Origin: Cellulomonas aerilata
GTDB taxonomy: Bacteria > Actinomycetota > Actinomycetes > Actinomycetales > Cellulomonadaceae
DNA: 64,000 bases
Assembly (NCBI RefSeq): GCF_007991755.1
Contig: NZ_BJYY01000001.1
Span: forward strand, 310,001-374,000
Direction: 5' to 3'
Below the pieces are notes generated by a model. That model saw only the letters and a program-made list of their open reading frames with translations, made no database searches and had not been told where the DNA came from. Positions 1 to 64,000 of the stretch are shown here, piece by piece; within the stretch, counting starts at the first letter, position 1, and each line of letters opens with the position of its first letter. Both the position numbers and the translations under genes were made by a program.

Positions 1-1
1 C

Positions 2-886
2 GGGGTGTTCCGGGTCACCGACGGGCTGCAGAAGGACTTCGGCTCCGACCGGGTCGTGGACACCCCGCTCGCGGAGTCGGGCATCGTCGGCACGGCGATC
101 GGGCTCGCGATGCGCGGCTACCGCCCGGTCTGCGAGATCCAGTTCGACGGCTTCATCTTCCCGGCGTTCGACCAGATCACGACGCAGCTGGCCAAGATCC
201 ACTACCGGTCGCGCGGCCGCCTGACCCTGCCCGTCGTCATCCGCGTCCCCTACGGCGGTGGCATCGGCGCGATCGAGCACCACAGCGAGTCCCCCGAGGT
301 GCTGTTCGCGCACACCCCGGGCCTGCGGGTCATCACCCCGGCCACGCCCGCCGACGCGTTCGTCATGATCCAGCAGGCCGTCGCCTCGCCCGACCCGGTG
401 CTCTTCTTCGAGCCCAAGGGCCGGTACTGGGACAAGGGCGACGTCGACCTGGGGATCACGGCCACCGCGGACGACGTCGCGTCGATGGACCGGGCCCGCG
501 TCGCGCGGGCCGGGACCGACGTGACCGTCGCCGCGTACGGCGCGTCGGTCGCCACCGCGCTGCGGGCGGCCGAGGCCGCAGCGGCCGACGGCGTCAGCGT
601 CGAGGTCGTCGACCTGCGCAGCGTCTCCCCGCTGGACGCCGAGACGCTGGTGGCGTCCGTGCGCCGGACGGGGCGCTGCGTGGTCGTGCACGAGGCGCCG
701 GTCTTCTACGGCACCGGCGGGGAGATCGCGGCCCGGGTCACCGAGGAGTGCTTCTTCCACCTGCAGGCGCCGGTGCTGCGGGTCGGCGGGTTCCACACGC
801 CGTACCCGGTCAACAAGATCGAGCACGACTACCTGCCCGGGGTGGACCGGGTGCTCGACGCCGTCGACCGCGCCATGTCGTTCTGA
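2..886 (+). CDS. 2-oxoacid dehydrogenase E1 component, beta subunit (5' end outside window)
   Basis: This is the beta subunit of a thiamine-diphosphate 2-oxoacid dehydrogenase, either branched-chain (BkdB-type) or pyruvate type. It would work with an alpha subunit to decarboxylate the 2-oxoacid and pass the acyl group to the E2 protein encoded next. The reading frame is open at the left edge, so the N-terminus is missing; about 294 residues are visible. Family hallmarks are DTPLAESGIVGTAIGLA, the pocket segment around EIQFDGFIFPAFDQI, and the C-terminal transketolase half ending with the typical HTPYPVNKIEHDYLP. The E2 gene follows after 65 bases in the same direction, so the two are probably cotranscribed. 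The choice between branched-chain and pyruvate substrate cannot be made from sequence alone. The EIQFDGF wording and the simple one-lipoyl E2 favour a branched-chain or broad-range complex, as an inference. Confidence 0.9.
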   Translation, partial: GVFRVTDGLQKDFGSDRVVDTPLAESGIVGTAIGLAMRGYRPVCEIQFDGFIFPAFDQITTQLAKIHYRSRGRLTLPVVIRVPYGGGIGAIEHHSESPEVLFAHTPGLRVITPATPADAFVMIQQAVASPDPVLFFEPKGRYWDKGDVDLGITATADDVASMDRARVARAGTDVTVAAYGASVATALRAAEAAAADGVSVEVVDLRSVSPLDAETLVASVRRTGRCVVVHEAPVFYGTGGEIAARVTEECFFHLQAPVLRVGGFHTPYPVNKIEHDYLPGVDRVLDAVDRAMSF

Positions 887-951
887 CGGCCCGGCGTCCC
901 GACGCCGCGCGGCCACCGCGCCCCCTCGACCTCCCCCTGACTGGAGCACCC

Positions 952-2463
952 GTGCCGACCTTCGAGCAGTTCCGCCTCCCCGACGCCGGCGAGGGCCTGA
1001 CCGAGGCCGAGATCGTCGCCTGGCACGTCGCGGTCGGCGACGCCGTCACCGTCAACCAGACGATCGTGGAGATCGAGACGGCCAAGTCCCTGGTCGAGCT
1101 GCCCAGCCCGTTCACCGGCGTGGTCACCGAGCTGCTCGCCCAGCCGGGCACGACCGTGGAGGTCGGCACCCCGATCATCGTCATCGACGTCGACCCGACC
1201 GGGACGCCCGCCCCGGCGCCCGCCGCGCCTGCCGCGACGGCAGCGGCCGGGTCCGGCACGCCCACGGGCACGACGACCGGCACGACGACGACCGGCACGA
1301 CGACGACCGGCACGACGTCGCCGGCCCCGGCGGGCGACGGCGACGCGGGCGGTGCGGTGCTCGTCGGGTACGGCGTCGGCGGTCACGCGGCGCGCCGGAC
1401 CCGCCGGTCCGCGGGCGCCGCCCCGGCCTCGTCGTCGGCCGAGGCACCTGCCGCGGGCCCCGCCGCCGCGCCCGCGTCCGCCCCGGCGCCGGCCCCCGTC
1501 GCCGCGCCGCAGGCCCCGGCGACGCCGCCGTCGGCCCCGGACGCCGGACGCCCGGCCCGGCACGCCCTGGCCAAGCCCCCGGTCCGCAAGCTCGCGCGGG
1601 ACCTCGGCGTGGACCTGGACAGCGTCAGCGCGACCGGCCCCGGCGGGATCGTCACCCGCGAGGACGTGCTGGCCCACGGGGCCGAGACCGAGCCCCGCAC
1701 GCTCGCCACCTACCCCGGCGACGACTCGCCGTGGCTCGCGTCCGGCGCCGTCTCGCCCGACGGCCGCGAGACGCGCGTCCCGGTGAAGTCCGTCCGCAAG
1801 CGGACCGCCGAGGCGATGGTCGCCAGCGCCTTCACCGCCCCGCACGTGACCGTCTTCCACACGGTCGACGTCACCAAGACGATGCACCTGGTGACCCGGC
1901 TGCGCGAGGACCGCGAGTTCGCCGACGTGCGCGTCACCCCGCTGCTGATCGCGGCGAAGGCGCTCATGCTCGCGGTCCGGCGGCACCCGGAGATCAACGC
2001 GAGCTGGGACGACGCGGCGCAGGAGATCGTCTACAAGCACTACGTCAACCTCGGGATCGCGGCCGCCACCCCGCGCGGACTCGTCGTGCCGAACATCAAG
2101 GACGCGCACCGGCTCGGGCTCAAGGAGCTCGCGGAGTCGATCGCGGAGCTCACCGGCACCGCGCGCGCCGGCCGGACCACCCCCGCGGACATGTCGGGCG
2201 GCACGATCACCATCACGAACGTCGGCGTCTTCGGCATCGACACCGGTACCCCGATCCTCAACCCGGGCGAGGCCGCGATCCTCGCGCTCGGGGCGATCCG
2301 GGAGCAGCCGTGGGTGCACAAGGGCAAGATCAAGAAGCGCTGGGTGACCCAGCTCGCGCTGTCCTTCGACCACCGCCTCGTCGACGGCGGGCTCGGCTCG
2401 CGCGTGCTGGCCGACGTCGCCGCGGTGCTGGCGAACCCGGCGCAGGGCCTGGTCTGGGGCTGA
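952..2463 (+). CDS. Dihydrolipoamide acyltransferase (E2 component)
   Basis: E2 core of the 2-oxoacid dehydrogenase complex, 503 residues. It carries the acyl group on a lipoyl arm and transfers it to CoA in the cytosol. A single lipoyl domain occupies about residues 3-78, with the lipoylated lysine at K45 in IETAKSLVEL. A long Ala/Pro/Thr-rich flexible linker follows, containing the TGTTT repeats described separately. The peripheral-subunit binding domain lies at about 203-240 (KPPVRKLARDLGVDLD). The catalytic domain runs from about 275 to the end, with the active-site motif SFDHRLVDGG near residue 472. The GTG at 952 was chosen because it immediately precedes the lipoyl domain and lies outside the E1 beta gene. 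The open frame extends upstream into E1 beta without domain support. Only one lipoyl domain is present, as is usual for branched-chain E2. Confidence 0.93.
   Translation: MPTFEQFRLPDAGEGLTEAEIVAWHVAVGDAVTVNQTIVEIETAKSLVELPSPFTGVVTELLAQPGTTVEVGTPIIVIDVDPTGTPAPAPAAPAATAAAGSGTPTGTTTGTTTTGTTTTGTTSPAPAGDGDAGGAVLVGYGVGGHAARRTRRSAGAAPASSSAEAPAAGPAAAPASAPAPAPVAAPQAPATPPSAPDAGRPARHALAKPPVRKLARDLGVDLDSVSATGPGGIVTREDVLAHGAETEPRTLATYPGDDSPWLASGAVSPDGRETRVPVKSVRKRTAEAMVASAFTAPHVTVFHTVDVTKTMHLVTRLREDREFADVRVTPLLIAAKALMLAVRRHPEINASWDDAAQEIVYKHYVNLGIAAATPRGLVVPNIKDAHRLGLKELAESIAELTGTARAGRTTPADMSGGTITITNVGVFGIDTGTPILNPGEAAILALGAIREQPWVHKGKIKKRWVTQLALSFDHRLVDGGLGSRVLADVAAVLANPAQGLVWG
1267..1317 (+). repeat. 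Short tandem repeat in the E2 linker
   Basis: Units GGCACGACGACC and GGCACGACGACGACC (15 bases, two adjacent identical copies), followed by a partial unit, encode a Thr-Gly repeat (TGTTT) in the flexible linker of E2. The repeat is in frame and could vary in copy number by slippage without breaking the protein. Confidence 0.8.
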
Positions 2464-2601
2464 GCGCGGGCGACCGGGCGCCGACGGCGCGCGGACCGGC
2501 GCGGGCCGACCGGCCCGGACCTCCGCCGGCGGCGCCGCGGACGTGCTGCACACCACCCCGCCGCCGAGCCCGCGGCGGCCTCGGCGGAGCCGGCACCGGC
2601 C

Positions 2602-2607
2602 TACCCT
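2602..2607 (+). promoter_or_regulatory. -10 box TACCCT for a leaderless CtaG/CopD mRNA
   Basis: TACCCT ends exactly 7 bases before the GTG start at 2615. In actinobacteria this spacing places the transcription start on the start codon, giving a leaderless mRNA. No Shine-Dalgarno sequence is visible before the GTG, which agrees. Confidence 0.55.
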
Positions 2608-2614
2608 GGACGGT

Positions 2615-4735
2615 GTGCTGACGCGCTGGAACCTGCCCCGGCTCGGCCTGCTCGCGGTCGCGGGCGTCGCGGCGGTCGTCGTCGGCCTGCTCGTCTCCGG
2701 TGCGGCCGGTCGCCCGGTCCTCGGCGACCCCGGCGCCCTGGTCCGGTGGGGGCTGCCGGTCACCGAGACGCTCGTCGAGCTGGCCGCCGCGCTCACCCTC
2801 GGGTCCCTCGTCCTCGCCGTGGGGATCCTGCCCCGACGGGCCGACCTCGGCCGGGAGCCGGTCGACGCCCCCGCCTCGGCCGAGGCCCGCCGGGCGGCCC
2901 GCCGGGCCACGTCGGGCGCCGTCGTCGACGGCCGTGCGTACCCCGCGGTGCTCACGCTCGCCGGTGCGGCCGCCGCGGCCTGGACCGCCCTGAGCGTCGT
3001 GCAGCTCGTGCTGAGCTACGCCCGCATCGCCGGGCGCCCGCTCGGCGGGCCGACCTTCGGCTCCGAGCTCGCGCTGTTCGTCGGGCAGGTCTCCCTGGGG
3101 CGGACCCTCCTCGGCATCACGATCGTCGCGGCCCTGACCAGCGCGCTCGCGCTGCTCGTCGCCACGCCGACCGGCGCCGCCTGGGCCGCGCTGCTCGCGC
3201 TGGTCGCCCTCGTGCTGCAGTCCCAGACCGGGCACGCGTCGGGCGCGTCCAACCACGAGCTCGCGGTGTCCTCGCTCTTCCTGCACCTGGTCGGCGCCGC
3301 GGTGTGGGTCGGTGGGCTCGCCGCCCTCGCCGTGCTCAACCGCCGGCTCGGCGCCGACGTCGGCCCCGCCGTCGCGCGCTACTCCCCGGTCGCGGCCTGG
3401 TGCTTCGCCGCCGTCGCGCTGTCCGGGGTCGTCAACGCCGCCCTGCGGGTCGGCAGCTGGGACGGCCTGGGCTCCGTCTACGGCGCCCTGCTCGTCGCCA
3501 AGGTGGTGCTCCTGGTGATGCTCGGCGCCGCCGGGTGGTCCTACCGGCGCTCGGTGATCCCCCGGCTGACCGGGCCGGACGGCGACCGCGCACCCGGCGC
3601 GACCGGGCTCCTGTGGCGGCTGGTGGCGCTCGAGCTGGTGCTCATGGGCCTGGTGTCGGGGGTCGCCGTCGCGCTGGCGTCCACCGCCCCGCCGGTACCG
3701 GACGACCCCGTCACCGACCCCACCCCGGCCGAGATCGTCACGGGGCACCCGCTGCCGCCGGAGCCGGTCGGGACCGCCTGGTGGACGCAGTGGCGCTGGG
3801 ACATCCTGCTCGCCGCCGGGTGCCTGGCCGCCGTGGTCGTCTACGTGCGCTGGGTGCTGCGGCTGCGCCGTCGCGGCGACGCGTGGCCGTGGGCGCGCAC
3901 CGCCTCGTGGGTGGCCGGCATGGTGCTGATCGCGTGGGCGACGTCGGGCGGCCTGGCGACGTACGGCCACGTGCTGTTCAGCGTGCACATGGTCCAGCAC
4001 ATGGTGCTGGCGATGGTCGCGCCGATCTTCCTCGCGCTCGCGGCGCCCGTGACGCTCGCCCTGCGGGCGCTGCCCGGGCGCCGCGACGACTCCCGCGGGC
4101 CCCGCGAGTGGGTGCTCACCCTGGTCAACAGCCGCGTCGCGCAGTTCCTGTCGCTGCCGCTGGTCGCGGCCGCGAACTTCGTCGTCTCGATGCTCGCGTT
4201 CTACTACACCGGCCTGTTCGAGCTGTCCCTGCGCCACTACGTCGGGCACCTGGCGATGGTCGTGCACTTCACCGTCGCCGGGTACCTGTTCGTCAACGCG
4301 CTGATCGGCGTCGACCCCGCCCCGCACCGGCCGGCGTACCCGCAGCGGCTGCTCCTGCTGCTGGGCACCATGGCGTTCCACGCGTTCTTCGGCGTCACGC
4401 TGATGAGCGGCGAGGTGCTGCTCGTCCCGGACTGGTTCGGCGTGCTGGGACGCGACTGGGGCCCGTCCGCGCTCGAGGACCAGCAGCGCGGCGGGGCGAT
4501 CGCCTGGGGCATCGGGGAGGCACCGACCATCGCGCTGGCGATCATCGTCGCGCTGTCCTGGTCGCGCGACGACGAGCGCGTCGCCCGGCGGCGCGACCGC
4601 CGGGTCGACCGCGACGGGGACGTGGAGATGGACGAGTACAACGCGATGCTCGCCCGGCTGGCGAAGGACCCGGCGGGACGCGCGACCGCCGGCGACGCAG
4701 CGCGGTCCCCCGGTGGAGACGCGGCCCGGGACTGA
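2615..4735 (+). CDS. CopD/CtaG fusion membrane protein (copper handling, cytochrome oxidase assembly)
   Basis: Polytopic membrane protein of 706 residues that joins an N-terminal CopD-like copper resistance half to a C-terminal caa3-type CtaG half. This domain order is common in actinobacteria. The first half has about eight hydrophobic segments, including NHELAVSSLFLHLVGAAVW. The second half begins near residue 390 after a proline-rich loop and carries the CtaG histidine pattern HMVQHMVLAMVAPIF near residue 457 and LAMVVHFTVAGYLF. The likely role is copper delivery or periplasmic copper handling for respiratory oxidase assembly. The tail is charged and cytosolic. The start is the GTG at 2615, supported by the leaderless -10 box; the upstream in-frame stretch is Pro/Arg-rich and not protein-like. 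The S9 peptidase gene follows 25 bases downstream. Confidence 0.85.
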   Translation: MLTRWNLPRLGLLAVAGVAAVVVGLLVSGAAGRPVLGDPGALVRWGLPVTETLVELAAALTLGSLVLAVGILPRRADLGREPVDAPASAEARRAARRATSGAVVDGRAYPAVLTLAGAAAAAWTALSVVQLVLSYARIAGRPLGGPTFGSELALFVGQVSLGRTLLGITIVAALTSALALLVATPTGAAWAALLALVALVLQSQTGHASGASNHELAVSSLFLHLVGAAVWVGGLAALAVLNRRLGADVGPAVARYSPVAAWCFAAVALSGVVNAALRVGSWDGLGSVYGALLVAKVVLLVMLGAAGWSYRRSVIPRLTGPDGDRAPGATGLLWRLVALELVLMGLVSGVAVALASTAPPVPDDPVTDPTPAEIVTGHPLPPEPVGTAWWTQWRWDILLAAGCLAAVVVYVRWVLRLRRRGDAWPWARTASWVAGMVLIAWATSGGLATYGHVLFSVHMVQHMVLAMVAPIFLALAAPVTLALRALPGRRDDSRGPREWVLTLVNSRVAQFLSLPLVAAANFVVSMLAFYYTGLFELSLRHYVGHLAMVVHFTVAGYLFVNALIGVDPAPHRPAYPQRLLLLLGTMAFHAFFGVTLMSGEVLLVPDWFGVLGRDWGPSALEDQQRGGAIAWGIGEAPTIALAIIVALSWSRDDERVARRRDRRVDRDGDVEMDEYNAMLARLAKDPAGRATAGDAARSPGGDAARD

Positions 4736-4760
4736 CAGCGGCGCGTGGTAGGACTCAGGC

Positions 4761-6929
4761 GTGACCTCCGACACCTCCACCACGTCCGAGACCCCGACCG
4801 CGCCCGACGCCTCACCCACCGGCGGGGCGACGACGCCGAGCGCTGCGCCGGCCGGTGACCCCGCCACCCCGTTCCACGACCTCGAGCAGTACGTCGCGCT
4901 GCCCCGCACGAGCGGCCTCACGCTGTCCCCCGACGGCACGCGACTCGTCACGTCGGTGTCGACGCTGGACGACAAGCGCGTCCGCTACGTGTCCGCGCTG
5001 TGGGAGGTGGACCCGGCGGGTCAGCGTGCGGCGCGCCGGCTGACCCGCTCCCGCAAGGGCGAGTCCGGCGCGGCGTTCACCGCGGCCGGTGACCTGCTGT
5101 TCACCTCGGCCCGCCCGGACCCGGACGGCGCCGAGGGCGACGACCAGGCACCGTCCGCCCTGTGGCAGCTGCCGGCCGACGGCGCGGAGGCCCGCGTGGT
5201 CGCCGCCCGCCCCGGCGGTGTGAGCGCGCCGGTCACCGCCCGGGACGCCGACGTCGTCGTCGTGACCTCCGACGTCCTGCCCACCGCGCGGGACACCGCG
5301 CACGACGACGCCCTGCGCACCGCCCGCAAGGACAAGAAGGTCGCCGCGATCCTGCACAGCGGCTACCCGGTGCGGTACTGGGACCACGACCTGGGCCCCG
5401 CCGAGCCGCACCTGCTCACCGCGCCCGTCACCGGCGAGCTCGTCGCCCCCGTCGCCGGGCAGGCCGAGCCTCGCCTGGACCTGCGCGACCTGACCCCCGC
5501 GCCCGGGTCCGCGCTGCGCGAGACCTCGTCGTCCCTCTCGCCCGACGGCGCCACGCTGGTCACCGCCTGGAACCGCCCGGCCGCCCGGGGCGCGCTGCGC
5601 ACCGTGCTGGTCGCCGTCGACGTGGCGTCCGGTGAGCGCCGCACCCTGGTCGACGACCCGCACGCCGACGCCTCGTCCCCCGTGATCTCGCCGGACGGCG
5701 CCTGGGTCGCCTTCGTCCGCGAGACGATCAGCACGCCGCAGGCCGCCCCGCGGGTCACCCTGGCGCTGGTGCCGCTGGGCGGCGGCGACTGGCGCGAGCT
5801 CGCCGCCGACTGGGACCGCTGGCCGCACGGCGCCCAGTGGCTGCCGGACTCCTCGGCGGTCCTGGTGGTCGCCGACGACGACGGCCGGTCGCCGGTGTTC
5901 CGCATCGACGTCGCGACCGGCGACGTCGCGCGCGTGACCAGCGACGACGCGGCGTTCACCGACCTGCAGGTCGCCCCGGACGGCTCCGCCGCGTACGCGC
6001 TGCGGACCTCCTACCTCGAGCCGGCCCACCCGGTGCGGATCGACCTCGCCGCCGCGGCCGCCGGTGCGGTCGAGGCGGTCGCCCTGCCGGCGCCCGCACC
6101 GCTGCCGGAGCTGCCCGGGCTGCTGACCGAGGTGGAGACCACCGCCGAGGACGGCTCGCGGGTGCGCGCCTGGCTCGCCGTCCCGGAGGGCGCCGGCGAG
6201 AGCGAGCCCGCGCCGCTGCTGCTGTGGATCCACGGCGGGCCGCTCGGGTCGTGGAACGCGTGGTCGTGGCGCTGGAACCCGTGGCTGCTGGTCGCGCAGG
6301 GGTACGCGGTGCTGCTGCCGGACCCCGCTCTGTCGACCGGGTACGGGCAGGACTTCGTCCAGCGCGGTTGGGGCGCCTGGGGCGGCGCGCCCTACACCGA
6401 CCTGCTGGCGATCACCGACGCCGTCTGCGCCCGCCCGGACATCGACCAGACCCGGACCGCGGCGATGGGAGGGTCGTTCGGCGGGTACATGGCCAACTGG
6501 GTGGCCGGGCACACCGACCGCTTCCGGGCGATCGTCACGCACGCGAGCCTGTGGGCGCTGGACCAGTTCGGCCCGACGACGGACGCCGGGTACTACTGGG
6601 CGCGCGAGATGACCGAGGCCATGGCGCTGGAGAGCTCCCCGCACCGGTTCGTGGAGCAGATCGTCACGCCCATGCTCGTGATCCACGGCGACAAGGACTA
6701 CCGCGTCCCGATCGGCGAGGGTCTGCGGCTCTGGTACGAGCTGCTCAGCCGCTCCGGGCTGCCGGCCGACGACGAGGGCCGCACCCCGCACCGGTTCCTG
6801 TACTTCCCCGACGAGAACCACTGGGTGCTCACGCCGCAGCACGCGATCGTCTGGTACGAGGTGGTGTCGGCCTACCTGGCCCAGCACGTGCTCGGGGAGG
6901 AGCGGACGCTGCCGGAGGTCCTGGGCTGA
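4761..6929 (+). CDS. S9 family serine peptidase (prolyl oligopeptidase / acylaminoacyl peptidase type)
   Basis: Cytosolic serine peptidase of 722 residues, the normal length for the family. An N-terminal beta-propeller region (about 30-440), with repeated SPDG turns, is followed by an alpha/beta-hydrolase domain. The catalytic serine is S572 in GGSFGGYMANW, the aspartate D646 in HGDKDYRVP and the histidine H687 in DENHWVL. The family removes short peptides or acylated N-terminal residues; the exact substrate is not predictable here. The start is the GTG at 4761. An imperfect -10-like TAGGAC lies 6 bases upstream and there is no clear ribosome binding site. The first 30 residues are Thr/Pro-rich and probably unstructured. 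The gene has its own spacing from neighbours and no obvious operon partner. Confidence 0.9.
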   Translation: MTSDTSTTSETPTAPDASPTGGATTPSAAPAGDPATPFHDLEQYVALPRTSGLTLSPDGTRLVTSVSTLDDKRVRYVSALWEVDPAGQRAARRLTRSRKGESGAAFTAAGDLLFTSARPDPDGAEGDDQAPSALWQLPADGAEARVVAARPGGVSAPVTARDADVVVVTSDVLPTARDTAHDDALRTARKDKKVAAILHSGYPVRYWDHDLGPAEPHLLTAPVTGELVAPVAGQAEPRLDLRDLTPAPGSALRETSSSLSPDGATLVTAWNRPAARGALRTVLVAVDVASGERRTLVDDPHADASSPVISPDGAWVAFVRETISTPQAAPRVTLALVPLGGGDWRELAADWDRWPHGAQWLPDSSAVLVVADDDGRSPVFRIDVATGDVARVTSDDAAFTDLQVAPDGSAAYALRTSYLEPAHPVRIDLAAAAAGAVEAVALPAPAPLPELPGLLTEVETTAEDGSRVRAWLAVPEGAGESEPAPLLLWIHGGPLGSWNAWSWRWNPWLLVAQGYAVLLPDPALSTGYGQDFVQRGWGAWGGAPYTDLLAITDAVCARPDIDQTRTAAMGGSFGGYMANWVAGHTDRFRAIVTHASLWALDQFGPTTDAGYYWAREMTEAMALESSPHRFVEQIVTPMLVIHGDKDYRVPIGEGLRLWYELLSRSGLPADDEGRTPHRFLYFPDENHWVLTPQHAIVWYEVVSAYLAQHVLGEERTLPEVLG

Positions 6930-7093
6930 CGCCCGACCGGTCCGCCCGACCTGCGCGGGCGACCCGGACGCTCACCCGTCCGGGTCGTCCTGCGCCGGTC
7001 CGGCGCACGTCGGCGGGCGGCGGGTCGACCGGCCCGACAGACTGCTCCCCGTAGGCCCGGTGGGGACCGGGCCCCGATGAAGGGACGCGAGCC

Positions 7094-7330
7094 ATGGGTA
7101 TCGGCGGAGGGATCTTCCTCATCGTGGTGGGCGCCATCCTGGCGTTCGCCGTCAGCGACAGCGTGGACGCGATCGACCTGGCGATGATCGGCTACATCTG
7201 CATGGCCGCCGGGGTGCTCGCGCTGATCATCTCGCTGGTCCTCAACGCCCAGCGCACCAACACCACCCACCGCGAGGTCATCGAGCGGCACGACGACCGC
7301 CGGCCCCCGGCGCCGCCGCCCGCGTACTGA
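7094..7330 (+). CDS. Small DUF6458-type membrane protein
   Basis: A 78-residue protein with two hydrophobic segments (about 5-20 and 33-55) joined by the short acidic turn SDSVDAIDLAMIGYI, and a polar tail ending in PPAPPPAY. The MGIGGGIFLIVVGAILAFAV opening and the DLAMIGYICMAAGVL second helix match the small actinobacterial family DUF6458, whose function is unknown. The ATG at 7094 is preceded by AAGGGACGCGAG, an acceptable ribosome binding site. It stands alone between the S9 peptidase and the protease gene. It is probably a stress-linked inner membrane protein, but nothing in the sequence shows a specific role. Confidence 0.75.
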   Translation: MGIGGGIFLIVVGAILAFAVSDSVDAIDLAMIGYICMAAGVLALIISLVLNAQRTNTTHREVIERHDDRRPPAPPPAY

Positions 7331-7498
7331 CGCCGCCTGCCTTCCGGACCGTCCGCCCGCGTGCCCCCCGGGCGCTGGCCCGGTCGGCCGTCCGTCCCGC
7401 GACGCCTGCCCGCCACGTGCGTCGCCGAACGCCCGATCCGTGTGGGTGGCGTCCTGCACACTCGCACCACGGGCACGGAACGGTGGCAGGGGGGCCAT

Positions 7499-8491
7499 AT
7501 GGACAGGAACGAGGCGCGCGAGACCAAGCGCCAGATCGCGGGGTACGTGGAGGAGCTGCTGGCGGAGCGGATCGACGCGCGCAGCGTCGGTCCGCAGGTC
7601 CCGGCGGTGGGTCTGGGGCTGCGGCCGCTGCCGGACGGCGGGTACGGGCTGGCGGTCCGCTACCGCCTCGGTGTGCCGACGGCCCGGATGGTGGCCCGCA
7701 AGGTGGCCGAGCAGGTCGGCCCGGTCGCGGACGTGCGCCGCACGGGTCGGATCAGCGTCGTCCCGCGGCAGGGGACCGGGCCTCGGCCGCCGGTCGTCAC
7801 CGCCCAGGCCCTGGGGGAGACCGACCGCGTCCGCCCGCTGCGCCCGGGCGTCTCGATCGCCCACGTCGACGTCAGCGCCGGCACGCTCGGCGCCTTCGTC
7901 CGGGTGGACGGCGTGCTGCACGCGCTGTCGAACTTCCACGTGCTGGTCGGCTCGCCGTCCGCGAAGGCCGGTGACCCCGTGCTGCAGCCCGGACCGGCCG
8001 ACGGCGGGCAGGACCCGCAGGACCGGGTCGGGACCCTCGCCGGGTTCGTGCCGCTCCAGGCGGGCGAGGACCACCTCGTCGACGCGGCGATCGCCCGCCT
8101 CGACGACACCGACGTCGACCTCGCCTACCCGGTCGGCCTCGTCACCGAGACCGCGGAGGTCGACGGGACCGAGCAGGTCGCCAAGATCGGGCGCACGACC
8201 GGGCTGACCCAGGGGCACGTGACGGCGATCGAGCTCGACGACGTCGTCGTCGGGTACGGCGACGAGATGGGCGAGCTGCGCTTCGACAACCAGGTCGAGG
8301 TGCAGAGCAACGGCCCCCGGCCGTTCTCCCGCGGGGGTGACAGCGGGTCCCTCGTGTACCGCACCGACGGTGTGGCGATCGGGTTGCTCTTTGCCGGGAG
8401 CGAGGCGGGGGGCGACAATGGCAACGGATTGACCTACCTCAACCCGATCGGCGCCGTCCTGGACGCCCTGGGAGCCGAGCTGGCGGGCTGA
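7499..8491 (+). CDS. Trypsin-like serine protease with N-terminal prodomain-like region
   Basis: Protein of 330 residues with a chymotrypsin-fold protease domain in its second half. The catalytic triad can be read as H147 (LSNFHVLVG), D195 (LVDAAIARLD) and S282 (SRGGDSGSLVY). No signal peptide or membrane segment is visible, so it appears cytosolic, unlike most bacterial trypsin-like proteases. The first 90 residues form a separate alpha/beta region (GVPTARMVARKVAEQVGPV then DVRRTGRISVV) that resembles the whole of the small protein encoded next. The start ATG at 7499 follows a G-rich ribosome binding site; an earlier in-frame start would add an Arg/Pro-rich unstructured stretch. The substrate is unknown. 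Some proteases of this general type process themselves or a partner. Confidence 0.75.
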   Translation: MDRNEARETKRQIAGYVEELLAERIDARSVGPQVPAVGLGLRPLPDGGYGLAVRYRLGVPTARMVARKVAEQVGPVADVRRTGRISVVPRQGTGPRPPVVTAQALGETDRVRPLRPGVSIAHVDVSAGTLGAFVRVDGVLHALSNFHVLVGSPSAKAGDPVLQPGPADGGQDPQDRVGTLAGFVPLQAGEDHLVDAAIARLDDTDVDLAYPVGLVTETAEVDGTEQVAKIGRTTGLTQGHVTAIELDDVVVGYGDEMGELRFDNQVEVQSNGPRPFSRGGDSGSLVYRTDGVAIGLLFAGSEAGGDNGNGLTYLNPIGAVLDALGAELAG

Positions 8492-8539
8492 GGTGTCCGG
8501 TGCGGACCTCGCGTCGGGCGACCGACGCGAGGTGCGCAC

Positions 8540-8758
8540 ATGGCTGACCTGGACCGAGCACGCGCCGCGAAGGCACGGCTCCGCAGCGACCTGGCCGGAC
8601 GCTCCGGCGTCTCGGGCGTCGGGATCGCCCGAGGCGCTGACGGGTACCACGTCCGGGTCAACCTGGAGCGGGAGTCGGACCGCACCGGCGTGCCCGGTCA
8701 GGTCGAGGGCGTCCCCGTCGACGTGCGCGTCAGCGGCACCATCCGCGCCGGCGGCTGA
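8540..8758 (+). CDS. Small protein resembling the N-terminal region of the adjacent protease
   Basis: A 72-residue protein with no signal peptide or membrane segment. Its pattern of a basic amphipathic helix (RARAAKARLRSDLAG), then GVSGVGIARGADGYHVRVNL, then GVPVDVRVSGTIRA matches the order of elements in residues 5-88 of the preceding protease (AVGLGLRPLPDGGYGLAV then DVRRTGRISVV). The fold is likely a helix plus small beta-sheet, similar to protease propeptides. Start ATG 8540 has GAGGTG seven bases upstream. The gene lies 48 bases after the protease stop, so it is probably cotranscribed. It may be an inhibitor, chaperone or partner of the protease; this is inference from resemblance and position. 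Confidence 0.6.
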   Translation: MADLDRARAAKARLRSDLAGRSGVSGVGIARGADGYHVRVNLERESDRTGVPGQVEGVPVDVRVSGTIRAGG

Positions 8759-8769
8759 CCCGCCCACCG

Positions 8770-9048
8770 ATGGGTGACCCGGTCGTCGTCGCCGCCCTGC
8801 TGATCGCCGCCGCGTCCGCGGCGCTCGTCGCGCGGCTCGCGTTCTGGCTGGGCGGCCGCGCCGGCCGCACCGTGCTCGCCGGGGGCGTGGTGCTGCTCGT
8901 CGTCGGGAACGTGATGATCGAGGCGTTCAGCGACGCCGGTCGGGTGCTGTCCGGCGCCACCGTGGGATTCGTGCTGGGCACCCTGGTGGGACTGCTGCGC
9001 TACGGCCTCCCCGCGAGCCGCCGGGCACGCGGCGGCGGCTCGTCCTGA
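8770..9048 (+). CDS. Small integral membrane protein of unknown function
   Basis: A 92-residue protein with three hydrophobic stretches (about 4-26, 33-48 and 60-78) and an Arg-rich C-terminal tail. I do not recognise a family. The ATG at 8770 begins 12 bases after the stop of the small prodomain-like protein, which suggests one transcript with the protease pair. A membrane location for this gene raises the possibility that the protease set acts at the inner face of the membrane, but that is only positional evidence. Confidence 0.5.
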   Translation: MGDPVVVAALLIAAASAALVARLAFWLGGRAGRTVLAGGVVLLVVGNVMIEAFSDAGRVLSGATVGFVLGTLVGLLRYGLPASRRARGGGSS

Positions 9049-9102
9049 CCGCACGGCGGACGGCCCGGCATACCCGGCGCCCCCCTCGTGTTCACTACCG
9101 CT

Positions 9103-11037
9103 GTGACACAGAAGACCGCGCAGCTGCCCCGCGTCCGCGCCTCCGAGCTCGTCGGCCGCGGCTGGCTCAACACCGGGGGCCGGTCCATCACCCTGGCCGA
9201 CCTGCGGGGCAAGGTCGTCGTCCTGGACTTCTGGACCTTCTGCTGCATCAACTGCCTGCACGTCCTGGACGAGCTGCGCGAGCTCGAGGAGCGGCACCGC
9301 GACGAGCTCGTGATCATCGGCGTGCACTCGCCGAAGTTCGTGCACGAGGCGGACCCGGTCGCCCTGGCGGCCGCTGTCGAGCGCTACGAGGTGCACCACC
9401 CGGTCCTTGACGACCCCGAGCTCGTCACGTGGTCGGCGTACACCGCCCGCGCGTGGCCCACGCTCGTCGTCATCGACCCCGAGGGCTACATCGTCGCCCA
9501 GATGGCCGGCGAGGGGCATGCCCGCAACCTGGAGATCCTCGTCGAGGGGCTCGTCACCGAGCACGACGCCAAGGGCACCCTGCACCGGGGCGACGGCCCG
9601 TACGTGCCGCCCGCCCCGACGTCGGGCACCCTGCGCTTCCCGGCCAAGGCGCTCGCCCTGCCGGGCGGGACGTTCCTGGTCGCCGACGCCGGCCACCACT
9701 CCCTCGCCGAGGTCGACGCGGACGGCGAGACCCTGCTCCGCCGCATCGGCTCCGGTGAGCGCGGCCTGGTCGACGGCGGCCCCGACGAGGCGCGCTTCAG
9801 CGAGCCCAACGGCCTGGCGCTCCTGCCGGACGACGTCGCGGCGCAGGTCGGCTACGACGTCGTGGTCGCCGACACCGTGAACCACGCGCTGCGCGGCGTG
9901 CGGCTGGTGGACGGGTCCGTCGTGACGCTGGCCGGCACCGGGGAGCAGTACATGGTCGGGGCCGCCGACAACTCACCCGGTGAGGGACCGCGCGGGACCA
10001 AGCTGTCCTCGCCGTGGGACGTCACCTGGTGGCCGCAGGCGCAGGCGGTGGCCGTGGCGATGGCCGGCAACCACACGATCTGGGCGTACGAGCCGCGGGA
10101 GGGCCGGGTCGAGCAGCTCGCCGGGACGATGAACGAGGGCCTGCAGGACGGCCCGCTGGGCCAGGCGTGGTTCGCGCAGACGTCCGGGCTCGCCGCCGGT
10201 CCCGACGGCCGGCTGTGGCTGGCCGACTCCGAGGTGTCCGCGCTGCGGTACCTGGACCTCGCGCCCGCCGACGACGCCGTCGGTGACGACTACCTGGCCG
10301 TCACCGTCTCCCGCGCCGGCGACGAGCGCAGCGCGGCGGGGACCGCCGTGGGTGCCGGGCTGTTCGACTTCGGCCTGCGCGACGGCGCCGCCGACCAGGC
10401 GCTGCTGCAGCACCCGCTGGGCGTCGCGGTCCTGCCCGACGGGTCGATCGCCGTCGCCGACACCTACAACGGGGCGGTGCGCCGCTACGCGCCCGGCGCC
10501 GACGGCGGACAGGTCACCACGCTCGCGCGGGACCTGGCCGAGCCCAGCGGCCTCGTCGTCCTGCCGTCGCCGGACGGCATCGAGCTGCTGGTGGTCGAGT
10601 CCGCCGCGCACCGGCTCACGCGCCTGCGCCTGCCCAAGGACGTCGCAGGGGAGATCCTGGACGCCGGGGCGCACCGCACCCAGCGGCCGGTGACCGACGT
10701 CGCCCCGGGCACGTTCGCGCTCGACGTCGTCTTCACGCCCGCGGCCGGGCAGAAGTACGACGACCGCTACGGTCCCTCCACCCGGCTCCAGGTCTCCTCG
10801 ACCCCGCCCGAGCTGCTGCTGGACGGCACCGGGGACGGCGTGGACCTGGTCCGGCAGCTGCGGATCAACCCCGAGGTGACCGAGGGCGTGCTCCACGTGA
10901 CGGCGCACGCCGCCAGCTGCGACGCGGACCCGGCGATCGAGTACCCGGCCTGCCACCTGAACGCGCAGGACTGGGGTGTCCCGGTCCGGGTGGTCCCCGG
11001 CGCCGCGGCGTCGCTGACGCTGCCGCTGCTCGGCTGA
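9103..11037 (+). CDS. Thioredoxin-like protein with NHL beta-propeller (NHLRC2 type)
   Basis: Protein of 644 residues. The N-terminal thioredoxin-like domain (about 10-150) has the redox motif in FWTFCCINCLHVLDEL, with cysteines at 47, 48 and 51. A six-bladed NHL propeller follows (about 165-500), with blades marked by phrases such as FLVADAGHHSLAEV and SIAVADTYNGAVRRY. A C-terminal beta-rich domain completes the protein. This is the architecture of NHLRC2-type proteins, which are presumed cytosolic redox or scaffold proteins. No signal peptide is seen. The GTG at 9103 is chosen because it lies just before the recognisable protein; an earlier GTG at 9088 would add only five residues. It converges on the TetR gene, with a terminator hairpin between them. 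Confidence 0.88.
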   Translation: MTQKTAQLPRVRASELVGRGWLNTGGRSITLADLRGKVVVLDFWTFCCINCLHVLDELRELEERHRDELVIIGVHSPKFVHEADPVALAAAVERYEVHHPVLDDPELVTWSAYTARAWPTLVVIDPEGYIVAQMAGEGHARNLEILVEGLVTEHDAKGTLHRGDGPYVPPAPTSGTLRFPAKALALPGGTFLVADAGHHSLAEVDADGETLLRRIGSGERGLVDGGPDEARFSEPNGLALLPDDVAAQVGYDVVVADTVNHALRGVRLVDGSVVTLAGTGEQYMVGAADNSPGEGPRGTKLSSPWDVTWWPQAQAVAVAMAGNHTIWAYEPREGRVEQLAGTMNEGLQDGPLGQAWFAQTSGLAAGPDGRLWLADSEVSALRYLDLAPADDAVGDDYLAVTVSRAGDERSAAGTAVGAGLFDFGLRDGAADQALLQHPLGVAVLPDGSIAVADTYNGAVRRYAPGADGGQVTTLARDLAEPSGLVVLPSPDGIELLVVESAAHRLTRLRLPKDVAGEILDAGAHRTQRPVTDVAPGTFALDVVFTPAAGQKYDDRYGPSTRLQVSSTPPELLLDGTGDGVDLVRQLRINPEVTEGVLHVTAHAASCDADPAIEYPACHLNAQDWGVPVRVVPGAAASLTLPLLG

Positions 11038-11047
11038 CCACGGGAGC

Positions 11048-11076
11048 GGGCCGGGCGGGTCGGCCCGGCCCGGCCC
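11048..11076. terminator. Bidirectional hairpin between convergent genes
   Basis: GGGCCGGGC (11048-11056) pairs perfectly with GCCCGGCCC (11063-11071, and again in register at 11068-11076) across a six-base loop. It sits between the stops of the NHL gene and the TetR gene, as expected for a shared terminator. There is no T-tract, which is usual in high-GC actinobacteria. Confidence 0.6.
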
Positions 11077-11077
11077 G

Positions 11078-11680
11078 TCAGACCAGCGCGGGCGCGGGCG
11101 CGCCGACGGCGCGCAGCACGAACGTCTCGGTGGCGTGGACCGCGCGCTCGCGGTCCGCGCCGTCGGGCACGCCGCGGCCGGACAGGCACGCGTGGACCAG
11201 CGGCACCGTCGTGTCGATGTCCTGCGGCGGGAGGACGCCGGCGTCGATGCCCGCCAGGAGGATGCGCCGCAGGATCCCCTCGACGCCGGCGACGTGCTCG
11301 CGCAGCCGGTGCTGCGTCCCGCGCGACAGGACGGTGCGCAGGTCCGGGCCAGGCGCGAGGTGGAACACCCGGGTGAGCTGGGTCTGCTGGCGCACGTAGG
11401 TCCGCAGCTGCTCCACCGGGTCCTCCACGCCCCGCAGCGCCTGCTCGAGCGTCGCCACGTACTGCTCGGTCTCGTGCGAGATGAACCCGAGCAGCAGGGA
11501 CTCCTTGTCGGGGAAGTGGTTGTAGACGGCGGTCCGGCCCATGCCCGCATGGGCGGCGATGTCCGCCAGGCTGATCGCGTCGAAGCCCTTCTCGGCCATC
11601 AGCGTCGACAGCGCGGCGAACAGGCGCTGGCGTGTCTGCTCACGGTGCTCGTGCAGGGACCCGCCGATGATCTTGGGCAT
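11078..11680 (-). CDS. TetR family transcriptional regulator
   Basis: A 200-residue regulator with an N-terminal helix-turn-helix (about 14-60), including ISLADIAAHAGMGRTAVYNHFPDKESLL, split here as LADIAAHAGMGRTAVYNHFP for the recognition region. The C-terminal helical domain (about 70-195) would bind a ligand and dimerise; it carries no recognisable specific pocket. The start ATG at 11680 is followed immediately upstream by an imperfect palindrome, which suggests autoregulation. The divergent DinB-fold gene begins 92 bases away, so the regulator may control it as well. The ligand is unknown. Confidence 0.85.
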   Translation of the reverse strand: MPKIIGGSLHEHREQTRQRLFAALSTLMAEKGFDAISLADIAAHAGMGRTAVYNHFPDKESLLLGFISHETEQYVATLEQALRGVEDPVEQLRTYVRQQTQLTRVFHLAPGPDLRTVLSRGTQHRLREHVAGVEGILRRILLAGIDAGVLPPQDIDTTVPLVHACLSGRGVPDGADRERAVHATETFVLRAVGAPAPALV

Positions 11681-11682
11681 GG

Positions 11683-11706
11683 TGACAGTCTCACACGATG
11701 TGTCAG
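11683..11706. promoter_or_regulatory. Candidate TetR operator (imperfect palindrome)
   Basis: The inverted pair CTCACAC-GAT-GTGTCAG spans 11690-11706 with six of seven arm positions complementary. An alternative overlapping dyad, TGACA at 11683-11687 and TGTCA at 11701-11705, has the same centre region. It is only 3-10 bases from the TetR start codon and 66 bases from the divergent DinB start, a typical position for an autoregulatory operator. Confidence 0.5.
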
Positions 11707-11760
11707 ATCACGCGGGCCTGGGCGGGGTGAACCCGCACACCCGCCCGCCGGCGGCCTCGC

Positions 11761-11766
11761 TAGCCT
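11761..11766 (+). promoter_or_regulatory. -10 box TAGCCT for a leaderless DinB-fold mRNA
   Basis: TAGCCT ends 6 bases before the ATG at 11773, and there is no Shine-Dalgarno sequence between them. This is the leaderless spacing also seen at several other genes of the window. Confidence 0.5.
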
Positions 11767-11772
11767 GCCGCC

Positions 11773-12402
11773 ATGGCCGACGACGCACCGCTGCCCGCAC
11801 CCGCTGACCCGACCGACGCCGGTCCCGCGGGGGACGGGCCGACCGGTTCCCGGGACGTCGCCGGCGCCGTCCCCGCCGACCCCGCGGATGTCGAGCCGGA
11901 CACCAAGGACTGGACCTGGGTGCTCGAGCGCCCCTGCCCCGAGTGCGGCTTCGTGGCGGCCGACGTCGACCCGCGGGACGTCCCCGGGGTCGTGCGCTCG
12001 CTGACCCCGCGGTGGCGCGAGGCGCTGGCGCGGCCCGGAGCCCGGGACCGGCCGGCGCCCGGCGTGTGGTCCCCGCTGGAGTACGCGGCGCACGTGCGCG
12101 ACGTGAACCGGGTGTTCCTCGGACGCCTGCGCGCCATGGTCGACCTCGACGACCCGCTGTTCGAGAACTGGGACCAGGACGCGACCGCCGTCGCGGAGCG
12201 GTACCGCGAGCAGGACCCCGCGGTGGTCGCCGACGAGCTGGGGAGCGCCGCCGCTGACCTGGCGCACGCCCTCGACCACGTCACGCCCGACCAGCTCGGG
12301 TGTCCGGGGCGCCGGTCGAACGGCTCGGTCTTCACGGTGCGGACGCTGGTGCGTTACTACCTGCACGACGTCGTCCACCACCTGCACGACGTCCGGGCCT
12401 GA
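11773..12402 (+). CDS. DinB-fold metal-dependent protein
   Basis: A 209-residue protein of the DinB / YfiT-like four-helix bundle superfamily. After an acidic Ala/Pro-rich N-terminus of about 48 residues comes the signature WVLERPCPECGFVAADVD, common in the actinobacterial branch. The bundle includes metal-ligand histidine positions in YAAHVRDVNRVF and LHDVVHHLHDV. Family members include thiol-dependent transferases (mycothiol S-transferases) and proteins with no known reaction. A mycothiol-dependent role is possible in this lineage but not shown. The start is fixed by the leaderless -10 box. It is divergent from the TetR gene, which could regulate it. Confidence 0.75.
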   Translation: MADDAPLPAPADPTDAGPAGDGPTGSRDVAGAVPADPADVEPDTKDWTWVLERPCPECGFVAADVDPRDVPGVVRSLTPRWREALARPGARDRPAPGVWSPLEYAAHVRDVNRVFLGRLRAMVDLDDPLFENWDQDATAVAERYREQDPAVVADELGSAAADLAHALDHVTPDQLGCPGRRSNGSVFTVRTLVRYYLHDVVHHLHDVRA

Positions 12403-12407
12403 GCCGC

Positions 12408-12482
12408 GTGCACACCCGCTGTCCACAGACCTGTGCGCCCACCCCGGGTGGACGTACACATGCTGTGGACAAGCCTGTGCAC
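12408..12482. repeat. Nested inverted repeat carrying two DnaA-box-like sequences
   Basis: GTGCACA (12408-12414) and TGTCCACAG (12420-12428) reappear inverted as CTGTGGACA (12463-12471) and TGTGCAC (12476-12482). The right arm contains a perfect actinobacterial DnaA box on the minus strand (TTGTCCACA, 12466-12474); the left arm differs from it by one base. The loop holds a perfect 13-base palindrome, CCACCCCGGGTGG (12439-12451). It lies just after the DinB-fold stop in a gene-free stretch. Confidence 0.6.
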
Positions 12483-12631
12483 GAGCGGGACCGGGGGACC
12501 GGCACGAGGTCGGCGCCCGATCGAGATGGGGCCGCGGCGCCGAGCCACCTGAGGTCCGCGGAGCACCTGGCTCCTGCGGACGGGCAGACCGGTCGGACGG
12601 GCCAAGCGTCGACGGCGGGTGCGGTGACGCG

Positions 12632-12662
12632 AGGCCCCTCGGACGCCTACTCCGAGGGGCCT
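12632..12662. terminator. Strong bidirectional terminator hairpin
   Basis: AGGCCCCTCGGA (12632-12643) pairs perfectly with TCCGAGGGGCCT (12651-12662) across a seven-base loop. It is located between the convergent DinB-fold gene and the MFS gene. The rest of the 326-base gap between these genes, apart from the DnaA-box dyad, shows nothing that I recognise. Confidence 0.75.
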
Positions 12663-12728
12663 GCGCCGCGTCAGGGTAGGTCCGGGCGGCGTGCGCTCCC
12701 CGGCAGCGACACGCCACCCGCCCGGCGT

Positions 12729-14075
12729 TCACCCGGCCGGGGCGAGCGCCGGGTCGGCCGCGGCATCGGCTGCGGGGCCGGCTGCGGTGTCCGCCGTCGC
12801 GTCCCGGGCGTCCGCCGAACCCTCCGGCCGCGTGCCGGCCTCGTCGTCCACCGCCCGACCCGGGACGGTCCGCGCCAACCAGACGACGAGGACGAGCGAG
12901 AGCCCGACCGCCCCGAGGAACACCGCCGGCAGCCCGAGCGCCTCCCCGACCACGCCGCCGAGCGCGGCGCCCACCGGGATCGAGCCGAAGGACAGCGTCC
13001 GGGACACCCCCGCCACCCGCCCGCGCAGCCCGTCCGGGACCAGGCGCTGGCGCATGGTCTGGCCGACGACGTTGCCGACCATGGTCGTGCCGCCCACGAG
13101 GGCGAACGTCACCGCGATCGCGGCCACGTGCGGCACCACCACCGGGACCACCAGCAGGACGGTGCCCAGCAGCCACACCGACGTGATGAGGCGCAGCTCG
13201 CCGACCCACCGCCGCAGCCGGTCCGCGACGGCGGCCCCGACCAGCGCGCCGACCGCGAGGGCGGCGGCGAGCGGGCCGTACAGCGCCGCGTCGAGCCCCA
13301 CCGCCGACCCCGGCCCGACGACCCACAGCACGAAGACGGCGAAGTAGCCGGCACTGGCGAAGTTCAGGACCGTGCCGGTGAGCACGAGGGGACGCAGCAC
13401 CCGGTGCCGCCACAGGAAGGCGACACCCTCCGCGAGCTCGGTGCGCATCGACGTCGGCGGGCGCCGGCGTGGGACGGCGCCGGCCGTGACGCCGCGCAGC
13501 CCACGCAGGGCCAGGAGCGTGGCGATCCCGAGCAGCGCGGCGGGGAGCCCGAGCACGGCGGCGCTGCCCACGCCCACGAGCACCCCGGCCAGCGGGGCAC
13601 CGAGGAACGCGTTGGCGACCTGCTGGACCCCCAGGAGCCGGCCGTTGGCCGCGGCGAGCTGGTCGCGCGGGACCACGGCGGGGACCAGCGCGGCGGCGGC
13701 GGAGTCGGCGAAGACCTCGGCCACGCCGAGCACCAGCAGCAGCGCGAGCACGACCGGGACGGTGAGCACGCCGGCCACGGCCGTGCCGACCCCGGCGGCC
13801 AGCACGAGCGTCCGTGCGGCCGTCGCGACGCCGAGGATGCGGACGCGGTCATGCCGGTCGACCAGCACACCCGCGTGCATCGCGAGCAGCAGCCAGGGCA
13901 GCGTGGCGGCGGCGCTGAGGAGCGACACGAGGGCGGGCGAGCGGGTCATCGTCACGGCCAGCAGCGGGACGCCGACCTGGAGGACGCCGTCCGCCAGGTT
14001 GGACAGCCCCGTGAGGCCCAGCAGGTGGTGGAAGGGTCGGCGCGACGACGCGACGAGGACCGGGTGATCGACCAT
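12729..14075 (-). CDS. MFS transporter (drug-efflux type)
   Basis: A 448-residue membrane transporter with about twelve hydrophobic segments. The loop 2-3 motif is HAGVLVDRHDRVRIL, and GRLLGVQQVANAFLGAPLAGVLVG marks transmembrane segment 5 (motif region QQVANAFLGAPLAG). It resembles the MFS_3 / enterobactin-exporter-like group, which exports drugs or small metabolites using the proton gradient. The C-terminal about 50 residues are an Ala/Asp-rich cytosolic tail. The ATG at 14075 has a -10 box TACAGT 13 bases upstream. A winged-helix regulator is divergently encoded 60 bases away and probably represses this gene. The substrate is unknown. Confidence 0.85.
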   Translation of the reverse strand: MVDHPVLVASSRRPFHHLLGLTGLSNLADGVLQVGVPLLAVTMTRSPALVSLLSAAATLPWLLLAMHAGVLVDRHDRVRILGVATAARTLVLAAGVGTAVAGVLTVPVVLALLLVLGVAEVFADSAAAALVPAVVPRDQLAAANGRLLGVQQVANAFLGAPLAGVLVGVGSAAVLGLPAALLGIATLLALRGLRGVTAGAVPRRRPPTSMRTELAEGVAFLWRHRVLRPLVLTGTVLNFASAGYFAVFVLWVVGPGSAVGLDAALYGPLAAALAVGALVGAAVADRLRRWVGELRLITSVWLLGTVLLVVPVVVPHVAAIAVTFALVGGTTMVGNVVGQTMRQRLVPDGLRGRVAGVSRTLSFGSIPVGAALGGVVGEALGLPAVFLGAVGLSLVLVVWLARTVPGRAVDDEAGTRPEGSADARDATADTAAGPAADAAADPALAPAG

Positions 14076-14084
14076 GACGCGCTC

Positions 14085-14135
14085 CAGTACTGTAGGCAGC
14101 GGAACCTATGCAGAACCTCCTTTGCAAAGATAGGT
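14085..14135. promoter_or_regulatory. Divergent promoter/operator region between MFS and winged-helix genes
   Basis: CAGTACTG (14085-14092) is a perfect palindrome that contains -10-like hexamers on both strands, TACTGT on plus and TACAGT on minus. CTTTGCAAAG (14120-14129) is a second perfect palindrome, flanked by ACCTAT (14104-14109) and ATAGGT (14130-14135). These are good candidates for the binding site of the adjacent regulator. The region is visibly AT-richer than its surroundings. Confidence 0.55.
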
Positions 14136-14816
14136 ATGCAGATGTCTGTTGGCAATAGCGGGTCGGAACCTGCGTCGGCCGGGCCCCCTCAGCTGGACGC
14201 GTCGGGTCTCAAGGCGTACGCGCACCCGCTGCGGCTGCAGATGATCCGGTACCTCAACGACCACGGACCGGCCACGGCCACGCAGCTCGCACGGCACCTG
14301 GGGGAGAGCACCGGGCAGACCAGCTACCACCTGCGCCAGCTGGCCCGGCACGGCCTGGTGGAGGACGACCCGGGTCGGGGCACGGGCCGGGAGCGGTGGT
14401 GGCGGTCCCGGTCGTTCCAGGTCCACGCGTCCCAGCTCTCCGGCGACCCGGCGCTCGGACCGGCGGCGCAGGCGGTGCTCAGCTCCGTCGCGCAGAGCCG
14501 CAGCGAGGCGCTCGACCGCTGGATGGCGGTCGCGCAGCAGGCGCCGCCGGAGTGGATGGAGGCGGCGCTGCACAGCCAGAGCACGCTGCGCCTGACCCCC
14601 GAGGAGGCGCGCGACCTGCACACCGAGGTGCTGGCCGTCCTCGAGCGCTTCGCCGAGCTCGGCCGCGGGCGCGAGGCGGGCGGGCACGGGGACCGGGTCC
14701 CGCCCGACGCCGCAGGCGACGACGCACCGAGCGGCGGCGCGGAACCGGGCCCGGAGCGGGTGCGCGTCTACGTCGACGTCTTCCCGCTGTGGGCGGAGCG
14801 CGACGACGACCGGTGA
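14136..14816 (+). CDS. Winged helix-turn-helix regulator (ArsR-like fold)
   Basis: A 226-residue DNA-binding protein. The winged helix covers about residues 22-95, with the helix-turn-helix in TATQLARHLGESTGQTSYHL and the wing around DPGRGTGRERWWRS. A helical region (about 100-180) follows, and a C-terminal YVDVFPLWAERD tail. This arrangement is typical of actinobacterial MarR/ArsR-like regulators that sit next to MFS efflux genes. The ATG at 14136 is used; a second ATG at 14142 is equally possible. The open frame continues far upstream into non-coding sequence and was cut here. It probably binds the palindromes in the 60-base gap and controls both itself and the MFS gene. Confidence 0.8.
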   Translation: MQMSVGNSGSEPASAGPPQLDASGLKAYAHPLRLQMIRYLNDHGPATATQLARHLGESTGQTSYHLRQLARHGLVEDDPGRGTGRERWWRSRSFQVHASQLSGDPALGPAAQAVLSSVAQSRSEALDRWMAVAQQAPPEWMEAALHSQSTLRLTPEEARDLHTEVLAVLERFAELGRGREAGGHGDRVPPDAAGDDAPSGGAEPGPERVRVYVDVFPLWAERDDDR

Positions 14817-14853
14817 GCGGGGCGGGGCGAGGCACCTCTGGGAGGCTGACCCG

Positions 14854-17143
<2,290 letters not shown>

Positions 17144-17509
17144 TCAGACCTGCGGGGACCCCAGGGCCAGGCGGAGCGACTCCAGCGCCGACGGCACGAC
17201 GGCGTACCAGACGTTGGTGCCGCGCCGCTCGCTCGTCACCAGTCCCGCCTCGCGCAGGATCTTCAGGTGGTGGCTGACCGTCGGCTGGCTCCTGCCGACC
17301 GGCTCGACGAGGTCGCACGCGCACACGGCGCCGTCCTTGGAGGTCGCCAGCAGGCTCAGCAGCCGCAGCCGGACGGGATCCGCCAGGGCCGCGAACCGGC
17401 GCGCGAGCTCGGCGGCGTCGGCCGACCCGAGCGGGACGTCCTGCAGCGGGGCGCAGCACGGCTCGACGGCCGGCATGGCCAGCACCGGAAGCTCGCGGAC
17501 GACGGTCAC
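17144..17509 (-). CDS. arsR: ArsR/SmtB family metalloregulator, arsenite-type
   Basis: A 121-residue winged-helix repressor. The helix-turn-helix is RSQPTVSHHLKILREAGLV (about 73-91). Cysteines are at positions 18 and 19 (EPCCAP) and at 63 and 65 (VCACDLVEPV). The N-terminal CC pair plus a Cys in the DNA-binding region recalls the Corynebacterium ArsR sensor, in which As(III) is bound by such a set; this supports an arsenite or antimonite sensor. The start is the GTG at 17509, with a perfect GAGGAGG ribosome binding site five bases upstream; longer in-frame starts cross the promoter region. It is divergent from the flavoprotein gene and presumably represses it through the dyad at 17541-17571. 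Confidence 0.85.
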   Translation of the reverse strand: MTVVRELPVLAMPAVEPCCAPLQDVPLGSADAAELARRFAALADPVRLRLLSLLATSKDGAVCACDLVEPVGRSQPTVSHHLKILREAGLVTSERRGTNVWYAVVPSALESLRLALGSPQV

Positions 17510-17540
17510 GGGACCTCCTCGGGACCAGACATTGACAATC

Positions 17541-17571
17541 GTCGATGCCGGGTCCAGGGTCGAGCATCGAC
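17541..17571. promoter_or_regulatory. Candidate ArsR operator
   Basis: GTCGATGC (17541-17548) and GCATCGAC (17564-17571) form a perfect eight-base inverted repeat with a 15-base spacer. A further CATCGA (17575-17580) is a direct copy of the right arm. The site lies between the divergent arsR and flavoprotein starts. Confidence 0.55.
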
Positions 17572-17619
17572 AGACATCGATACTACCCGACGTCACGCTC
17601 ATCCCCCGGGAGGACGGCC

Positions 17620-19161
17620 ATGGCCCGCAGCACCACCTCGACCGCGTCGACCGTCGCGACCGCACCCGCGGCCGTCGCCGGTGCCGGCACGCCGGCGCCC
17701 CTGCCCGTCGCCGTGATCGGCGCCGGACCGATCGGGCTCGCCGCGGCGGCGCACCTCGCCGACCGTGGGCTGCCGTTCGTCGTCCTGGAGGCGGGCACGG
17801 CCGTGGGTGCGGCGGTCCGGCAGTGGGCGCACGTGCGCACGTTCACGCCGTGGCGGTACGTCGTCGACCCCACCGCTGCGGTGCTCCTGGCCCCGACGGG
17901 CTGGTCGGTGCCGAGCACGCCCGTGCCGCCCACCGGTGCCGAGATCGTCCGGCACTACCTCGAGCCGCTCGCCGGGCTCCTGGGGGACCGCGTGCTCCTG
18001 GGCCACCGGGTGGTCGCGGTCGCCCGCGACGGCATGGACAAGAGTCGCAGCGTCGGCCGTGAGCGGCGTCCGTTCGTGCTGCGCGTGCAGGACGGCGCCG
18101 GCGTCGTCCGCGAGGTGCGGGCACGGGCGGTCGTCGACGCCTCGGGCACCTGGGACCACCCGAACCCGCTCGGCGCCTCGGGGCTGCCGGCGACCGGTGA
18201 GGCCGACGTCGCCGACCTGCTGACCGGCCCGCTGCCGGACGTCCTGGGCACGGACCGTGCGCGCTTCGCCGGTCGGACGACGCTGGTCGTCGGCGCGGGC
18301 CACTCCGCGGCGTCCACGCTGCTGGCCCTGGGCCGCCTGGCGGAGGAGGCGGCGGGGACCCGCATCCTCTGGGCGATCCGGGCGGCGGACCCGGGGCGCG
18401 TCTACGGCGGCGGTGCCGGCGACGAGCTGCCCGCGCGCGGCCGGCTCGGGACGGACCTGCGCGGGCTCGTGGGGTCCGGCGTGGTCGAGCTGGTGACCGG
18501 GTTCGCGACCACGGAGCTCGTCCGCCAGGGCGACACCGTCACCGTGGTGGGGACCACGGACGCCGGACCGGTGCGGCTCGCCGGCGTCCACCAGGTCGTG
18601 GCCGCGACGGGCTTCCGCCCGGACCTGACCGTGCTCGCCGAGCTGCGCCTGGACCTCGACCCCGGGCTGGAGGCCCCGCGCACCCTCGGGCCGCTGATCG
18701 ACCCGGCCTTCCACAGCTGCGGGACGGTGCCACCGCACGGCCACCGCGACCTCGCGCACCCCGAGCCGGGGTTCTACGTCGTCGGCATGAAGTCCTACGG
18801 CCGCGCGCCGACGTTCCTCCTCACCACCGGCAACGAGCAGGTGCGCAGCGTCGTGGCCGCCCTCGCCGGGGACCTGGCCGCCGCCGACGACGTCCGGCTC
18901 GTCCTGCCGCAGACCGGCGTCTGCTCGGTCGACGCGAGCGGGAGGGACACGGCCGCGTCCGGCGGGTGCTGCGGTGCCCCGTCCGGCGTCGACACCCCCG
19001 CGGTGCCGGTGGGTGCGCACCGGCTGCTGCCCGTGGGCGTGCCCGCGCGCGGGTTCGCGAGCGGCCTGCCGGGAGGGGGCCGGGTCGCCGAGCTGGTCCT
19101 CGACGTCGCGGCGCGGACGCCGGGACCTGCCGACGACCGGGCCGGCTGCTGCGCACCCTGA
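17620..19161 (+). CDS. FAD/NAD(P)-binding flavoprotein linked to arsenic response (ArsO-like)
   Basis: A 513-residue two-dinucleotide-fold flavoprotein. After an Ala/Thr-rich N-terminus, the FAD motif AVIGAGPIGLAAAAHLA starts at residue 31, and the NADPH motif TTLVVGAGHSAASTLLAL lies near residue 225. RQWAHVRTFTPWRYVVD is characteristic of the group found beside arsR genes, called ArsO-like. The C-terminus has two cysteine pairs, C450-C451 (GGCCGAP) and C510-C511 (AGCCAP), which may bind arsenite or another soft metal. Start ATG 17620 has GGGAGGA five bases upstream. It is divergent from arsR and probably induced by arsenite. The reaction is not established; no arsenate reductase or arsenite pump is in the window. 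Confidence 0.78.
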   Translation: MARSTTSTASTVATAPAAVAGAGTPAPLPVAVIGAGPIGLAAAAHLADRGLPFVVLEAGTAVGAAVRQWAHVRTFTPWRYVVDPTAAVLLAPTGWSVPSTPVPPTGAEIVRHYLEPLAGLLGDRVLLGHRVVAVARDGMDKSRSVGRERRPFVLRVQDGAGVVREVRARAVVDASGTWDHPNPLGASGLPATGEADVADLLTGPLPDVLGTDRARFAGRTTLVVGAGHSAASTLLALGRLAEEAAGTRILWAIRAADPGRVYGGGAGDELPARGRLGTDLRGLVGSGVVELVTGFATTELVRQGDTVTVVGTTDAGPVRLAGVHQVVAATGFRPDLTVLAELRLDLDPGLEAPRTLGPLIDPAFHSCGTVPPHGHRDLAHPEPGFYVVGMKSYGRAPTFLLTTGNEQVRSVVAALAGDLAAADDVRLVLPQTGVCSVDASGRDTAASGGCCGAPSGVDTPAVPVGAHRLLPVGVPARGFASGLPGGGRVAELVLDVAARTPGPADDRAGCCAP

Positions 19162-19252
19162 CGGAGCGCACCGTGACCTCGCGCACCTGATCGCGCGCAC
19201 CCGGACCTGCCCACCCGACCCCGGCGCACCCCGACCCTGCGCCCGCCCCGGC

Positions 19253-20410
19253 TCACCCCCGGGCCAGCGCCGCCCCCATCTGCTCCATCGCCCGGACCAC
19301 CAGGTGCCGCGGCGTCGCGAAGTTGTACCGGACGAACCCCGGGGCGCCGCTCAGGGCGCCGTCGACCAGCGCCACGCCGGCGTGCTCGAGGAAGAAGGCC
19401 GCGGGATCCGCGAGCCCGACGTCGCGGCAGTCCAGCCACGCGAGGTACGTCCCCTCCGGCGGGCGGTAACCGACGCCGGGCAGGTGCTCGGCGACGAGGT
19501 CCGTCAGCGCCCGACGGTTGCCGTCCAGGTAGCCCAGCACCTGCGCGAGCCACGGCGCGCCCGCGGAGTACGCCGCCGCGTTCGCCACGACGCCCAGGTT
19601 CGCCGCCCCGTGCTCGGCCATCATCGCGATCTGCGACCAGCGGGCCCGGTCGGGGTCGCTCGACAGGACGACCTGGGCGCACTTCGTCCCCGGCAGGTTC
19701 CAGGCCTTGGACGCCGACGTCGCGGTGAGGGTGTGCCCGGCCGTGACCTCGCCGATCGACGCGTACGGCACGTGCCGGTGCCCCGGGAAGACCAGCGGCG
19801 CGTGGATCTCGTCGGAGAACACCCGCCCGCCGTGCCGGTCGACCACCTCGGCGACCGCCACCATCTCCGCCCGCTCCAGCACGCGACCGATCGGGTTGTG
19901 CGGGTTGCACAGGACCAGCAGGTCACCGCCCGCCCGGAAGGCGGCGTCCAGCGCGTCGAGGTCGTAGCCCAGCCGGTCGCCGGACGGCACCATCGGCACC
20001 CGGATGATCTCCCGACCCTGGGCGAGGGGGACGGTGAGGAACGGCATGTAGGACGGGACCGGCACGATCACCGCGCTGCCCGGGCGGGAGAAGTGCTCGA
20101 TCGCGATCTGGAGCGCCTGGACGACGTCGGCCACGGGACGGACGTCGTCCGGCGCCACGGGCCAGCCGTACCGGTCCTGCGCCCACCGGGCGTAGGCGTG
20201 CGACATCGTCGCGGCCATCGTCGGGGTGAGGTAGCCGAAGGCTCCGGTGTCCACCGCCGCGTGCAGCGCCTCGACGACCGGCGGGGCGGTCCCGAAGTCC
20301 ATCTCCGCCACGAACGCGCCCAGCTTGTCCGGGTAGAGGGACCACTTGAGGCCGCCGGTGCGGCGCAGCGCCTCCACCTGGACGTCGTCGAACGCGGAGG
20401 TGTCGGTCAT
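19253..20410 (-). CDS. MalY/PatB-type PLP aminotransferase (cystathionine beta-lyase-like)
   Basis: A 385-residue fold-type I PLP enzyme. The PLP lysine lies in TATSASKAWNLPGTKCAQ, and other hallmarks are AEMDFGTAPPV, LLVLCNPHNPIGRVL and FSDEIHAPLVF. MalY/PatB proteins cleave cystathionine or cysteine conjugates, and some act as regulators or transaminases. The length matches the family. ATG 20410 has GGAG seven bases upstream, and longer starts enter the divergent MFS promoter. A role in sulfur amino acid metabolism is likely but no partner genes adjoin it. Confidence 0.87.
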   Translation of the reverse strand: MTDTSAFDDVQVEALRRTGGLKWSLYPDKLGAFVAEMDFGTAPPVVEALHAAVDTGAFGYLTPTMAATMSHAYARWAQDRYGWPVAPDDVRPVADVVQALQIAIEHFSRPGSAVIVPVPSYMPFLTVPLAQGREIIRVPMVPSGDRLGYDLDALDAAFRAGGDLLVLCNPHNPIGRVLERAEMVAVAEVVDRHGGRVFSDEIHAPLVFPGHRHVPYASIGEVTAGHTLTATSASKAWNLPGTKCAQVVLSSDPDRARWSQIAMMAEHGAANLGVVANAAAYSAGAPWLAQVLGYLDGNRRALTDLVAEHLPGVGYRPPEGTYLAWLDCRDVGLADPAAFFLEHAGVALVDGALSGAPGFVRYNFATPRHLVVRAMEQMGAALARG

Positions 20411-20571
20411 GTCTGCTCCTGCCTCTGCGGGTGGTGCGCCGGCGTGCCGGTGGCCCGGTCGCCGGTCGGTCTGCCGGCCCATCGTGCCGCGAGCGGCGGG
20501 CACGCGGGCGGACCGCGGGCGGACCGGACGCGGACGCAGCGACGTCCGCGGAGGCCGTCGGGGGCCGGCGC

Positions 20572-20577
20572 TACCCT
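20572..20577 (+). promoter_or_regulatory. -10 box TACCCT for a leaderless MFS mRNA
   Basis: TACCCT ends exactly 7 bases before the ATG at 20585, with no ribosome binding site between. It is the same hexamer and spacing as upstream of the CtaG/CopD gene. Confidence 0.55.
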
Positions 20578-20584
20578 CGGCCCT

Positions 20585-21937
20585 ATGGGCCGGCACCCGC
20601 GGATCGACGCGCGCAGCACCGGTGTCCTCGTCGCCAGCAACGTGCTGGGCGGGGTGGGGGTGGCGTCCGGCATCGCGGTCGGTGGTCTGCTCGCCGAGCG
20701 GCTGGGCGGCACCTCCGTCGCCGGGCTCGGGCAGGCGGCCGGCGTCCTGGGTGCCGCCGTCGCGGCGGTCCCGCTGGCCGCGCTCGCCGCCCGCCGCGGA
20801 CGCCGGTGGTCGCTCGCCGGTGGCTACGCGGTCGCGGTGCTGGGCGCGGTCGTCGTGGTCACGTCGGCGGTGCTGTCCCAGCTGGTCCTGCTGTTCGTCG
20901 GGCTCGGTCTGTTCGGCGTCGCCCAGGCCGTCAACCTCCAGGCGCGGTACGCCGCCGCGGACGGCATCGCCCCGGCCGGCCGGGCACGCGTCATGTCGGT
21001 CGTGCTGTGGGCGACGACGATCGGCTCGGTCGCCGGCCCGAACCTCACCGCGGTCGGTGCACGCGTGGGCGAGGGCGTCGGGGTGCCCGCCCTCGCCGGC
21101 CCGTACCTGTTCTCCGTCGTGGCCTTCGCCGGCGCGTCCGTGGCGGTGGCGCTGCTGTTCCGCCCGCTGCCGGTCGCGTCCGACCCTGCGGGTGACCTGC
21201 CGGCGGGGACGACCCCGCTCACGGCGTCCCCGGTGGGGGACCCGCCGACCGTGGCGCCCTCGCCCGTGCCGCCCGGCACGCCGCCGCCCCGCGTCGGCGC
21301 GCTCACCGCCCTGCGCCGGGCCGCCGCGGACCCGGTGATGCGCCTGGGCGTCGGGCTGCTGGCGATCTCGCACGCGGTGATGGTCATGGTCATGGTGATG
21401 ACGCCGCTGCACATGCAGCACGGCGGGATGTCGCTCGAGCTCGTCGGCGTGGTCATCAGCCTGCACGTGCTCGGCATGTACGCGCTGAGCCCGGTGCTCG
21501 GCTGGCTCGCGGACCGCTGGGGACCGCTGCGGCTCGCCGCCGGCGGGCTGGGCGTGCTGGCCGTGGCGGTGACGCTGGGGTTCGTCGCGGCGGCGTCCCC
21601 GGGCAGCGGCACGGTGACCGCGACGGCCCTCGTGGTCCTCGGTCTGGGCTGGTCGGCCGGTGTCATCGCGTCGTCCGCGATCCTGGCGACCGCACCTGGC
21701 GACATCCGGCTGCCCCTGCAGGGCGTGACGGACGCCGGGATGAGCTACGCCGGCGCGGCCGCCGCGGCCCTGGCCGGGCCGGTCCTGGCCGCCGGTGGCT
21801 TCCGCGGGGTCAACGTCGCGGCGGCCCTCCTGCTGCTGCCGGCGCTCGTCCTGCTCGCCGGCGCGATGCGGACCGACCGCCGCGGCCTCGCCGGCGACGG
21901 CCGGGCGGACCGGCCCGGCGCCCTGGAGACCGCCTAG
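20585..21937 (+). CDS. MFS transporter
   Basis: A 450-residue major facilitator protein with about twelve hydrophobic segments. The central loop (about 205-240) is Pro-rich. A run of alternating Met and Val (HAVMVMVMVMTPLHMQHGG) marks transmembrane segment 7. The loop 8-9 motif LGWLADRWGPLRLAA is clear. The pattern fits the exporter-type MFS family of actinobacteria with unknown substrate. The start is set by the leaderless -10 box. It is divergent from the MalY-type gene and not obviously coupled to the phosphotransferase gene that follows. Confidence 0.82.
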   Translation: MGRHPRIDARSTGVLVASNVLGGVGVASGIAVGGLLAERLGGTSVAGLGQAAGVLGAAVAAVPLAALAARRGRRWSLAGGYAVAVLGAVVVVTSAVLSQLVLLFVGLGLFGVAQAVNLQARYAAADGIAPAGRARVMSVVLWATTIGSVAGPNLTAVGARVGEGVGVPALAGPYLFSVVAFAGASVAVALLFRPLPVASDPAGDLPAGTTPLTASPVGDPPTVAPSPVPPGTPPPRVGALTALRRAAADPVMRLGVGLLAISHAVMVMVMVMTPLHMQHGGMSLELVGVVISLHVLGMYALSPVLGWLADRWGPLRLAAGGLGVLAVAVTLGFVAAASPGSGTVTATALVVLGLGWSAGVIASSAILATAPGDIRLPLQGVTDAGMSYAGAAAAALAGPVLAAGGFRGVNVAAALLLLPALVLLAGAMRTDRRGLAGDGRADRPGALETA

Positions 21938-22029
21938 CCCCACGCACGGGAGCCGCGTGAGCGCGCAGGGGCCGGATCCGCGCCTCGCCGCCGCGGCATC
22001 GCGCGCCCGCGCTCTGCTAGAACGACGCC

Positions 22030-22059
22030 ATGACCACCCGCGGGCGCCCCCCACGATGA
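22030..22059 (+). CDS. Possible nine-codon leader ORF coupled to the phosphotransferase gene
   Basis: ATG at 22030 opens the short frame MTTRGRPPR, which stops with TGA at 22057-22059. That stop overlaps the ATG (22056) of the following phosphotransferase in an ATGA arrangement. The leader ATG has an imperfect -10-like TAGAAC six bases upstream, the spacing seen at leaderless genes here. If real, ribosomes would start on the leaderless mini-ORF and reinitiate at 22056, which lacks a ribosome binding site of its own. There is no evidence for a function of the peptide itself. Confidence 0.35.
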   Translation: MTTRGRPPR

Positions 22060-22946
22060 CGACGCGAGCGGCGGAGATCGTCGTCACCGTGGACACCGTC
22101 CGCCGGCTGCTGGCCGCCCAGCAGCCCGCCCTGGCGTCGCTGCCCGTGCGGCCGGTCCGGTCCCTGGGGACCGTCAACGCCGTGTTCCGGCTCGGGGACG
22201 ACCTGTGCGTCCGGGTGCCGCGCGTCCCGGACTGGGCGGAGAGCCTGGACCGGGAGTGGCGCTGGCTGCCGCTGCTGGGCCCCCACCTGCCGCTCGCGAT
22301 CCCCGAGCCGGTGGCGTGGGGCACCCCGGACGACACCTTCCCGCTGCCCTGGGCGGTGCTGCGGTGGATCGACGGCGAGACCTACGCCGACGACGTCGTC
22401 GCGGACGAGGCGGCCGCGGCGCGGGCCCTGGCCGGGTTCGTCACGGCGCTGCGGCGCATCGACCCGACCGGCGCCCCGGTCGCCGGCAGGCGCCCGTTGC
22501 GCGAGCTGGACGCGCAGACCCGCGCGGCGATCGCGTCCGTCCCGGACCTCCTCGACGCCCGCGCGGCGATCGCGGCGTGGGACCGCGCGCTGGACGCCCC
22601 CCCGTGGACCGGTGCCCCGGTGTGGATCCACGGTGACCTGCTCCGACCCAACCTGCTGGTCCGTGACGGACGACTGGTCGCGGTCATCGACTTCGGCGGG
22701 GTCGGCGGCGGGGACCCGGCCACCGACCTGCTCGCGGCGTGGGCGGTGCTCGGGCTCCGCGGGCGGCAGGTCCTCCGGCAGGCGCTGGAGGCGGACGACG
22801 GCACGTGGGAGCGGGCGCGTGGCATCGCGCTGCACCAGGCGGCGCTGATCGTCCCGTACTACCGCGACACCAACCCGGCCTTCGCGGCGCTCGCGGTCCG
22901 CACCGTGGAGCGCGTGCTGGCCGACGTCGCCCGGGCCCGGGCATGA
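22056..22946 (+). CDS. Aminoglycoside phosphotransferase-fold kinase
   Basis: A 296-residue protein kinase-like phosphotransferase. The ATP-binding lobe shows [17 protein letters not shown]. The catalytic loop is [13 protein letters not shown] (HGDxxxxN) and the metal-binding DFG equivalent is [16 protein letters not shown]. Members phosphorylate antibiotics, sugars or other small molecules. The substrate here is unknown, and resistance should not be assumed. ATG 22056 is chosen because the frame before it has no protein-like character. It is followed by the amylosucrase gene, so a role with sugars or maltooligosaccharides is possible. Confidence 0.82.
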
Positions 22947-23078
22947 CGCCGTCCGGCGCTGGTGCGACGGCGTCGGCCCGCGCGACGCCGTCCGGCCCCA
23001 CGGATGCGCGCGGCGGGGACCTGGACGAGGCTGGGGCGCGCGACGGGCGACCGCTCGGTCGCGGGCGAGCCGGCCGCA

Positions 23079-23108
23079 CGACCACGAGGAGCGCGACCAC
23101 GAGGAGCG
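23079..23108 (+). repeat. 15-base tandem duplication containing the amylosucrase ribosome binding site
   Basis: CGACCACGAGGAGCG occurs twice, back to back (23079-23093 and 23094-23108), immediately before the ATG at 23111. Each copy carries GAGGAG. Only the second copy is at a working distance from the start codon, and the duplication keeps the upstream frame open. Confidence 0.75.
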
Positions 23109-23110
23109 AC

Positions 23111-25030
23111 ATGAGCGGCGCCTTCCCCGCCGGAGTGGCGGTCGCCGCCGCACGCCTGCCCGGGACCACGGACGCGGACTGGTCGACGCTGCTGACCCGG
23201 CTGGACCGGGAGTGGCCACGGCTGGAGCGGCTGTTCGAGCAGGTCTACGGCACCGGTGAGCGCAGCGTCGCCGAGCTCGCCCTGCTCGCCGGGCAGCTGG
23301 CCACGAGCTGGCAGGAGCGTCCCGCCGACCTCCGGGCGCTCGACGCGGCCCGCGAGGCGGACCCCACCTGGTTCACGTCCAACCGGATGCTCGGCGGGGT
23401 GCTCTACGTCGACCGCTACGCCGGGGACCTGGAGGGGGTGCGCGCCCGGATCCCGTACTTCACCGAGCTCGGCCTGACCTACCTGCACCTCATGCCGCTG
23501 TTCGCGGCACCGGAGGAGAACTCCGACGGCGGCTACGCCGTCTCCAGCTACCGGGACGTCGCGCCCGCGCTGGGGACCATGGCGCAGCTGACGGACCTGG
23601 CAGCCGAGCTGCGGGCGAACGGCATCGCGCTGGTCGTCGACTTCATCTTCAACCACACGTCCGACGAGCACGAGTGGGCACGGCGTGCCGCGGCGGGGGA
23701 GCGCGACCACGAGGACTTCTACTGGTTCTTCCCCGACCGGACCATGCCGGACGCGTACGAGCGGACGGTGCGGGAGATCTTCCCCGACGACCACCCGGGC
23801 TCCTTCGTCCCGGTCCCCACGCCTGACGGCCAGGGCGTGCGGTGGGTGTGGGCGACGTTCCACTCGTTCCAGTGGGACCTCAACTACGCCAACCCTGCGG
23901 TGTTCCGGGCCATGGCCGGCGAGATGCTGTTCCTCGCGAACCGGGGCGTGGACATCCTGCGGATGGACGCGGTCGCGTTCATCTGGAAGCGGCTGGGCAC
24001 CTCGTGCGAGTCCCAGCCCGAGGCGCACGTGCTGCTGCAGGCGTTCAACGCGGTGTGCCGGATCGCCGCCCCGGCGGTGCTCTTCAAGTCCGAGGCGATC
24101 GTCCACCCGGACGAGGTGATCCGGTACGTGTCTCCGGGGGAGTGCCAGCTGTCCTACAACCCGCTGCAGATGGCGCTGATCTGGAACAGCCTCGCGACCC
24201 GCGACGCCCGGCTGCTCCAACAGGCCCTCGAGCGCCGTCACGCGCTGCCGCCGGGCACCGCCTGGGTGAACTACGTGCGCAGCCACGACGACATCGGCTG
24301 GACGTTCGCCGACGAGGACGCCGCCGAGCTCGGCATCGACGGGTACGCGCACCGGCGGTTCCTCAACCAGTTCTTCGTCAACCGGTTCCCCGGGTCCTTC
24401 GCCCGCGGGGTGCCGTTCGCCGACAACCCGCGCACCGGGGACTGCCGCATCGCCGGCACGACGGCGTCGCTGGCGGGGCTGGAGGCGGGGGACCCCGGCG
24501 CCGTCGACCGGATCGTGCTCGCGCACGCGATCGTGCTGTCCACCGGAGGCGTGCCGCTGCTGTACCTGGGCGACGAGGTCGGCCAGCTCAACGACCTCGC
24601 CTACGCCGACGAGCCCGGGCACGCGGGCGACAGCCGGTGGGTGCACCGCCCGCGCTACCCCGCCCGCGACTACGCCCAGCGGCTGGACCCGTCCACCGAC
24701 GCGGGCCGGGTGCACGCCCGGCTGCGGCGGCTGGTCGACGTCCGGCGGGCCACCCCCGAGCTCGCCGGGAACACCCTGGTCACGTTCGACACGCACAACC
24801 CGCACCTGGTGGCCTACCAGCGACCCGGGAGGCACGACGGGCGCCGCACCGTGGTGCTCGTGGTCGCCAACGTGGCCGACGACGGGCAGACCGTGGACGC
24901 CCGGACGCTGTCCGGGCTGCCGCCGGTCGCCGAGGACCTGCTCACCGGGGGCGAGGTGCGGATCGGGGACGGGCTGACGCTCCCGCCGCACGGCGTCGTC
25001 TGGCTGCGGGTCACGCCGGAGCCCGGATGA
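23111..25030 (+). CDS. Amylosucrase (GH13)
   Basis: A 639-residue glucosyltransferase that would build alpha-1,4-glucan from sucrose and release fructose. It is cytosolic, with no signal peptide. With the start at ATG 23111, the catalytic residues fall at D286 (nucleophile, [10 protein letters not shown]), E328 (acid/base, [10 protein letters not shown]) and D393 (transition-state stabiliser, [11 protein letters not shown]). These are the same numbers as in the Neisseria polysaccharea enzyme, which strongly supports both identity and start. Other conserved segments are [11 protein letters not shown] and [16 protein letters not shown] longer in-frame start at 22943 overlaps the phosphotransferase stop, but would add an unstructured Arg/Thr-rich stretch. 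The stop overlaps the start of the MoeB-type gene (ATGA). Confidence 0.95.
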
Positions 25031-26250
25031 GCCCCGCCCGGGGCGGCGTGCGCGTCCCCCCGCTGGTCGAGCCGGGTCCGCCGCTCGACGCGGCGGCGGT
25101 CACCCGCTGGTCGCGGCACCTGCTGCTGCCCGGGGTGGGCGAGGTCGGGCAGCGCCGGCTGACCAACGCCCGGGTCTGCGTCGTCGGCGCCGGGGGGCTG
25201 GGTGCGCCGGTGCTGCAGTACCTCGCCGCAGCGGGGGTCGGCACGCTCGGCATCGTCGACCCGGACGAGGTCGAGCTGAGCAACCTCCAGCGCCAGGTGC
25301 TGCACGGCACCGCCGACGTCGGCCGCCCCAAGGTCGACAGCGCCCGGGACGCGGTGCACGCGATCGACGGCGGCGTCCGGGTCGTCGCCCACCCCGTGCG
25401 GCTCACGGCCACGAACGCCGAGGAGATCCTCGCCGGGTACGACCTGGTCGTGGACGGGACCGACAACTTCCCCACGCGGTACGCGGTGAACGACGCGTGC
25501 GTCCGCCTCGGCCTGCCGGAGGTGTGGGGCTCCGTCCTCCGGTTCGACGCCCAGGTCTCGGTGTTCTGGGGCCGGCCCCCCGACGGCGTCCCGGCCGTCC
25601 AGCTGCGGGACCTGTTCCCCGAGGCACCGCCGCCGGGCAGCGTCCCGTCGTGCGCCGAGGGTGGCGTCCTCGGCGCACTGTGCGGGCAGGTCGGGTCCGT
25701 CATGGCGACCGAGGCCGTCAAGCTCCTCACCGGCGCCGGGGAGCCGCTGCTCGGTCGTGTGCTCGTCCTCGACGCGCTCGCGGGCCGCTGGTCGGAGGTC
25801 CCGCTGTCCGGTGCGCCGGCGGACGGTCCCGCGCCGCCGGCGTCGCGGGGAGGCTCGCACGGGAGCGTGCCGGGTCCCGGGCCGCACACGCCCGACGGCG
25901 CCCCACCCCCGGCCGAGGACGTCCCGACCGTCACCGCCCGGAGGCTGGCCGAGCGGCTCGCCGCCCGCGACCGCGGCGGTGACCGGTTCGTGCTCGTGGA
26001 CGTGCGCGAGCCCGGCGAGCGGGCCCTGGTCGCGATCCCCGGGGCGGTGAGCATCCCCCTCGGTGACGTCCTGGCCGGCACCGCGGACCTGCCGCGCGAC
26101 GTCCCGGTCGTCCTGCACTGCCACAGCGGGGTGCGCTCCGCGCAGGCCGGGCGCGCCCTGCTCGACGCGGGGTACTCGGACGTGCGGCACGTGGGCGGCG
26201 GGGTGCTCGCCTGGGTCGCCGACGTCGACCCGACCCTGCCCACGTACTGA
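25027..26250 (+). CDS. moeB: MoeB/ThiF-type adenylyltransferase with C-terminal rhodanese domain
   Basis: A 407-residue E1-like enzyme that adenylates the C-terminus of a sulfur-carrier protein such as MoaD, and possibly sulfurates it. The adenylation domain (about 20-260) has [20 protein letters not shown], the Arg/Asn patch [11 protein letters not shown] and the [12 protein letters not shown] region. The catalytic cysteine region is [17 protein letters not shown] Gly/Pro-rich linker joins it to a rhodanese domain (about 305-405) whose active loop is [13 protein letters not shown], with the cysteine present. It is the first of four molybdenum cofactor or associated genes and overlaps the amylosucrase stop by four bases, so translation is coupled. 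A thiamine or cysteine biosynthesis role is an alternative, but the moeA and mobA neighbours favour molybdopterin synthesis. Confidence 0.88.
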
Positions 26251-26283
26251 CCGACCCACCCGACCCGGACCCGGAGGACCACC

Positions 26284-27540
26284 GTGCGCACCGTCGTCGA
26301 GCACCGCCGCGCCGCCCTCGCGCTGGTCGCGCCGCTGCCGTCCGAGCGCGTCCCGCTGGACGCCGCCGAGGGACGCGTCCTGGCCGGGGACGTCCGGGCC
26401 GACGCCGCCCTGCCGCGCTGGGACAACTCCGCGATGGACGGGTACGCGGTCCGCGCCGAGGACGTCGCCGGCGCCCCGGACGGACCGGTGGTCCTGCGCG
26501 TCCTGGCCGACCTGCCCGCCGGCAGCGACGCCGAGCCCGACGTCGTCCCGGGGACGGCCGCGCGGATCATGACCGGTGCGCCGCTGCCGCCCGGTGCCGA
26601 CAGCATCGTGCCGGTCGAGGCCACCGACGGCGGCACGGACACCGTCCGCATCGACGTCCCGCCGCGCCGGGGCGCACACGTCCGCCGGGCCGGGGAGGAC
26701 GTCGGCGCGGGTGACCTGGTGCTCCCCGCCGGCACCCTGCTCGGCGCGCCGCAGATCGCCGCCGCCGCCTCCGTCGGCGCGGGCGACCTGCTCGTGCACC
26801 GGGCGCCGCGGGTCGCGGTCCTGTCGACGGGCAGCGAGCTCGTCCCGCCCGGGCAGCCGTTGCGCCGCGGCCAGATCCCGGACTCGAACTCGTTCGGGCT
26901 GGCCGCCGCGGTCCGGGCCGCCGGGGGCCGTGCGCTGCGGGTGGGCGCCGTGCCCGACGACGTGGACGTCCTGCGCCGCGTGCTCACCGACTGGGACGGG
27001 GCGGCCCCGGACGACCGCCCCGACCTGGTGCTCACCTCCGGCGGCGTCAGCATGGGCGCGTTCGACGTCGTCAAGGAGCTGCTCGCCGACCACGCCGGCA
27101 TGGAGTTCGTGTCCGTGGCGATGCAGCCGGGCAAGCCGCAGGGGCTGGGGCGGCTGCCCGGTGGGACACCCGTCGTGGCGGTCCCCGGGAACCCGGTCAG
27201 CGCGCTCGTGTCCTTCCACGTCTTCGTGGTGCCGCTGCTGCGGCGCCTGCGCGGCCTCGCCGACCCCGACCCCGACGCGGAGCGCGAGACGGCCGTCGTG
27301 GCGGACGGCTGGCGCACGCCCCCCGCGCGGGAGCAGTACATGCCCGTCACGCTCACCCGCGGCGTGCACGGCGCCGCGGGCGGGGCGGGGCTGGTCGCGC
27401 GGCGCGCCGTGCCGGGCGGCTCGGGCTCGCACCTGGTCGCGGGGCTGGCGCGGGCGCACGGCCTGGCGGTGGTCGCCGCGGACGTGGAGGAGGTCCGGCC
27501 CGCGGACGTCCTGCCGGTGCTGCGGCTGGGCCGCGGATGA
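26284..27540 (+). CDS. moeA: Molybdopterin molybdenumtransferase MoeA
   Basis: A 418-residue enzyme that inserts molybdate into adenylylated molybdopterin. Conserved parts are LPRWDNSAMDGYAVRAEDV, RIMTGAPLPPGADSIVPVE, VLSTGSELVPPGQPL, LTSGGVSMGAFDVVKELL and the C-terminal VPGNPVSALVSFHVF. All four MoeA subdomains are present at the usual length. The GTG at 26284 has CGGAGGACC just upstream at good spacing. Its stop overlaps the start of the mobA-like gene (ATGA), so the pathway genes are translationally coupled. Confidence 0.93.
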   Translation: MRTVVEHRRAALALVAPLPSERVPLDAAEGRVLAGDVRADAALPRWDNSAMDGYAVRAEDVAGAPDGPVVLRVLADLPAGSDAEPDVVPGTAARIMTGAPLPPGADSIVPVEATDGGTDTVRIDVPPRRGAHVRRAGEDVGAGDLVLPAGTLLGAPQIAAAASVGAGDLLVHRAPRVAVLSTGSELVPPGQPLRRGQIPDSNSFGLAAAVRAAGGRALRVGAVPDDVDVLRRVLTDWDGAAPDDRPDLVLTSGGVSMGAFDVVKELLADHAGMEFVSVAMQPGKPQGLGRLPGGTPVVAVPGNPVSALVSFHVFVVPLLRRLRGLADPDPDAERETAVVADGWRTPPAREQYMPVTLTRGVHGAAGGAGLVARRAVPGGSGSHLVAGLARAHGLAVVAADVEEVRPADVLPVLRLGRG

Positions 27541-28253
27541 CGTCCGACCCCGGAGCGTCCGACGCGCGGACGTTCGACGCGATCGTCCTCGCCGGCGGTC
27601 GGGGCAGCCGGCTGGGCGGCGTCAGCAAGCCGGAGGTCCGGGTGGCCGGCCGCTCGCTGCTCGACCGGGCGCTGGACGCCACCGCCGGCGCGCGGCACGT
27701 CGTGGTGGTCGGCCCGCCACGGCTCGCTCGACCCGGGGTGGTCGCGGTGCTCGAGGACCCGCCGTTCGGCGGCCCGGTCGCCGGGATCGACGCCGGGCTC
27801 GCGGCGCTGGACCGGCTCCGCGCCCGCGCCGGCACCGCGGCCGGCACCGACCCCGACACCCAACGGGGCCCCGACCTCCCGGTCCTCGTCCTCGCCTGCG
27901 ACATCCCCGCCGCGGCCGGCGCCGTCCCGGCCCTGCTCGCCGCGCTCGCGGACCCCGGCGTCGACGGTGCGCACCTCGTGCGCGACGGCCACGCCCAGCT
28001 CGTCGCGGTCCACCGGCCCGCCGCGCTGCGGGTGGCCCTCGCCTCCCTCGGGCAGGCGGGCGGGCGGGCCGCCGGGCACGACGGCACGGGCGTGCGTGGG
28101 GTGGCGGTCCGTGCCCTGCACGCGCGGCTGCGGATGGCGCCCGTGCCGGACGACGACGGCCTGAGCGCGGACGCGGACACGTGGGACGATGTCGCGCGCC
28201 TGGAGTCCGTGCTCGGCAGGAGGAGCCGCCATGACCGCCACGACCCCCGCTGA
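27537..28253 (+). CDS. mobA: MobA-type molybdenum cofactor guanylyltransferase
   Basis: A 238-residue nucleotidyltransferase. The nucleotide-binding motif VLAGGRGSRLGGVSKPEV is at residues 16-33, and LVLACDIPAAAGAVPALL carries the metal-binding Asp. It would join GMP to molybdopterin to give the guanine dinucleotide cofactor. Its start overlaps the moeA stop by four bases. The C-terminus overlaps the DUF6457 gene by 23 bases. The GGVSKPEV wording (rather than the MobA standard GGxDKG) leaves room for a related NTP transferase such as MocA, but the operon favours MobA. Confidence 0.85.
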   Translation: MTSDPGASDARTFDAIVLAGGRGSRLGGVSKPEVRVAGRSLLDRALDATAGARHVVVVGPPRLARPGVVAVLEDPPFGGPVAGIDAGLAALDRLRARAGTAAGTDPDTQRGPDLPVLVLACDIPAAAGAVPALLAALADPGVDGAHLVRDGHAQLVAVHRPAALRVALASLGQAGGRAAGHDGTGVRGVAVRALHARLRMAPVPDDDGLSADADTWDDVARLESVLGRRSRHDRHDPR

Positions 28254-28503
28254 CCTGGACCGATGGGTCGTCCTCGTGGCGGCCGCGCTCGGGGTCGACC
28301 CCGGCGTGCTGGACCGCGACCTCGTGCTGGACCTGACCCGGGACGTCGCGCACGTCGTGACCCGGCCCGCGGTCCCGCTGACCACCTTCCTCATGGGCGT
28401 CGCCGTCGGCTCCGGCGGGCGGGACCGGGCGGCGCTGGACGCCGCCGCGGCGCGGGTCGCCGAGGCGACGGCCGCCTGGGCGGCGGCGCACCCCGACGCC
28501 TGA
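28231..28503 (+). CDS. DUF6457 small protein of the molybdenum cofactor operon
   Basis: A 90-residue protein with the pattern LDRWVVLVAAALGVDPGVLD, then VLDLTRDVAHVVTRPAVPLTTFL. This matches DUF6457, a short actinobacterial helical domain that is found beside or fused to MobA. It is presumably a cytosolic accessory factor of cofactor assembly; the molecular role is unknown. ATG 28231 is preceded by AGGAGG at ideal spacing, inside the end of mobA. Its end converges on moaA. Confidence 0.82.
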   Translation: MTATTPADLDRWVVLVAAALGVDPGVLDRDLVLDLTRDVAHVVTRPAVPLTTFLMGVAVGSGGRDRAALDAAAARVAEATAAWAAAHPDA

Positions 28504-28546
28504 GCCGGACGGCCCGGGGCCACCCCGGCATCCGGCCGGCGGGGTC

Positions 28547-28566
28547 GCCGCCGGGACGCCGGCGGC
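28547..28566. terminator. Hairpin between convergent DUF6457 and moaA genes
   Basis: GCCGCCGG (28547-28554) pairs perfectly with CCGGCGGC (28559-28566) across the tetraloop GACG. It is located in the 74-base convergent gap. Confidence 0.5.
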
Positions 28567-28577
28567 AGCGCAGGCCG

Positions 28578-29585
28578 TCAGCCGCCGATCGCGCTCATCG
28601 GGCGCAGCGGCTGCAGGAACGTCGGGTCGTCGATGTCGTGCCCGGCCCGCTTGCCGGCCAGGCAGTCACGGAACGCCTGGGCCACGGCGTCGTCGTCGGC
28701 GCCGGACCGCACCAGGGTGCGCAGGTCGGTCTCCGACCGGGCGAACAGGCACGAGCGCAGCTGCCCGTCGGCGGTGAGCCGGACCCGGTCGCACGCCCCG
28801 CAGAACGGCGCCGTGACGGACGCGATCACCCCGACCGTCGCCGGGCCGCCGTCGACGAACCACAGCTCCGCCGGCGCCGACCCGCGGCCGGGCACCTCGG
28901 TCAGGGTGAACGCCGCCGACAGCGCGTCGAGGATCTCCGCCTGGGTCACCATCCGGGTGCGCTCCCAGGTGTGGCCGGCGTCGAGCGGCATCTGCTCGAT
29001 GAAGCGCATCTCGTAGCCGCCGTCCACGGCGAACCGCACCAGGTCCACGACCTCGTCGTCGTTCACGTCCCGCATCGCGACCGCGTTGAGCTTGACCGGG
29101 GAGAACCCGGCGGCCTTGGCGGCGGCGATCCCGGCCAGGGTGTCGTCGAGGCGGTCGCGGCGCGTGAGCGTCCGGAAGCGCTCGCGGTCGAGGGTGTCGA
29201 TGCTGATGTTCACCCGCGCGAGGCCGGCGTCGCGGAGCGGGGCGGCGAGCCGTGGCAGGCGCAGCGCGTTCGTGGTGAGCGAGACCTCCGGGGAGCCCGC
29301 GGGGCCGGTGAGCGCCGCCATCCGCCGCACGACGTCGACGACGTCGGCCCGCAGCAGGGGCTCGCCCCCGGTCAGCCGGATCTCCGTGACGCCCAGGCCC
29401 ACCGCGACGGCCGCGACCCGGACGAGCTCGTCGGTGGAGAGCATCGTCGACGCCGCCAGCCACGGCACGCCGTCGGCGGGCATGCAGTACGTGCAGCGCA
29501 GCGAGCAGCGGTCCGTCAGCGAGATGCGCAGGTCGCGGTGCACCCGGCCGAAGCGGTCGACCAGCGCGGCCGGGACGTGGTTCAC
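28578..29585 (-). CDS. moaA: GTP 3',8-cyclase MoaA
   Basis: A 335-residue radical SAM enzyme that makes the first step of molybdopterin synthesis from GTP. The N-terminal cluster motif is DRCSLRCTYCMPADGVPW, the SAM-binding GGEP is in RLTGGEPLLRADV, and the C-terminal cluster cysteines are in FCGACDRVRLTADGQLRSC. It ends with the conserved SAIGG; the terminal GG is needed in the family. Start is GTG 29585, which has a -10 box TAGCGT exactly seven bases upstream, so the mRNA is probably leaderless. It faces the moeB-moeA-mobA operon. Other moa genes (moaC, moaD, moaE) are not in the window. Confidence 0.95.
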   Translation of the reverse strand: MNHVPAALVDRFGRVHRDLRISLTDRCSLRCTYCMPADGVPWLAASTMLSTDELVRVAAVAVGLGVTEIRLTGGEPLLRADVVDVVRRMAALTGPAGSPEVSLTTNALRLPRLAAPLRDAGLARVNISIDTLDRERFRTLTRRDRLDDTLAGIAAAKAAGFSPVKLNAVAMRDVNDDEVVDLVRFAVDGGYEMRFIEQMPLDAGHTWERTRMVTQAEILDALSAAFTLTEVPGRGSAPAELWFVDGGPATVGVIASVTAPFCGACDRVRLTADGQLRSCLFARSETDLRTLVRSGADDDAVAQAFRDCLAGKRAGHDIDDPTFLQPLRPMSAIGG

Positions 29586-29592
29586 CCGGCTC

Positions 29593-29598
29593 ACGCTA
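29593..29598 (-). promoter_or_regulatory. -10 box TAGCGT for a leaderless moaA mRNA
   Basis: TAGCGT on the minus strand ends seven bases before the GTG start at 29585, with no ribosome binding site between. The same hexamer and spacing precede the XRE regulator at 32786. Confidence 0.55.
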
Positions 29599-29665
29599 CG
29601 CCAGCGCCCCGTGACGCCTGCCGGGCCGACCTCCGCGTCCCCGCCGGCCCGGGGCGGCGGCCCGC

Positions 29666-30394
29666 TCAGACCAGGTGGGCGTACGCCACGATGTTGTCGA
29701 CGTAGTGGCCGGTCGTCCGGTCGAACGCGCCGCCGCAGGTGATCAGGCGCAGCTCGGCGCGGTCGGTGGTGTTGCCGTACACGCGCGACGTGGGGAACTC
29801 CGCCTTGGCGTAGCGCTCGACGGCGTCGACCACGAACGTCGCCACGGTGCCGTCGGCCCGGGTGACCTCCACGTTCGCACCGACCGCGAGCTCCCCGAGC
29901 CGGTAGAAGACCGCCGGACCGTCCGGCCCGTCGACGTGACCGGCGACGACGGCGGGGCCGAACTGGCCGGGCCGTGGTCCGCCGGTGTACCAGCCCGGCA
30001 GGGCGTAGTCGGTCGGGGCCGGCAGCACCCCGGCCGCGTCGAGGGCGAGCGGCTCGAGGACGTCGCTCGCGACGCCGATGCTGGGGATGCTGAGCGCCAC
30101 CGGGTCGGAGGCCGGCAGGACGGGCCCGAGGTCGGCAGCCGGAGCACCCGCCGCCACCGGCGGTGCGGGGCCGGGGTCGGGTGCCGCGGGCGCCGCCGGG
30201 CTCGGCGGGGCAGCGGACGGGTCGGGTGCCGCCACGACGGCGGTCCGCTCCGGCGCCGCGGGTGGCCCGTCGTCCGGACCGCGCAGGCCGACGGCGAGGA
30301 CCGCGGCCCCGGTGAGTGCCGTCGCGGCGGCCGCCACGACGGCCGCCACCGGGGTGAGCCGGCGGCGGCCGTCGTGCTGGGGACGGTCGGACAT
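29666..30394 (-). CDS. Class F-type sortase
   Basis: A 242-residue membrane-anchored transpeptidase. One N-terminal membrane segment (about 15-38) is followed by a long Pro/Ala linker (about 45-90) and the sortase domain. The catalytic residues are H153 (VVAGHVDGPDG), C220 (LRLITCGGAFD) and R225 just after it (AFDRTTGHY). The TC-GGAFDR-TGHY ending is typical of class F sortases of actinobacteria. Its start overlaps the stop of the CHRD gene (TGATG), which implies coupled translation and a shared task. It would attach secreted proteins to the cell wall, or may have only a housekeeping role; its substrate signal is not known. Confidence 0.87.
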   Translation of the reverse strand: MSDRPQHDGRRRLTPVAAVVAAAATALTGAAVLAVGLRGPDDGPPAAPERTAVVAAPDPSAAPPSPAAPAAPDPGPAPPVAAGAPAADLGPVLPASDPVALSIPSIGVASDVLEPLALDAAGVLPAPTDYALPGWYTGGPRPGQFGPAVVAGHVDGPDGPAVFYRLGELAVGANVEVTRADGTVATFVVDAVERYAKAEFPTSRVYGNTTDRAELRLITCGGAFDRTTGHYVDNIVAYAHLV

Positions 30395-31164
30395 CAGGCC
30401 GAGGCGCGGGCCCGACGGGCGACCAGGCCGGCCGCGCCGACGCCGGCGGCGAGCAGGCCGCCACCGAGGAGCATGAGGCCGTCCTGCGCACCGGCGCCGA
30501 CCGCGGTGCCTCCGGCACCGGCAGCGACGCTGCCCGACGGCGCGGCGGCGAGGACACCGCACAGGGCGGGGTCCGTCGCCTCGGTGGGCAGCGACGGGTC
30601 GAGGTCGGACGGGGTCGAGCCGCTGTAGGTCCCGTTGCCGTCGTGGTCGACACCGTGGATCACGACGACGGACTTGCCGTCGACGATCGCCTGGGCGACC
30701 TCGGGGGCGACCTCGATGCTCCCGCGCTGGTAGGCGATCGCGCCGCCCGGGGCGGTGTCGTACCGGTCGACGGCGAGGCCGCTGGCCGGGCTGGTGTCGC
30801 CGGTCTTGGTCAGCGACACGACGATGCCACCGTACGCCGGGACACCCTCGGAGGTGTTCAGGGTGCCGTCGCCGCTGGCGTCGTCGGAGGCGGCCGGGCA
30901 CTCGTTGCGCGCCTCGGCGCCGAAGTGGATGTGCGCGGCGTGGGGGGCGTCGGCGAGCAGGCCGTTCGCGGCCATGGTGACCGTCAGCGTCGTGCCGCGC
31001 ACGGACGCCATCGCGGTGCCGCTGGCGGGCACGCCGTTGAGCGCGACGGGGGCGAGGTTGGCGTTCGTGTCGCCGTCGGCCGCGAGCGCCGAGCCGATCC
31101 CGGCCGGGAGCAGCAGGGCGGCGCCGACGCCGGCGAGGGCGAGGCGGCGGGTGGTGGTGCGCAT
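30394..31164 (-). CDS. Secreted CHRD-domain protein with C-terminal membrane anchor
   Basis: A 256-residue exported protein. A signal peptide covers about residues 1-28 (LALAGVGAALLLPAGIGSALA, cleaved after ALA). The CHRD domain (about 38-190) has the pattern HAAHIHFGAEARNECP near the start and VVVIHGVDHDGNGTYSG near the end. Cysteines at the NECP and ALCGV sites may form a disulfide. The C-terminus has a Gly/Ala-rich stretch, a hydrophobic segment (LMLLGGGLLAAGVGAAGLV) and the basic tail ARRARASA. This has the shape of a sorting signal but lacks an LPXTG or LAXTG box. It is translationally coupled to the sortase that follows. The function of CHRD domains in bacteria is unknown; a surface role is likely. 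Confidence 0.85.
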   Translation of the reverse strand: MRTTTRRLALAGVGAALLLPAGIGSALAADGDTNANLAPVALNGVPASGTAMASVRGTTLTVTMAANGLLADAPHAAHIHFGAEARNECPAASDDASGDGTLNTSEGVPAYGGIVVSLTKTGDTSPASGLAVDRYDTAPGGAIAYQRGSIEVAPEVAQAIVDGKSVVVIHGVDHDGNGTYSGSTPSDLDPSLPTEATDPALCGVLAAAPSGSVAAGAGGTAVGAGAQDGLMLLGGGLLAAGVGAAGLVARRARASA

Positions 31165-31532
31165 GGAGGTCTCCAGTCCGCGCGACGGGTCGCGCGCTCG
31201 GTGTCGTGCTGCGGTCGGGGGTGGTTCGCAGCGGAGGCGCCGGTGGACGGGTCCTCACCCGGACGAGTGACCGGCGCCGGGCCGTCGCAGCCGCCGCGGT
31301 GGCGCCCCGGTGCGGCCGCTGCGGCGGCGGCGGAGGCTCGCGTCCGGCATGCTGGACCGGACGGCACAGGGGCAGTGACGCCCCGTCCGTGCTGTCAGCG
31401 CTGGCCGGCGAGCTCGCCGGCCAGGAAGTCGCGGTGTGATCGCCGCCCCGAGCACGCGCACGCCCCCGCACGACCGCGAGGGCAGCCCCACGTCGCAGGC
31501 CCGGCGTCCGCCGGGCGGGTCAGGAGACCGTC
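31165..31532. other. Divergent intergenic region between CHRD and STAS genes
   Basis: This 368-base stretch has no convincing gene. It contains the 24-base perfect palindrome listed separately. A ribosome binding site, CAGGAGA (31521-31527), serves the STAS gene. No clear -10/-35 pair is visible for either flanking gene. Confidence 0.5.
31401..31424. repeat. 24-base perfect palindrome
   Basis: CTGGCCGGCGAG (31401-31412) is followed directly by its exact reverse complement CTCGCCGGCCAG (31413-31424), so the dyad has no spacer. It is about 110 bases upstream of the STAS gene. It could be an operator or, as RNA, a 10-pair hairpin with a four-base loop acting as an attenuator. Confidence 0.6.
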
Positions 31533-31877
31533 ATGGATGTGTCCGTCGAGCACGACGACCTCGGCCCGGTCGTCATGCGGGTGACCGGCGAGGTCGACGT
31601 CGCCACCGCCGCCCCGCTGCGTCAGGAGCTGGCCGTGCACATGGGCTCCCACCAGCAGGACCTCATCGTCGACGTCTCCGGCGTCACGTTCATGGACTCC
31701 ACCGGCCTGGGCGTGCTGGTCCGCGCGGTGCGGCAGGTGCACGAGCGCGGCGGGCGCATCGAGCTGGTGTCGCACGAGGACCCGGTGATGAACCTGCTGC
31801 GGCTGACGGCGCTCGCGGACGTCCTGCCCGTCCACAAGACCGTCCACGAGGCCCGGGCGGCGCTGAGCGGCGGGTGA
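31533..31877 (+). CDS. STAS-domain anti-sigma factor antagonist
   Basis: A 114-residue single STAS domain of the RsbV/SpoIIAA type. The phosphorylatable serine is S56 in TFMDSTGLGVLVRAV. In this family the unphosphorylated form binds and removes an RsbW-type kinase from its sigma factor. The window also encodes an RsbW-like ATPase at 35753-36139, which is a possible partner. ATG 31533 has a ribosome binding site CAGGAGA at six bases. It ends nine bases before the convergent XRE regulator. Confidence 0.9.
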   Translation: MDVSVEHDDLGPVVMRVTGEVDVATAAPLRQELAVHMGSHQQDLIVDVSGVTFMDSTGLGVLVRAVRQVHERGGRIELVSHEDPVMNLLRLTALADVLPVHKTVHEARAALSGG

Positions 31878-31886
31878 CGGGCGGCG

Positions 31887-32786
31887 TTAGCCTGGCGTCG
31901 ACGCCGGGGGCACCGCAGCGGTCGGGCTCGCGGTCGCGGCCAGGCTCGCCAGGAGCCGCAGCCGGTCCTCCGACGTCGTGCCCGGCTCCGCGGTGTACAC
32001 GGCCAGGGCGTGCTCGTGCGCGCCCACCGGCAGCGCCAGCGACTGGTAGGTCAGCTCCAGCGGACCCACGTCGAGGTGCCGGAACCGCTTGACGCCGCCG
32101 TGACGGATCCGCACGTCGTGGGCGGCCCACCGGGTGCGGAACTCGGGGCTTAGCGTGGACAGGTCCCCGACGAGCTCGCGGAGCGCGCGGTCGTCCGGGT
32201 CGCGCCCGGCCTCGGCCCGCAGCAGGGCCGCGGTCGTGTCGGCCGCGGTGTCCCAGTCCTCGTAGAAGCTGTGGGCGGCCGGGTCGAGGAAGGCGAAACG
32301 GGCGAGGTTGACCTGACCGCGGGGGCCCGCGCCCGCCCCGGCGAAGGCGCCGGCGTACAGCGCCCGGGCCAGCGGGTTGCTGGCGACGACGTCCAGGCGG
32401 CCGTTGCTCACGAACGCGGCGGACATCGTCATCGCGTCGAGCATCCACTGCACGGGCGGCGGGACGTCGACGGCCCGGCGGCGCCGCGGCGCGCGGTCGC
32501 CGGGACGGGCCGCCCGCGCCAGGTCGAGCAGGTAGGTCCGCTCGTCGTCGCTGAGCCGCAGCGCGACGCAGACCGCCTGGAGGACGTCGTCGGACACGCC
32601 GCTGATGTGACCCTTCTCGAGCCTCGCGTACCACTCGGTGCTCACCCCGGCCAGGACGGCGACCTCCTCCCGGCGCAGCCCCGGCACCCGCCGACGCGTC
32701 CCCCCGGCCGCCAGCCCCACCTGCTCCGGGGTGAGGCGGGCACGGCGGGTCGCGAGGAAGTCGCGGATGTCGGAGCGGTTGTCCAC
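31887..32786 (-). CDS. Helix-turn-helix regulator with MmyB-like ligand domain
   Basis: A 299-residue XRE-family regulator. The N-terminal helix-turn-helix (about 8-85) includes VGLAAGGTRRRVPGLRREEV and VLAGVSTEWYARLEKGHISG. The C-terminal MmyB-like domain (about 100-285) has VQWMLDAMTMSAAFVSNGRL, LARFAFLDPAAHSFYEDW and LTYQSLALP. Such proteins often sit beside an oxidoreductase gene that they regulate, and some bind fatty acids. The start is GTG 32786, with a -10 TAGCGT seven bases upstream. The divergent zinc alcohol dehydrogenase is the likely target. The ligand is unknown. Confidence 0.87.
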   Translation of the reverse strand: MDNRSDIRDFLATRRARLTPEQVGLAAGGTRRRVPGLRREEVAVLAGVSTEWYARLEKGHISGVSDDVLQAVCVALRLSDDERTYLLDLARAARPGDRAPRRRRAVDVPPPVQWMLDAMTMSAAFVSNGRLDVVASNPLARALYAGAFAGAGAGPRGQVNLARFAFLDPAAHSFYEDWDTAADTTAALLRAEAGRDPDDRALRELVGDLSTLSPEFRTRWAAHDVRIRHGGVKRFRHLDVGPLELTYQSLALPVGAHEHALAVYTAEPGTTSEDRLRLLASLAATASPTAAVPPASTPG

Positions 32787-32793
32787 GTCGTCC

Positions 32794-32799
32794 ACGCTA
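32794..32799 (-). promoter_or_regulatory. -10 box TAGCGT for a leaderless XRE regulator mRNA
   Basis: TAGCGT on the minus strand ends seven bases before the GTG start at 32786. It is identical in sequence and spacing to the box of moaA. Confidence 0.55.
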
Positions 32800-32958
32800 C
32801 GTCGCCGCGGCCGGTGCGGGACGCGCCGAGGGAGGTACCGGCTGTCCCCCCGATGAGCCCGACCTCCCGCCTGCGTCCCGGGGCGCGTCTCATGGACGCA
32901 GGCCGCGGCCGGGCACCCCAGCCCACCGGCCTCCACCCCTCTCGTGATCAGGAGCACC

Positions 32959-33999
32959 ATGCGCGTCCACGCCTATGCAGCACCGGCGGCGTCCGAGCCG
33001 CTGCAGCCCACCACCATCGAGCGCCGCGCCGTCGGCCCGAACGACGTCCTCATCGAGGTCCGGTACGCCGGGATCTGCCACTCCGACATCCACACCGTCC
33101 GCGGCGACTGGGGCCCGCAGCCCTACCCGCTCGCTCCCGGCCACGAGATCGTCGGCGTCGTCACCGAGGTCGGCCCGGAGGTCACCCGCCACGGGGTCGG
33201 GGACCGCGTCGGCGTCGGCTGCATGGTCGACTCGTGCCGCGAGTGCGTCAACTGCCTGCGCGGGGACGAGCAGTACTGCCTGCGCGGCATGGTCGGCACC
33301 TACGGGGCCACCGACCGCGACGGCACCGTCACCCAGGGTGGCTACTCCACCCACGTCGTGGTCGACGCCGACTTCGTCCTCGCCGTCCCGGACGGCCTGG
33401 ACCTGGCCGCCGCCGCGCCGCTGCTCTGCGCCGGCATCACCACCTACTCCCCGCTGCGGCGCTGGGGCGCCGGCCCGGGCCGGAAGGTCGCCGTCGTCGG
33501 GCTGGGCGGGCTGGGCCACATGGGGGTCAAGATTGCCCACGCGATGGGTGCGGAGGTCACGGTGCTGTCGCAGTCGCTGAAGAAGCAGGAGGACGGACTG
33601 CGCCTGGGCGCGGACGAGTACTTCGCGACCAGCGACCCCGCGACGTTCGAGGCGCTCGCGGGCCGGTTCGACCTCATCGTCAACACGGTCAGCGCCGCGA
33701 TCGACGTCGACGCCTACCTCGGCCTGCTGGCCGTGGACGGGACGCTGGTCAACGTCGGCGCCCCGCCGGAGAAGATGAGCCTGGACGTGTTCTCGCTGAT
33801 CGGCGGGCGACGCTCCTACGCGGGCTCGATGATCGGCGGGATCGCCGAGACGCAGGAGATGCTCGACTTCTGCGCCGAGCACGGGCTCGGCGCGGAGATC
33901 GAGCTCATCCCCGCCGACCGGATCAACGAGGCCTACGAGCGGGTCCTGGCGTCGGACGTGCGGTACCGGTTCGTCATCGACGCCGCCACCTTCGCCTGA
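32959..33999 (+). CDS. Zinc-dependent NAD(P)H alcohol dehydrogenase
   Basis: A 346-residue medium-chain dehydrogenase of the cinnamyl alcohol/aldehyde reductase (YahK/AdhA) group. Catalytic zinc ligands are C40 in [15 protein letters not shown] and the His-Glu of PGHEIVG. The structural zinc cysteines are at 93, 96, 99 and 107 ([15 protein letters not shown]). The NADP-binding Rossmann motif is [17 protein letters not shown]. The enzyme would reduce aldehydes to alcohols with NADPH. ATG 32959 has AGGAG four bases upstream; an earlier GTG at 32944 would add five residues. It is divergent from the XRE regulator, which probably controls it. Confidence 0.92.
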
Positions 34000-34025
34000 G
34001 CCCACCCGCTCGACCGCGCGCGGGT

Positions 34026-34067
34026 GCCGTGCGGCCCCGACGGCCACGTGCCGCCGGGCCGCACGGC
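34026..34067. terminator. Bidirectional hairpin between convergent genes
   Basis: GCCGTGCGGCCC (34026-34037) pairs perfectly with GGGCCGCACGGC (34056-34067) over an 18-base loop. It lies between the dehydrogenase and the convergent GAF-ANTAR gene. Confidence 0.6.
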
Positions 34068-34137
34068 CTGCGCACCTGCCGTGACGACCGGCGGTCGTGA
34101 CCGCCGGCTCGGCCGGCCCCGCGGCGGTGCCCGGCGC

Positions 34138-34839
34138 TCAGAGGGCGTCGAGCGGGCCCGGGGTCCGCAGCACGGTCGCCGCCAGCGTCGGGACGTCGAC
34201 CTTCGCCCGCACGGCGGCGTCGTCCAGCAGCTGCCGCGCCTCGCGGATGCTCACGCTGCGGGAGGCCGCGAGGAACCCCACCGCGGTGTCGACCACGCCG
34301 CGCTCACGGAGCGTCCCCGGGGCCGTCTGCGCCTCGGCCCGGGAGCTGAAGGACAGGTCGGCGTTGGCGGCGGCCAGGCCGGTCGACGCCCTGACCAGCG
34401 CGCGCAGCGCGTCGGCGCGGCCGTCGAACCCGTGCGGGTCCGCCGCGTAGAGGTTGAGCGCTCCGACCGCCTCCTCGCCGCGCAGGACGGGGATGGACAG
34501 GCTGCTGCGCACACCCGTGGCGCAGGCGGCCAGGGCGTACTCGTGCCAGCGCTGCTCGCTCAGCGAGTCGTCCATCGCGACCTCGTCCCCGGTCCGGGCG
34601 GCGTCGACGCACGGACCGCCGCCGAGGTACTGGACGCCGTCCAGGGCCGCCACCCGCTCGTCGGTGGACACCATGGTGAACGTGAGGCCCGCCTCGCGCA
34701 CCGACAGGCTCAGCCCCACCGCGGTCGGGACGAGCTCGAGGACCAGCTCGGCGAGCCGGCGCATGGACGCCTCGACGTCCGACGGGCTGGTGACGCTGAG
34801 GCTCCTGAGCGCCTCGCGCGTCTCCGGGATCGGTTCCAT
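34138..34839 (-). CDS. GAF-ANTAR antiterminator-type regulator 1
   Basis: A 233-residue cytosolic signalling protein. The GAF domain (about 25-160) has VQYLGGGPCVDAARTGDEVA and VRSSLSIPVLRGEEAVGALN. The ANTAR-like helical end (about 170-230) reads GVVDTAVGFLAASRSVSIRE, then ARQLLDDAAVRAKVDVP; it is more divergent than in the two neighbours. ANTAR domains bind paired RNA stem-loops and prevent termination. ATG 34839 with GAGGAG upstream is preferred; ATG 34902 overlaps the preceding gene by 11 bases and would add 21 poorly conserved residues. It is the last gene of a run with a second GAF-ANTAR gene. Confidence 0.82.
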   Translation of the reverse strand: MEPIPETREALRSLSVTSPSDVEASMRRLAELVLELVPTAVGLSLSVREAGLTFTMVSTDERVAALDGVQYLGGGPCVDAARTGDEVAMDDSLSEQRWHEYALAACATGVRSSLSIPVLRGEEAVGALNLYAADPHGFDGRADALRALVRASTGLAAANADLSFSSRAEAQTAPGTLRERGVVDTAVGFLAASRSVSIREARQLLDDAAVRAKVDVPTLAATVLRTPGPLDAL

Positions 34840-34891
34840 GGTCGGCGTCTCCTCGCGGGGGTCCCGGGCGGCCGCGCCGACCCGGAGGTGC

Positions 34892-35629
34892 TCAGTCGTC
34901 ATGCGGACGCCCGTCGTCCTCGGGAGGCTCCTGGGAGCGGGGGTCGTGGCCGGTGAGGCCGCGCACGAGGGCCGAGGCCACCTCCGCCATGTCGATGTTG
35001 CGGTTCGTCGAGGCGCTGCGCAGGATCGCGAGAGCCTCGTCCGCGGTGCACGCGTTGGTCGCCATGACGACGCCGACCGCCCGGTTGATGACGTCCCGGG
35101 CGGCCACCGCCTGCTCGAGGTCGCGCACCTGGTCGGTCAGCTCCGCCACCTGCAGGCACAGCTGGACGGTGCGGGCGATCCGCTGGGCGTAGGCGTCGGC
35201 ACGCGTGAGGGCGTCCGCGTCCCACGGGTCGAGCCGGTCGGAGTACAGGTTCAGCGCGATCTCGGCCCCGTCCGCCACGTGGGCGGGGACGGCGGCGGAC
35301 GAGCGGAAGCCGACCGCCGTGGTCTGCGACCGCCACGCGGGCCACTCGCTGCCCACGCCGACGTCGGGGACGACGACGACCTTGAGGTGGTCCATGGACG
35401 TGAGGCACGGCCCCTCGCCCGATCGGAACTCGGCCTCGTCGCACGAGGCGGGGTCCGGCCCGCTGCTCGCCGCCAGCCGGTCGCGACCTCGGTGCCGCAG
35501 CGCGATGCTGCACTGGGTCCCCGGCGGCAGGTGCTCGGCCGCGCGCACGGCGAACTCGTCGAGGTGGTCGCGGACGGTCCGGGACTCGATCAGCAGTGCC
35601 TCGAGGTCCGGACGGGCGTCGTCGGCCAT
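34892..35629 (-). CDS. GAF-ANTAR antiterminator-type regulator 2
   Basis: A 245-residue protein. The GAF domain (about 20-160) contains FRSGEGPCLTSMDHLKVVVV and GFRSSAAVPAHVADGAEIAL. A coiled linker (LTDQVRDLEQAVAARDVINR) leads into a well-conserved ANTAR domain (about 165-225) with AVGVVMATNACTADEALAIL and SASTNRNIDMAEVASALV. The protein probably senses a small molecule or redox state and regulates transcripts by antitermination. ATG 35629 has GAGAGG six bases upstream. The C-terminus is Asp/Pro-rich. It lies between the RsbW-like gene and the first GAF-ANTAR gene on the same strand. Confidence 0.87.
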   Translation of the reverse strand: MADDARPDLEALLIESRTVRDHLDEFAVRAAEHLPPGTQCSIALRHRGRDRLAASSGPDPASCDEAEFRSGEGPCLTSMDHLKVVVVPDVGVGSEWPAWRSQTTAVGFRSSAAVPAHVADGAEIALNLYSDRLDPWDADALTRADAYAQRIARTVQLCLQVAELTDQVRDLEQAVAARDVINRAVGVVMATNACTADEALAILRSASTNRNIDMAEVASALVRGLTGHDPRSQEPPEDDGRPHDD

Positions 35630-35752
35630 GGCGGACCTCTCATCCGTACGTCAGGAGCCGCCTCGACTGTAAGGACGTTCGCGCCGGCGTGCCCGACGGG
35701 CGCCTGACCGGCTCTCGGGTCCGGGACCGGCGCGGTCAGGTCCGGACGCAGG

Positions 35753-36139
35753 TCAGCCCGCCCGGGTCTCCACGCGGAACCACACGGTCTTGCCGCCGTC
35801 CGCCCCGGCGTCCACGCCCCAGCTCTCCGCCAGCCGGTCCACCAGGCGCATGCCGTGACCGCCGGGGACCTCCGGGCCGCTGCTGCGCACCACCGGCATC
35901 GAGTCGCCGAGGTCCGTGACGCGCATCACGACGTGGTCGCCGTCCCGACCCGCCCGGAGGGTGACGGTGGGTCCGGCGCCGTGCACGACGGCGTTCGCGA
36001 CCAGCTCGCTGGGCAGCAGCTCCACCACCTGGGTCACCACGACGGGCAGCCCCTCGTCACGGGCGAGGGTCCGCACCCACGACCGCGCCGCGGGCAGGGC
36101 TCCCCGTCGGGCCGGGACGTGCAGGCTGAGGTGCGGCAC
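35753..36139 (-). CDS. RsbW-like anti-sigma / histidine kinase-like ATPase
   Basis: A 128-residue single HATPase_c domain protein. The N box is LPSELVANAVVHGAG, the G1 box MRVTDLGDSMPVV and the G2 box GGHGMRLVDRLAESWG. In the actinobacterial family such proteins either bind a sigma factor and phosphorylate a STAS partner, or act in stand-alone switches. The STAS protein at 31533 is a possible partner. The start is GTG 36139, which has GGGAGG seven bases upstream; an earlier ATG at 36184 adds 15 residues with no support. A promoter-like TAGGGT lies at 36203-36208 on the minus strand. Confidence 0.85.
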   Translation of the reverse strand: MPHLSLHVPARRGALPAARSWVRTLARDEGLPVVVTQVVELLPSELVANAVVHGAGPTVTLRAGRDGDHVVMRVTDLGDSMPVVRSSGPEVPGGHGMRLVDRLAESWGVDAGADGGKTVWFRVETRAG

Positions 36140-36491
36140 GTCACCCGCCTCCCGGCTGCCTGGAGATCCATGACGGCGTCCCACCCCTGGACGCGCTCCT
36201 CGACCCTAGGTGAAGGCGGGAACGGCCGCAGGACGGGACCCCTCGGCCGTGGCGGCCCAGGTGCCGCCGCTCGGGGACGACCTCGCGGGCCGGCACGGCG
36301 CGGGGGACACCTCGCGGGCGCTGGTTCAGCGCCCAGCGCGCGCCGGCCGCGCGCGTGCGACCTAGCCTGGACGTCCCCGCGGACTTCTCGCGCGACACCA
36401 CGGCGCCGCTCCTCACGGCGGTGCCTCGACAGGGATCAGCGCACGGCTCGGCCGTCAGGCGGTCCGGGCCGGTCACCGGAACGGGGGGCGG
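36140..36491. other. Divergent promoter region between RsbW-like and GAF-ANTAR 3 genes
   Basis: The -10 like boxes TAGGGT (36203-36208, minus strand) and TAGCCT (36363-36368, plus strand) point away from each other. The plus box would give a 5' leader of about 115 bases before the GAF-ANTAR gene. No ANTAR-type pair of hexaloop stem-loops could be identified by eye in that leader. Nothing else is recognised here. Confidence 0.4.
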
Positions 36492-37250
36492 ATGCCGTCG
36501 ACCATCGACCAGGGCACCGGCGGCCCCGACCGACCCGAGGCAAGGTCCGCCGCCACGCTCCTCGAGCTCGTGCTGAGCACCCGGACCGTCGAGGAGCACC
36601 TGCACCAGGTGTCGGTGGCGGCGGCCGGCCTGAGCCGGTCCATCGCCGGCGCCGGCGTCACCCTCCGGCGCGACGGGCACGACCTGACCGTGGCCGCGAG
36701 CAACGACCTGGTCATGGCGGTGGACGAGGTGCAGTACGGCCTGGCGACCGGGCCGTGCCTGGACTCCATCCTGACCGGCCGGACCGTGGCGGTGCGGGAC
36801 ACGGTGCACGAGGACCGGTGGGACGACTACCCCGCCCACGCCCTCGGCCGCGGCGTGCGCAGCAGCCTGTCCGTCCCTCTCCACGTCGGCGGCACGACGG
36901 TCGGGGCCCTCAACGCGTACGCGAGGGAGGCGGCCGCCTTCGACGACGACGACCTCAGCACGCGGCTGCACAGGTTCGGTGCCGAGGCGGAGGTGGCGAT
37001 CGCGATCGCGCTGCGCGACGCCGAGCAGCACGCGCTGGTGGAGCAGCTGCAGCAGGCGATCGGGTCGCGCAGCGTGATCGACCAGGCGCTGGGCATCCTC
37101 ATGGCGCGCCGGCGGTGCTCCGCCGCCGAGGCGTTCGCGATCCTGCGCTCGGCGAGCCAGTCCCGGAACCGCAAGGTCGCGGCGATCGCGGCGGACATCG
37201 TCACCGCGACCACCGGGGCGGCGCCGCAGCCAGGACGCTTCGAGCCCTGA
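36492..37250 (+). CDS. GAF-ANTAR antiterminator-type regulator 3
   Basis: A 252-residue protein. The GAF domain (about 35-170) has VQYGLATGPCLDSILTGRTV and VRSSLSVPLHVGGTTVGALN, close in style to regulators 1 and 2. The ANTAR domain (about 185-240) is complete, with LVEQLQQAIGSRSVIDQALG and ILMARRRCSAAEAFAILRSA. ATG 36492 follows a G-rich ribosome binding site (ACGGGGGGCGG). It is divergent from the RsbW-like gene and ends 24 bases before the convergent lgt gene. All three GAF-ANTAR proteins in 3 kb probably arose by duplication. Confidence 0.87.
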   Translation: MPSTIDQGTGGPDRPEARSAATLLELVLSTRTVEEHLHQVSVAAAGLSRSIAGAGVTLRRDGHDLTVAASNDLVMAVDEVQYGLATGPCLDSILTGRTVAVRDTVHEDRWDDYPAHALGRGVRSSLSVPLHVGGTTVGALNAYAREAAAFDDDDLSTRLHRFGAEAEVAIAIALRDAEQHALVEQLQQAIGSRSVIDQALGILMARRRCSAAEAFAILRSASQSRNRKVAAIAADIVTATTGAAPQPGRFEP

Positions 37251-37274
37251 CCCGGGGCCGTGCGCCCGGGCTGC

Positions 37275-38294
37275 TCAGCGCTCGTCGCGGTGGTCCACCG
37301 AGCCGGCGTGGTCGGTGCCCGCGTCGACGTCGGTGGTCCCGGGCCGGTCCGGCGGCCCTGCCGCCCCGACCGCTCCCGCCGCCGCGACCGTCCCCCCATG
37401 TCCGGCGGACCCATGCTCCCCTGCCGTGGGCGTGGCCCCCAGCTCGGCCGGCGAGCGCCCGGGGGAGTACACGGACGTCTCCGGCTCGGGGTGGCGGCGG
37501 GTCTGCACGACGAGGATGGCGACGCCCAGCGCGACCGCGAGCAGCGCACCCCAGACGTTCGCCGGCAGGCCGAGCGGGGTGGACCGCGTGGGGTCGATGC
37601 GCAGGGTCTCGAGCCACACCCGCGCGGACCCGTACCAGATCAGGTACACGCCGAAGGCGCGGCCCCAGCGCAGCGCGAACCGCCGCTCGAGCAGCACGAT
37701 CACGGCGACCCCCAGCAGGTTCCACAGCAGCTCGTAGAGGAAGAGCGGGTGGAAGAGCGTCCCGGCAGGGAGACCGGCCGGGAAGGACGGGTTGCTCGCC
37801 GGGATCTCCAGACCCCACGGCAGCGTGGTGGCCCGCCCGTACAGCTCGTGGTTGAACCAGTTGCCCAGCCGCCCGATCGCCTGCGCCAGCAGCATCGCCG
37901 GGGCCAGCGCGTCCGCGAACGACCAGAGCCGCACCCCGGTGCGTCGGCACCCGATCCAGGCGCCGACCGCGCCACCGATCAGCGACCCGAGGACTGCGAT
38001 CCCGCCCTCCCAGATGTACAGCACCTGCAGCGGGTCCTGCCCGGCGCCGAAGTAGCTCCCCCAGTGGGTGAGCACGTGGTAGATCCGGGCTCCCACGATG
38101 CCGAGGGGGACCGCCCACATCGCGATGTCGAGCACGGCGCCCTCCGCCCCACCGCGCTCGGTGAGGCGTCGCGAGGTGAGCCACGTCGCCGCGGCGATGC
38201 CCGCGAGCAGGCAGAGGGCGTACGTGTGGAGGGTCAGGGGTCCGACGGCGATCGACGCCCAGGACAGGTCGGGACTCGGGATTGCGGTTCGCAT
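37275..38294 (-). CDS. lgt: Prolipoprotein diacylglyceryl transferase
   Basis: A 339-residue inner-membrane enzyme that attaches diacylglycerol to the lipobox cysteine of lipoproteins. It has about seven membrane segments, the signature IGRLGNWFNHELYG, and the conserved WVPLGIVGARIYHVLTHWG-like region read as VPLGIVGARIYHVLTHWG. The C-terminal 65 residues are a variable Pro/Gly-rich tail common in actinobacteria. ATG 38294 is used. The window encodes at least two of its likely substrates, MetQ and the sugar-binding lipoprotein. It converges on the third GAF-ANTAR gene. Confidence 0.95.
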   Translation of the reverse strand: MRTAIPSPDLSWASIAVGPLTLHTYALCLLAGIAAATWLTSRRLTERGGAEGAVLDIAMWAVPLGIVGARIYHVLTHWGSYFGAGQDPLQVLYIWEGGIAVLGSLIGGAVGAWIGCRRTGVRLWSFADALAPAMLLAQAIGRLGNWFNHELYGRATTLPWGLEIPASNPSFPAGLPAGTLFHPLFLYELLWNLLGVAVIVLLERRFALRWGRAFGVYLIWYGSARVWLETLRIDPTRSTPLGLPANVWGALLAVALGVAILVVQTRRHPEPETSVYSPGRSPAELGATPTAGEHGSAGHGGTVAAAGAVGAAGPPDRPGTTDVDAGTDHAGSVDHRDER

Positions 38295-38705
38295 GCGGGT
38301 TCCTCCTGGGCGGCCGACCCGACCCTACCGGGGCGACGGGGACAGGCTCCTCGACCGCGGGGAAGTGGGCGGCGGCCGGTGCCGACGGATCCTGCCACGC
38401 CGGTCGGTCGGTCCCGGCACCGGTCGCGGAGCACCGGGCGCGCGGGTCCAGTTTCCGGCGCCTCGGTCCCCGGGCCGGCCGAAACGTGTGCGTCGGCGCG
38501 CGGTGAAACCGGGCGGAATCGCTCGTGACCATCCGGTTGACACGTCCCGCCGCGGGCGGAAACATCCTTGTCACCGAGGACGGCAATGGCCGTCCTCGCC
38601 CTTGACCGGCGACAACGACGTCGTCTCACGCCGCCCAGCGGCCACCAGCGCCGAGCGCGCCGCAGAAGGACTCGCCTCGCATTCATCGTCGAAGGAGCGT
38701 GTCGT
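38295..38705 (+). other. Upstream region of the MFS-UspA gene with promoter and hairpin
   Basis: The 411-base region has a -35-like TTGACA (38537-38542), and the 10-pair hairpin at 38575-38598 that is listed separately. A ribosome binding site, GAAGGAG (38691-38697), precedes the TTG start. The leader of the gene is therefore at least about 100 bases long, unlike the leaderless genes elsewhere in the window. No other gene is seen. Confidence 0.45.
38575..38598 (+). terminator. 10-pair hairpin in the leader of the MFS-UspA gene
   Basis: CGAGGACGGC (38575-38584) pairs perfectly with GCCGTCCTCG (38589-38598), with the loop AATG. Since it is between a promoter-like TTGACA and the gene, it may be an attenuator or an mRNA-stabilising structure; it could also end a read-through transcript. 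Confidence 0.5.
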
Positions 38706-40532
38706 TTGTCCACAGCAATGGTCGTCACCGAGGTGGGTTCGGGCGACGAACGCCGGTCACTGATGACCACGTCGAACATGGCGTGGATGAATCTGGGCTT
38801 CTTCGGCGTCCAGTTCAGCTTCGGGCTGACGCAGACCGCCGTGAACCCGCTGTTCCTGCTCCTCGGGGCGGATGCGCACAGCCTGCCGATCCTGAACATC
38901 GCCGGCCCGATCACCGGTCTGCTGATCCAGCCGTTCATCGGGGCGATGAGCGACAAGACCTGGAGCCCCCGGTGGGGCAGGCGCAAGCCCTTCGTCCTCG
39001 GTGGGGGCCTGGTCTGCGTCATCATCCTGTTCCTGTTCCCCCTGGTGTCCGCGCTGTGGATGGCCGTGCTGTGCCTCTGGCTCGTCGACGCCGGCAACAA
39101 CACCGCCATGGAGCCCTATCGGGCGCTGATCTCCGACCGGCTCCGCAAGGCGCAGATACCCAAGGGCTTCCTGATCCAGAGCATGTTCACCGGTGCGGGC
39201 GCGGTGCTGGCCAACGTCTCGCTGTACGTGTTCCAGCAGGTGCTCACCGGCTCGTCCGAAGCCGGTGTCCCCACCTGGGTGTTCGTCTGCTTCTGGCTGG
39301 GTGCGGTCTGCTGCCTCGTGACGATCACCATCGCGATGATGCGCACCCGGGAGGTCACGCCGAGCGACGAGGAGCTCGCCGAGATCCGGACCCAGTCGAA
39401 GGGGATCGCCGCGACGGTGGGTGACGTCGCCCGTGCGGTGAAGGTGATGCCGATCGGCATGCACAAGATCGGGCTGGCGTTCATGTTCCAGTGGTACGCG
39501 ATGTTCATCTACTGGCAGTTCGTCAGCGTGAGCGTCGCCGAGTCGGTGTTCGACGCCGCACCGGGGACCCCCGGATATGAGGACGCCGCCGGCTGGACCG
39601 GGCTGATGAACGGCGGCTACAACTTCGTCACCATGGTCTCCGCCATGTTCCTGCTGCCGTTGTGCCACCGGTTCGGCGGGAAGCGCGTGCACGCCGGGAC
39701 CCTGGCGCTCGCCGGGATCTCCCTGGCTGCCCTCTCGACGATCAACACCCAGGCGCTCACCCTCGTCCCCATGATCGGCCTCGGCATCTGCTGGGCCAGC
39801 ATGGTCGGCGTCCCGTACCTGATGGTCGCGAGCATGGTCCCCCGCGAACGCACCGGGGTCTACATGGGCATCCTCAACATGATGATCGTCGTGCCCATGC
39901 TCATCCAGACGCTGACCTTCGGCTGGATCTTCGACAACCTCCTCGACGAGCGCGGGACCAACGCCATCCTGCTGGCCGGGGTGCTGCTGGGGTGCGCGGC
40001 CGTGGCGATGCTGTGGGTCAACTCGCCGCCCAAGGACGAGGACTCCAGCGTCATGCCGCTGGCGGCGCGGCGGGAGATCACCGTGTACGACCGCGTGATC
40101 GTGGGCTCCGACGGCTCCCCCTCCGCGCTCTACGCCGTGGCACGGGCGCACGAGGTCGCCGCCGCCGCCGAGGCGCGGGTCGTGGTGGTCACGGCGTACT
40201 CCCCGGAGGGGGCGGTGGACCGGCCCGTGCAGGTGGGCGGCCGGCAGCTGCTGTACGGGCAGGAGGCAGCGCGCCGGGCCGTGCATCGCTCGGTGGCCGA
40301 GCTGACCTCCGACCGGATCCGCGAGATCGAGCAGGTCGTCGTCGCCGGGGAGCCGGCGGACGCGCTGCTGGAGGTCGCGCGGACCAGCACCGCCAGCCTG
40401 CTGGTGGTGGGCAACCGCGGGCTCGGCGCCGAGGAGGGGGAGTCGCTCGGGTCGGTGCCCGCCAAGATCGTCCGGAACGCTGCGTGCGACGTGCTGGTCG
40501 TGCAGACGTCCGCCCTTCACGAGGAGCTCTGA
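38706..40532 (+). CDS. MFS sugar-type transporter fused to a UspA domain
   Basis: A 608-residue fusion. Residues about 15-455 form an MFS transporter of the glycoside-pentoside-hexuronide/sucrose-type group, with twelve membrane segments; SDKTWSPRWGRRKPFVLGGG is the loop 2-3 motif. Residues about 462-608 form a universal stress protein domain starting VYDRVIVGSDGSPSALYAVA and ending with the ATP-loop pattern VVGNRGLGAEEGESLGSVPA. The UspA domain would lie in the cytosol and might tie transport to ATP or stress state. The TTG at 38706 is chosen because GAAGGAG lies eight bases before it; the ATG at 38718 is 20 bases from that site. A single UspA gene follows two bases after the stop. Confidence 0.85.
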   Translation: MSTAMVVTEVGSGDERRSLMTTSNMAWMNLGFFGVQFSFGLTQTAVNPLFLLLGADAHSLPILNIAGPITGLLIQPFIGAMSDKTWSPRWGRRKPFVLGGGLVCVIILFLFPLVSALWMAVLCLWLVDAGNNTAMEPYRALISDRLRKAQIPKGFLIQSMFTGAGAVLANVSLYVFQQVLTGSSEAGVPTWVFVCFWLGAVCCLVTITIAMMRTREVTPSDEELAEIRTQSKGIAATVGDVARAVKVMPIGMHKIGLAFMFQWYAMFIYWQFVSVSVAESVFDAAPGTPGYEDAAGWTGLMNGGYNFVTMVSAMFLLPLCHRFGGKRVHAGTLALAGISLAALSTINTQALTLVPMIGLGICWASMVGVPYLMVASMVPRERTGVYMGILNMMIVVPMLIQTLTFGWIFDNLLDERGTNAILLAGVLLGCAAVAMLWVNSPPKDEDSSVMPLAARREITVYDRVIVGSDGSPSALYAVARAHEVAAAAEARVVVVTAYSPEGAVDRPVQVGGRQLLYGQEAARRAVHRSVAELTSDRIREIEQVVVAGEPADALLEVARTSTASLLVVGNRGLGAEEGESLGSVPAKIVRNAACDVLVVQTSALHEEL

Positions 40533-40533
40533 C

Positions 40534-40971
40534 GTGGCCGGGATCAGCTCGATCGTCGTCGGCGTCGACGGGTCCGACACCAGTCGGGCGGCGCTGCACT
40601 GGGCGCACGAGGAGGCCGCCCACCACGGCGCGTCGCTCACCGTGGTGACCGCCTGGCACCTCCCGACGCTCCCCATGTCGCCGCCCCTCGGCGCACTCCC
40701 CGACGAGGGCTACGAGAGCCAGCCCAAGCGGAACGCCCTGGCCACGCTCGACCGCCTGGTCGCCGATCTCGGGACCCGGGACCCGGCCGTCGACGTGCGC
40801 AGCGCGATCGTCGAGGGGAACCCGGCCAAGGTGCTGATCGACCGGTCCGAGGAGTGCGATCTCCTGGTCGTCGGGTCCCGCGGGCTCGAGGGCTTCTCCG
40901 GGATGCTGCTCGGATCGGTCAGCCAGCACGTCATGGCTCACGCGCACTGCCCGGTCGTGGTGGTGAAGTAG
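40534..40971 (+). CDS. Universal stress protein (UspA family)
   Basis: A 145-residue single UspA domain. It starts SIVVGVDGSDTSRAALHWAH, and has the ATP-binding G-2x-G-9x-G(S) pattern in GSRGLEGFSGMLLGSVSQHV. It is a cytosolic nucleotide-binding stress protein. The GTG at 40534 begins two bases after the stop of the MFS-UspA fusion, so the two are cotranscribed and probably coupled. The two UspA domains may form a heterodimer, since the family dimerises; this is inference. Confidence 0.9.
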   Translation: MAGISSIVVGVDGSDTSRAALHWAHEEAAHHGASLTVVTAWHLPTLPMSPPLGALPDEGYESQPKRNALATLDRLVADLGTRDPAVDVRSAIVEGNPAKVLIDRSEECDLLVVGSRGLEGFSGMLLGSVSQHVMAHAHCPVVVVK

Positions 40972-40984
40972 CGGGCTCGGCGCT

Positions 40985-41018
40985 GCCGGCCGGTGCCGCG
41001 GTCCCGGCACCGGCCGGC
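40985..41018. terminator. Strong bidirectional terminator hairpin
   Basis: GCCGGCCGGTGCCG (40985-40998) pairs perfectly with CGGCACCGGCCGGC (41005-41018) across a six-base loop. It separates the convergent UspA and flavoprotein genes. Confidence 0.75.
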
Positions 41019-41068
41019 TGCCCGCGCGCGACGACGGACCGGGAACCACGGCGTCGACCTCGCGTGCC

Positions 41069-42298
41069 TCAGCGCGCGGGGCCCCGCCCGAGCCAGGCCA
41101 GGGCACCCCGAGCGGCGACCACGCCGGTGCTGAACGAGGCCTGCAGCAGGTAGCCGCCGGTGGGCGCCTCCCAGTCAAGCATCTCCCCCGCGACGAAGGT
41201 GCCGGGCAGCCGGCGCAGCATCAGCGACACGTCCACCTCCGACCACGCGAGGCCGCCCGCGGACGAGATCGCCTCCTCGATCGGCATCGTCCCGGTCACC
41301 GGCACCGGGACGGCCTTAACCAGCGCCGCCGTCGTGGCCGGGTCGTCCGGCACCGCACCGCCGCCGGACTCCCGGAGCAGGGCGATCGCCACCGGGTCCA
41401 GCGCCAGCGAGCGCCGCAGCCAGCTCGAGGCGGAGTCCTTCGGCCGGCGCCGGCGCAGCCGGTCCGTCAGCTGCGCGACGGTGAGGTCCGGGCGCAGGTC
41501 CACCTCCAGGACGCACCGGCCCGCGTCCAGCGCCTGGCGGATCGCGGCGCCGGTCGCGTACACCGGCCCGCCCTCCAGGCCGCTGCGCGTCACCATCGCG
41601 TCCCCCCGCACCGGTGGCCCGTGGTGCCCGCGGACCGCCAGGCTCAGGTGCTTCAGCGGTGTCCCCTCGAACCGGTCCGCGAAGGTCTCGGTCCATCCCA
41701 CGCGCACCCCCACGTTGGCCGGCCGCAGCGGGGCCACCGCGACGTCCCGCTCGCCGAACGGCCCGACCCAGCCGCCGTCCGACCCGAGCTGCGGCCACGA
41801 CGCCCCGCCCGGGGCGAAGACCGTCACGTCCGGGGTGATGTCGCTCAGGACGCCCTCCCGGTCGAGGAAGCGCAGGCCGGCACCGTCCGGGGCCCAACCG
41901 GTCCACCGCTGCCGCGTGCGGACGGTGACACCCAGCTCGGTGAGGCGCGCCAGCCACGCCCGCAGCAGGGGCGTCGCCCGGAACGCCTGCGGGAAGACGC
42001 GCCCGCTCGACCCCACGAAGGTCGGCTCACCCAGTCCGGCGCACCAGTCGCGCAGGTCGTCCGGACCGAAGACGTCCAGCATCGGCGCCAGCCGGTCGGC
42101 CGAGTCGCCGTACCGGGCGAGGAAGGGACCCCGGTCCTCGGTGTGGGTGAGGTTCAGCCCGCCGTGACCGGCCATGAGCAGCTTGCGACCCACCGAGGGC
42201 ATCCGCTCGTGCACCGTCACGGCGACCCCGGCCCGGGCCAGCACCTCGGCGGCCATCAGCCCCGCCGGTCCGCCGCCGACCACGCTCGCCGTGCTCAC
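41069..42298 (-). CDS. BaiN/TIGR03862-type flavoprotein
   Basis: A 409-residue FAD protein. The N-terminal dinucleotide motif VVGGGPAGLMAAEVLARAG is followed by the family block VGRKLLMAGHGGLNLTH and later GSSGRVFPQAFRATPLL. The C-terminal part has TFVAGEMLDWEAPTGGY, then LLQASFSTGVVAARGAL, as in the TIGR03862 / HI0933-like family. The family has no well-established reaction in actinobacteria; reductase activity on unsaturated substrates is known for relatives. GTG 42298 has no clear ribosome binding site. It is likely a cytosolic housekeeping oxidoreductase, downstream of a sarcosine oxidase-like gene on the same strand. Confidence 0.85.
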   Translation of the reverse strand: MSTASVVGGGPAGLMAAEVLARAGVAVTVHERMPSVGRKLLMAGHGGLNLTHTEDRGPFLARYGDSADRLAPMLDVFGPDDLRDWCAGLGEPTFVGSSGRVFPQAFRATPLLRAWLARLTELGVTVRTRQRWTGWAPDGAGLRFLDREGVLSDITPDVTVFAPGGASWPQLGSDGGWVGPFGERDVAVAPLRPANVGVRVGWTETFADRFEGTPLKHLSLAVRGHHGPPVRGDAMVTRSGLEGGPVYATGAAIRQALDAGRCVLEVDLRPDLTVAQLTDRLRRRRPKDSASSWLRRSLALDPVAIALLRESGGGAVPDDPATTAALVKAVPVPVTGTMPIEEAISSAGGLAWSEVDVSLMLRRLPGTFVAGEMLDWEAPTGGYLLQASFSTGVVAARGALAWLGRGPAR

Positions 42299-42399
42299 CG
42301 GCCGGCCCGGGCGGCGTCGGCGGGGGGAAGGGGCATCGGCCGAACGTATCCCACGCGCTCAGCGGCCCCCGGCGCGTCGTCCGGGGGCCCCGCCGCGGA

Positions 42400-43623
42400 C
42401 TACCGCTCGACCGGTGTGGAGGACGGCCCGGGCACCGCGGCCCCGGCCGGGCGGTCGAGCAGTCGGGCGAGCGCGAACCGGTCGGCCGCGGCGACCCCTG
42501 CCGCACCCGCCGTCCCGGCGCGACCTCGCGGGTCCGCCAGGTCCGCGAGCACGCGACCGACCGCGGTGGCGAACTTGAACCCGTGCCCGGAGAAGCCCGC
42601 GCCCACCACGACCGGACCGCGCCGGTCGAGCACGAAGTCGCTCTCCGGCGTGGTGGTGTAGGTGCACGAGATCGGGTCGAGGGCGTCGGGGTCGGCGCCC
42701 GGCACCCACTGCGCGACGTACGACCGCAGCTGCTCGAGCTGGACCGGCTCGGGGGCGAAGGTGCGCCGGTCGGGGTCGGTCACCGGCCCGACGCCGTGGA
42801 AGCCGACCTTGATCCCCTCCCCGGGAGTGGCCATCCCGTAGGTCCCGCTGGGCCAGGACCCGGGGGCGACGGCGTGCACGAAGCCGGGCCACGCGTCCAG
42901 CGGTGGTGCACCCGTGCGCGCAGCGAAGTGCGCGGGCTGCTCCTGGGTGACGACGAGCGGCCACGCCGCGGCACCGGTGGGAAATCCCGGGACGCCCGCG
43001 AGGAGCCCGGCCGTCCACGCCCCGACGGTGACGACGACGCGGCGGGCGACCACCGTCCCGTCGTCCGTGACCACCCGGACGGCGTCACCGGACCCGAGGG
43101 GCTCCAGGCGCCGGACCGGGCGGTCGTGCCGGACGGACGCGCCCGAGCGGGCGGCCTCGTCCTGCAGGGCGGTGACCGCCCGGTCGGCGTGGACCCGGCC
43201 GGCGGTGCCGGGCTCGTGGAGCACGGGTCCGTCGAAGCGCAGACCCGGCCACCGCTCGGCCGCCTCGTCGGGCTCCAGCCAGGTGAACGGCACCCCGCGC
43301 GCGGACAGCGCGTCGGGGAGGTGGGGGTCGAGCCCCGGACCGTGGGTCACCCCGCCGGTGATCGTGAGCAGCTGCGTCCCCGTGGCGGCCTCGAGGTCAC
43401 GCCAGAGCCTGCCCGCCTCCTCGACCAGGTCGAGGTACTCCGGCTCGGTGTAGGTGTGCCGGAACAGGCGGGAGGCGCCGTGGGACGCCCCGTGCACGTG
43501 GCCGGCGCCGAAGCGCTCGAGCAGCACGACGTCGAGCCCGCGCCCGGCCAGCTGCCACGCCGTCGCGGACCCCATCACGCCGCCACCGACGACGACCACG
43601 TCGACGTCCGTCCCGACCACCAT
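42400..43623 (-). CDS. Monomeric sarcosine oxidase / N-methyltryptophan oxidase family
   Basis: A 407-residue FAD-dependent amine oxidase. Motifs are VVVVGGGVMGSATAWQLAGR at the N-terminus, the FAD-loop HGASHGASRLFRHTY (the GASHGxSR region typical of SoxA/MTOX) and CTYTTTPESDFVLDRRG with the covalent-FAD cysteine position near the end, then GFSGHGFKFATAVG. It would oxidise an N-methyl amino acid and produce peroxide. ATG 43623 has GGAGGGAGCGGGG upstream. The divergent riboswitch and metQNI genes begin about 160 bases away, so a shared link to methyl or methionine metabolism is possible. Confidence 0.88.
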   Translation of the reverse strand: MVVGTDVDVVVVGGGVMGSATAWQLAGRGLDVVLLERFGAGHVHGASHGASRLFRHTYTEPEYLDLVEEAGRLWRDLEAATGTQLLTITGGVTHGPGLDPHLPDALSARGVPFTWLEPDEAAERWPGLRFDGPVLHEPGTAGRVHADRAVTALQDEAARSGASVRHDRPVRRLEPLGSGDAVRVVTDDGTVVARRVVVTVGAWTAGLLAGVPGFPTGAAAWPLVVTQEQPAHFAARTGAPPLDAWPGFVHAVAPGSWPSGTYGMATPGEGIKVGFHGVGPVTDPDRRTFAPEPVQLEQLRSYVAQWVPGADPDALDPISCTYTTTPESDFVLDRRGPVVVGAGFSGHGFKFATAVGRVLADLADPRGRAGTAGAAGVAAADRFALARLLDRPAGAAVPGPSSTPVER

Positions 43624-43716
43624 CCCCGCTCCCTCCGCCGCCGGACATCCTGCCGCGCTCGCGGCGCGGCCCGACCCGCCGTCGGTGGCGGGGCAGCCAC
43701 GAGGTGATACGGCCAT

Positions 43717-43775
43717 CTCACCATGTGAGCCAATCGGCGGGCGGCTGGACGCCCTCGGCCCCTCGTTCCTAGCAT
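43717..43775 (+). promoter_or_regulatory. Promoter of the SAM riboswitch transcript and small dyad
   Basis: TAGCAT (43770-43775) is a -10 box that would start transcription about seven bases later, at the base of the riboswitch. Upstream, CTCAC-CAT-GTGAG (43717-43729) is a perfect inverted repeat that could bind a regulator. It is between the divergent oxidase and riboswitch, so it may act on either side. Confidence 0.5.
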
Positions 43776-43783
43776 CGCGTCAA

Positions 43784-43876
43784 CCATCCAGAGCGGCCGA
43801 GAGATCTGGCTCGACGACGCCGCAGCAACCCGGGGACCCTCCGTCCCGCCATGGGTGCTACCGCCAGGACCGATGG
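43784..43876 (+). ncRNA. SAM riboswitch (SAM-I/S-box type)
   Basis: S-adenosylmethionine sensor RNA in front of the methionine importer. P1 is CCATC (43784-43788) with GATGG (43872-43876). The core reads GAGAGATCTGGCTCGACGAC, then GCCGCAGCAACC, which matches the S-box core (GGC-CGA-GAAGCC-GCAACC pattern). P3 is GGGAC/GTCCC around 43824-43837, and GGGTGCTACC lies at 43854-43863 as the conserved GGTGC region. The 3' strand of P1 runs directly into the ribosome binding site of the leader ORF at 43884, so bound SAM should hide it. Assignment to SAM-I rather than the related SAM-IV class is based on the core wording only. Confidence 0.85.
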
Positions 43877-43883
43877 AGGCGCC

Positions 43884-43988
43884 ATGACCACCCCCGCTCG
43901 CGACCTGCCCCCGAGCCGGTCGTGCGGAGCGCTGCGCGCCCGTACCGCCCTGCCGCCCGGCGTCCCCGACGGGTCCTGTCGACGCTGA
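43884..43988 (+). CDS. 34-residue leader ORF under riboswitch control
   Basis: An open frame from ATG 43884 to TGA 43986-43988 encodes 34 residues, starting MTTPARDLPPSRSCGAL and ending DGSCRR. Its ribosome binding site GGAGG (43875-43879) is at ideal spacing and overlaps the 3' strand of riboswitch helix P1. No membrane segment or known motif is seen; it is Arg/Pro-rich with two cysteines. It lies 115 bases before metQ. It may be a true small protein, but a regulatory uORF whose translation affects termination before metQ is as likely. There is no evidence beyond the start signal and position. Confidence 0.45.
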   Translation: MTTPARDLPPSRSCGALRARTALPPGVPDGSCRR

Positions 43989-44040
43989 GAGCACGGCCCC
44001 GCCAGCCACGACCGCACGCACGCGGTCACCGTCCTGCACG

Positions 44041-44062
44041 CCCGGATCCCTCGGATCGCGGG
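44041..44062 (+). terminator. Hairpin between leader ORF and metQ (possible attenuator)
   Basis: CCCGGATCC (44041-44049) pairs with GGATC-G-CGGG (44053-44062) with one bulged G and a CTC loop. It is 52 bases after the leader ORF stop and 41 bases before metQ, where a transcription attenuator would be expected. Confidence 0.4.
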
Positions 44063-44103
44063 CCGTCCCCCTGCCACGGCACGACCCCAGAGAGGCACCA
44101 CCC

Positions 44104-45009
44104 ATGAAGCGCACCCTCACCGCACTCGCCAGCACCGTCGCCCTCGCCGCGAGCCTCGCCGCCTGCGGCGGAGGAGACGGCTCGGACGGCGCGGCCGCCG
44201 GCGGCTCGGAGTCGCAGGGGCCGGTCACGATCGGCGTCGCCGACCAGAGCAAGGAGTACTGGCGGACCTTCGAGAAGCTCGCGGCCGACGAGGGCATCGA
44301 GGTGGAGCTGGTGAACTTCACCGACTACACCCAGCCGAACCCGATCCTCAGCCAGGGCGACCTCGACCTCAACCAGTTCCAGCACCTGCTGTACCTGGCC
44401 AACTACAACGTCTCGGCCGACGACGACCTCGCGCCGATCGGGTCGACGGCGATCTACCAGCTCGGGCTCTACACGACCAAGGGCTACGAGTCGCCGGAGG
44501 ACATCCCGGACGGCGCCGAGATCGCCATCCCGAACGACGTCGTCAACCAGGCGCGCGCCCTGCTGGTGCTGCAGTCGGCCGGCCTGATCGCCCTGGAGGG
44601 CGGGGGCAACGCGTTCTCCACGCCGGCCGAGATCGACGAGGAGGCGTCGCGCGTCACCGTGGTCCCGGTGGACGCCAACCAGACCGCGGTGCAGGTCAAC
44701 ATCCTCGACGGGGCGGTCATCAACAACAACTTCGCCTCCGACGCGGACATCGACCCGTCGACGGCGATCTATTCCGACCTCGAGGACACCGGCACGGCGC
44801 GCCCGTACCTGAACATCTGGGTCGCGCGGGCCGAGGACGCCGACAACCCCACCTACCTCAAGCTCGTGGACCTCTACCACTCCGACGAGGTGCTCGACCA
44901 GCTGCTCGAGGAGAACAAGGGCACCGCGGTGACCGAGGTCGTGGAGCCCGAGGAGCTGCAGAAGGACCTGACCGACCTGGAGGACCTGGTCCGCACGAGC
45001 GCCGGCTGA
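44104..45009 (+). CDS. metQ: Methionine ABC transporter substrate-binding lipoprotein
   Basis: A 301-residue lipoprotein of the NlpA/MetQ family that binds methionine outside the membrane and delivers it to MetNI. The signal peptide ends in the lipobox SLAAC with the lipidated cysteine C21. The mature protein has the family segments ILSQGDLDLNQFQHLLYLAN, EIAIPNDVVNQARALLVLQS and DGAVINNNFA. ATG 44104 has AGAGAGG nine bases upstream. The gene heads the metQNI operon downstream of the SAM riboswitch, so it should be off when SAM is plentiful. Confidence 0.95.
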   Translation: MKRTLTALASTVALAASLAACGGGDGSDGAAAGGSESQGPVTIGVADQSKEYWRTFEKLAADEGIEVELVNFTDYTQPNPILSQGDLDLNQFQHLLYLANYNVSADDDLAPIGSTAIYQLGLYTTKGYESPEDIPDGAEIAIPNDVVNQARALLVLQSAGLIALEGGGNAFSTPAEIDEEASRVTVVPVDANQTAVQVNILDGAVINNNFASDADIDPSTAIYSDLEDTGTARPYLNIWVARAEDADNPTYLKLVDLYHSDEVLDQLLEENKGTAVTEVVEPEELQKDLTDLEDLVRTSAG

Positions 45010-45111
45010 CCAGCTCGCCCGTGGTGGTGCGGGGGCGCTCCGGCCCTGCCGCACCACCTCCGGACCCCACCCACCGCGCGCACCCGCGCCGCCTGACGAG
45101 GACAGCCCCCC

Positions 45112-46206
45112 ATGACGACCACGATGGTGTCGCTGCGCGACGTGACGAAGGTGTTCCCCGGCAAGCAGGGACCGGTGCGCGCGGTGGACGGGCTCAGCCT
45201 GGACATCGCCAAGGGCGAGGTGTTCGGGGTGATCGGCTACTCCGGGGCCGGCAAGAGCACGCTCGTCCGGCTCATCAACGCGCTCGAGCTGCCCGACAGC
45301 GGCGACGTCGTCGTGGACGGGAGGTCCCTGACCCGCGCGTCCGAGCGCGAGCTGCGCCAGGCGCGCACGGGCATCGGCTTCATCTTCCAGCAGTTCAACC
45401 TGTGGCGGTCGCGGACCGTCGCCGGCAACGTCGGGTACCCGCTGCGGGTCGCCGGCTGGCCGCGCAGGCGCCGCGAGGAGCGCGTCGCCGAGCTGCTCGA
45501 CTTCGTCGGTCTCGCCGACAAGGCCCGCCAGTACCCCGACCAGCTCTCCGGTGGGCAGAAGCAGCGCGTCGGCATCGCGCGGGCCCTCGCGACGTCCCCG
45601 GCCCTGCTGCTGGCGGACGAGGCCACCAGCGCGCTGGATCCCGAGACGACCCGCGACGTGCTGGACCTGCTGCGGCGGATCAACACCGAGCTCGGCGTGA
45701 CAATCGTGGTCATCACCCACGAGATGTCGGTGGTGTCCTACCTCTGCGACCGGGTCGCCGTGCTCGAGGGCGGCAAGGTCGTCGAGCTGGGCGACGTCTA
45801 CGACGTCTTCTCCACGCCGCAGCGCGACGTCACCCGGCGCTTCATCGGGACCGCGCTGCACGACCGCCCCTCGCCGGACGTCGTCGCGCGCCTGCGCCGG
45901 CGCCACCCCGGCCGCATCGTGACGGTGACCGTGCGCGACGTCGAGGGGCAGGCGCCGCTGACCGAGACGTTCCGCACCCACGGCGTCGACGCGTCCGTGG
46001 TGTACGGGGGCATCACGGAGGTGAACTCGCGGCCGCTGGGCTCCCTGACCTTCGAGCTCGCCGGGGACGCCGACCGCATCGACGCCGTGCTCGACGACCT
46101 GAGCGCACGGTCGGACATCCAGGAGTACGACGGCGACGGGCGGCCCCTGCGCCGGCCGGTGGCCAGTCCCGCCGGCGTCGGCGCCCGGCAGGAGGGGGTC
46201 CGATGA
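45112..46206 (+). CDS. metN: Methionine ABC transporter ATP-binding protein
   Basis: A 364-residue ATPase that powers methionine import. Walker A is GYSGAGKST (about 42-50), the Q-loop FQQFNLW, the signature LSGGQKQRVGIARAL (about 145) and Walker B ALLLADEATSALD. The C-terminal NIL-type regulatory domain (about 255-340) includes GGITEVNSRPLGSLTFELAG and would bind methionine to give feedback inhibition. ATG 45112 follows GGACAGCCCCCC; the gap from metQ is 102 bases. Its stop overlaps the metI start (ATGA). Confidence 0.95.
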   Translation: MTTTMVSLRDVTKVFPGKQGPVRAVDGLSLDIAKGEVFGVIGYSGAGKSTLVRLINALELPDSGDVVVDGRSLTRASERELRQARTGIGFIFQQFNLWRSRTVAGNVGYPLRVAGWPRRRREERVAELLDFVGLADKARQYPDQLSGGQKQRVGIARALATSPALLLADEATSALDPETTRDVLDLLRRINTELGVTIVVITHEMSVVSYLCDRVAVLEGGKVVELGDVYDVFSTPQRDVTRRFIGTALHDRPSPDVVARLRRRHPGRIVTVTVRDVEGQAPLTETFRTHGVDASVVYGGITEVNSRPLGSLTFELAGDADRIDAVLDDLSARSDIQEYDGDGRPLRRPVASPAGVGARQEGVR

Positions 46207-46865
46207 CCAGCAACGGCACCGACCTGTGGCCCCTGCTCCTCGCCGCCCTCGGCGAGACGCTGTGGATGGTGACGGCGACCCTGGCAGCGGGCGGCCTGGG
46301 CGGGCTCGCCCTGGGGACGCTGCTCTACGTCACGCGGCCGGGCAACGTGCTCGCGAACCGCGGGGTCTTCTCCGTGCTGAACGTGCTGGTGAACATCGTC
46401 CGGCCCATCCCGTTCATCATCTTCATCACCGCGATCCTGCCGCTGACCCACTCCGTCACCGGGGCGAGCTTCGGGACGGAGGCGGTCATCTTCCCGATGG
46501 CGATCATCACGGTGTTCGGCACGTCCCGGATCGTCGAGCAGAACCTCGTCGCCCTGGACCCCGGCGTCATCGAGGCCGCCCGCGCGGTGGGTGCCAGCCG
46601 CATCCGGATCGTCGGGTCGATCATCATCCCCGAGGCGCTCGGGCCGCTGATCCTGGGCTACACCTTCCTGTTCGTGGCGATCGTCGACATGTCGGCGATG
46701 GCCGGTGCCGTGGCCGGCGGCGGTCTGGGCGACTTCGCCCTGCAGTACGGCTACCAGCGGTTCAACCACGTGGTCACCTGGGTCACCGTGGCGGTCATCG
46801 TCATCGTCGTGCAGGGCGCGCAGATGGTCGGGAACGGGTTGGCCCGGCGCGTGCTGCGGCGTTGA
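46203..46865 (+). CDS. metI: Methionine ABC transporter permease
   Basis: A 220-residue inner-membrane permease with five membrane segments. VRPIPFIIFITAILPLT and the EAA-loop VIEAARAVGASRIRIVGSII (contact with MetN) are typical for MetI. It ends with QYGYQRFNHVVTWVTVAVIV. ATG 46203 overlaps the metN stop by four bases. It is the last gene of metQNI; the LacI regulator begins 120 bases downstream on its own promoter. Confidence 0.95.
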   Translation: MTSNGTDLWPLLLAALGETLWMVTATLAAGGLGGLALGTLLYVTRPGNVLANRGVFSVLNVLVNIVRPIPFIIFITAILPLTHSVTGASFGTEAVIFPMAIITVFGTSRIVEQNLVALDPGVIEAARAVGASRIRIVGSIIIPEALGPLILGYTFLFVAIVDMSAMAGAVAGGGLGDFALQYGYQRFNHVVTWVTVAVIVIVVQGAQMVGNGLARRVLRR

Positions 46866-46908
46866 CCGACGGCCGGTCGCGACGGTCGCTCGGGTCGCCA
46901 CCGCGCTA

Positions 46909-46918
46909 GAAGTGCTTC
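46909..46918. promoter_or_regulatory. LacI-type operator upstream of the regulator gene
   Basis: GAAGTGCTTC has complementary arms GAAG/CTTC around a two-base centre. The same GAAGTGCTT core occurs twice, with a third near-match, in front of the sugar-binding protein gene, which supports autoregulation by the LacI-family protein encoded at 46985. Confidence 0.6.
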
Positions 46919-46984
46919 GCTAAAGTGAGGAGAGCGGTCGGGCTCCTGCCTCGCCGTCCTGCGGGGGACCAGGGGGTCGGCGCC

Positions 46985-48016
46985 ATGGCGAGGCAGGTCA
47001 CGATCTACGACGTGGCGCGCGAGGCCGCCGTCAGCATCTCCACCGTCTCGAACGTCCTCAACCGCCCGGACCGGGTCAGACCCGAGACGCGGGAACGGGT
47101 GCTCGTCGCCGCCGACCGCCTGGGGTTCGTCCCGAAGCCGGCCGCGGTGTCCCAGGCCCGTCGGGGTGTCGGCTGCGTCGGCATCCTGGCTCCGTTCACG
47201 TCCTACGCGTCCTACTACGCACGACTCGACGGCGTCCTGGCGGAGCTGCGTGACAGCGGACTGGAGACGCGCGTGGTGGACATCGAGTCCGCGGCTGCGG
47301 CGACGTCCCCGTTCCTGGCCGCGTCGGCGATCCGGGGCCACGTCGACGGACTGGTCGTGATGGGGGAGCGCATCGACGAGACCGTCGAGCGCCGGCTGCA
47401 GGAGCGCGGCGTGCCCACGGTGGTGGTCGACGCGACCAGCGACCTGTTCAGCGTCGTGACGACCGACGACTTCCAGGGCGGCGCCCTGGCCGCGCAGCAC
47501 CTGCTGGGTCTGGGTCATCGGACCATCGGCTACCTGACCGAGCGCCAGGAGTCCGACTACGAGTCGCAGGCGCGCCGGCGCCTGGACGGCTTCGCGCGCG
47601 CCGTCGAGAGAGCCGGTGACACCCAGGTGCTCGTCACGGCGTCGGGGCCGACCGCGGACCAGGCGCGGCAGGCCGCCCGCCGGCTCCTGACCGCACCCGA
47701 GCGCCCGACGGCGATCATGGCGCACTACGACGAGCTCGCGATCGGCGCGCTGCAGGCCGCGCGCGAGCTCTCGCTGCGGGTGCCCGAGGACGTGTCGGTC
47801 ATGGGCTTCGACGACGGACCCGCCGCCCTCGGTGCGGGACTGACGACGGTGCGCCAGCCCTTCGTCGACTCGGGGGCCATGGCGGTGCGCGTCCTGACCG
47901 CGCACATGGCCCACAGCGCCGCCCCGCGGACGGTCACCCTGCTGGACTGCTCGCTCGTCGTCCGTACCACGACGGGTCCCCCCGCCACGACCGCCACGAC
48001 AGGTCCCCCCGCCTGA
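46985..48016 (+). CDS. LacI family sugar-responsive regulator
   Basis: A 343-residue repressor. The helix-turn-helix and hinge (about 4-65) contain VTIYDVAREAAVSISTVSNV and ADRLGFVPKPAAVSQARRG. The periplasmic-binding-protein-like effector domain (about 65-325) has FSVVTTDDFQGGALAAQHLL, HRTIGYLTERQESDYE and SVMGFDDGPAALGAGLTTVR. ATG 46985 is used; an earlier in-frame GTG at 46925 lies within the operator. The last residues are a Thr/Pro repeat (TTGPPATTATTGPPA). It is in line with the sugar ABC operon and shares its operators, so it is probably the local repressor, released by the imported sugar. Confidence 0.92.
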   Translation: MARQVTIYDVAREAAVSISTVSNVLNRPDRVRPETRERVLVAADRLGFVPKPAAVSQARRGVGCVGILAPFTSYASYYARLDGVLAELRDSGLETRVVDIESAAAATSPFLAASAIRGHVDGLVVMGERIDETVERRLQERGVPTVVVDATSDLFSVVTTDDFQGGALAAQHLLGLGHRTIGYLTERQESDYESQARRRLDGFARAVERAGDTQVLVTASGPTADQARQAARRLLTAPERPTAIMAHYDELAIGALQAARELSLRVPEDVSVMGFDDGPAALGAGLTTVRQPFVDSGAMAVRVLTAHMAHSAAPRTVTLLDCSLVVRTTTGPPATTATTGPPA

Positions 48017-48057
48017 GCCGGTCGCCGGCAGCCGAGGTCTCGGTCGGGTCACGATGA

Positions 48058-48104
48058 GAAGTGCTTTTATCGAAGTGCTTGCTGCGGCAGGTGTGACGTG
48101 CTTC
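48058..48104. promoter_or_regulatory. Triple operator upstream of the sugar ABC operon
   Basis: GAAGTGCTTT (48058-48067), GAAGTGCTTG (48072-48081) and the near-match GACGTGCTTC (48095-48104) repeat the core found upstream of the LacI gene at 46909-46918. They are 14 and 23 bases apart and about 100-150 bases before the binding-protein start. The region is AT-richer than its flanks. It is the likely binding region of the LacI-family repressor. Confidence 0.6.
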
Positions 48105-48209
48105 ACTGACCGGCGGGCCAGTCCGGGGCCGACATCGATCCGCACGACCGCTCGACCCGCACCGCTCCGGCTCGCCCGTCCCGTTGGTCGTCGGTCGAAG
48201 GAGCCCGCC

Positions 48210-49592
48210 ATGTCCGCTCGCACGTCCTCCCGTCCGCTCGCCGCTCGACGCCTGTGGGCCGTCGGTCTCACCGCCGCCGTCGCCGTGACCGCAGGGTGCA
48301 GCGCGCCGGGTGGCGAGTCGTCGACCCCGGCTGCCGACGCGTCCGAGGGCGCCGCGGCGGGCGAGACCGCCGGTGCTCCCACGTGCGGCACGGAGCCGGT
48401 GACGATGAGCGGCTACTTCGAGACCGGGTTCCCCCTGCCCAAGGCGCTCGCCGACGAATTCACCGAGCAGCACCCCAACGTGACGTGGGACATCCGTGAG
48501 GACCAGTTCGCCGTCATCACCCAGAACGCGCCGCGGGTGCTGGCCGACAACCCCCCGGACCTCATGCGGCTGCCGCAGATGTCGGAGCTCGCGCAGGACG
48601 GCCTGCTGCTGAACCTCGACGGCTACGCGGAGGCCCTCGGGTGGGACCAGTGGCCCGCGTCGCAGCTCCAGCAGATGCGCGTGGGCGACGACGGCGCGCG
48701 CGGCGAGGGCTCGCTGTACGCGAACGGCCTGAACTTCAGCATGACGGGCGTCTTCTACAACAAGCAGCTCGCCGAGCAGGTCGGCATGACCGAGCCGCCC
48801 CAGACCCTGGCCGACCTCGACGCCCTGCTGCAGAGCGCCAAGGACGCCGGCATCACGCCGATCGCGCAGTTCAACGGCGGCGCGACCGGCGGGCTCGCCT
48901 TCCCGCTGCAGAACCTGATGGCCGCCTACGGCGACGCCGGTGAGATCAACGACTGGATCTTCAACAAGGACGGCGCGTCGATCGAGACCGAGGCCAACCT
49001 GCAGGGTGCGGCGCACCTGCAGGAGTGGATCGACAAGGGCTTCTTCGCCTCCGACGTCAACTCGCTCGACTACGCCACGATGATGAGCCGGTTCATCGGC
49101 GGCCAGAGCCTGCTGATGTTCAACGGCGACTGGGAGTCGGGCAACCTGGACAAGCAGATGCCCGGGAACGCCGGCTTCTTCCTCATGCCGCCCGCGGAGG
49201 CCGGCGGGAAGCAGGCGACCATGTCCGCCCCGCTGACGTACGGAATCGCCGCCGAGGCCGAGCACGCGGACTGCGCCGCGTTCTTCCTCGACTGGGTCGC
49301 CACCGACGAGACGGCGCGGACGATCGCGGTCGAGGTCGGCGGGTCGCACCCGATGGGTCCGGCCGACGCGTTCATGCCCGCCGTGGAGGAGGGCACCGTC
49401 ACCGCGGAGACCCTCGCGGCCGGTGGGAAGATCGGTGAGGACAACGGCGCCATGGACTTCATCGCCAACGCCACAGGCTCGATCTACGCCAAGAGCTGGA
49501 CGCCGAACCTGCAGAAGATGGTCGGTGGGCAGCAGACGCCCGAGGGGCTGCTCCAGGCGGTCCAGGCCGACTACGAGTCCGAGCTGGGTTGA
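48210..49592 (+). CDS. Sugar ABC transporter substrate-binding lipoprotein
   Basis: A 460-residue family 1 solute-binding lipoprotein. The signal peptide ends in the lipobox VTAGC with C30 as the lipid site. The mature protein has FTEQHPNVTWDIREDQF, PPDLMRLPQMSELAQDGLLL and NGLNFSMTGVFYNKQLAEQV, the pattern of binding proteins for sugars and oligosaccharides. ATG 48210 has GAAGGAG six bases upstream. Two permeases follow with overlapping starts; no ATPase is in the operon, so a shared MsiK-type ATPase elsewhere probably energises it. Which sugar is bound is not visible. Confidence 0.9.
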   Translation: MSARTSSRPLAARRLWAVGLTAAVAVTAGCSAPGGESSTPAADASEGAAAGETAGAPTCGTEPVTMSGYFETGFPLPKALADEFTEQHPNVTWDIREDQFAVITQNAPRVLADNPPDLMRLPQMSELAQDGLLLNLDGYAEALGWDQWPASQLQQMRVGDDGARGEGSLYANGLNFSMTGVFYNKQLAEQVGMTEPPQTLADLDALLQSAKDAGITPIAQFNGGATGGLAFPLQNLMAAYGDAGEINDWIFNKDGASIETEANLQGAAHLQEWIDKGFFASDVNSLDYATMMSRFIGGQSLLMFNGDWESGNLDKQMPGNAGFFLMPPAEAGGKQATMSAPLTYGIAAEAEHADCAAFFLDWVATDETARTIAVEVGGSHPMGPADAFMPAVEEGTVTAETLAAGGKIGEDNGAMDFIANATGSIYAKSWTPNLQKMVGGQQTPEGLLQAVQADYESELG

Positions 49593-50560
49593 TGACGACG
49601 CCCACGGCGACCTCGGCGGTCGGGGGAGCCGCGCCGACCTCCGGGTCGCGCTCGGCCGGACCGGAGCGCCCCACGCGCCGCCCGCGCCGCTCGGGGCGCG
49701 GGCGGTGGGTCGGCTGGCTGTTCGTCGCTCCTGCGTTCCTGGTGTACGCGGTGTTCGTGCTCCGCCCGATGGCCGTGAGCGTGCAGTACTCCCTCTACGA
49801 GTGGAACGGCGTCGCCGCCTCGACGTTCGTGGGGCTGCGCAACTACGCCAACCTCTTCACCGACTCCACGCTGTACGGCTCGATCCTCAACGCCTTCCAG
49901 CTCATCGTCTTCTTCAGCTTCGTGCCGGTCACGCTGGGGCTGCTGATCGCCACGTCGATCCGGCAGATCGCGGCCAGCAAGCTGGCCGTCGTGGCCCGCA
50001 CGGTGCTGTTCCTCCCCCAGGTCATCCCGCTCGTCGCCGCCGGGATGGTCTGGAGCTGGCTGCTGTCCTCCACCGGGTTCGTGAACCAGGCGCTGTCCTG
50101 GATCGGCCTGGGCGACGTCACCCGGGCGTGGCTCGGCGACTTCACGTTCGCGCTGCCGGCGGTCGGCGTGATCGGCGCGTGGGTGCTCCTCGGGCTGTGC
50201 ACGCTGCTCCTGCTGTCGGGCATCACGAAGATCGACCCGTCCCTGTACGAGGCGGCCCGCCTCGACGGCGCCGGGCCGGTGCGGGAGTTCTTCGCCATCA
50301 CGCTGCCGTCCCTGCGCCAGGAGATCGGCGTCTGCGTCACGGTCACCGTGATCGCGGCGCTGGCCAGCTTCGACATCATCTACATCTCTACCCAGGGCGG
50401 ACCGGGCAACGAGACCATGGTCCCCGGCCTCCAGATCTACTACCTCGCCTTCGCGGACAGGGAGATCGGTCAGGCCTCGGCCCTCGGTGTCGCGCTGATG
50501 GTGCTCGTCCTCGCGGTCGTCCTGCCCATCCAGTGGCTCACCAAGGAGCGCGACCGATGA
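49592..50560 (+). CDS. Sugar ABC transporter permease (MalF/UgpA type)
   Basis: A 322-residue membrane permease with six membrane segments after a basic N-terminus. VAPAFLVYAVFVLRPMAVSV marks segment 1, and the EAA loop is ASLYEAARLDGAGPVREFF-like, read here as SLYEAARLDGAGPVREFFA. ATG 49592 overlaps the binding-protein stop by one base (TGATG), and the stop overlaps the next permease, so the three genes are coupled. It forms the channel with the second permease. Confidence 0.93.
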   Translation: MTTPTATSAVGGAAPTSGSRSAGPERPTRRPRRSGRGRWVGWLFVAPAFLVYAVFVLRPMAVSVQYSLYEWNGVAASTFVGLRNYANLFTDSTLYGSILNAFQLIVFFSFVPVTLGLLIATSIRQIAASKLAVVARTVLFLPQVIPLVAAGMVWSWLLSSTGFVNQALSWIGLGDVTRAWLGDFTFALPAVGVIGAWVLLGLCTLLLLSGITKIDPSLYEAARLDGAGPVREFFAITLPSLRQEIGVCVTVTVIAALASFDIIYISTQGGPGNETMVPGLQIYYLAFADREIGQASALGVALMVLVLAVVLPIQWLTKERDR

Positions 50561-51381
50561 TCGTCAACCGCCGTGAGGCCTTCGTCGGCCGAGCCCTGCT
50601 CGTCCTGCTCATGCTGATCACGCTGGTGCCGTTCGTCAGCCTGTTCGTCACCGCGCTGCACCCGTCCGGCACCTATCCGCTGGGCATCTCCTGGCCCGCC
50701 AGCCCGCAGTGGGGCAACTTCGCCGCCGCCTTCCAGGCGGCCGACATGGGCGCGCTGCTGCTCTCGAGCGCGCTGATCGTCGTCGGGGTGGTGCCCGCGT
50801 CGCTCCTGCTCGGGACGATGGCTGGGTACGCGTTCGGCAACCTGCGCATGCGCGGGCACCGGGCGGTCTTCCTGCTGTTCGTGCTCGGGCTCACCCTGCC
50901 GTTCGAGGGCATCCTGACCCCGCTGTACTTCCAGATCCGCGACCTGGGCCTGCTCAACACGCGCTGGGCGATCATCCTGCCGCTGATCGGGCTGTTCATG
51001 CCGTTCTCCGTGCTGTGGATGCGCGCCCACTTCGTCAACGTGCCCGGCGAGCTCTCCGAGGCGGCGAGCGTGGACGGCGCGAGCACGTGGCAGCAGTTCT
51101 GGCGGATCCAGGTGCCCCTGGCGACACCGGCCCTGACCTCGCTGGGGATCCTGCTGTTCCTGTGGACCTGGAACCAGTTCCTGCTCGCCATCGTGCTCGT
51201 CGACGACGCCTCCAAGCGCACCATGGCCGGGGCGCTGGGCGCCTTCCAGGGCCAGTACGGCACGGACATCCCGTTGCTGTGCGCCGGCGCGGTGCTGATC
51301 CTCGCCCCGACCCTGGCGGTCTTCCTGATCTTCCAGCGCCGGTTCGTCGCCGCGCTGCTCCAGGGCTCGGTCAAGGGCTGA
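50557..51381 (+). CDS. Sugar ABC transporter permease (MalG/UgpE type)
   Basis: A 274-residue permease with six membrane segments. It has TMAGYAFGNLRMRGHRAVFL, LPFEGILTPLYFQIRDLGLL and the EAA loop LSEAASVDGASTWQQFWRIQ. ATG 50557 overlaps the stop of the first permease (ATGA). The SGNH hydrolase gene begins six bases after the stop, so it is a probable fourth member of the operon. Confidence 0.93.
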   Translation: MIVNRREAFVGRALLVLLMLITLVPFVSLFVTALHPSGTYPLGISWPASPQWGNFAAAFQAADMGALLLSSALIVVGVVPASLLLGTMAGYAFGNLRMRGHRAVFLLFVLGLTLPFEGILTPLYFQIRDLGLLNTRWAIILPLIGLFMPFSVLWMRAHFVNVPGELSEAASVDGASTWQQFWRIQVPLATPALTSLGILLFLWTWNQFLLAIVLVDDASKRTMAGALGAFQGQYGTDIPLLCAGAVLILAPTLAVFLIFQRRFVAALLQGSVKG

Positions 51382-51386
51382 CGGGC

Positions 51387-52313
51387 GTGATCGAGGAGAA
51401 CATCGACCTCCCGGCGCCGCGCGACCCCGCACCGCCGGCCGACCCGGGGGGCACCGGCAACGGCGCGCCCCTGTGGCTCGACGATGCGGCCGCGGCCCGG
51501 TACACCCACCACAGCCGTCTCCCGCTGCACGCGATGGTCGGGCTCGACCCCGAGCTGGCCGACGTGCTCGACGCGCACTTCATCGGGTGCACCCCCGACC
51601 GCCTGCGGGAGATCCGGCAGCAGCACGCCGAGACGCTCGCCCGCACCGCGGACGCCCTGCTCGCCGAGCCGGGGTTCGCCGCGCGGCTCGCGCGGGTGCC
51701 CGCCGTCACCGGCCCACGGGTCGTCGTCCTCGGCGACTCGATCACCGCCGACAGCCTGGGCTGGGCCGACCTCCTGGCGGCCGGCCTGCGGCGCCTCCCG
51801 GGGAGCCCGTCGGTCACCGTCACCAACCTGTCGGTCAGCGGGTCCACGAGCGCGGAGACGATCGCGATGTTCGACCTCGTCGTCCGCCGGCGGCCGACCT
51901 GCGTGCTGGCGATGATCGGCACGAACGACGGCCGCCGCCAGGGCGCCGCCGCCGACGTGCGGACCGTGAGCCCCACGGAGACCGAGCGGAACCTGCGTGC
52001 GCTGCGGACGCTCACGGAGGCCGACGCCGGGTCCCGCTTCGTGGCCATCGCCCCGCCCCCCATGGACCAGGACCGGTTCGACGCCACCGCGCCCGACGGT
52101 GCGACGGTCCGCTTCACCGTCGACGACCTCGACGCCACCCTGACGGCCGTCCGCGCCGCCGCCCCGGACGTCGTCGACGTGCCCGCCCTGCTCGGCAGCA
52201 CGATCACCGACGACTTCTGGGTCCCCGACGGCGTGCACCCCTCGCTGACCGGTCAGACCGTCCTGGTGCGACACATCGTCGACGCCCTCTCGCGGCTCGC
52301 ACCCGCCGGGTGA
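51387..52313 (+). CDS. SGNH/GDSL hydrolase
   Basis: A 308-residue hydrolase of the SGNH fold. Block I is VVLGDSITADSLGW with the nucleophile Ser, block III is AMIGTNDGRRQG with the Asn, and block V is PDGVHPSLTGQT with the Asp-His pair. About 110 residues before block I form an N-terminal helical extension. No signal peptide is seen, so it acts in the cytosol. In the operon it would remove acyl groups from an imported sugar or oligosaccharide; this is inference. GTG 51387 begins six bases after the permease stop without its own ribosome binding site. Confidence 0.82.
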   Translation: MIEENIDLPAPRDPAPPADPGGTGNGAPLWLDDAAAARYTHHSRLPLHAMVGLDPELADVLDAHFIGCTPDRLREIRQQHAETLARTADALLAEPGFAARLARVPAVTGPRVVVLGDSITADSLGWADLLAAGLRRLPGSPSVTVTNLSVSGSTSAETIAMFDLVVRRRPTCVLAMIGTNDGRRQGAAADVRTVSPTETERNLRALRTLTEADAGSRFVAIAPPPMDQDRFDATAPDGATVRFTVDDLDATLTAVRAAAPDVVDVPALLGSTITDDFWVPDGVHPSLTGQTVLVRHIVDALSRLAPAG

Positions 52314-52412
52314 CGGCGGGCGCCGCTGCCGGTCCACCGTCCGCTCGGTCAGCGGCCGGCTCGGCGACGACACCGTCCGGGGTGGTCCGACGCGCGGAGC
52401 GCCCGGCGCCCC

Positions 52413-52418
52413 TAGGGT
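52413..52418 (+). promoter_or_regulatory. -10 box TAGGGT for a leaderless DUF2252 mRNA
   Basis: TAGGGT ends exactly seven bases before the GTG start at 52426, with no ribosome binding site between. It follows the leaderless pattern seen at other genes of the window. Confidence 0.55.
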
Positions 52419-52425
52419 GCGCAGG

Positions 52426-53769
52426 GTGACCTCCGACGGCGTGCGCACCCAGCACATCATCGACGTCCTGACCGACGCCTTCTCCGAGCTCGCGGCCGCC
52501 GACCCGCCGGCGTTCCGCCGCAAGTACCGGACCATGGCGGCCGACCCCTTCGCCTTCTACCGCGGCACGGCGTGCCTGTTCTACGCGGACGTCGCCGGGC
52601 GCGAGGACCGCTGGGCGGACGAGCGGACGAGCCGGGTCTGGATCCAGGGCGACCTGCACGTGGAGAACTTCGGGACCTACATGGACAGCGAGGGCGTCCT
52701 GGTCTTCGACGTCAACGACTACGACGAGGCCTACCTCGGCCACTTCACCTGGGACCTGCAGCGCCTCGCGGCGAGCCTGGCCGTCATGGGCTGGACCAAG
52801 GCGATGCCCGACGAGGACATCGCCGACCTCATCCGGACCTACCTGCGGGCCTACCTGGACCAGGTGCACACCTTCGTCGACGACGACCGCGACCACGAGT
52901 GGTCCCTGCGGCTGGGCACCGCCCGCGGGGCCGTGCGGGACGCGCTGCTCGCGGCGCAGCTGTCCACCCGGGTCGACCTGCTCGACAAGGCGACCGTGGT
53001 CGCGGACTACGAGCGCAGGTTCCGGCACTCGCCGACCGTCCGGGAGCTCGACGCCGCGGAGCGGGACGTCGTGGAGGCCGCCTTCCGCTCCTACCTCGAC
53101 ACCATCCCCGTCTCCAAGCGGCTGGGCAGCCTCACGTACGACCTCAAGGACGTCGTCGGCAAGAGCGGGTTCGGCATCGGCAGCGCGGGGCTGCCCGCGT
53201 ACAACCTCCTCGTCGAGGGCCGCAGCCAGGCCCTGGAGAACGACGTCGTGCTCACCATGAAGCAGGGCAGCGTCGCCGCACCGAGCCGGGTCGTGCAGGA
53301 CCGGCGCGCGCGGGACTACTTCGAGCACGAGGGCCACCGGACCGCCGTCTCGCAGCGCGCCCTGCAGGCTCGCTCGGACCCGTGGCTGGGCTGGGCGCGG
53401 ATGCAGGGCGGCCCGCACGACGGCGTGGGCTTCGTCGTCCAGGAGTTCTCCCCCTACGAGGCGGACCTCGACTGGTCCGTGCTGAGCGAGGCGGACGAGA
53501 TGGAGGAGGTCCTCGAACAGCTCGGCCGCGCGACCGCCAAGGTGCACTGCGTGTCCGACGTCGACGACGCCACCACACCCCTGGTCGACTTCCAGACCGA
53601 GGACGCGATCGTCGCGGCCCTCGACGGCGCCGAGGACGAGTTCGTCGACGAGGTGGTCGCCTTCGGCCTCGAGTACGGCGCCCGCGCTCGCGCCGATCAC
53701 GCGCTGTTCGTGGACGCGTTCCGCGGCGGGCAGATCCCCGGCGTGGGCCCGCGCCGGTCGCGCGGCTGA
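52426..53769 (+). CDS. DUF2252 kinase-like protein
   Basis: A 447-residue protein of the DUF2252 family, which has a protein kinase-like fold. Conserved parts are DPFAFYRGTACLFYADV, VWIQGDLHVENFGTY (resembling the catalytic loop HGDxxxxN), VLVFDVNDYDEAYLG (metal-binding Asp) and LPAYNLLVEGRSQ. The activity is not established; an unknown small-molecule or protein kinase role is expected. The start is GTG 52426, supported by the leaderless -10 box. It is the last core-like gene before the accessory stretch. Confidence 0.87.
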   Translation: MTSDGVRTQHIIDVLTDAFSELAAADPPAFRRKYRTMAADPFAFYRGTACLFYADVAGREDRWADERTSRVWIQGDLHVENFGTYMDSEGVLVFDVNDYDEAYLGHFTWDLQRLAASLAVMGWTKAMPDEDIADLIRTYLRAYLDQVHTFVDDDRDHEWSLRLGTARGAVRDALLAAQLSTRVDLLDKATVVADYERRFRHSPTVRELDAAERDVVEAAFRSYLDTIPVSKRLGSLTYDLKDVVGKSGFGIGSAGLPAYNLLVEGRSQALENDVVLTMKQGSVAAPSRVVQDRRARDYFEHEGHRTAVSQRALQARSDPWLGWARMQGGPHDGVGFVVQEFSPYEADLDWSVLSEADEMEEVLEQLGRATAKVHCVSDVDDATTPLVDFQTEDAIVAALDGAEDEFVDEVVAFGLEYGARARADHALFVDAFRGGQIPGVGPRRSRG

Positions 53770-54461
53770 TCGGGGGCGAACAGGACTTCGGCAGGAATCA
53801 AGCCCCCGTCGTCCGTGCTCAGGCGGTCGCAGAGACGGCGAGGGGTGCAGACGTGCAGCGACGCCCGGAGCACGTGATGGGCTATAACCGCGGTTTCCGG
53901 TGGAGGACTGGGCGTCGAGCACGGCTCGGAAGCCTGCCCTCCTGGCTCAGTGATCACTGCGACGCGAGCCCCTCCACGTGCGTCCGTGAGTGCGAGCGGG
54001 TGACTGCGGTCGGTTGTCAGGTAGGGCACGCGACGGGACACGAGCCGGTAGCGCGCGAGTGCGCTAGAGAGCCGTCCAGCGGGGAGTTGCTTCATCACTC
54101 TCGGTGGCGCATGTCCAAGGCCGTCGGTGAGCGACCGAAGAGGCGGCGCGAGCGCCACCCGAGGCGAAACTCGCCGGCGGAGCTGGCACCCCCCGCGCCC
54201 CAAGAGCCCATTGTTGGCAGTACGACTGTCGCAATCGCGCGGGCCGGCTGCGGTCGGCTCTCGATGCTTCGCGGTCGCTGCAGTGCACGGCAGGCGGCGT
54301 CGACGGGGGCCGTGCCCACGTCGCAAGGCCTGCGCCGATCACGGCTCGATACGGTGCAGTGCCCATACGATCGGAACGGTTGCCGTGGCCACCGGTCAAG
54401 TCAAGTGGCCCCGACAGTCGAAAGACAATCGGCTCTGTGCCTTGGTCCCGAGGAGGCGTTC
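53770..54461 (+). other. Gene-poor left part of accessory stretch
   Basis: This 692-base region has no gene that I can support. A hairpin, CGGGGGC (53771-53777) with GCCCCCG (53802-53808), directly follows the DUF2252 stop and is a likely terminator. The base composition changes to a more mixed one at about 53880. The frame of the NACHT gene stays open through the region, but the translation is Arg/Pro-rich without domain character. The last bases contain the ribosome binding site GAGGAGG (54450-54456) for the NACHT gene. No tRNA or integrase remnant was recognised here. Confidence 0.4.
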
Positions 54462-57400
54462 ATGACAACAGCGCTCATAGTGCTGGGCGGATCGCTGACG
54501 CTGGCGATCGCACTCTTAAAGTTGTTTCGCGCGTTTCGCGACAATGTCGTCGCCATCAAGGAGCTCTTATCGGAGTTCGCCGGCGTTCGAGCGGCATGGG
54601 AGGGGTATCAGAATCTCCGATCGGATCGGAAGAACTTCAGCGAGTATCTGAGTGACCGCCTGAAGCGCTTGAACAGTGAAGAGGAATGGCATCACCGTAG
54701 GTACACGGAACTCGAGGCGAACGTAGAGACGGAAGGCGCACGACGGTTCGGCCCCATCGACAGAATCGACACAGCAAGGCGCGAGACGTCGCTGTCCAGC
54801 GCGTTGAAGCGTAGTCGCGAGCCCCTGATCGTGCTGGAGGGGGAGCCAGGTAGCGGAAAGAGCGTGGCTCTGAGGAAACTCGCGATAGATCTGCTGGATC
54901 GCGCTGCCCGCTCGAGGCACCCTCGTGAGATCGTCCCTTTGTACATCAATCTAAAAGACTTCAAGCCGGCGAAGGTCGATGCACAGGCAGTGGAAGCCCA
55001 CGTGTTGTCCACACTGCTTCAGGGCTGCAGCGTCGATGAAGCCCGCTTCCTGCAGACGCACTTCCAGTCCGGCCTCCGCTCCGGCAGCTGGATCTTCCTG
55101 TTCGACTCCTTCGACGAGATACCGGCGATTCTCTCCCAGGCAGACTACGAGGACACGGTTAAAACGTACTCGAACGCCTTGGCGGAGTTCCTGACCCGGC
55201 CAAACAAGAGCCGGTGCCGTGGCATTCTCGCGTCGCGGTACTTCCGAGGTCCAAGACAAACCCTATGGACCCGGTTCAAGGTCCTGCCACTGACGAGTCG
55301 ACAACAAGGCGACCTCATGCTGAGGATGAAGCTGCCGCGCGCCATCACCCGTGATGTGCTCACGCGATTGCCGATGTCCGACAGTCCGGTAGCGCAACTC
55401 GCGAACAATCCGCTCTTTCTTGCACTGCTCTGTCAGCACCTCAAGGAGAGCGGAACGTCGACCATACCTGACACGCCGTTCGAACTGTTCGACAGCCACG
55501 TCCAGCGGCAACTCGATGCGGCGTCGGCGTACGCCTCCGAGGCTGGGTGGACGAAAGATCGCGTGGCGGCCGCTGCCGAGGCGATCGCCTTCACCATGTC
55601 TGCGGAGAAAGATCTCGGCCTGACGCCAGCCCGGGACGCCCTGGTGCGAGCTTGCGTCGAGCGAGGACTGCTCGAAGGAGCAGTTGCGGATCAGGCCATC
55701 GAGATTCTCGAGTACGCAAAGCTCATGCGGCGCGGAGAATCCGGTCGAGCTGGATCGGTGCGACAGACGACATTCGTGCATCGTCGTTTCCAGGAGTATT
55801 TCGCGACTCGACACCTTCTGAAAGATCCGGACGCCGTCGTAGCGTCAACGCTGTTGTTGGAGGGCAACTGGCGCGAGTCGGCCGTCACGGTTCTGCAGTT
55901 GCAGGATCCTGGGACGGCACTTGCCGCGGTGTTGATAGCGCAGGCGCGACAAAGCCTTCAATCCATGGTGCACGGCCTCCGCGACTACGACCGAGAGGAC
56001 GGGGACTCCATCGAGGCCGCGTACCTTGAGAGCAGGTTCAGACGTTTCACGTGGCCGCCGCTCTCTCGTCACCTGCTGTCTCTGCTCGACGAGGGACTCT
56101 TCCGCAAGCACGAAATTCTGCCCGACGAGCTTCGTGCTGACGCTGCGCGACTATTGACGTGCGTAGTCGTAGAGGGCGATGCAGTGGATCACAAATGGGC
56201 CCTGGAGCTGCTCGGCACCGTGGAGCACAAGGATCGCGTATGGTTCGTGGGTAGGGCGTTCGCGAGTGGGAGCGGGTGGCTCGCCGGTACTGCTTTCCGG
56301 ATGGTGTCCCGCTTGCCTTCGATCCCGCATGACCTTGCGAGATCGATACGGGTCTTTCTCGCTCTGCTCGCTTCAGCCGGGAACCTTCGGCGGCGGCGCA
56401 GAGCGATTGATTCTCAGTTCGCTGGATTTCCGAATGCTAGCCACTGGCGAGACGTGCTTCGCGTCCTGATCTTCGGCCCCTACGTCCATGCAGGTCTCTT
56501 CGCCGCCCTAGGCTGCGGCGTGGCGTCCTTTGCGTTTGGTTGGGGAGCCGAAGCGGTGACCATAGGCGGACTGGCGGCTGTGATCGTGATGCCGTTCCAT
56601 CCCTACGTCGTCCGTTCAGGAGCGTCTTCCCTTGATGCGCAGGCAGTCCATGTCAGTGGATCGGATGTTGCGGTTCCCTGGCGCCGGCGAAGCGGTCTCG
56701 TCCTGGTGGTGAGCCTTGTGCTCTACGTCAGCACGGTGGCCATACTAGCCGCCTTCGCAGGCACTATGATTGCTCAGTTCGGATATGGTCGTTGGTTGGG
56801 ATATGTCGCAGTCTTCTACGCTGCTACATGGGCGGTGTCAGCCGTTCTGTTGACGCATGTCGGCCGATGGATGCATCCGATCTGGTGGCCAGCCTATCCG
56901 GTGCTGGCTGCCGTAGAGTTGGTCCGCGCGCTGCCAAGGGCGATTCGGTCCGTCTGGCGGGCACTTCTGGAGCACGGCCTGATTCGTGTCGTGCGGCAGG
57001 CTGCAATTTTTCTTTCCCCAGCGATCGCCGTCGCTGGCGCACAGATCGTGGTCACGGCGACGGGCTCCAGATTTGCAGAGTTCTACTTGGGGTTTCTAGC
57101 TTTGGCGGCGCTGCTCGTGGGCTTCGTCTGGTTCGGAGTCATGGCAGTTCGTGTGGTGCTGGACTATCTGTGGATGAGGAAATGGCGCGAGGAGTTTAGC
57201 GCTTTCGGCGAGGCTCCGTCTCGAGGCGACTTCGAGCGCTGGCTCCCGCGTCCGCGCACGGCGTACTTCGCGCGACGGCTCTTGCTTGAGATACGGACAA
57301 GCTCTCTGACGCCTCTCGACGAGGACGGTGCGGAGTTCGTCCGCCTGTTCCTCAACACGCTCGCTGTCCGCGGCCTGAAGAAGGCTCAGGCAGATTCGGG

Positions 57401-57620
57401 AACGAGGATTCGTACGAGCCGCAGCAGGTTGCGACGCCTAATGTGGCGGCTGGCAGATGTCGAGGTCGCGGATCTCGTAATTCCTACATTCGTGGACGAC
57501 CGTTTCACTGGGTGGCTTCGGGACAACTGGGATGGCCGACTGCTGCGCCTAAGTGTGTACTCGCAGTTCGCTGGCGACGAGTTGGGCAGAATGCTGGAGG
57601 AGCAACGCAGGAGTAGCTAG
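54462..57620 (+). CDS. Membrane NACHT-domain STAND NTPase, possible defence effector
   Basis: A 1052-residue protein. An N-terminal membrane segment (about 3-22) and a helical stretch lead to a NACHT NTPase domain: Walker A GEPGSGKS at 127-134, Walker B IFLFDSFDEIP at 211-221 with the NACHT-type DSFDE, sensor region GILASRYFRG near 255, and NPLFLALLCQHL near 316. A helical region (about 340-660) carries FVHRRFQEYFATRHLL. Several membrane segments (about 670-905) are followed by a soluble C-terminal domain (about 905-1052). No known effector nuclease or sensor repeat is seen. ATG 54462 has GAGGAGG five bases upstream. TTA codons at 19 and 36 and lower GC (37 of 60 bases in 56701-56760) suggest transfer. 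NACHT proteins include antiphage sensors; here membrane disruption on activation is an inference. Confidence 0.85.
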   Translation: MTTALIVLGGSLTLAIALLKLFRAFRDNVVAIKELLSEFAGVRAAWEGYQNLRSDRKNFSEYLSDRLKRLNSEEEWHHRRYTELEANVETEGARRFGPIDRIDTARRETSLSSALKRSREPLIVLEGEPGSGKSVALRKLAIDLLDRAARSRHPREIVPLYINLKDFKPAKVDAQAVEAHVLSTLLQGCSVDEARFLQTHFQSGLRSGSWIFLFDSFDEIPAILSQADYEDTVKTYSNALAEFLTRPNKSRCRGILASRYFRGPRQTLWTRFKVLPLTSRQQGDLMLRMKLPRAITRDVLTRLPMSDSPVAQLANNPLFLALLCQHLKESGTSTIPDTPFELFDSHVQRQLDAASAYASEAGWTKDRVAAAAEAIAFTMSAEKDLGLTPARDALVRACVERGLLEGAVADQAIEILEYAKLMRRGESGRAGSVRQTTFVHRRFQEYFATRHLLKDPDAVVASTLLLEGNWRESAVTVLQLQDPGTALAAVLIAQARQSLQSMVHGLRDYDREDGDSIEAAYLESRFRRFTWPPLSRHLLSLLDEGLFRKHEILPDELRADAARLLTCVVVEGDAVDHKWALELLGTVEHKDRVWFVGRAFASGSGWLAGTAFRMVSRLPSIPHDLARSIRVFLALLASAGNLRRRRRAIDSQFAGFPNASHWRDVLRVLIFGPYVHAGLFAALGCGVASFAFGWGAEAVTIGGLAAVIVMPFHPYVVRSGASSLDAQAVHVSGSDVAVPWRRRSGLVLVVSLVLYVSTVAILAAFAGTMIAQFGYGRWLGYVAVFYAATWAVSAVLLTHVGRWMHPIWWPAYPVLAAVELVRALPRAIRSVWRALLEHGLIRVVRQAAIFLSPAIAVAGAQIVVTATGSRFAEFYLGFLALAALLVGFVWFGVMAVRVVLDYLWMRKWREEFSAFGEAPSRGDFERWLPRPRTAYFARRLLLEIRTSSLTPLDEDGAEFVRLFLNTLAVRGLKKAQADSGTRIRTSRSRLRRLMWRLADVEVADLVIPTFVDDRFTGWLRDNWDGRLLRLSVYSQFAGDELGRMLEEQRRSS

Positions 57621-58107
57621 ACGCATCTGTCGGGCCTCAGTCGAGCCCTCCCGGTGCGAGCCGACGCACGTGGCGGAGGTGTGCACGGGGTCGGATGTGT
57701 GGCCCGATCACTTCGGATGCTTGCGACTTAGGGCGCCCTAGAGTTTGCGATGCGGTTGTGGGCTCGTGCCGTTGGCCCAGCCAGGTAGTCACGAGCAACG
57801 GCGAGGTGATGCCGAGGTCGACATGTCATGCCGGCGCCCAAGGCGTGCACGTCGCGGACAGGACCAGGTCCGGAGCACGCTCCCGGCTCTGGCCGGTAGC
57901 CATGCTTCTGAATGCGACGGCTCGGGGTGGGGAGCACCATCACCGTGAGCTGCACACGGTCGTCCGCGGGGAATTCTGCTTCCGCCTTCTCGAGTTCTCC
58001 TCCGTCGGAGAACCAGATATATCCGACACGACGGGGGGGTCGCCACGCGGCCGCCTGCTGCTGCCGTGTGCGGGAATAACGCGCACGTGCTGGCCCGTGG
58101 CCAACGG
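57621..58107. other. Non-coding right part of the NACHT stretch
   Basis: No supported gene lies in this 487-base region between the NACHT stop and the terminator of the GH6 gene. It has a 12-base perfect palindrome, TAGGGCGCCCTA (57729-57740). Open frames on both strands are Arg/Cys/Pro-rich and lack ribosome binding sites. Confidence 0.4.
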
Positions 58108-58144
58108 CATCGAGGGGACCCCCACCACGGGGATCCCCTCGATG
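58108..58144 (-). terminator. Terminator hairpin of the GH6 gene
   Basis: CATCGAGGGGA (58108-58118) pairs perfectly with TCCCCTCGATG (58134-58144) over a 15-base loop. It lies 73 bases past the GH6 stop. Confidence 0.7.
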
Positions 58145-58216
58145 TCACGTCATCCGCACCGGTCGCCGCTCGTCTGCCGCGACCGACGGACTCTCAGCGG
58201 TCCTCGCGCCTTCCCG

Positions 58217-59563
58217 TCACGGAAGGAGCGCCGGCTCCGCCAGCCGCGCGAGCTCCAGCGCCTGCTCGACGAACCAGCCGCCGGCGACGGGGTCCACCAT
58301 GCCGCGCACCACGTCGAACCCTGGCTGCGGCAGGTCGGCCGCCGCGATGCCGCGTGTGCACCGTCCGTCCGACTGCCCCGGCACCTTGATCCACAGGAAC
58401 GCGTCCACGAGCGGGTGGCCGGTGTCCGAGCTCGGACGCTGACCCAGGCCCGCCCCCGGCGGGTTGCACCAGATCTCCGGGTCGGCGGTGGTGTAGCCGT
58501 ACTCGGCCGTGAACGCCGCGGCGTCGTCGCTCGTCGCCGGGTCGCCCAGCACCCACGGCCCCTGCCCGTTGCGGCTCGTGTCGAGGACGAAGTGGGTCAT
58601 CTGGTTCTGGCGCACCCGCATCGCGTCGAGCTCCTCCTCAGGGGGGCACGGCGTCCCCACCTGAGGGGCGTACCCGGCCTCGATGTCCGGCACAGGCTGG
58701 TCGCGCACCGCGTAGAGGCACTTCGACACCCGCTCGCCGTAGGCGATGAGCTCCTCGGTGGCGCGGTAGTTCGACGTGTTGAGCGCGAAGCCCGTCGCCT
58801 GGTCGATCCCCGCCATCCTCAGCCGGTTGACGATCCCGTACTGCAGGTTCGGGTCGCCGTAGAACGCGTCGTAGTCGTCCAGCCCCTGCCAGGCAGAGTT
58901 GCCGGCGTCGATGTACGTCGCCGTCTGCGGCTGCGCACCCAGCGTCGTCACCGCGTATCGGATCTCACGGAACCGCTGCTGCACGAACTCCGGGTCGTCC
59001 GGCGTCCCGGTGAAGCCGCCGGCCCCCTGGCCGCACCAGGGCTCGCTGGGCAGGAGCGCGACGCCGTCCGGCTCGATGATGACGACGGCCTTCGTGCTGC
59101 CGAGCTCGTCCGCGATCGCGTCGACGAATGCCTTGTACTCGGCCTCCGACGTGGCTCCGCCGGAGCTGTACTGCGAGCAGTCCCGACCCGGCACGTAGTA
59201 CAGCGAGAACACCGGCACCTGGTGCTGCGCCTTCGCCGCCGCCACCGTATCGCTCACCGTGGCGCCGATCTCCTCCGGCGTGCCTCCCGTGAGCCACACC
59301 GTCTCCTGCTGCGCGGCCAGCTCGCGCATGAGCGCGGCCTCCTCGACGAGGCCCTGCGCCTCGAACGCGTCCGCCTGCACGCTCGCATCGTTGCCCTCGG
59401 GCACGTAGAACTCCGTGCCGCGGTTCAGCACGCTCTTGCCGTGCGCCGGACCCCGGTTGCTGCTGTCCTTCTCCGCCGTCGCACCGGTCGCGCCGCCGGC
59501 GATCCCCACGAGCAGCATCGTCGCGGTCACCGCGACGGCTGCACGTCGTCCCCTCCGCCTCAT
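58217..59563 (-). CDS. Secreted GH6 cellulase (endoglucanase or cellobiohydrolase)
   Basis: A 448-residue exported glycoside hydrolase. The signal peptide covers about residues 1-30 (RRAAVAVTATMLLVGIAGGA). The GH6 domain fills the rest, with signature 1 VPVFSLYYVPGRDCSQYSSG and signature 2 KAVVIIEPDGVALLP, in which EPD holds the likely catalytic acid. VLDTSRNGQGPW carries a further conserved Asp. It has four cysteines in the usual places and no cellulose-binding module, so it acts on soluble or amorphous cellulose or is only one part of a mixture. It inverts beta-1,4 bonds and releases cellobiose or short oligosaccharides. A CelR/CebR-type operator and a promoter lie upstream, so cellobiose induction is expected. 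GC content is higher than in the NACHT gene. Confidence 0.92.
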   Translation of the reverse strand: MRRRGRRAAVAVTATMLLVGIAGGATGATAEKDSSNRGPAHGKSVLNRGTEFYVPEGNDASVQADAFEAQGLVEEAALMRELAAQQETVWLTGGTPEEIGATVSDTVAAAKAQHQVPVFSLYYVPGRDCSQYSSGGATSEAEYKAFVDAIADELGSTKAVVIIEPDGVALLPSEPWCGQGAGGFTGTPDDPEFVQQRFREIRYAVTTLGAQPQTATYIDAGNSAWQGLDDYDAFYGDPNLQYGIVNRLRMAGIDQATGFALNTSNYRATEELIAYGERVSKCLYAVRDQPVPDIEAGYAPQVGTPCPPEEELDAMRVRQNQMTHFVLDTSRNGQGPWVLGDPATSDDAAAFTAEYGYTTADPEIWCNPPGAGLGQRPSSDTGHPLVDAFLWIKVPGQSDGRCTRGIAAADLPQPGFDVVRGMVDPVAGGWFVEQALELARLAEPALLP

Positions 59564-59675
59564 TGCAGAGCCCTTCTGTCGGTCGTTCCTGGTCGACCGG
59601 CCACCATCGAAGGCCGGTCCGCGAGCTCCCGATGGAGCGCGCCACGGACCTCACATCCGCTCGGATCCTCACCCG

Positions 59676-59689
59676 CGGGAGCGCTCCCA
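59676..59689. promoter_or_regulatory. CelR/CebR-type operator upstream of GH6
   Basis: CGGGAGCGCTCCCA contains the perfect 12-base palindrome GGGAGCGCTCCC and differs by one base from TGGGAGCGCTCCCA, the operator of the cellulase repressor CelR of Thermobifida and CebR of Streptomyces. It is about 13-26 bases downstream of the predicted transcription start, where a repressor would block elongation. Confidence 0.85.
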
Positions 59690-59708
59690 CGTCGGCGACT
59701 GATCGAAA

Positions 59709-59736
59709 CGATACGCGTCCCCTCGACGGTGTCAAT
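59709..59736 (-). promoter_or_regulatory. Promoter of the GH6 gene
   Basis: On the minus strand TTGACA (59736-59731) and TATCGT (59714-59709) are separated by 16 bases, a near-consensus sigma-70-type promoter. The leader is about 140 bases and includes the operator at 59676-59689. Confidence 0.65.
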
Positions 59737-59894
59737 TGGCCGGCCGAGGTGGTCAAGGGCATGACCGCGGGTTCGGCGCAGCGCCGGATCGCTCACTCAT
59801 CCGTCCGGCGGGGGAGTCGAGCCCGGCCTCCGGGACCTGCATGAGGCTCAGGGACCGGTGATGTCGCTGGTCAACCAGACTTCCGATGCTGGAC

Positions 59895-59962
59895 GCGGGT
59901 GACGCGAATCGAACCCGTGCTACCAGCTTGGGAATTGGCGCCGAGCACGATTGGACACCCGC
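59895..59962 (-). pseudogene. Degenerate tRNA-Gly copy (3' half conserved), putative old attachment site
   Basis: The first about 41 bases on the plus strand (59895-59935) match the 3' half of the tRNA-Gly gene at 61697-61767 with three mismatches, from the acceptor end through the T arm to the anticodon loop TTCCCAA. The remaining 27 bases do not match the 5' half, except for the last CACCCGC. The anticodon stem cannot form and the T stem has a mismatch. It is therefore not a working tRNA. A copy restricted to the 3' half in the same orientation is what integration of an element into a tRNA gene leaves behind. Confidence 0.75.
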
Positions 59963-60333
59963 CTGTCATGGAGCGGCGCCGACTGGAGCCGTCGACGTCT
60001 TTCATGTTCGCCCTCAGTGCCCACGAGCGACGATGGTCGGCCGCCGGATCGGGCACGCAACGGGCACAGGTCTTGGACCAGGGAGAGCCACCGACTCGAA
60101 AGCGGAGCACAGGGCCCGACGGAGGACCGTGTCAAGGGCGGAGCGCAGCTCATCACGTAGTGACGCCGCAGGCGCCCTTGATGCGGGCCGGAGTCGGGCG
60201 GATGCTTAGCGGTCGGGTTGGCGGCTTGGAGGTAACCGATGCTTGTGACCCCTGCTGCGGCTGATACCCGCCAACTTGCCCGACCAGGACTGATCCGCCC
60301 CAACAGGCGTTCTCCCTTCAGGAGGCCGTCGAG
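59963..60333. other. Non-coding left part of the tRNA-bounded island
   Basis: No supported gene is seen. The open frames on both strands are low-complexity Arg/Ser-rich translations with no ribosome binding site. A ribosome binding site AGGAGG (60320-60325) belongs to the next gene. Confidence 0.35.
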
Positions 60334-60951
60334 GTGCCACACTTGCGACTCCGGGCGCGAGCCAGCGCACTACCACGTGAGCCGTTCTGTCTCGCCACAA
60401 TCGGAGCGCAGGTGATGAGCAACAACTCGTCTTGGCCGTCGTACATGGGACTTCGGGGCAACGAAGTGCCGCCGCCGAGCCAGGTGCCGAAAGTGAGCGG
60501 CGCGCCCTGGGGATGCTTGGTGGTTCCGGCCGTGATAGCGATGTTCCTCGCGACGCTTGCCGGTGTGGGATGGTGGCGCGACGCCAACGAGCGGAGCAAC
60601 ATCGCCGCTGGACCCAGCAGCGAGCACCCTCTGTCCTCGGCGGACTTGGCGGCTCTCGGTGTGCTCGAGGCCCCGCTGACCGGCGCCGGCGCGGTCATTC
60701 AGTGCTGGAATTCTGGAGGATACGTGACTCTTCAGATCCGCACTCCGGACGGAGCGGGCGGTGCAATGTACGCAGTGAATAGAGCAGCCGCCGAAGTGGA
60801 TCAGTGGCTCAGCTTGGACGACTTGCTCGATGTGCGCGCCGGCGGTTCCCTGCCGGACCCTGCTGACGGACATGATCCTTTCGCCGTTGCGGGTGAGCAT
60901 TCCCTCGTTGCGCATGGACGATCGGTGTGCAACGACCAACTCACGCGGTGA
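60334..60951 (+). CDS. Hypothetical single-pass membrane protein of the island
   Basis: A 205-residue protein of no recognised family. A membrane segment (about 62-81, CLVVPAVIAMFLATLAGVGW) separates a Pro/Ser-rich N-terminal part from an extracytoplasmic domain of about 120 residues with two cysteines (VIQCWNSGG and RSVCNDQL). The GTG at 60334 is chosen because AGGAGG is eight bases upstream; ATG 60415 would give a 178-residue protein but has only a weak site. It lies inside the tRNA-bounded stretch, with more A/T than the core genes. An envelope function is possible, but nothing specific is visible. Confidence 0.55.
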   Translation: MPHLRLRARASALPREPFCLATIGAQVMSNNSSWPSYMGLRGNEVPPPSQVPKVSGAPWGCLVVPAVIAMFLATLAGVGWWRDANERSNIAAGPSSEHPLSSADLAALGVLEAPLTGAGAVIQCWNSGGYVTLQIRTPDGAGGAMYAVNRAAAEVDQWLSLDDLLDVRAGGSLPDPADGHDPFAVAGEHSLVAHGRSVCNDQLTR

Positions 60952-61173
60952 AAGTAGACCACGGCCGCGCCGTAGAATCGACAGCGCGCTGAAATAATCA
61001 GCGCAGCGGCCGAGGGCGGCACGCCAGCGCCGCACGCAGGCCAGCGCGCCGACGGAGCCGGCGCCTTGACCCTATAGAGGTCGAATCGGCAGCGAATCAA
61101 TGATGGATAGCGCGTCGGTCATCCGGTGTGCAACCTGAGCCCCGTCGGGTACTTCGTCGCAGGCTTGCTGTAA

Positions 61174-61455
61174 CTAGGTACAGGCCTTATTTTCCCCGAC
61201 CACCACGTCGGCGTAGTCGGCTGCTGAGTAGAGATGTAGCACGTCGTTGAGGTCGTTTCGCTCCCACTTGTCGTCGGCATTCACTGGGCGGAGGTGAAGG
61301 ACCTCACGAATGCGCCCCAAGGCCGAAAGGCGGTAGAAGGCGTCCTCGGACTCTTGTTCGAGCCAGAGACCGAACTGTTCCGGCGTAAGGCCGCCGTCGA
61401 GTGCGGCGCGCGCCTTTGTGGGTCGGTTTGACCAGCAACACACGTCCCTTGTCAT
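61174..61455 (-). pseudogene. Fragment of a hypothetical protein gene
   Basis: A 93-codon frame with protein-like composition, including LTPEQFGLWLEQESEDAFYR, then LSALGRIREVLHLRPVNADD and LYSAADYADVVVGENKA. The end breaks off after GENKACT, and the start lacks a good ribosome binding site. It looks like an internal piece of a longer protein, cut at both ends in a decayed island. I cannot name the family. A small intact gene is possible but less likely. Confidence 0.4.
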
Positions 61456-61696
61456 CGCGAAAAGGACACCCCGGCCACGCGAGGCGTGGCGAACTCCTCA
61501 GCCCCGGCCTCGGTCGCGGGGCTAGGATAGGTAGTCCTCGTCAGGCGGCGAGGATGCCTGCACGCGCAGCGATTACGTGCACTTCGGCACTCGGAATGAC
61601 GCGGCGCGTCCGAAAGCCACTCGTGGAGCCGCGTGTGCGTCATGGAGTGGCGTCAGACCTGCTCCGGCACCAAGACTGACCTGCGGTGATGCTGGG

Positions 61697-61767
61697 AGCG
61701 GGTGACGGGAATCGAACCCGCGCTATCAGCTTGGGAAGCTGAAGTTCTGCCACTGAACTACACCCGC
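61697..61767 (-). tRNA. tRNA-Gly (anticodon CCC)
   Basis: The minus strand gives acceptor GCGGGTG/CACCCGC, D arm GTTC/GAAC, anticodon arm TCAGC-TTCCCAA-GCTGA with anticodon CCC, and T arm GCGGG-TTCGATT-CCCGT. All stems pair, with one G-T wobble. It reads GGG codons. No CCA is encoded. It precedes dcd divergently, as in many actinobacteria. Its 3' half was the target for the element that left the degenerate copy at 59895-59962. Confidence 0.93.
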
Positions 61768-61864
61768 GCGGCGCCGACCGGGGCCGACGCGCGCCACAGA
61801 GCATACCGAACGCCGGAGGCGTCACGGACACGGACGGTCCGGCCAGCGCCCACGACCCAGCGGC

Positions 61865-61870
61865 TACCGT
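61865..61870 (+). promoter_or_regulatory. -10 box TACCGT for a leaderless dcd mRNA
   Basis: TACCGT ends six bases before the GTG start of dcd at 61877, without a ribosome binding site between. Confidence 0.55.
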
Positions 61871-61876
61871 GGACCG

Positions 61877-62452
61877 GTGCTGCTCTCCGACCGTGACATC
61901 CGCGCCGAGCTCGACTCCGGACGGGTCGCGCTGGACCCCTACGAGCCGGCGATGGTCCAGCCGTCCAGCGTCGACGTGCGGCTCGACCGGTTCTTCCGGC
62001 TGTTCGACAACCACAGGTACCCGGTCATCGACCCGGCGGCGGACCAGCCGGACCTCACCCGGCTCGTGGAGGCGGAGGGCGAGGACCCGTTCGTGCTGCA
62101 CCCGGGCGAGTTCGTCCTCGGGTCGACGTACGAGCAGGTCACCCTGCCCGACGACATCGCCGCGCGCCTCGAGGGCAAGTCGTCCCTGGGCCGCCTGGGG
62201 CTGCTCACCCACTCCACGGCCGGGTTCATCGACCCCGGCTTCACCGGGCACGTGACCCTCGAGCTGTCGAACGTCGCGACCCTGCCGATCCTGCTGTGGC
62301 CCGGCATGAAGATCGGCCAGCTCTGCTTCTTCCGGCTGTCGTCGCCGTCGGAGTTCCCGTACGGCTCCGCGCAGTACGGCTCGCGCTACCAGGGGCAGCG
62401 CGGCCCGACGCCGTCGCGGTCCTGGCAGGGCTTCCACCGCACCACCGTCTGA
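61877..62452 (+). CDS. dcd: dCTP deaminase
   Basis: A 191-residue enzyme of the dUTPase/dCTP deaminase fold. It converts dCTP towards dUMP or dUTP for dTTP synthesis; actinobacterial forms are often bifunctional (dUMP-forming). Signatures are [57 protein letters not shown] and [19 protein letters not shown], with the catalytic Glu in the last. It ends [13 protein letters not shown]. The start is GTG 61877, which is the leaderless start. It is cytosolic and probably cotranscribed with the hypothetical gene 15 bases downstream. Confidence 0.95.
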
Positions 62453-62466
62453 CCGTGCCCCCGCCC

Positions 62467-63522
62467 ATGCCGGACCTGCCGGTCGACGACCCGCGACCGG
62501 CCCGCCACCACCTGCTCGCCCTGCCGGACGACGTGGGCGCCGAGGAGGTCGAGGTCCTGGCGCTGAGCCGGTTCACGGCCGCGGGCTGGGACCGGCGCGT
62601 CCCGCAGACGGCGCCGCGCGGGCGGGCCGCGCGCGAGCCGCTCGCCGGGGTCGGCGTCCTGCGGCTGTCCCGGCACTCCACCATGGCAGGCCCGTACGCG
62701 GTCACCCCGGACGCCGTCCGGGCGCTCGGCCTGCCGGACGACACCGCCGCCGCCTTCGTCGTCACGTCACCGCGCGAACGGGGAGAGCCTCCGTACCCGG
62801 GCGGCGACCGGGAGGGCCTCAAGCGGGCGTTCCCGGACGCCATGCCGATCCGGGACGAGGAGCGCGTGCTGCGCTGGCTCGTCGACGCCGCCCGGCGGCT
62901 CGGCGGGGCGGTGCGCGTCGCCGACGGCGGGGTCGTCCTGATCCCCGACCCGGGCGCGGCCGTCGACCTCACGGTGTTCTCCGACGTGTGGCTCGAGCCG
63001 GCCACCGGGCTCGCCGTCGTCCAGCGCGCGACGCCGTCGGCCCGCCTCGCGCTCGACGCCGTCCCCTGGCAGGGTCCCTCGATCACCCCGCAGGCACCCG
63101 CGACCGGACCGGACGGCGCACCCCTGACCCGGCTGGGCGAGCGAGCGCGGCGCCGCGTGCACGACCGCTCCGCCGACTTCGACGCCGCCGCGCTGGCCGG
63201 CCCCGACGAGCTGACCGGGTACGGCGTGGAGGTCGACCTCGGCCCCGACGGGCTCGTCGTCGTCGAGGCGGGCGGTGACGAGGTGGTGCCGCTCGTGCTG
63301 CGCGGGCTGCCGTGGACCGCCCAGGGCGTGGTCACCTACCGGGTCCGCTGGGAGCCCGCGGACCTCGAGGAGCTCGAGCGCGAGCACCCCTCCGAGGCCC
63401 ACCGGACCGCCCGGGCACGCGCGCAGGGTCTGGTCGCCGCGGCCGCTCGCGAGGTGCACGCCGTGGTCGGCGGGGAGGTGGCCGACGCGGCCGAGTTCCT
63501 CGTCGACCCCGCCGACCTCTGA
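62467..63522 (+). CDS. Conserved hypothetical protein
   Basis: A 351-residue cytosolic protein that I cannot assign to a known family. It has mixed alpha/beta composition with LAGVGVLRLSRHSTMAGPY near residue 65, LIPDPGAAVDLTVFSDVWLE near 160 and VVTYRVRWEPADLEELER near 295. No signal peptide, membrane segment or cofactor motif is visible. ATG 62467 is used; GTG 62455, two bases after the dcd stop, would add four residues and allow coupled translation. Its place after dcd does not reveal a role. Confidence 0.7.
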   Translation: MPDLPVDDPRPARHHLLALPDDVGAEEVEVLALSRFTAAGWDRRVPQTAPRGRAAREPLAGVGVLRLSRHSTMAGPYAVTPDAVRALGLPDDTAAAFVVTSPRERGEPPYPGGDREGLKRAFPDAMPIRDEERVLRWLVDAARRLGGAVRVADGGVVLIPDPGAAVDLTVFSDVWLEPATGLAVVQRATPSARLALDAVPWQGPSITPQAPATGPDGAPLTRLGERARRRVHDRSADFDAAALAGPDELTGYGVEVDLGPDGLVVVEAGGDEVVPLVLRGLPWTAQGVVTYRVRWEPADLEELEREHPSEAHRTARARAQGLVAAAAREVHAVVGGEVADAAEFLVDPADL

Positions 63523-63566
63523 GGCGCCCCTCGGTTCGTGACGTGCCTCACAGTGGTCACCTGCTA

Positions 63567-63580
63567 CTACCGCACGGTAG
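63567..63580. promoter_or_regulatory. Inverted repeat upstream of secreted protein gene
   Basis: CTACCG (63567-63572) and CGGTAG (63575-63580) form a perfect dyad with a CA centre, in an AT-richer spot about 65 bases before the start at 63644. It may be an operator. A ribosome binding site-like AAAGGAGGAGG (63591-63601) lies between, but is too far from the ATG to be its own. Confidence 0.4.
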
Positions 63581-63643
63581 GGGGCGGTCGAAAGGAGGAG
63601 GACCCGGGCATCGGTCCGGCCCCCTCGCGACCTGGGACACGCC

Positions 63644-64000
63644 ATGACCTCCGCACCCGTTCGTACCGCGCGCTATCGCGCACTCGTCGCCCTGCTGCTG
63701 GCGGCGGTCGTGGCGCCCGTGTCCGCGCCGGTCGTCGCGCAGGCGGCACCCAGCAACAAGGTCACCATCTGCCATCGCACGGCCTCCGTGAAGAACCCGT
63801 ACCGGCGCATCACCGTCGCCAAGTCTGCGGTGGACGAGTCCAGGACCAAGAACCACACGCACCACGACGACCCCGTCTTCGTCCCGGGCCGTCTGTACGC
63901 ACCGAACGCCAAGGTCTGGGGCGACATCATCCGCCCGGTGGCGTCGGGCAACCGGATCTACACGACCGGGGTGAACTGGCCCAGCGGCGCCACCACCGTC
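63644..64000 (+). CDS. Secreted protein with CHRT-type repeat (3' end outside window)
   Basis: The first 119 residues are visible and the frame is open at the right edge. A signal peptide covers about residues 1-35 (ALVALLLAAVVAPVSAPVVA, with cleavage after AQA). The mature part begins SNKVTICHRTASVKNPYRRI, then TVAKSAVDESRTKNHTHHDD; this VTICHxT-NPYxxITV pattern is frequent in secreted and surface proteins of actinobacteria. The function of that domain is unknown. ATG 63644 is the only start before the signal peptide. The AAAGGAGGAGG further upstream may mark an alternative start region, but no in-frame start is found there. Confidence 0.7.
   Translation, partial: MTSAPVRTARYRALVALLLAAVVAPVSAPVVAQAAPSNKVTICHRTASVKNPYRRITVAKSAVDESRTKNHTHHDDPVFVPGRLYAPNAKVWGDIIRPVASGNRIYTTGVNWPSGATTV

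Follow-up and report, generated by a model that had tools for sequence, protein, structure and literature searches.

Initiation of a short leader ORF as the probable output of a SAM-I riboswitch ahead of metQNI in Cellulomonas aerilata

A SAM-I (S-box) riboswitch precedes the methionine transporter operon metQNI of Cellulomonas aerilata, and its P1 helix runs into the Shine–Dalgarno (SD) sequence of a 34-codon leader ORF. Because P1 shares bases with this SD, the leader ORF, not metQ, would be the direct target of the gate. The anatomy, together with evidence from the family, makes initiation of the leader ORF very probably the direct output of the switch. A larger reading, in which a translational SAM-I riboswitch was re-used on a leader ORF and reaches metQNI by polarity and Rho, we regard as evenly poised. 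SAM-I riboswitches are textbook switches that act on terminators or on the RBS of the gene itself. Wiring of S-box RNAs to short ORFs is recurrent in the order and, apparently, undescribed.

Anatomy of the metQ leader

The window (the whole 64,000-nt stretch analysed) holds one riboswitch above an Rfam gathering score. This match to RF00162 (SAM-I), at 43781–43879 on the + strand, spans the full covariance model, 1–108, and reaches 52.6 bits (gathering score 44.4; E 2.9e-9). The original prediction of a SAM riboswitch is thus borne out, and the positions it gave for GATGG, GGAGG, the ATG at 43884 and the 34-codon frame agree with the sequence. The ATG (43884–43886) comes 4 nt after GGAGG (43875–43879); the SD touches the P1 3′ strand with a start codon close behind, the arrangement of a translational S-box. 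The features of the leader and operon are as follows.

43746..43775, + strand: promoter-like TGGACG-18 nt-TAGCAT, read from sequence
43781..43879, + strand: SAM-I (S-box) aptamer, RF00162
43784..43788, + strand: P1 5′ strand CCATC, from the Rfam alignment
43872..43876, + strand: P1 3′ strand GATGG, from the Rfam alignment
43875..43879, + strand: GGAGG, SD of the leader ORF, read from sequence; two G in common with P1
43884..43988, + strand: 34-codon leader ORF, MTTPARDLPPSRSCGALRARTALPPGVPDGSCRR, an open reading frame with TGA at 43986–43988
43989..44103, + strand: untranslated C-rich gap (C/G 1.75), a candidate Rho-loading stretch
44040..44063, + strand: bulged hairpin GCCCGGATCC-CTC-GGATC-G-CGGGC without a U-run, in the fold of 44030–44115
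44090..44095, + strand: SD-like GAGAGG, 8 nt ahead of the metQ ATG, read from sequence
44104..45009, + strand: metQ, methionine-binding lipoprotein (PF03180, 207 bits)
45112..46206, + strand: metN, ATPase with a NIL domain (PF00005, PF09383)
46203..46865, + strand: metI-like permease of 220 residues (PF00528, 43.4 bits against a cutoff of 26.4)

A transcript started from the promoter-like element would begin approximately at the P1 5′ strand. DNA likeness to the riboswitch loci of many relatives starts at 43769–43770, and a sigma-70 scan found no promoter. Among the NCBIfam models, metQ and metN match best to MetQ NF008285 and TIGR02314, respectively, each below its cutoff. The metI-like permease overlaps metN by ATGA.

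The leader ORF itself has few marks of a conserved peptide. In the ORF listing, its frame appears as 43851–43988, from an upstream in-frame ATG. Its length carries no weight because 71% of random sequences (first-order Markov, matched composition) stay open for 34 codons (P 0.71). Codon usage is intermediate at −0.28 per codon, under all 129 in-frame gene windows and over 257 of 258 out-of-frame windows; read in its other two frames, this stretch scores −0.81 and −0.36, which leaves the ORF frame best by a narrow margin. Searches of Pfam and NCBIfam profiles returned no match, and the Cys leader peptide profile NF042934 gave none up to E 10. Comparison of the DNA and the peptide with the fetched loci of relatives gave nothing above chance, and the ORF was found in no other genome. 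Lack of conservation, which the original prediction had named as refuting it, is thus the outcome among the loci compared. Two of the 34 codons encode Cys, compared with three in another frame, and there is neither CC nor a Met run. The peptide ends in GSCRR-stop, with its Cys codons near the end.

Behind the stop codon at 43988, a gap of 115 nt leads to the metQ ATG at 44104. Its most C-biased 78 nt fall in the top 0.8% of 78-nt windows in the window, and the metQ–metN gap is nearly as C-rich (C/G 1.68); C-richness is a weak sign of Rho loading. The predicted fold of 44030–44115 is no better than that of shuffled sequences (z +1.17; 182 of 200 shuffles at least as stable), and the whole leader is likewise not unusually stable (89 of 100). 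A terminator scan of 43400–44600 found no terminator-like site.

Riboswitch-started ORFs in the family and the order

SAM-I riboswitches are present in at least one copy in 201 of 221 family genomes (E 0.001). C. aerilata has two, the metQ leader and one opening metF (PF02219), and both are included in the fetched sample of 183 distinct family loci recognized by script. In 177 of these, the metQ leader included, GGAG lies on the P1 3′ strand or right behind it; a start codon follows in 176 classified loci, in 172 of them 4–10 nt behind GGAG. The predicted merging of P1 into the GGAGG of the leader ORF is confirmed as the usual platform, and P1/SD fusion is the norm among the 183 sampled loci. 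RBSs in or at P1 of actinobacterial riboswitches have been published (PMC2258182, PMC1262725). Four of the 183 loci are unclassified (L010, L021, L033, L216), L024 was removed from the uORF class because its P1 end was mis-called, and five loci beyond the 183 (L141, L143, L145, L151, L195) were excluded since GATGG was not found, the P1 3′ strand being changed or deleted. First genes were assigned by tblastn with one reference each.

The P1-proximal start opens a gene directly in 122 of the 183 loci: rhodanese (62), metF (29), DUF1737 (25; a small protein, PF08410) or metE-like genes of two kinds (6). At 54 others, it opens a uORF of 8–34 codons in a different frame from the gene, which is metF at 51 loci and rhodanese at 3, and the uORF stop and the gene start share an ATGA (28 loci) or a GTGA (26). 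The shared relative frame of all 54 follows from this overlap. GGAG lies within 16 nt upstream of every one of the 54 uORF starts, and an SD-like 4-mer is found at just 6 of the 54 overlapping gene starts. As a control, albeit a small one, the 122 direct loci contain 14 short ORFs that are out of frame, none of which ends in such an overlap. The uORF loci occur in genera g4 (which, judged by contig matches, includes Cellulomonas), g5, g6 and g14. Since the 54 stops overlap gene starts, the riboswitch-started short ORFs seem to relay control. Among the non-direct loci, 56 are valid and combine a proximal start with an assigned gene, and only two of these lack the overlap (NTGA): the metQ leader, with its stop at 43988 and the next start at 44104, and L127, which has an apparent frameshift in rhodanese and is classed beside it as a uORF with a gap.

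The arrangement is not one inherited peptide, because the 54 uORFs fall into 16 peptide clusters. A conserved uORF peptide in the metF class was likewise unsupported, with changes spread over the three codon positions (76, 68 and 56) and a pN/pS of 0.7–1.8 in the ten groups that allow its calculation. As the peptides are unconserved, the uORF seems to matter as a place for ribosomes to land, not for the peptide it encodes. GC3 read in the metF frame rises from 0.78 across the uORF stretch to 0.94 past the overlapping start, which fits a gene start there; upstream metF starts were rejected as an alternative on the same values. When each cluster is represented by one uORF, Cys is enriched in the family uORFs (17 observed, 8.7 expected, P 0.006), but frame +1 has 14, and the signal is weak. 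Many family SAM-I switches thus start non-conserved mini-ORFs that end on the metF start codon.

ORFs ahead of rhodanese resemble shrunken DUF1737 genes of 68 (L120), 50 (L138), 19 (L117), 8 (L154) and 11 codons (L180, GTG start), all of which still have a start codon behind P1 and an ATGA where rhodanese begins. As a related observation, in L117, L121, L138, L154 and L180 the DUF1737 gene is reduced, nearly gone or frameshifted (L121), with the start behind the riboswitch and the rhodanese ATGA kept.

Outside the family, the sample comprised the 24 best-scoring SAM-I loci of the order. Three of these (L314, L315, L319) have metF uORFs with the same overlap, and L308 has an overlapping uORF ahead of a metY/metZ-like gene, without GGAG. 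In seven of the 24 (L309, L311, L312, L318, L320, L321, L326), the riboswitch starts a Cys-containing or RRxVDL peptide. Two pass NF042934 ("putative leader peptide", cutoff 27), L311 with 30.9 bits and L312 with 27.9, and hold no Cys; L318 and L320 match below the cutoff. The first downstream SD-led ORF with 100 or more codons begins 102 nt after the leader stop in L311, 119 in L312, 108 in L326, 50 in L309 and 41 in L320; no such ORF was found behind the leader stops of L318 and L321. By eye, the genes behind these peptides encode solute-binding lipoproteins, an ABC ATPase and flavin-reductase-like proteins. L311, L312 and L326 resemble the metQ leader in having a SAM-I riboswitch, a short ORF, about 110 nt and then an SD-led transporter gene. 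The peptides of L309, L318, L320 and L321 end in A/T, C, Q/R plus one to four residues, like GSCRR.

The original prediction had called a relay of this kind unusual for S-box RNAs. That fits the searchable literature but not the family, in which 54 of 183 sampled loci have a riboswitch-started uORF. Among the open-access matches listed, no paper was seen to describe a uORF or leader peptide that is started by a SAM-I riboswitch.

Routes from the leader ORF to metQ

In the proposed mechanism, a riboswitch, SD and start codon that look like the DUF1737/rhodanese–metZ openers of relatives stand before metQNI, in a genome without that operon. With SAM bound, P1 would close over part of GGAGG and leave the leader ORF untranslated; at low SAM, GGAGG would be free and the ORF translated. 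The C-rich leader would then be bare of ribosomes in the presence of SAM, and Rho could halt transcription ahead of metQ; without SAM, half of the leader would be covered by ribosomes. We infer that polarity through Rho is the best remaining route to metQ. The C-rich leader, the failure to find an intrinsic terminator and the 102–119 nt geometry of L311, L312 and L326 speak for it, with the Mbox–uORF–Rho relay and the B12–uORF switch of M. tuberculosis as precedents. Against it, metQ is preceded by a GAGAGG of its own, and a gap of 115 nt separates it from the uORF stop where the 54 coupled loci have none; because of this gap and this SD, coupling by overlap fails at metQ. A further point against the reading is that just two of the five SD bases fall within P1.

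The likely ancestry of the switch bears on this reading. The best-scoring DNA matches of the metQ-leader riboswitch are DUF1737/rhodanese–metZ riboswitches, 80–89% identical, the best of which end right after the ATG; one 89% aptamer match is a metE-like locus (L152). Other riboswitch matches extend to 43942 or 43961 with 73–81% identity, and a shuffle test left homology of the ORF unsupported. That the leader ORF is a coding remnant of DUF1737 or rhodanese was rejected, as shuffles reach the best score in 27 of 100 cases (DNA) and 190 of 200 (peptide). Because these alignments are no better than shuffles, only the stretch up to the ATG is attributable to a metZ-type locus.

G002 and G003, of the same genus, retain the rhodanese–metZ genes. 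Rhodanese has no match at E 0.001 in the C. aerilata genome or in G001 and G004, and the best metZ-like protein of C. aerilata is 39% identical, compared with 90% between two same-genus genomes. The C. aerilata metQ is closer to copies from g4 (Cellulomonas; 77%) than to same-genus ones (66–67%), and G001 and G004 have no metQ at E 1e-40. These comparisons suggest, short of proof, that metQNI has a different origin and was joined to a riboswitch that had already lost its operon. An in-place swap of metZ for metQNI was unsupported: in a synteny test of window ORFs picked by GC3 against 17–20 kb around either locus in G002 and G003, the flanks share only metQNI. The metQ leader would show how a riboswitch may be re-used once the gene behind it changes.

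A rival account of the same history takes the riboswitch and ATG as left over from a lost metZ operon, the ORF as incidental, and metQNI as transcribed from a different promoter or not controlled by SAM at all. An aptamer without a use would be expected to decay, yet this one scores above its cutoff with P1, SD and start codon intact. It also sits before a methionine transporter, a fitting target for SAM, in the geometry of SAM-I/leader-peptide/transporter loci of other families. We therefore think a relic unlikely, although the chance-expected ORF length (P 0.71) and missing homology would suit one, as would a metQ with no Met/Cys leader peptide ahead of it in a genome with no rhodanese match and no close metZ.

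The metQ genes of relatives introduce a second signal. Among the 183 sampled family loci, metQ is the first gene behind SAM-I only in C. aerilata. A SAM riboswitch was absent from 59 other metQ loci (19 scanned at E 0.5 and 40 at gathering scores; several shortened by contig ends) and from nine further named metQ loci, partly on the same contigs; the Rfam scan of metQ loci left out L054 and L107–L115. In many relatives, a short ORF rich in Met and Cys ends 142–303 nt upstream of metQ, for example MSTHAASERRAQPMRAMAGASCGLMCCRQRMC. A strict Met/Cys motif near the ORF end, picked after a first look, occurs in 38 of 75 metQ regions against 0.6 in shuffles (maximum 2), and a looser motif in 63 of 75 against 10 (maximum 19). 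The C. aerilata region (L046), one of the 75, has no Met/Cys leader motif: its metQ leader lost the Met/Cys peptide or never had it. Ten of these peptides matched no NCBIfam model. One group of ten, compared at the codon level with the metF-class uORFs, gave a pN/pS of 0.37 over codons 19–32 and 0.99 overall, a biased comparison as the motif in the same half had chosen them. These peptides of relatives form a testable Met/Cys attenuator set. Across L047–L115, the motifs include GLMCCRQRMC, MMCCRM and similar.

A composite leader would join both signals: ribosomes would stall at the Cys codons of the leader ORF when cysteine is short, and metQNI would sense SAM and Cys together. Relatives often have metQ behind Met/Cys leader peptides, seven of the 24 order-level riboswitches start Cys-containing or RRxVDL peptides, two of these pass NF042934, three leader-to-transporter gaps (102, 119 and 108 nt) are near the 115 nt seen here, and four peptide ends (L309, L318, L320, L321) resemble GSCRR. 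The two other gaps are 41 and 50 nt, however, and two loci have no such gene; the leader ORF has no profile match and two Cys in frame against three in another; L311 and L312 hold no Cys; and the C-terminal likeness was noticed after the fact. On this evidence we doubt the composite. A wider scheme holds that S-box riboswitches of the order were repeatedly wired to leader ORFs, some coupled to metF by ATGA/GTGA overlap and others opening leader peptides, several of them with Cys close to the end, about 100 nt ahead of an SD-led transporter gene, which would give SAM-plus-cysteine leaders. This scheme, with the metQ leader a recent independent member in which Met/Cys peptide control was displaced, is offered only tentatively.

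Two further routes are very improbable. Ribosomes terminating at 43988 could restart at an overlapping CTG (43985), whose frame is open from ahead of the riboswitch to 44107 and reaches metQ in an ATGA overlap, and such coupling is common at related loci; this route needs a rare CTG start, metQ has its own SD, the ATGA is a by-product of metQ beginning with MK, and codon usage in the CTG frame is non-coding (−0.885, with one misframed gene in the gene set). The original prediction also had a hairpin at 44041–44062 act as an attenuator dependent on uORF translation: the hairpin is present in the fold, but its regulatory role is scarcely credible, given that it has no U-run, ordinary stability and no terminator site, that no competing structure was found in folds of the leader, nor a terminator exclusive with an antiterminator as in transcription-attenuating S-boxes, and that a terminating ribosome would not sit on a hairpin that begins 51 nt past the stop.

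Relation to described systems

SAM-I riboswitches with the RBS in the P1 3′ strand were described by Barrick and Breaker in 2007 (PMC2258182); at the metQ leader, what follows first is a short leader ORF and not a met gene. Relays through a uORF are described for B12 and Mg2+ switches of Mycobacterium (PMC11260477 and PMC12810186, respectively). The ppe2 B12 riboswitch of M. tuberculosis acts on an AUGA-coupled uORF that relays the signal to the gene, and the 54 family loci share its ATGA/GTGA overlap. It differs from the metQ leader in ligand and aptamer, and the metQ leader has a 115-nt gap and no overlap. The pe20 Mbox (PMC12810186) is like the metQ leader in being a translational riboswitch on a uORF with a separate downstream gene and no intrinsic terminator, but it responds to Mg2+, its uORF is conserved and Rho is demonstrated, whereas at metQ Rho is only proposed. 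The authors of that study place the main stop upstream of the uORF.

A relay through a uORF separates sensing from output, and a second signal, possibly cysteine, could enter between the two. Work by Canestrari in 2020 reportedly described Cys leader peptides of actinobacteria. These peptides (NF042934, cis_reg_atten) resemble the leader ORF in being short, with Cys near the end, before sulfur genes; they differ in that the literature consulted describes no riboswitch with them, and in that the metQ-leader ORF does not match the profile. Leader genes that aid reinitiation (PMC4833913) likewise have a short ORF that is proposed to boost translation of the gene after it; they differ as non-overlapping pairs, for which the text consulted mentions no riboswitch. 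In these genomes, taking the first annotated gene as the target of a riboswitch can overlook an ORF that comes before it.

Some family loci depart from the common layout. In the five loci without a GATGG P1 3′ strand (L141, L143, L145, L151, L195), four read GATGAGACGAGG and then a rhodanese-like ATGAGCTA start, as if the DNA between the riboswitch and the last part of the DUF1737 gene had been deleted. L010 and L021 have SAM-I ahead of an acyl-CoA dehydrogenase-like ORF (named by eye), with the ATG about 110 nt downstream and no proximal ATG. In L007 and L008, the SAM-I switch of the metZ operon has a SAM-IV riboswitch (110–115 bits) no more than 150 nt away on the other strand, the pairs lying at 1269–1382 (−) with 1501–1600 (+) and at 1748–1860 (+) with 1501–1603 (−), respectively.
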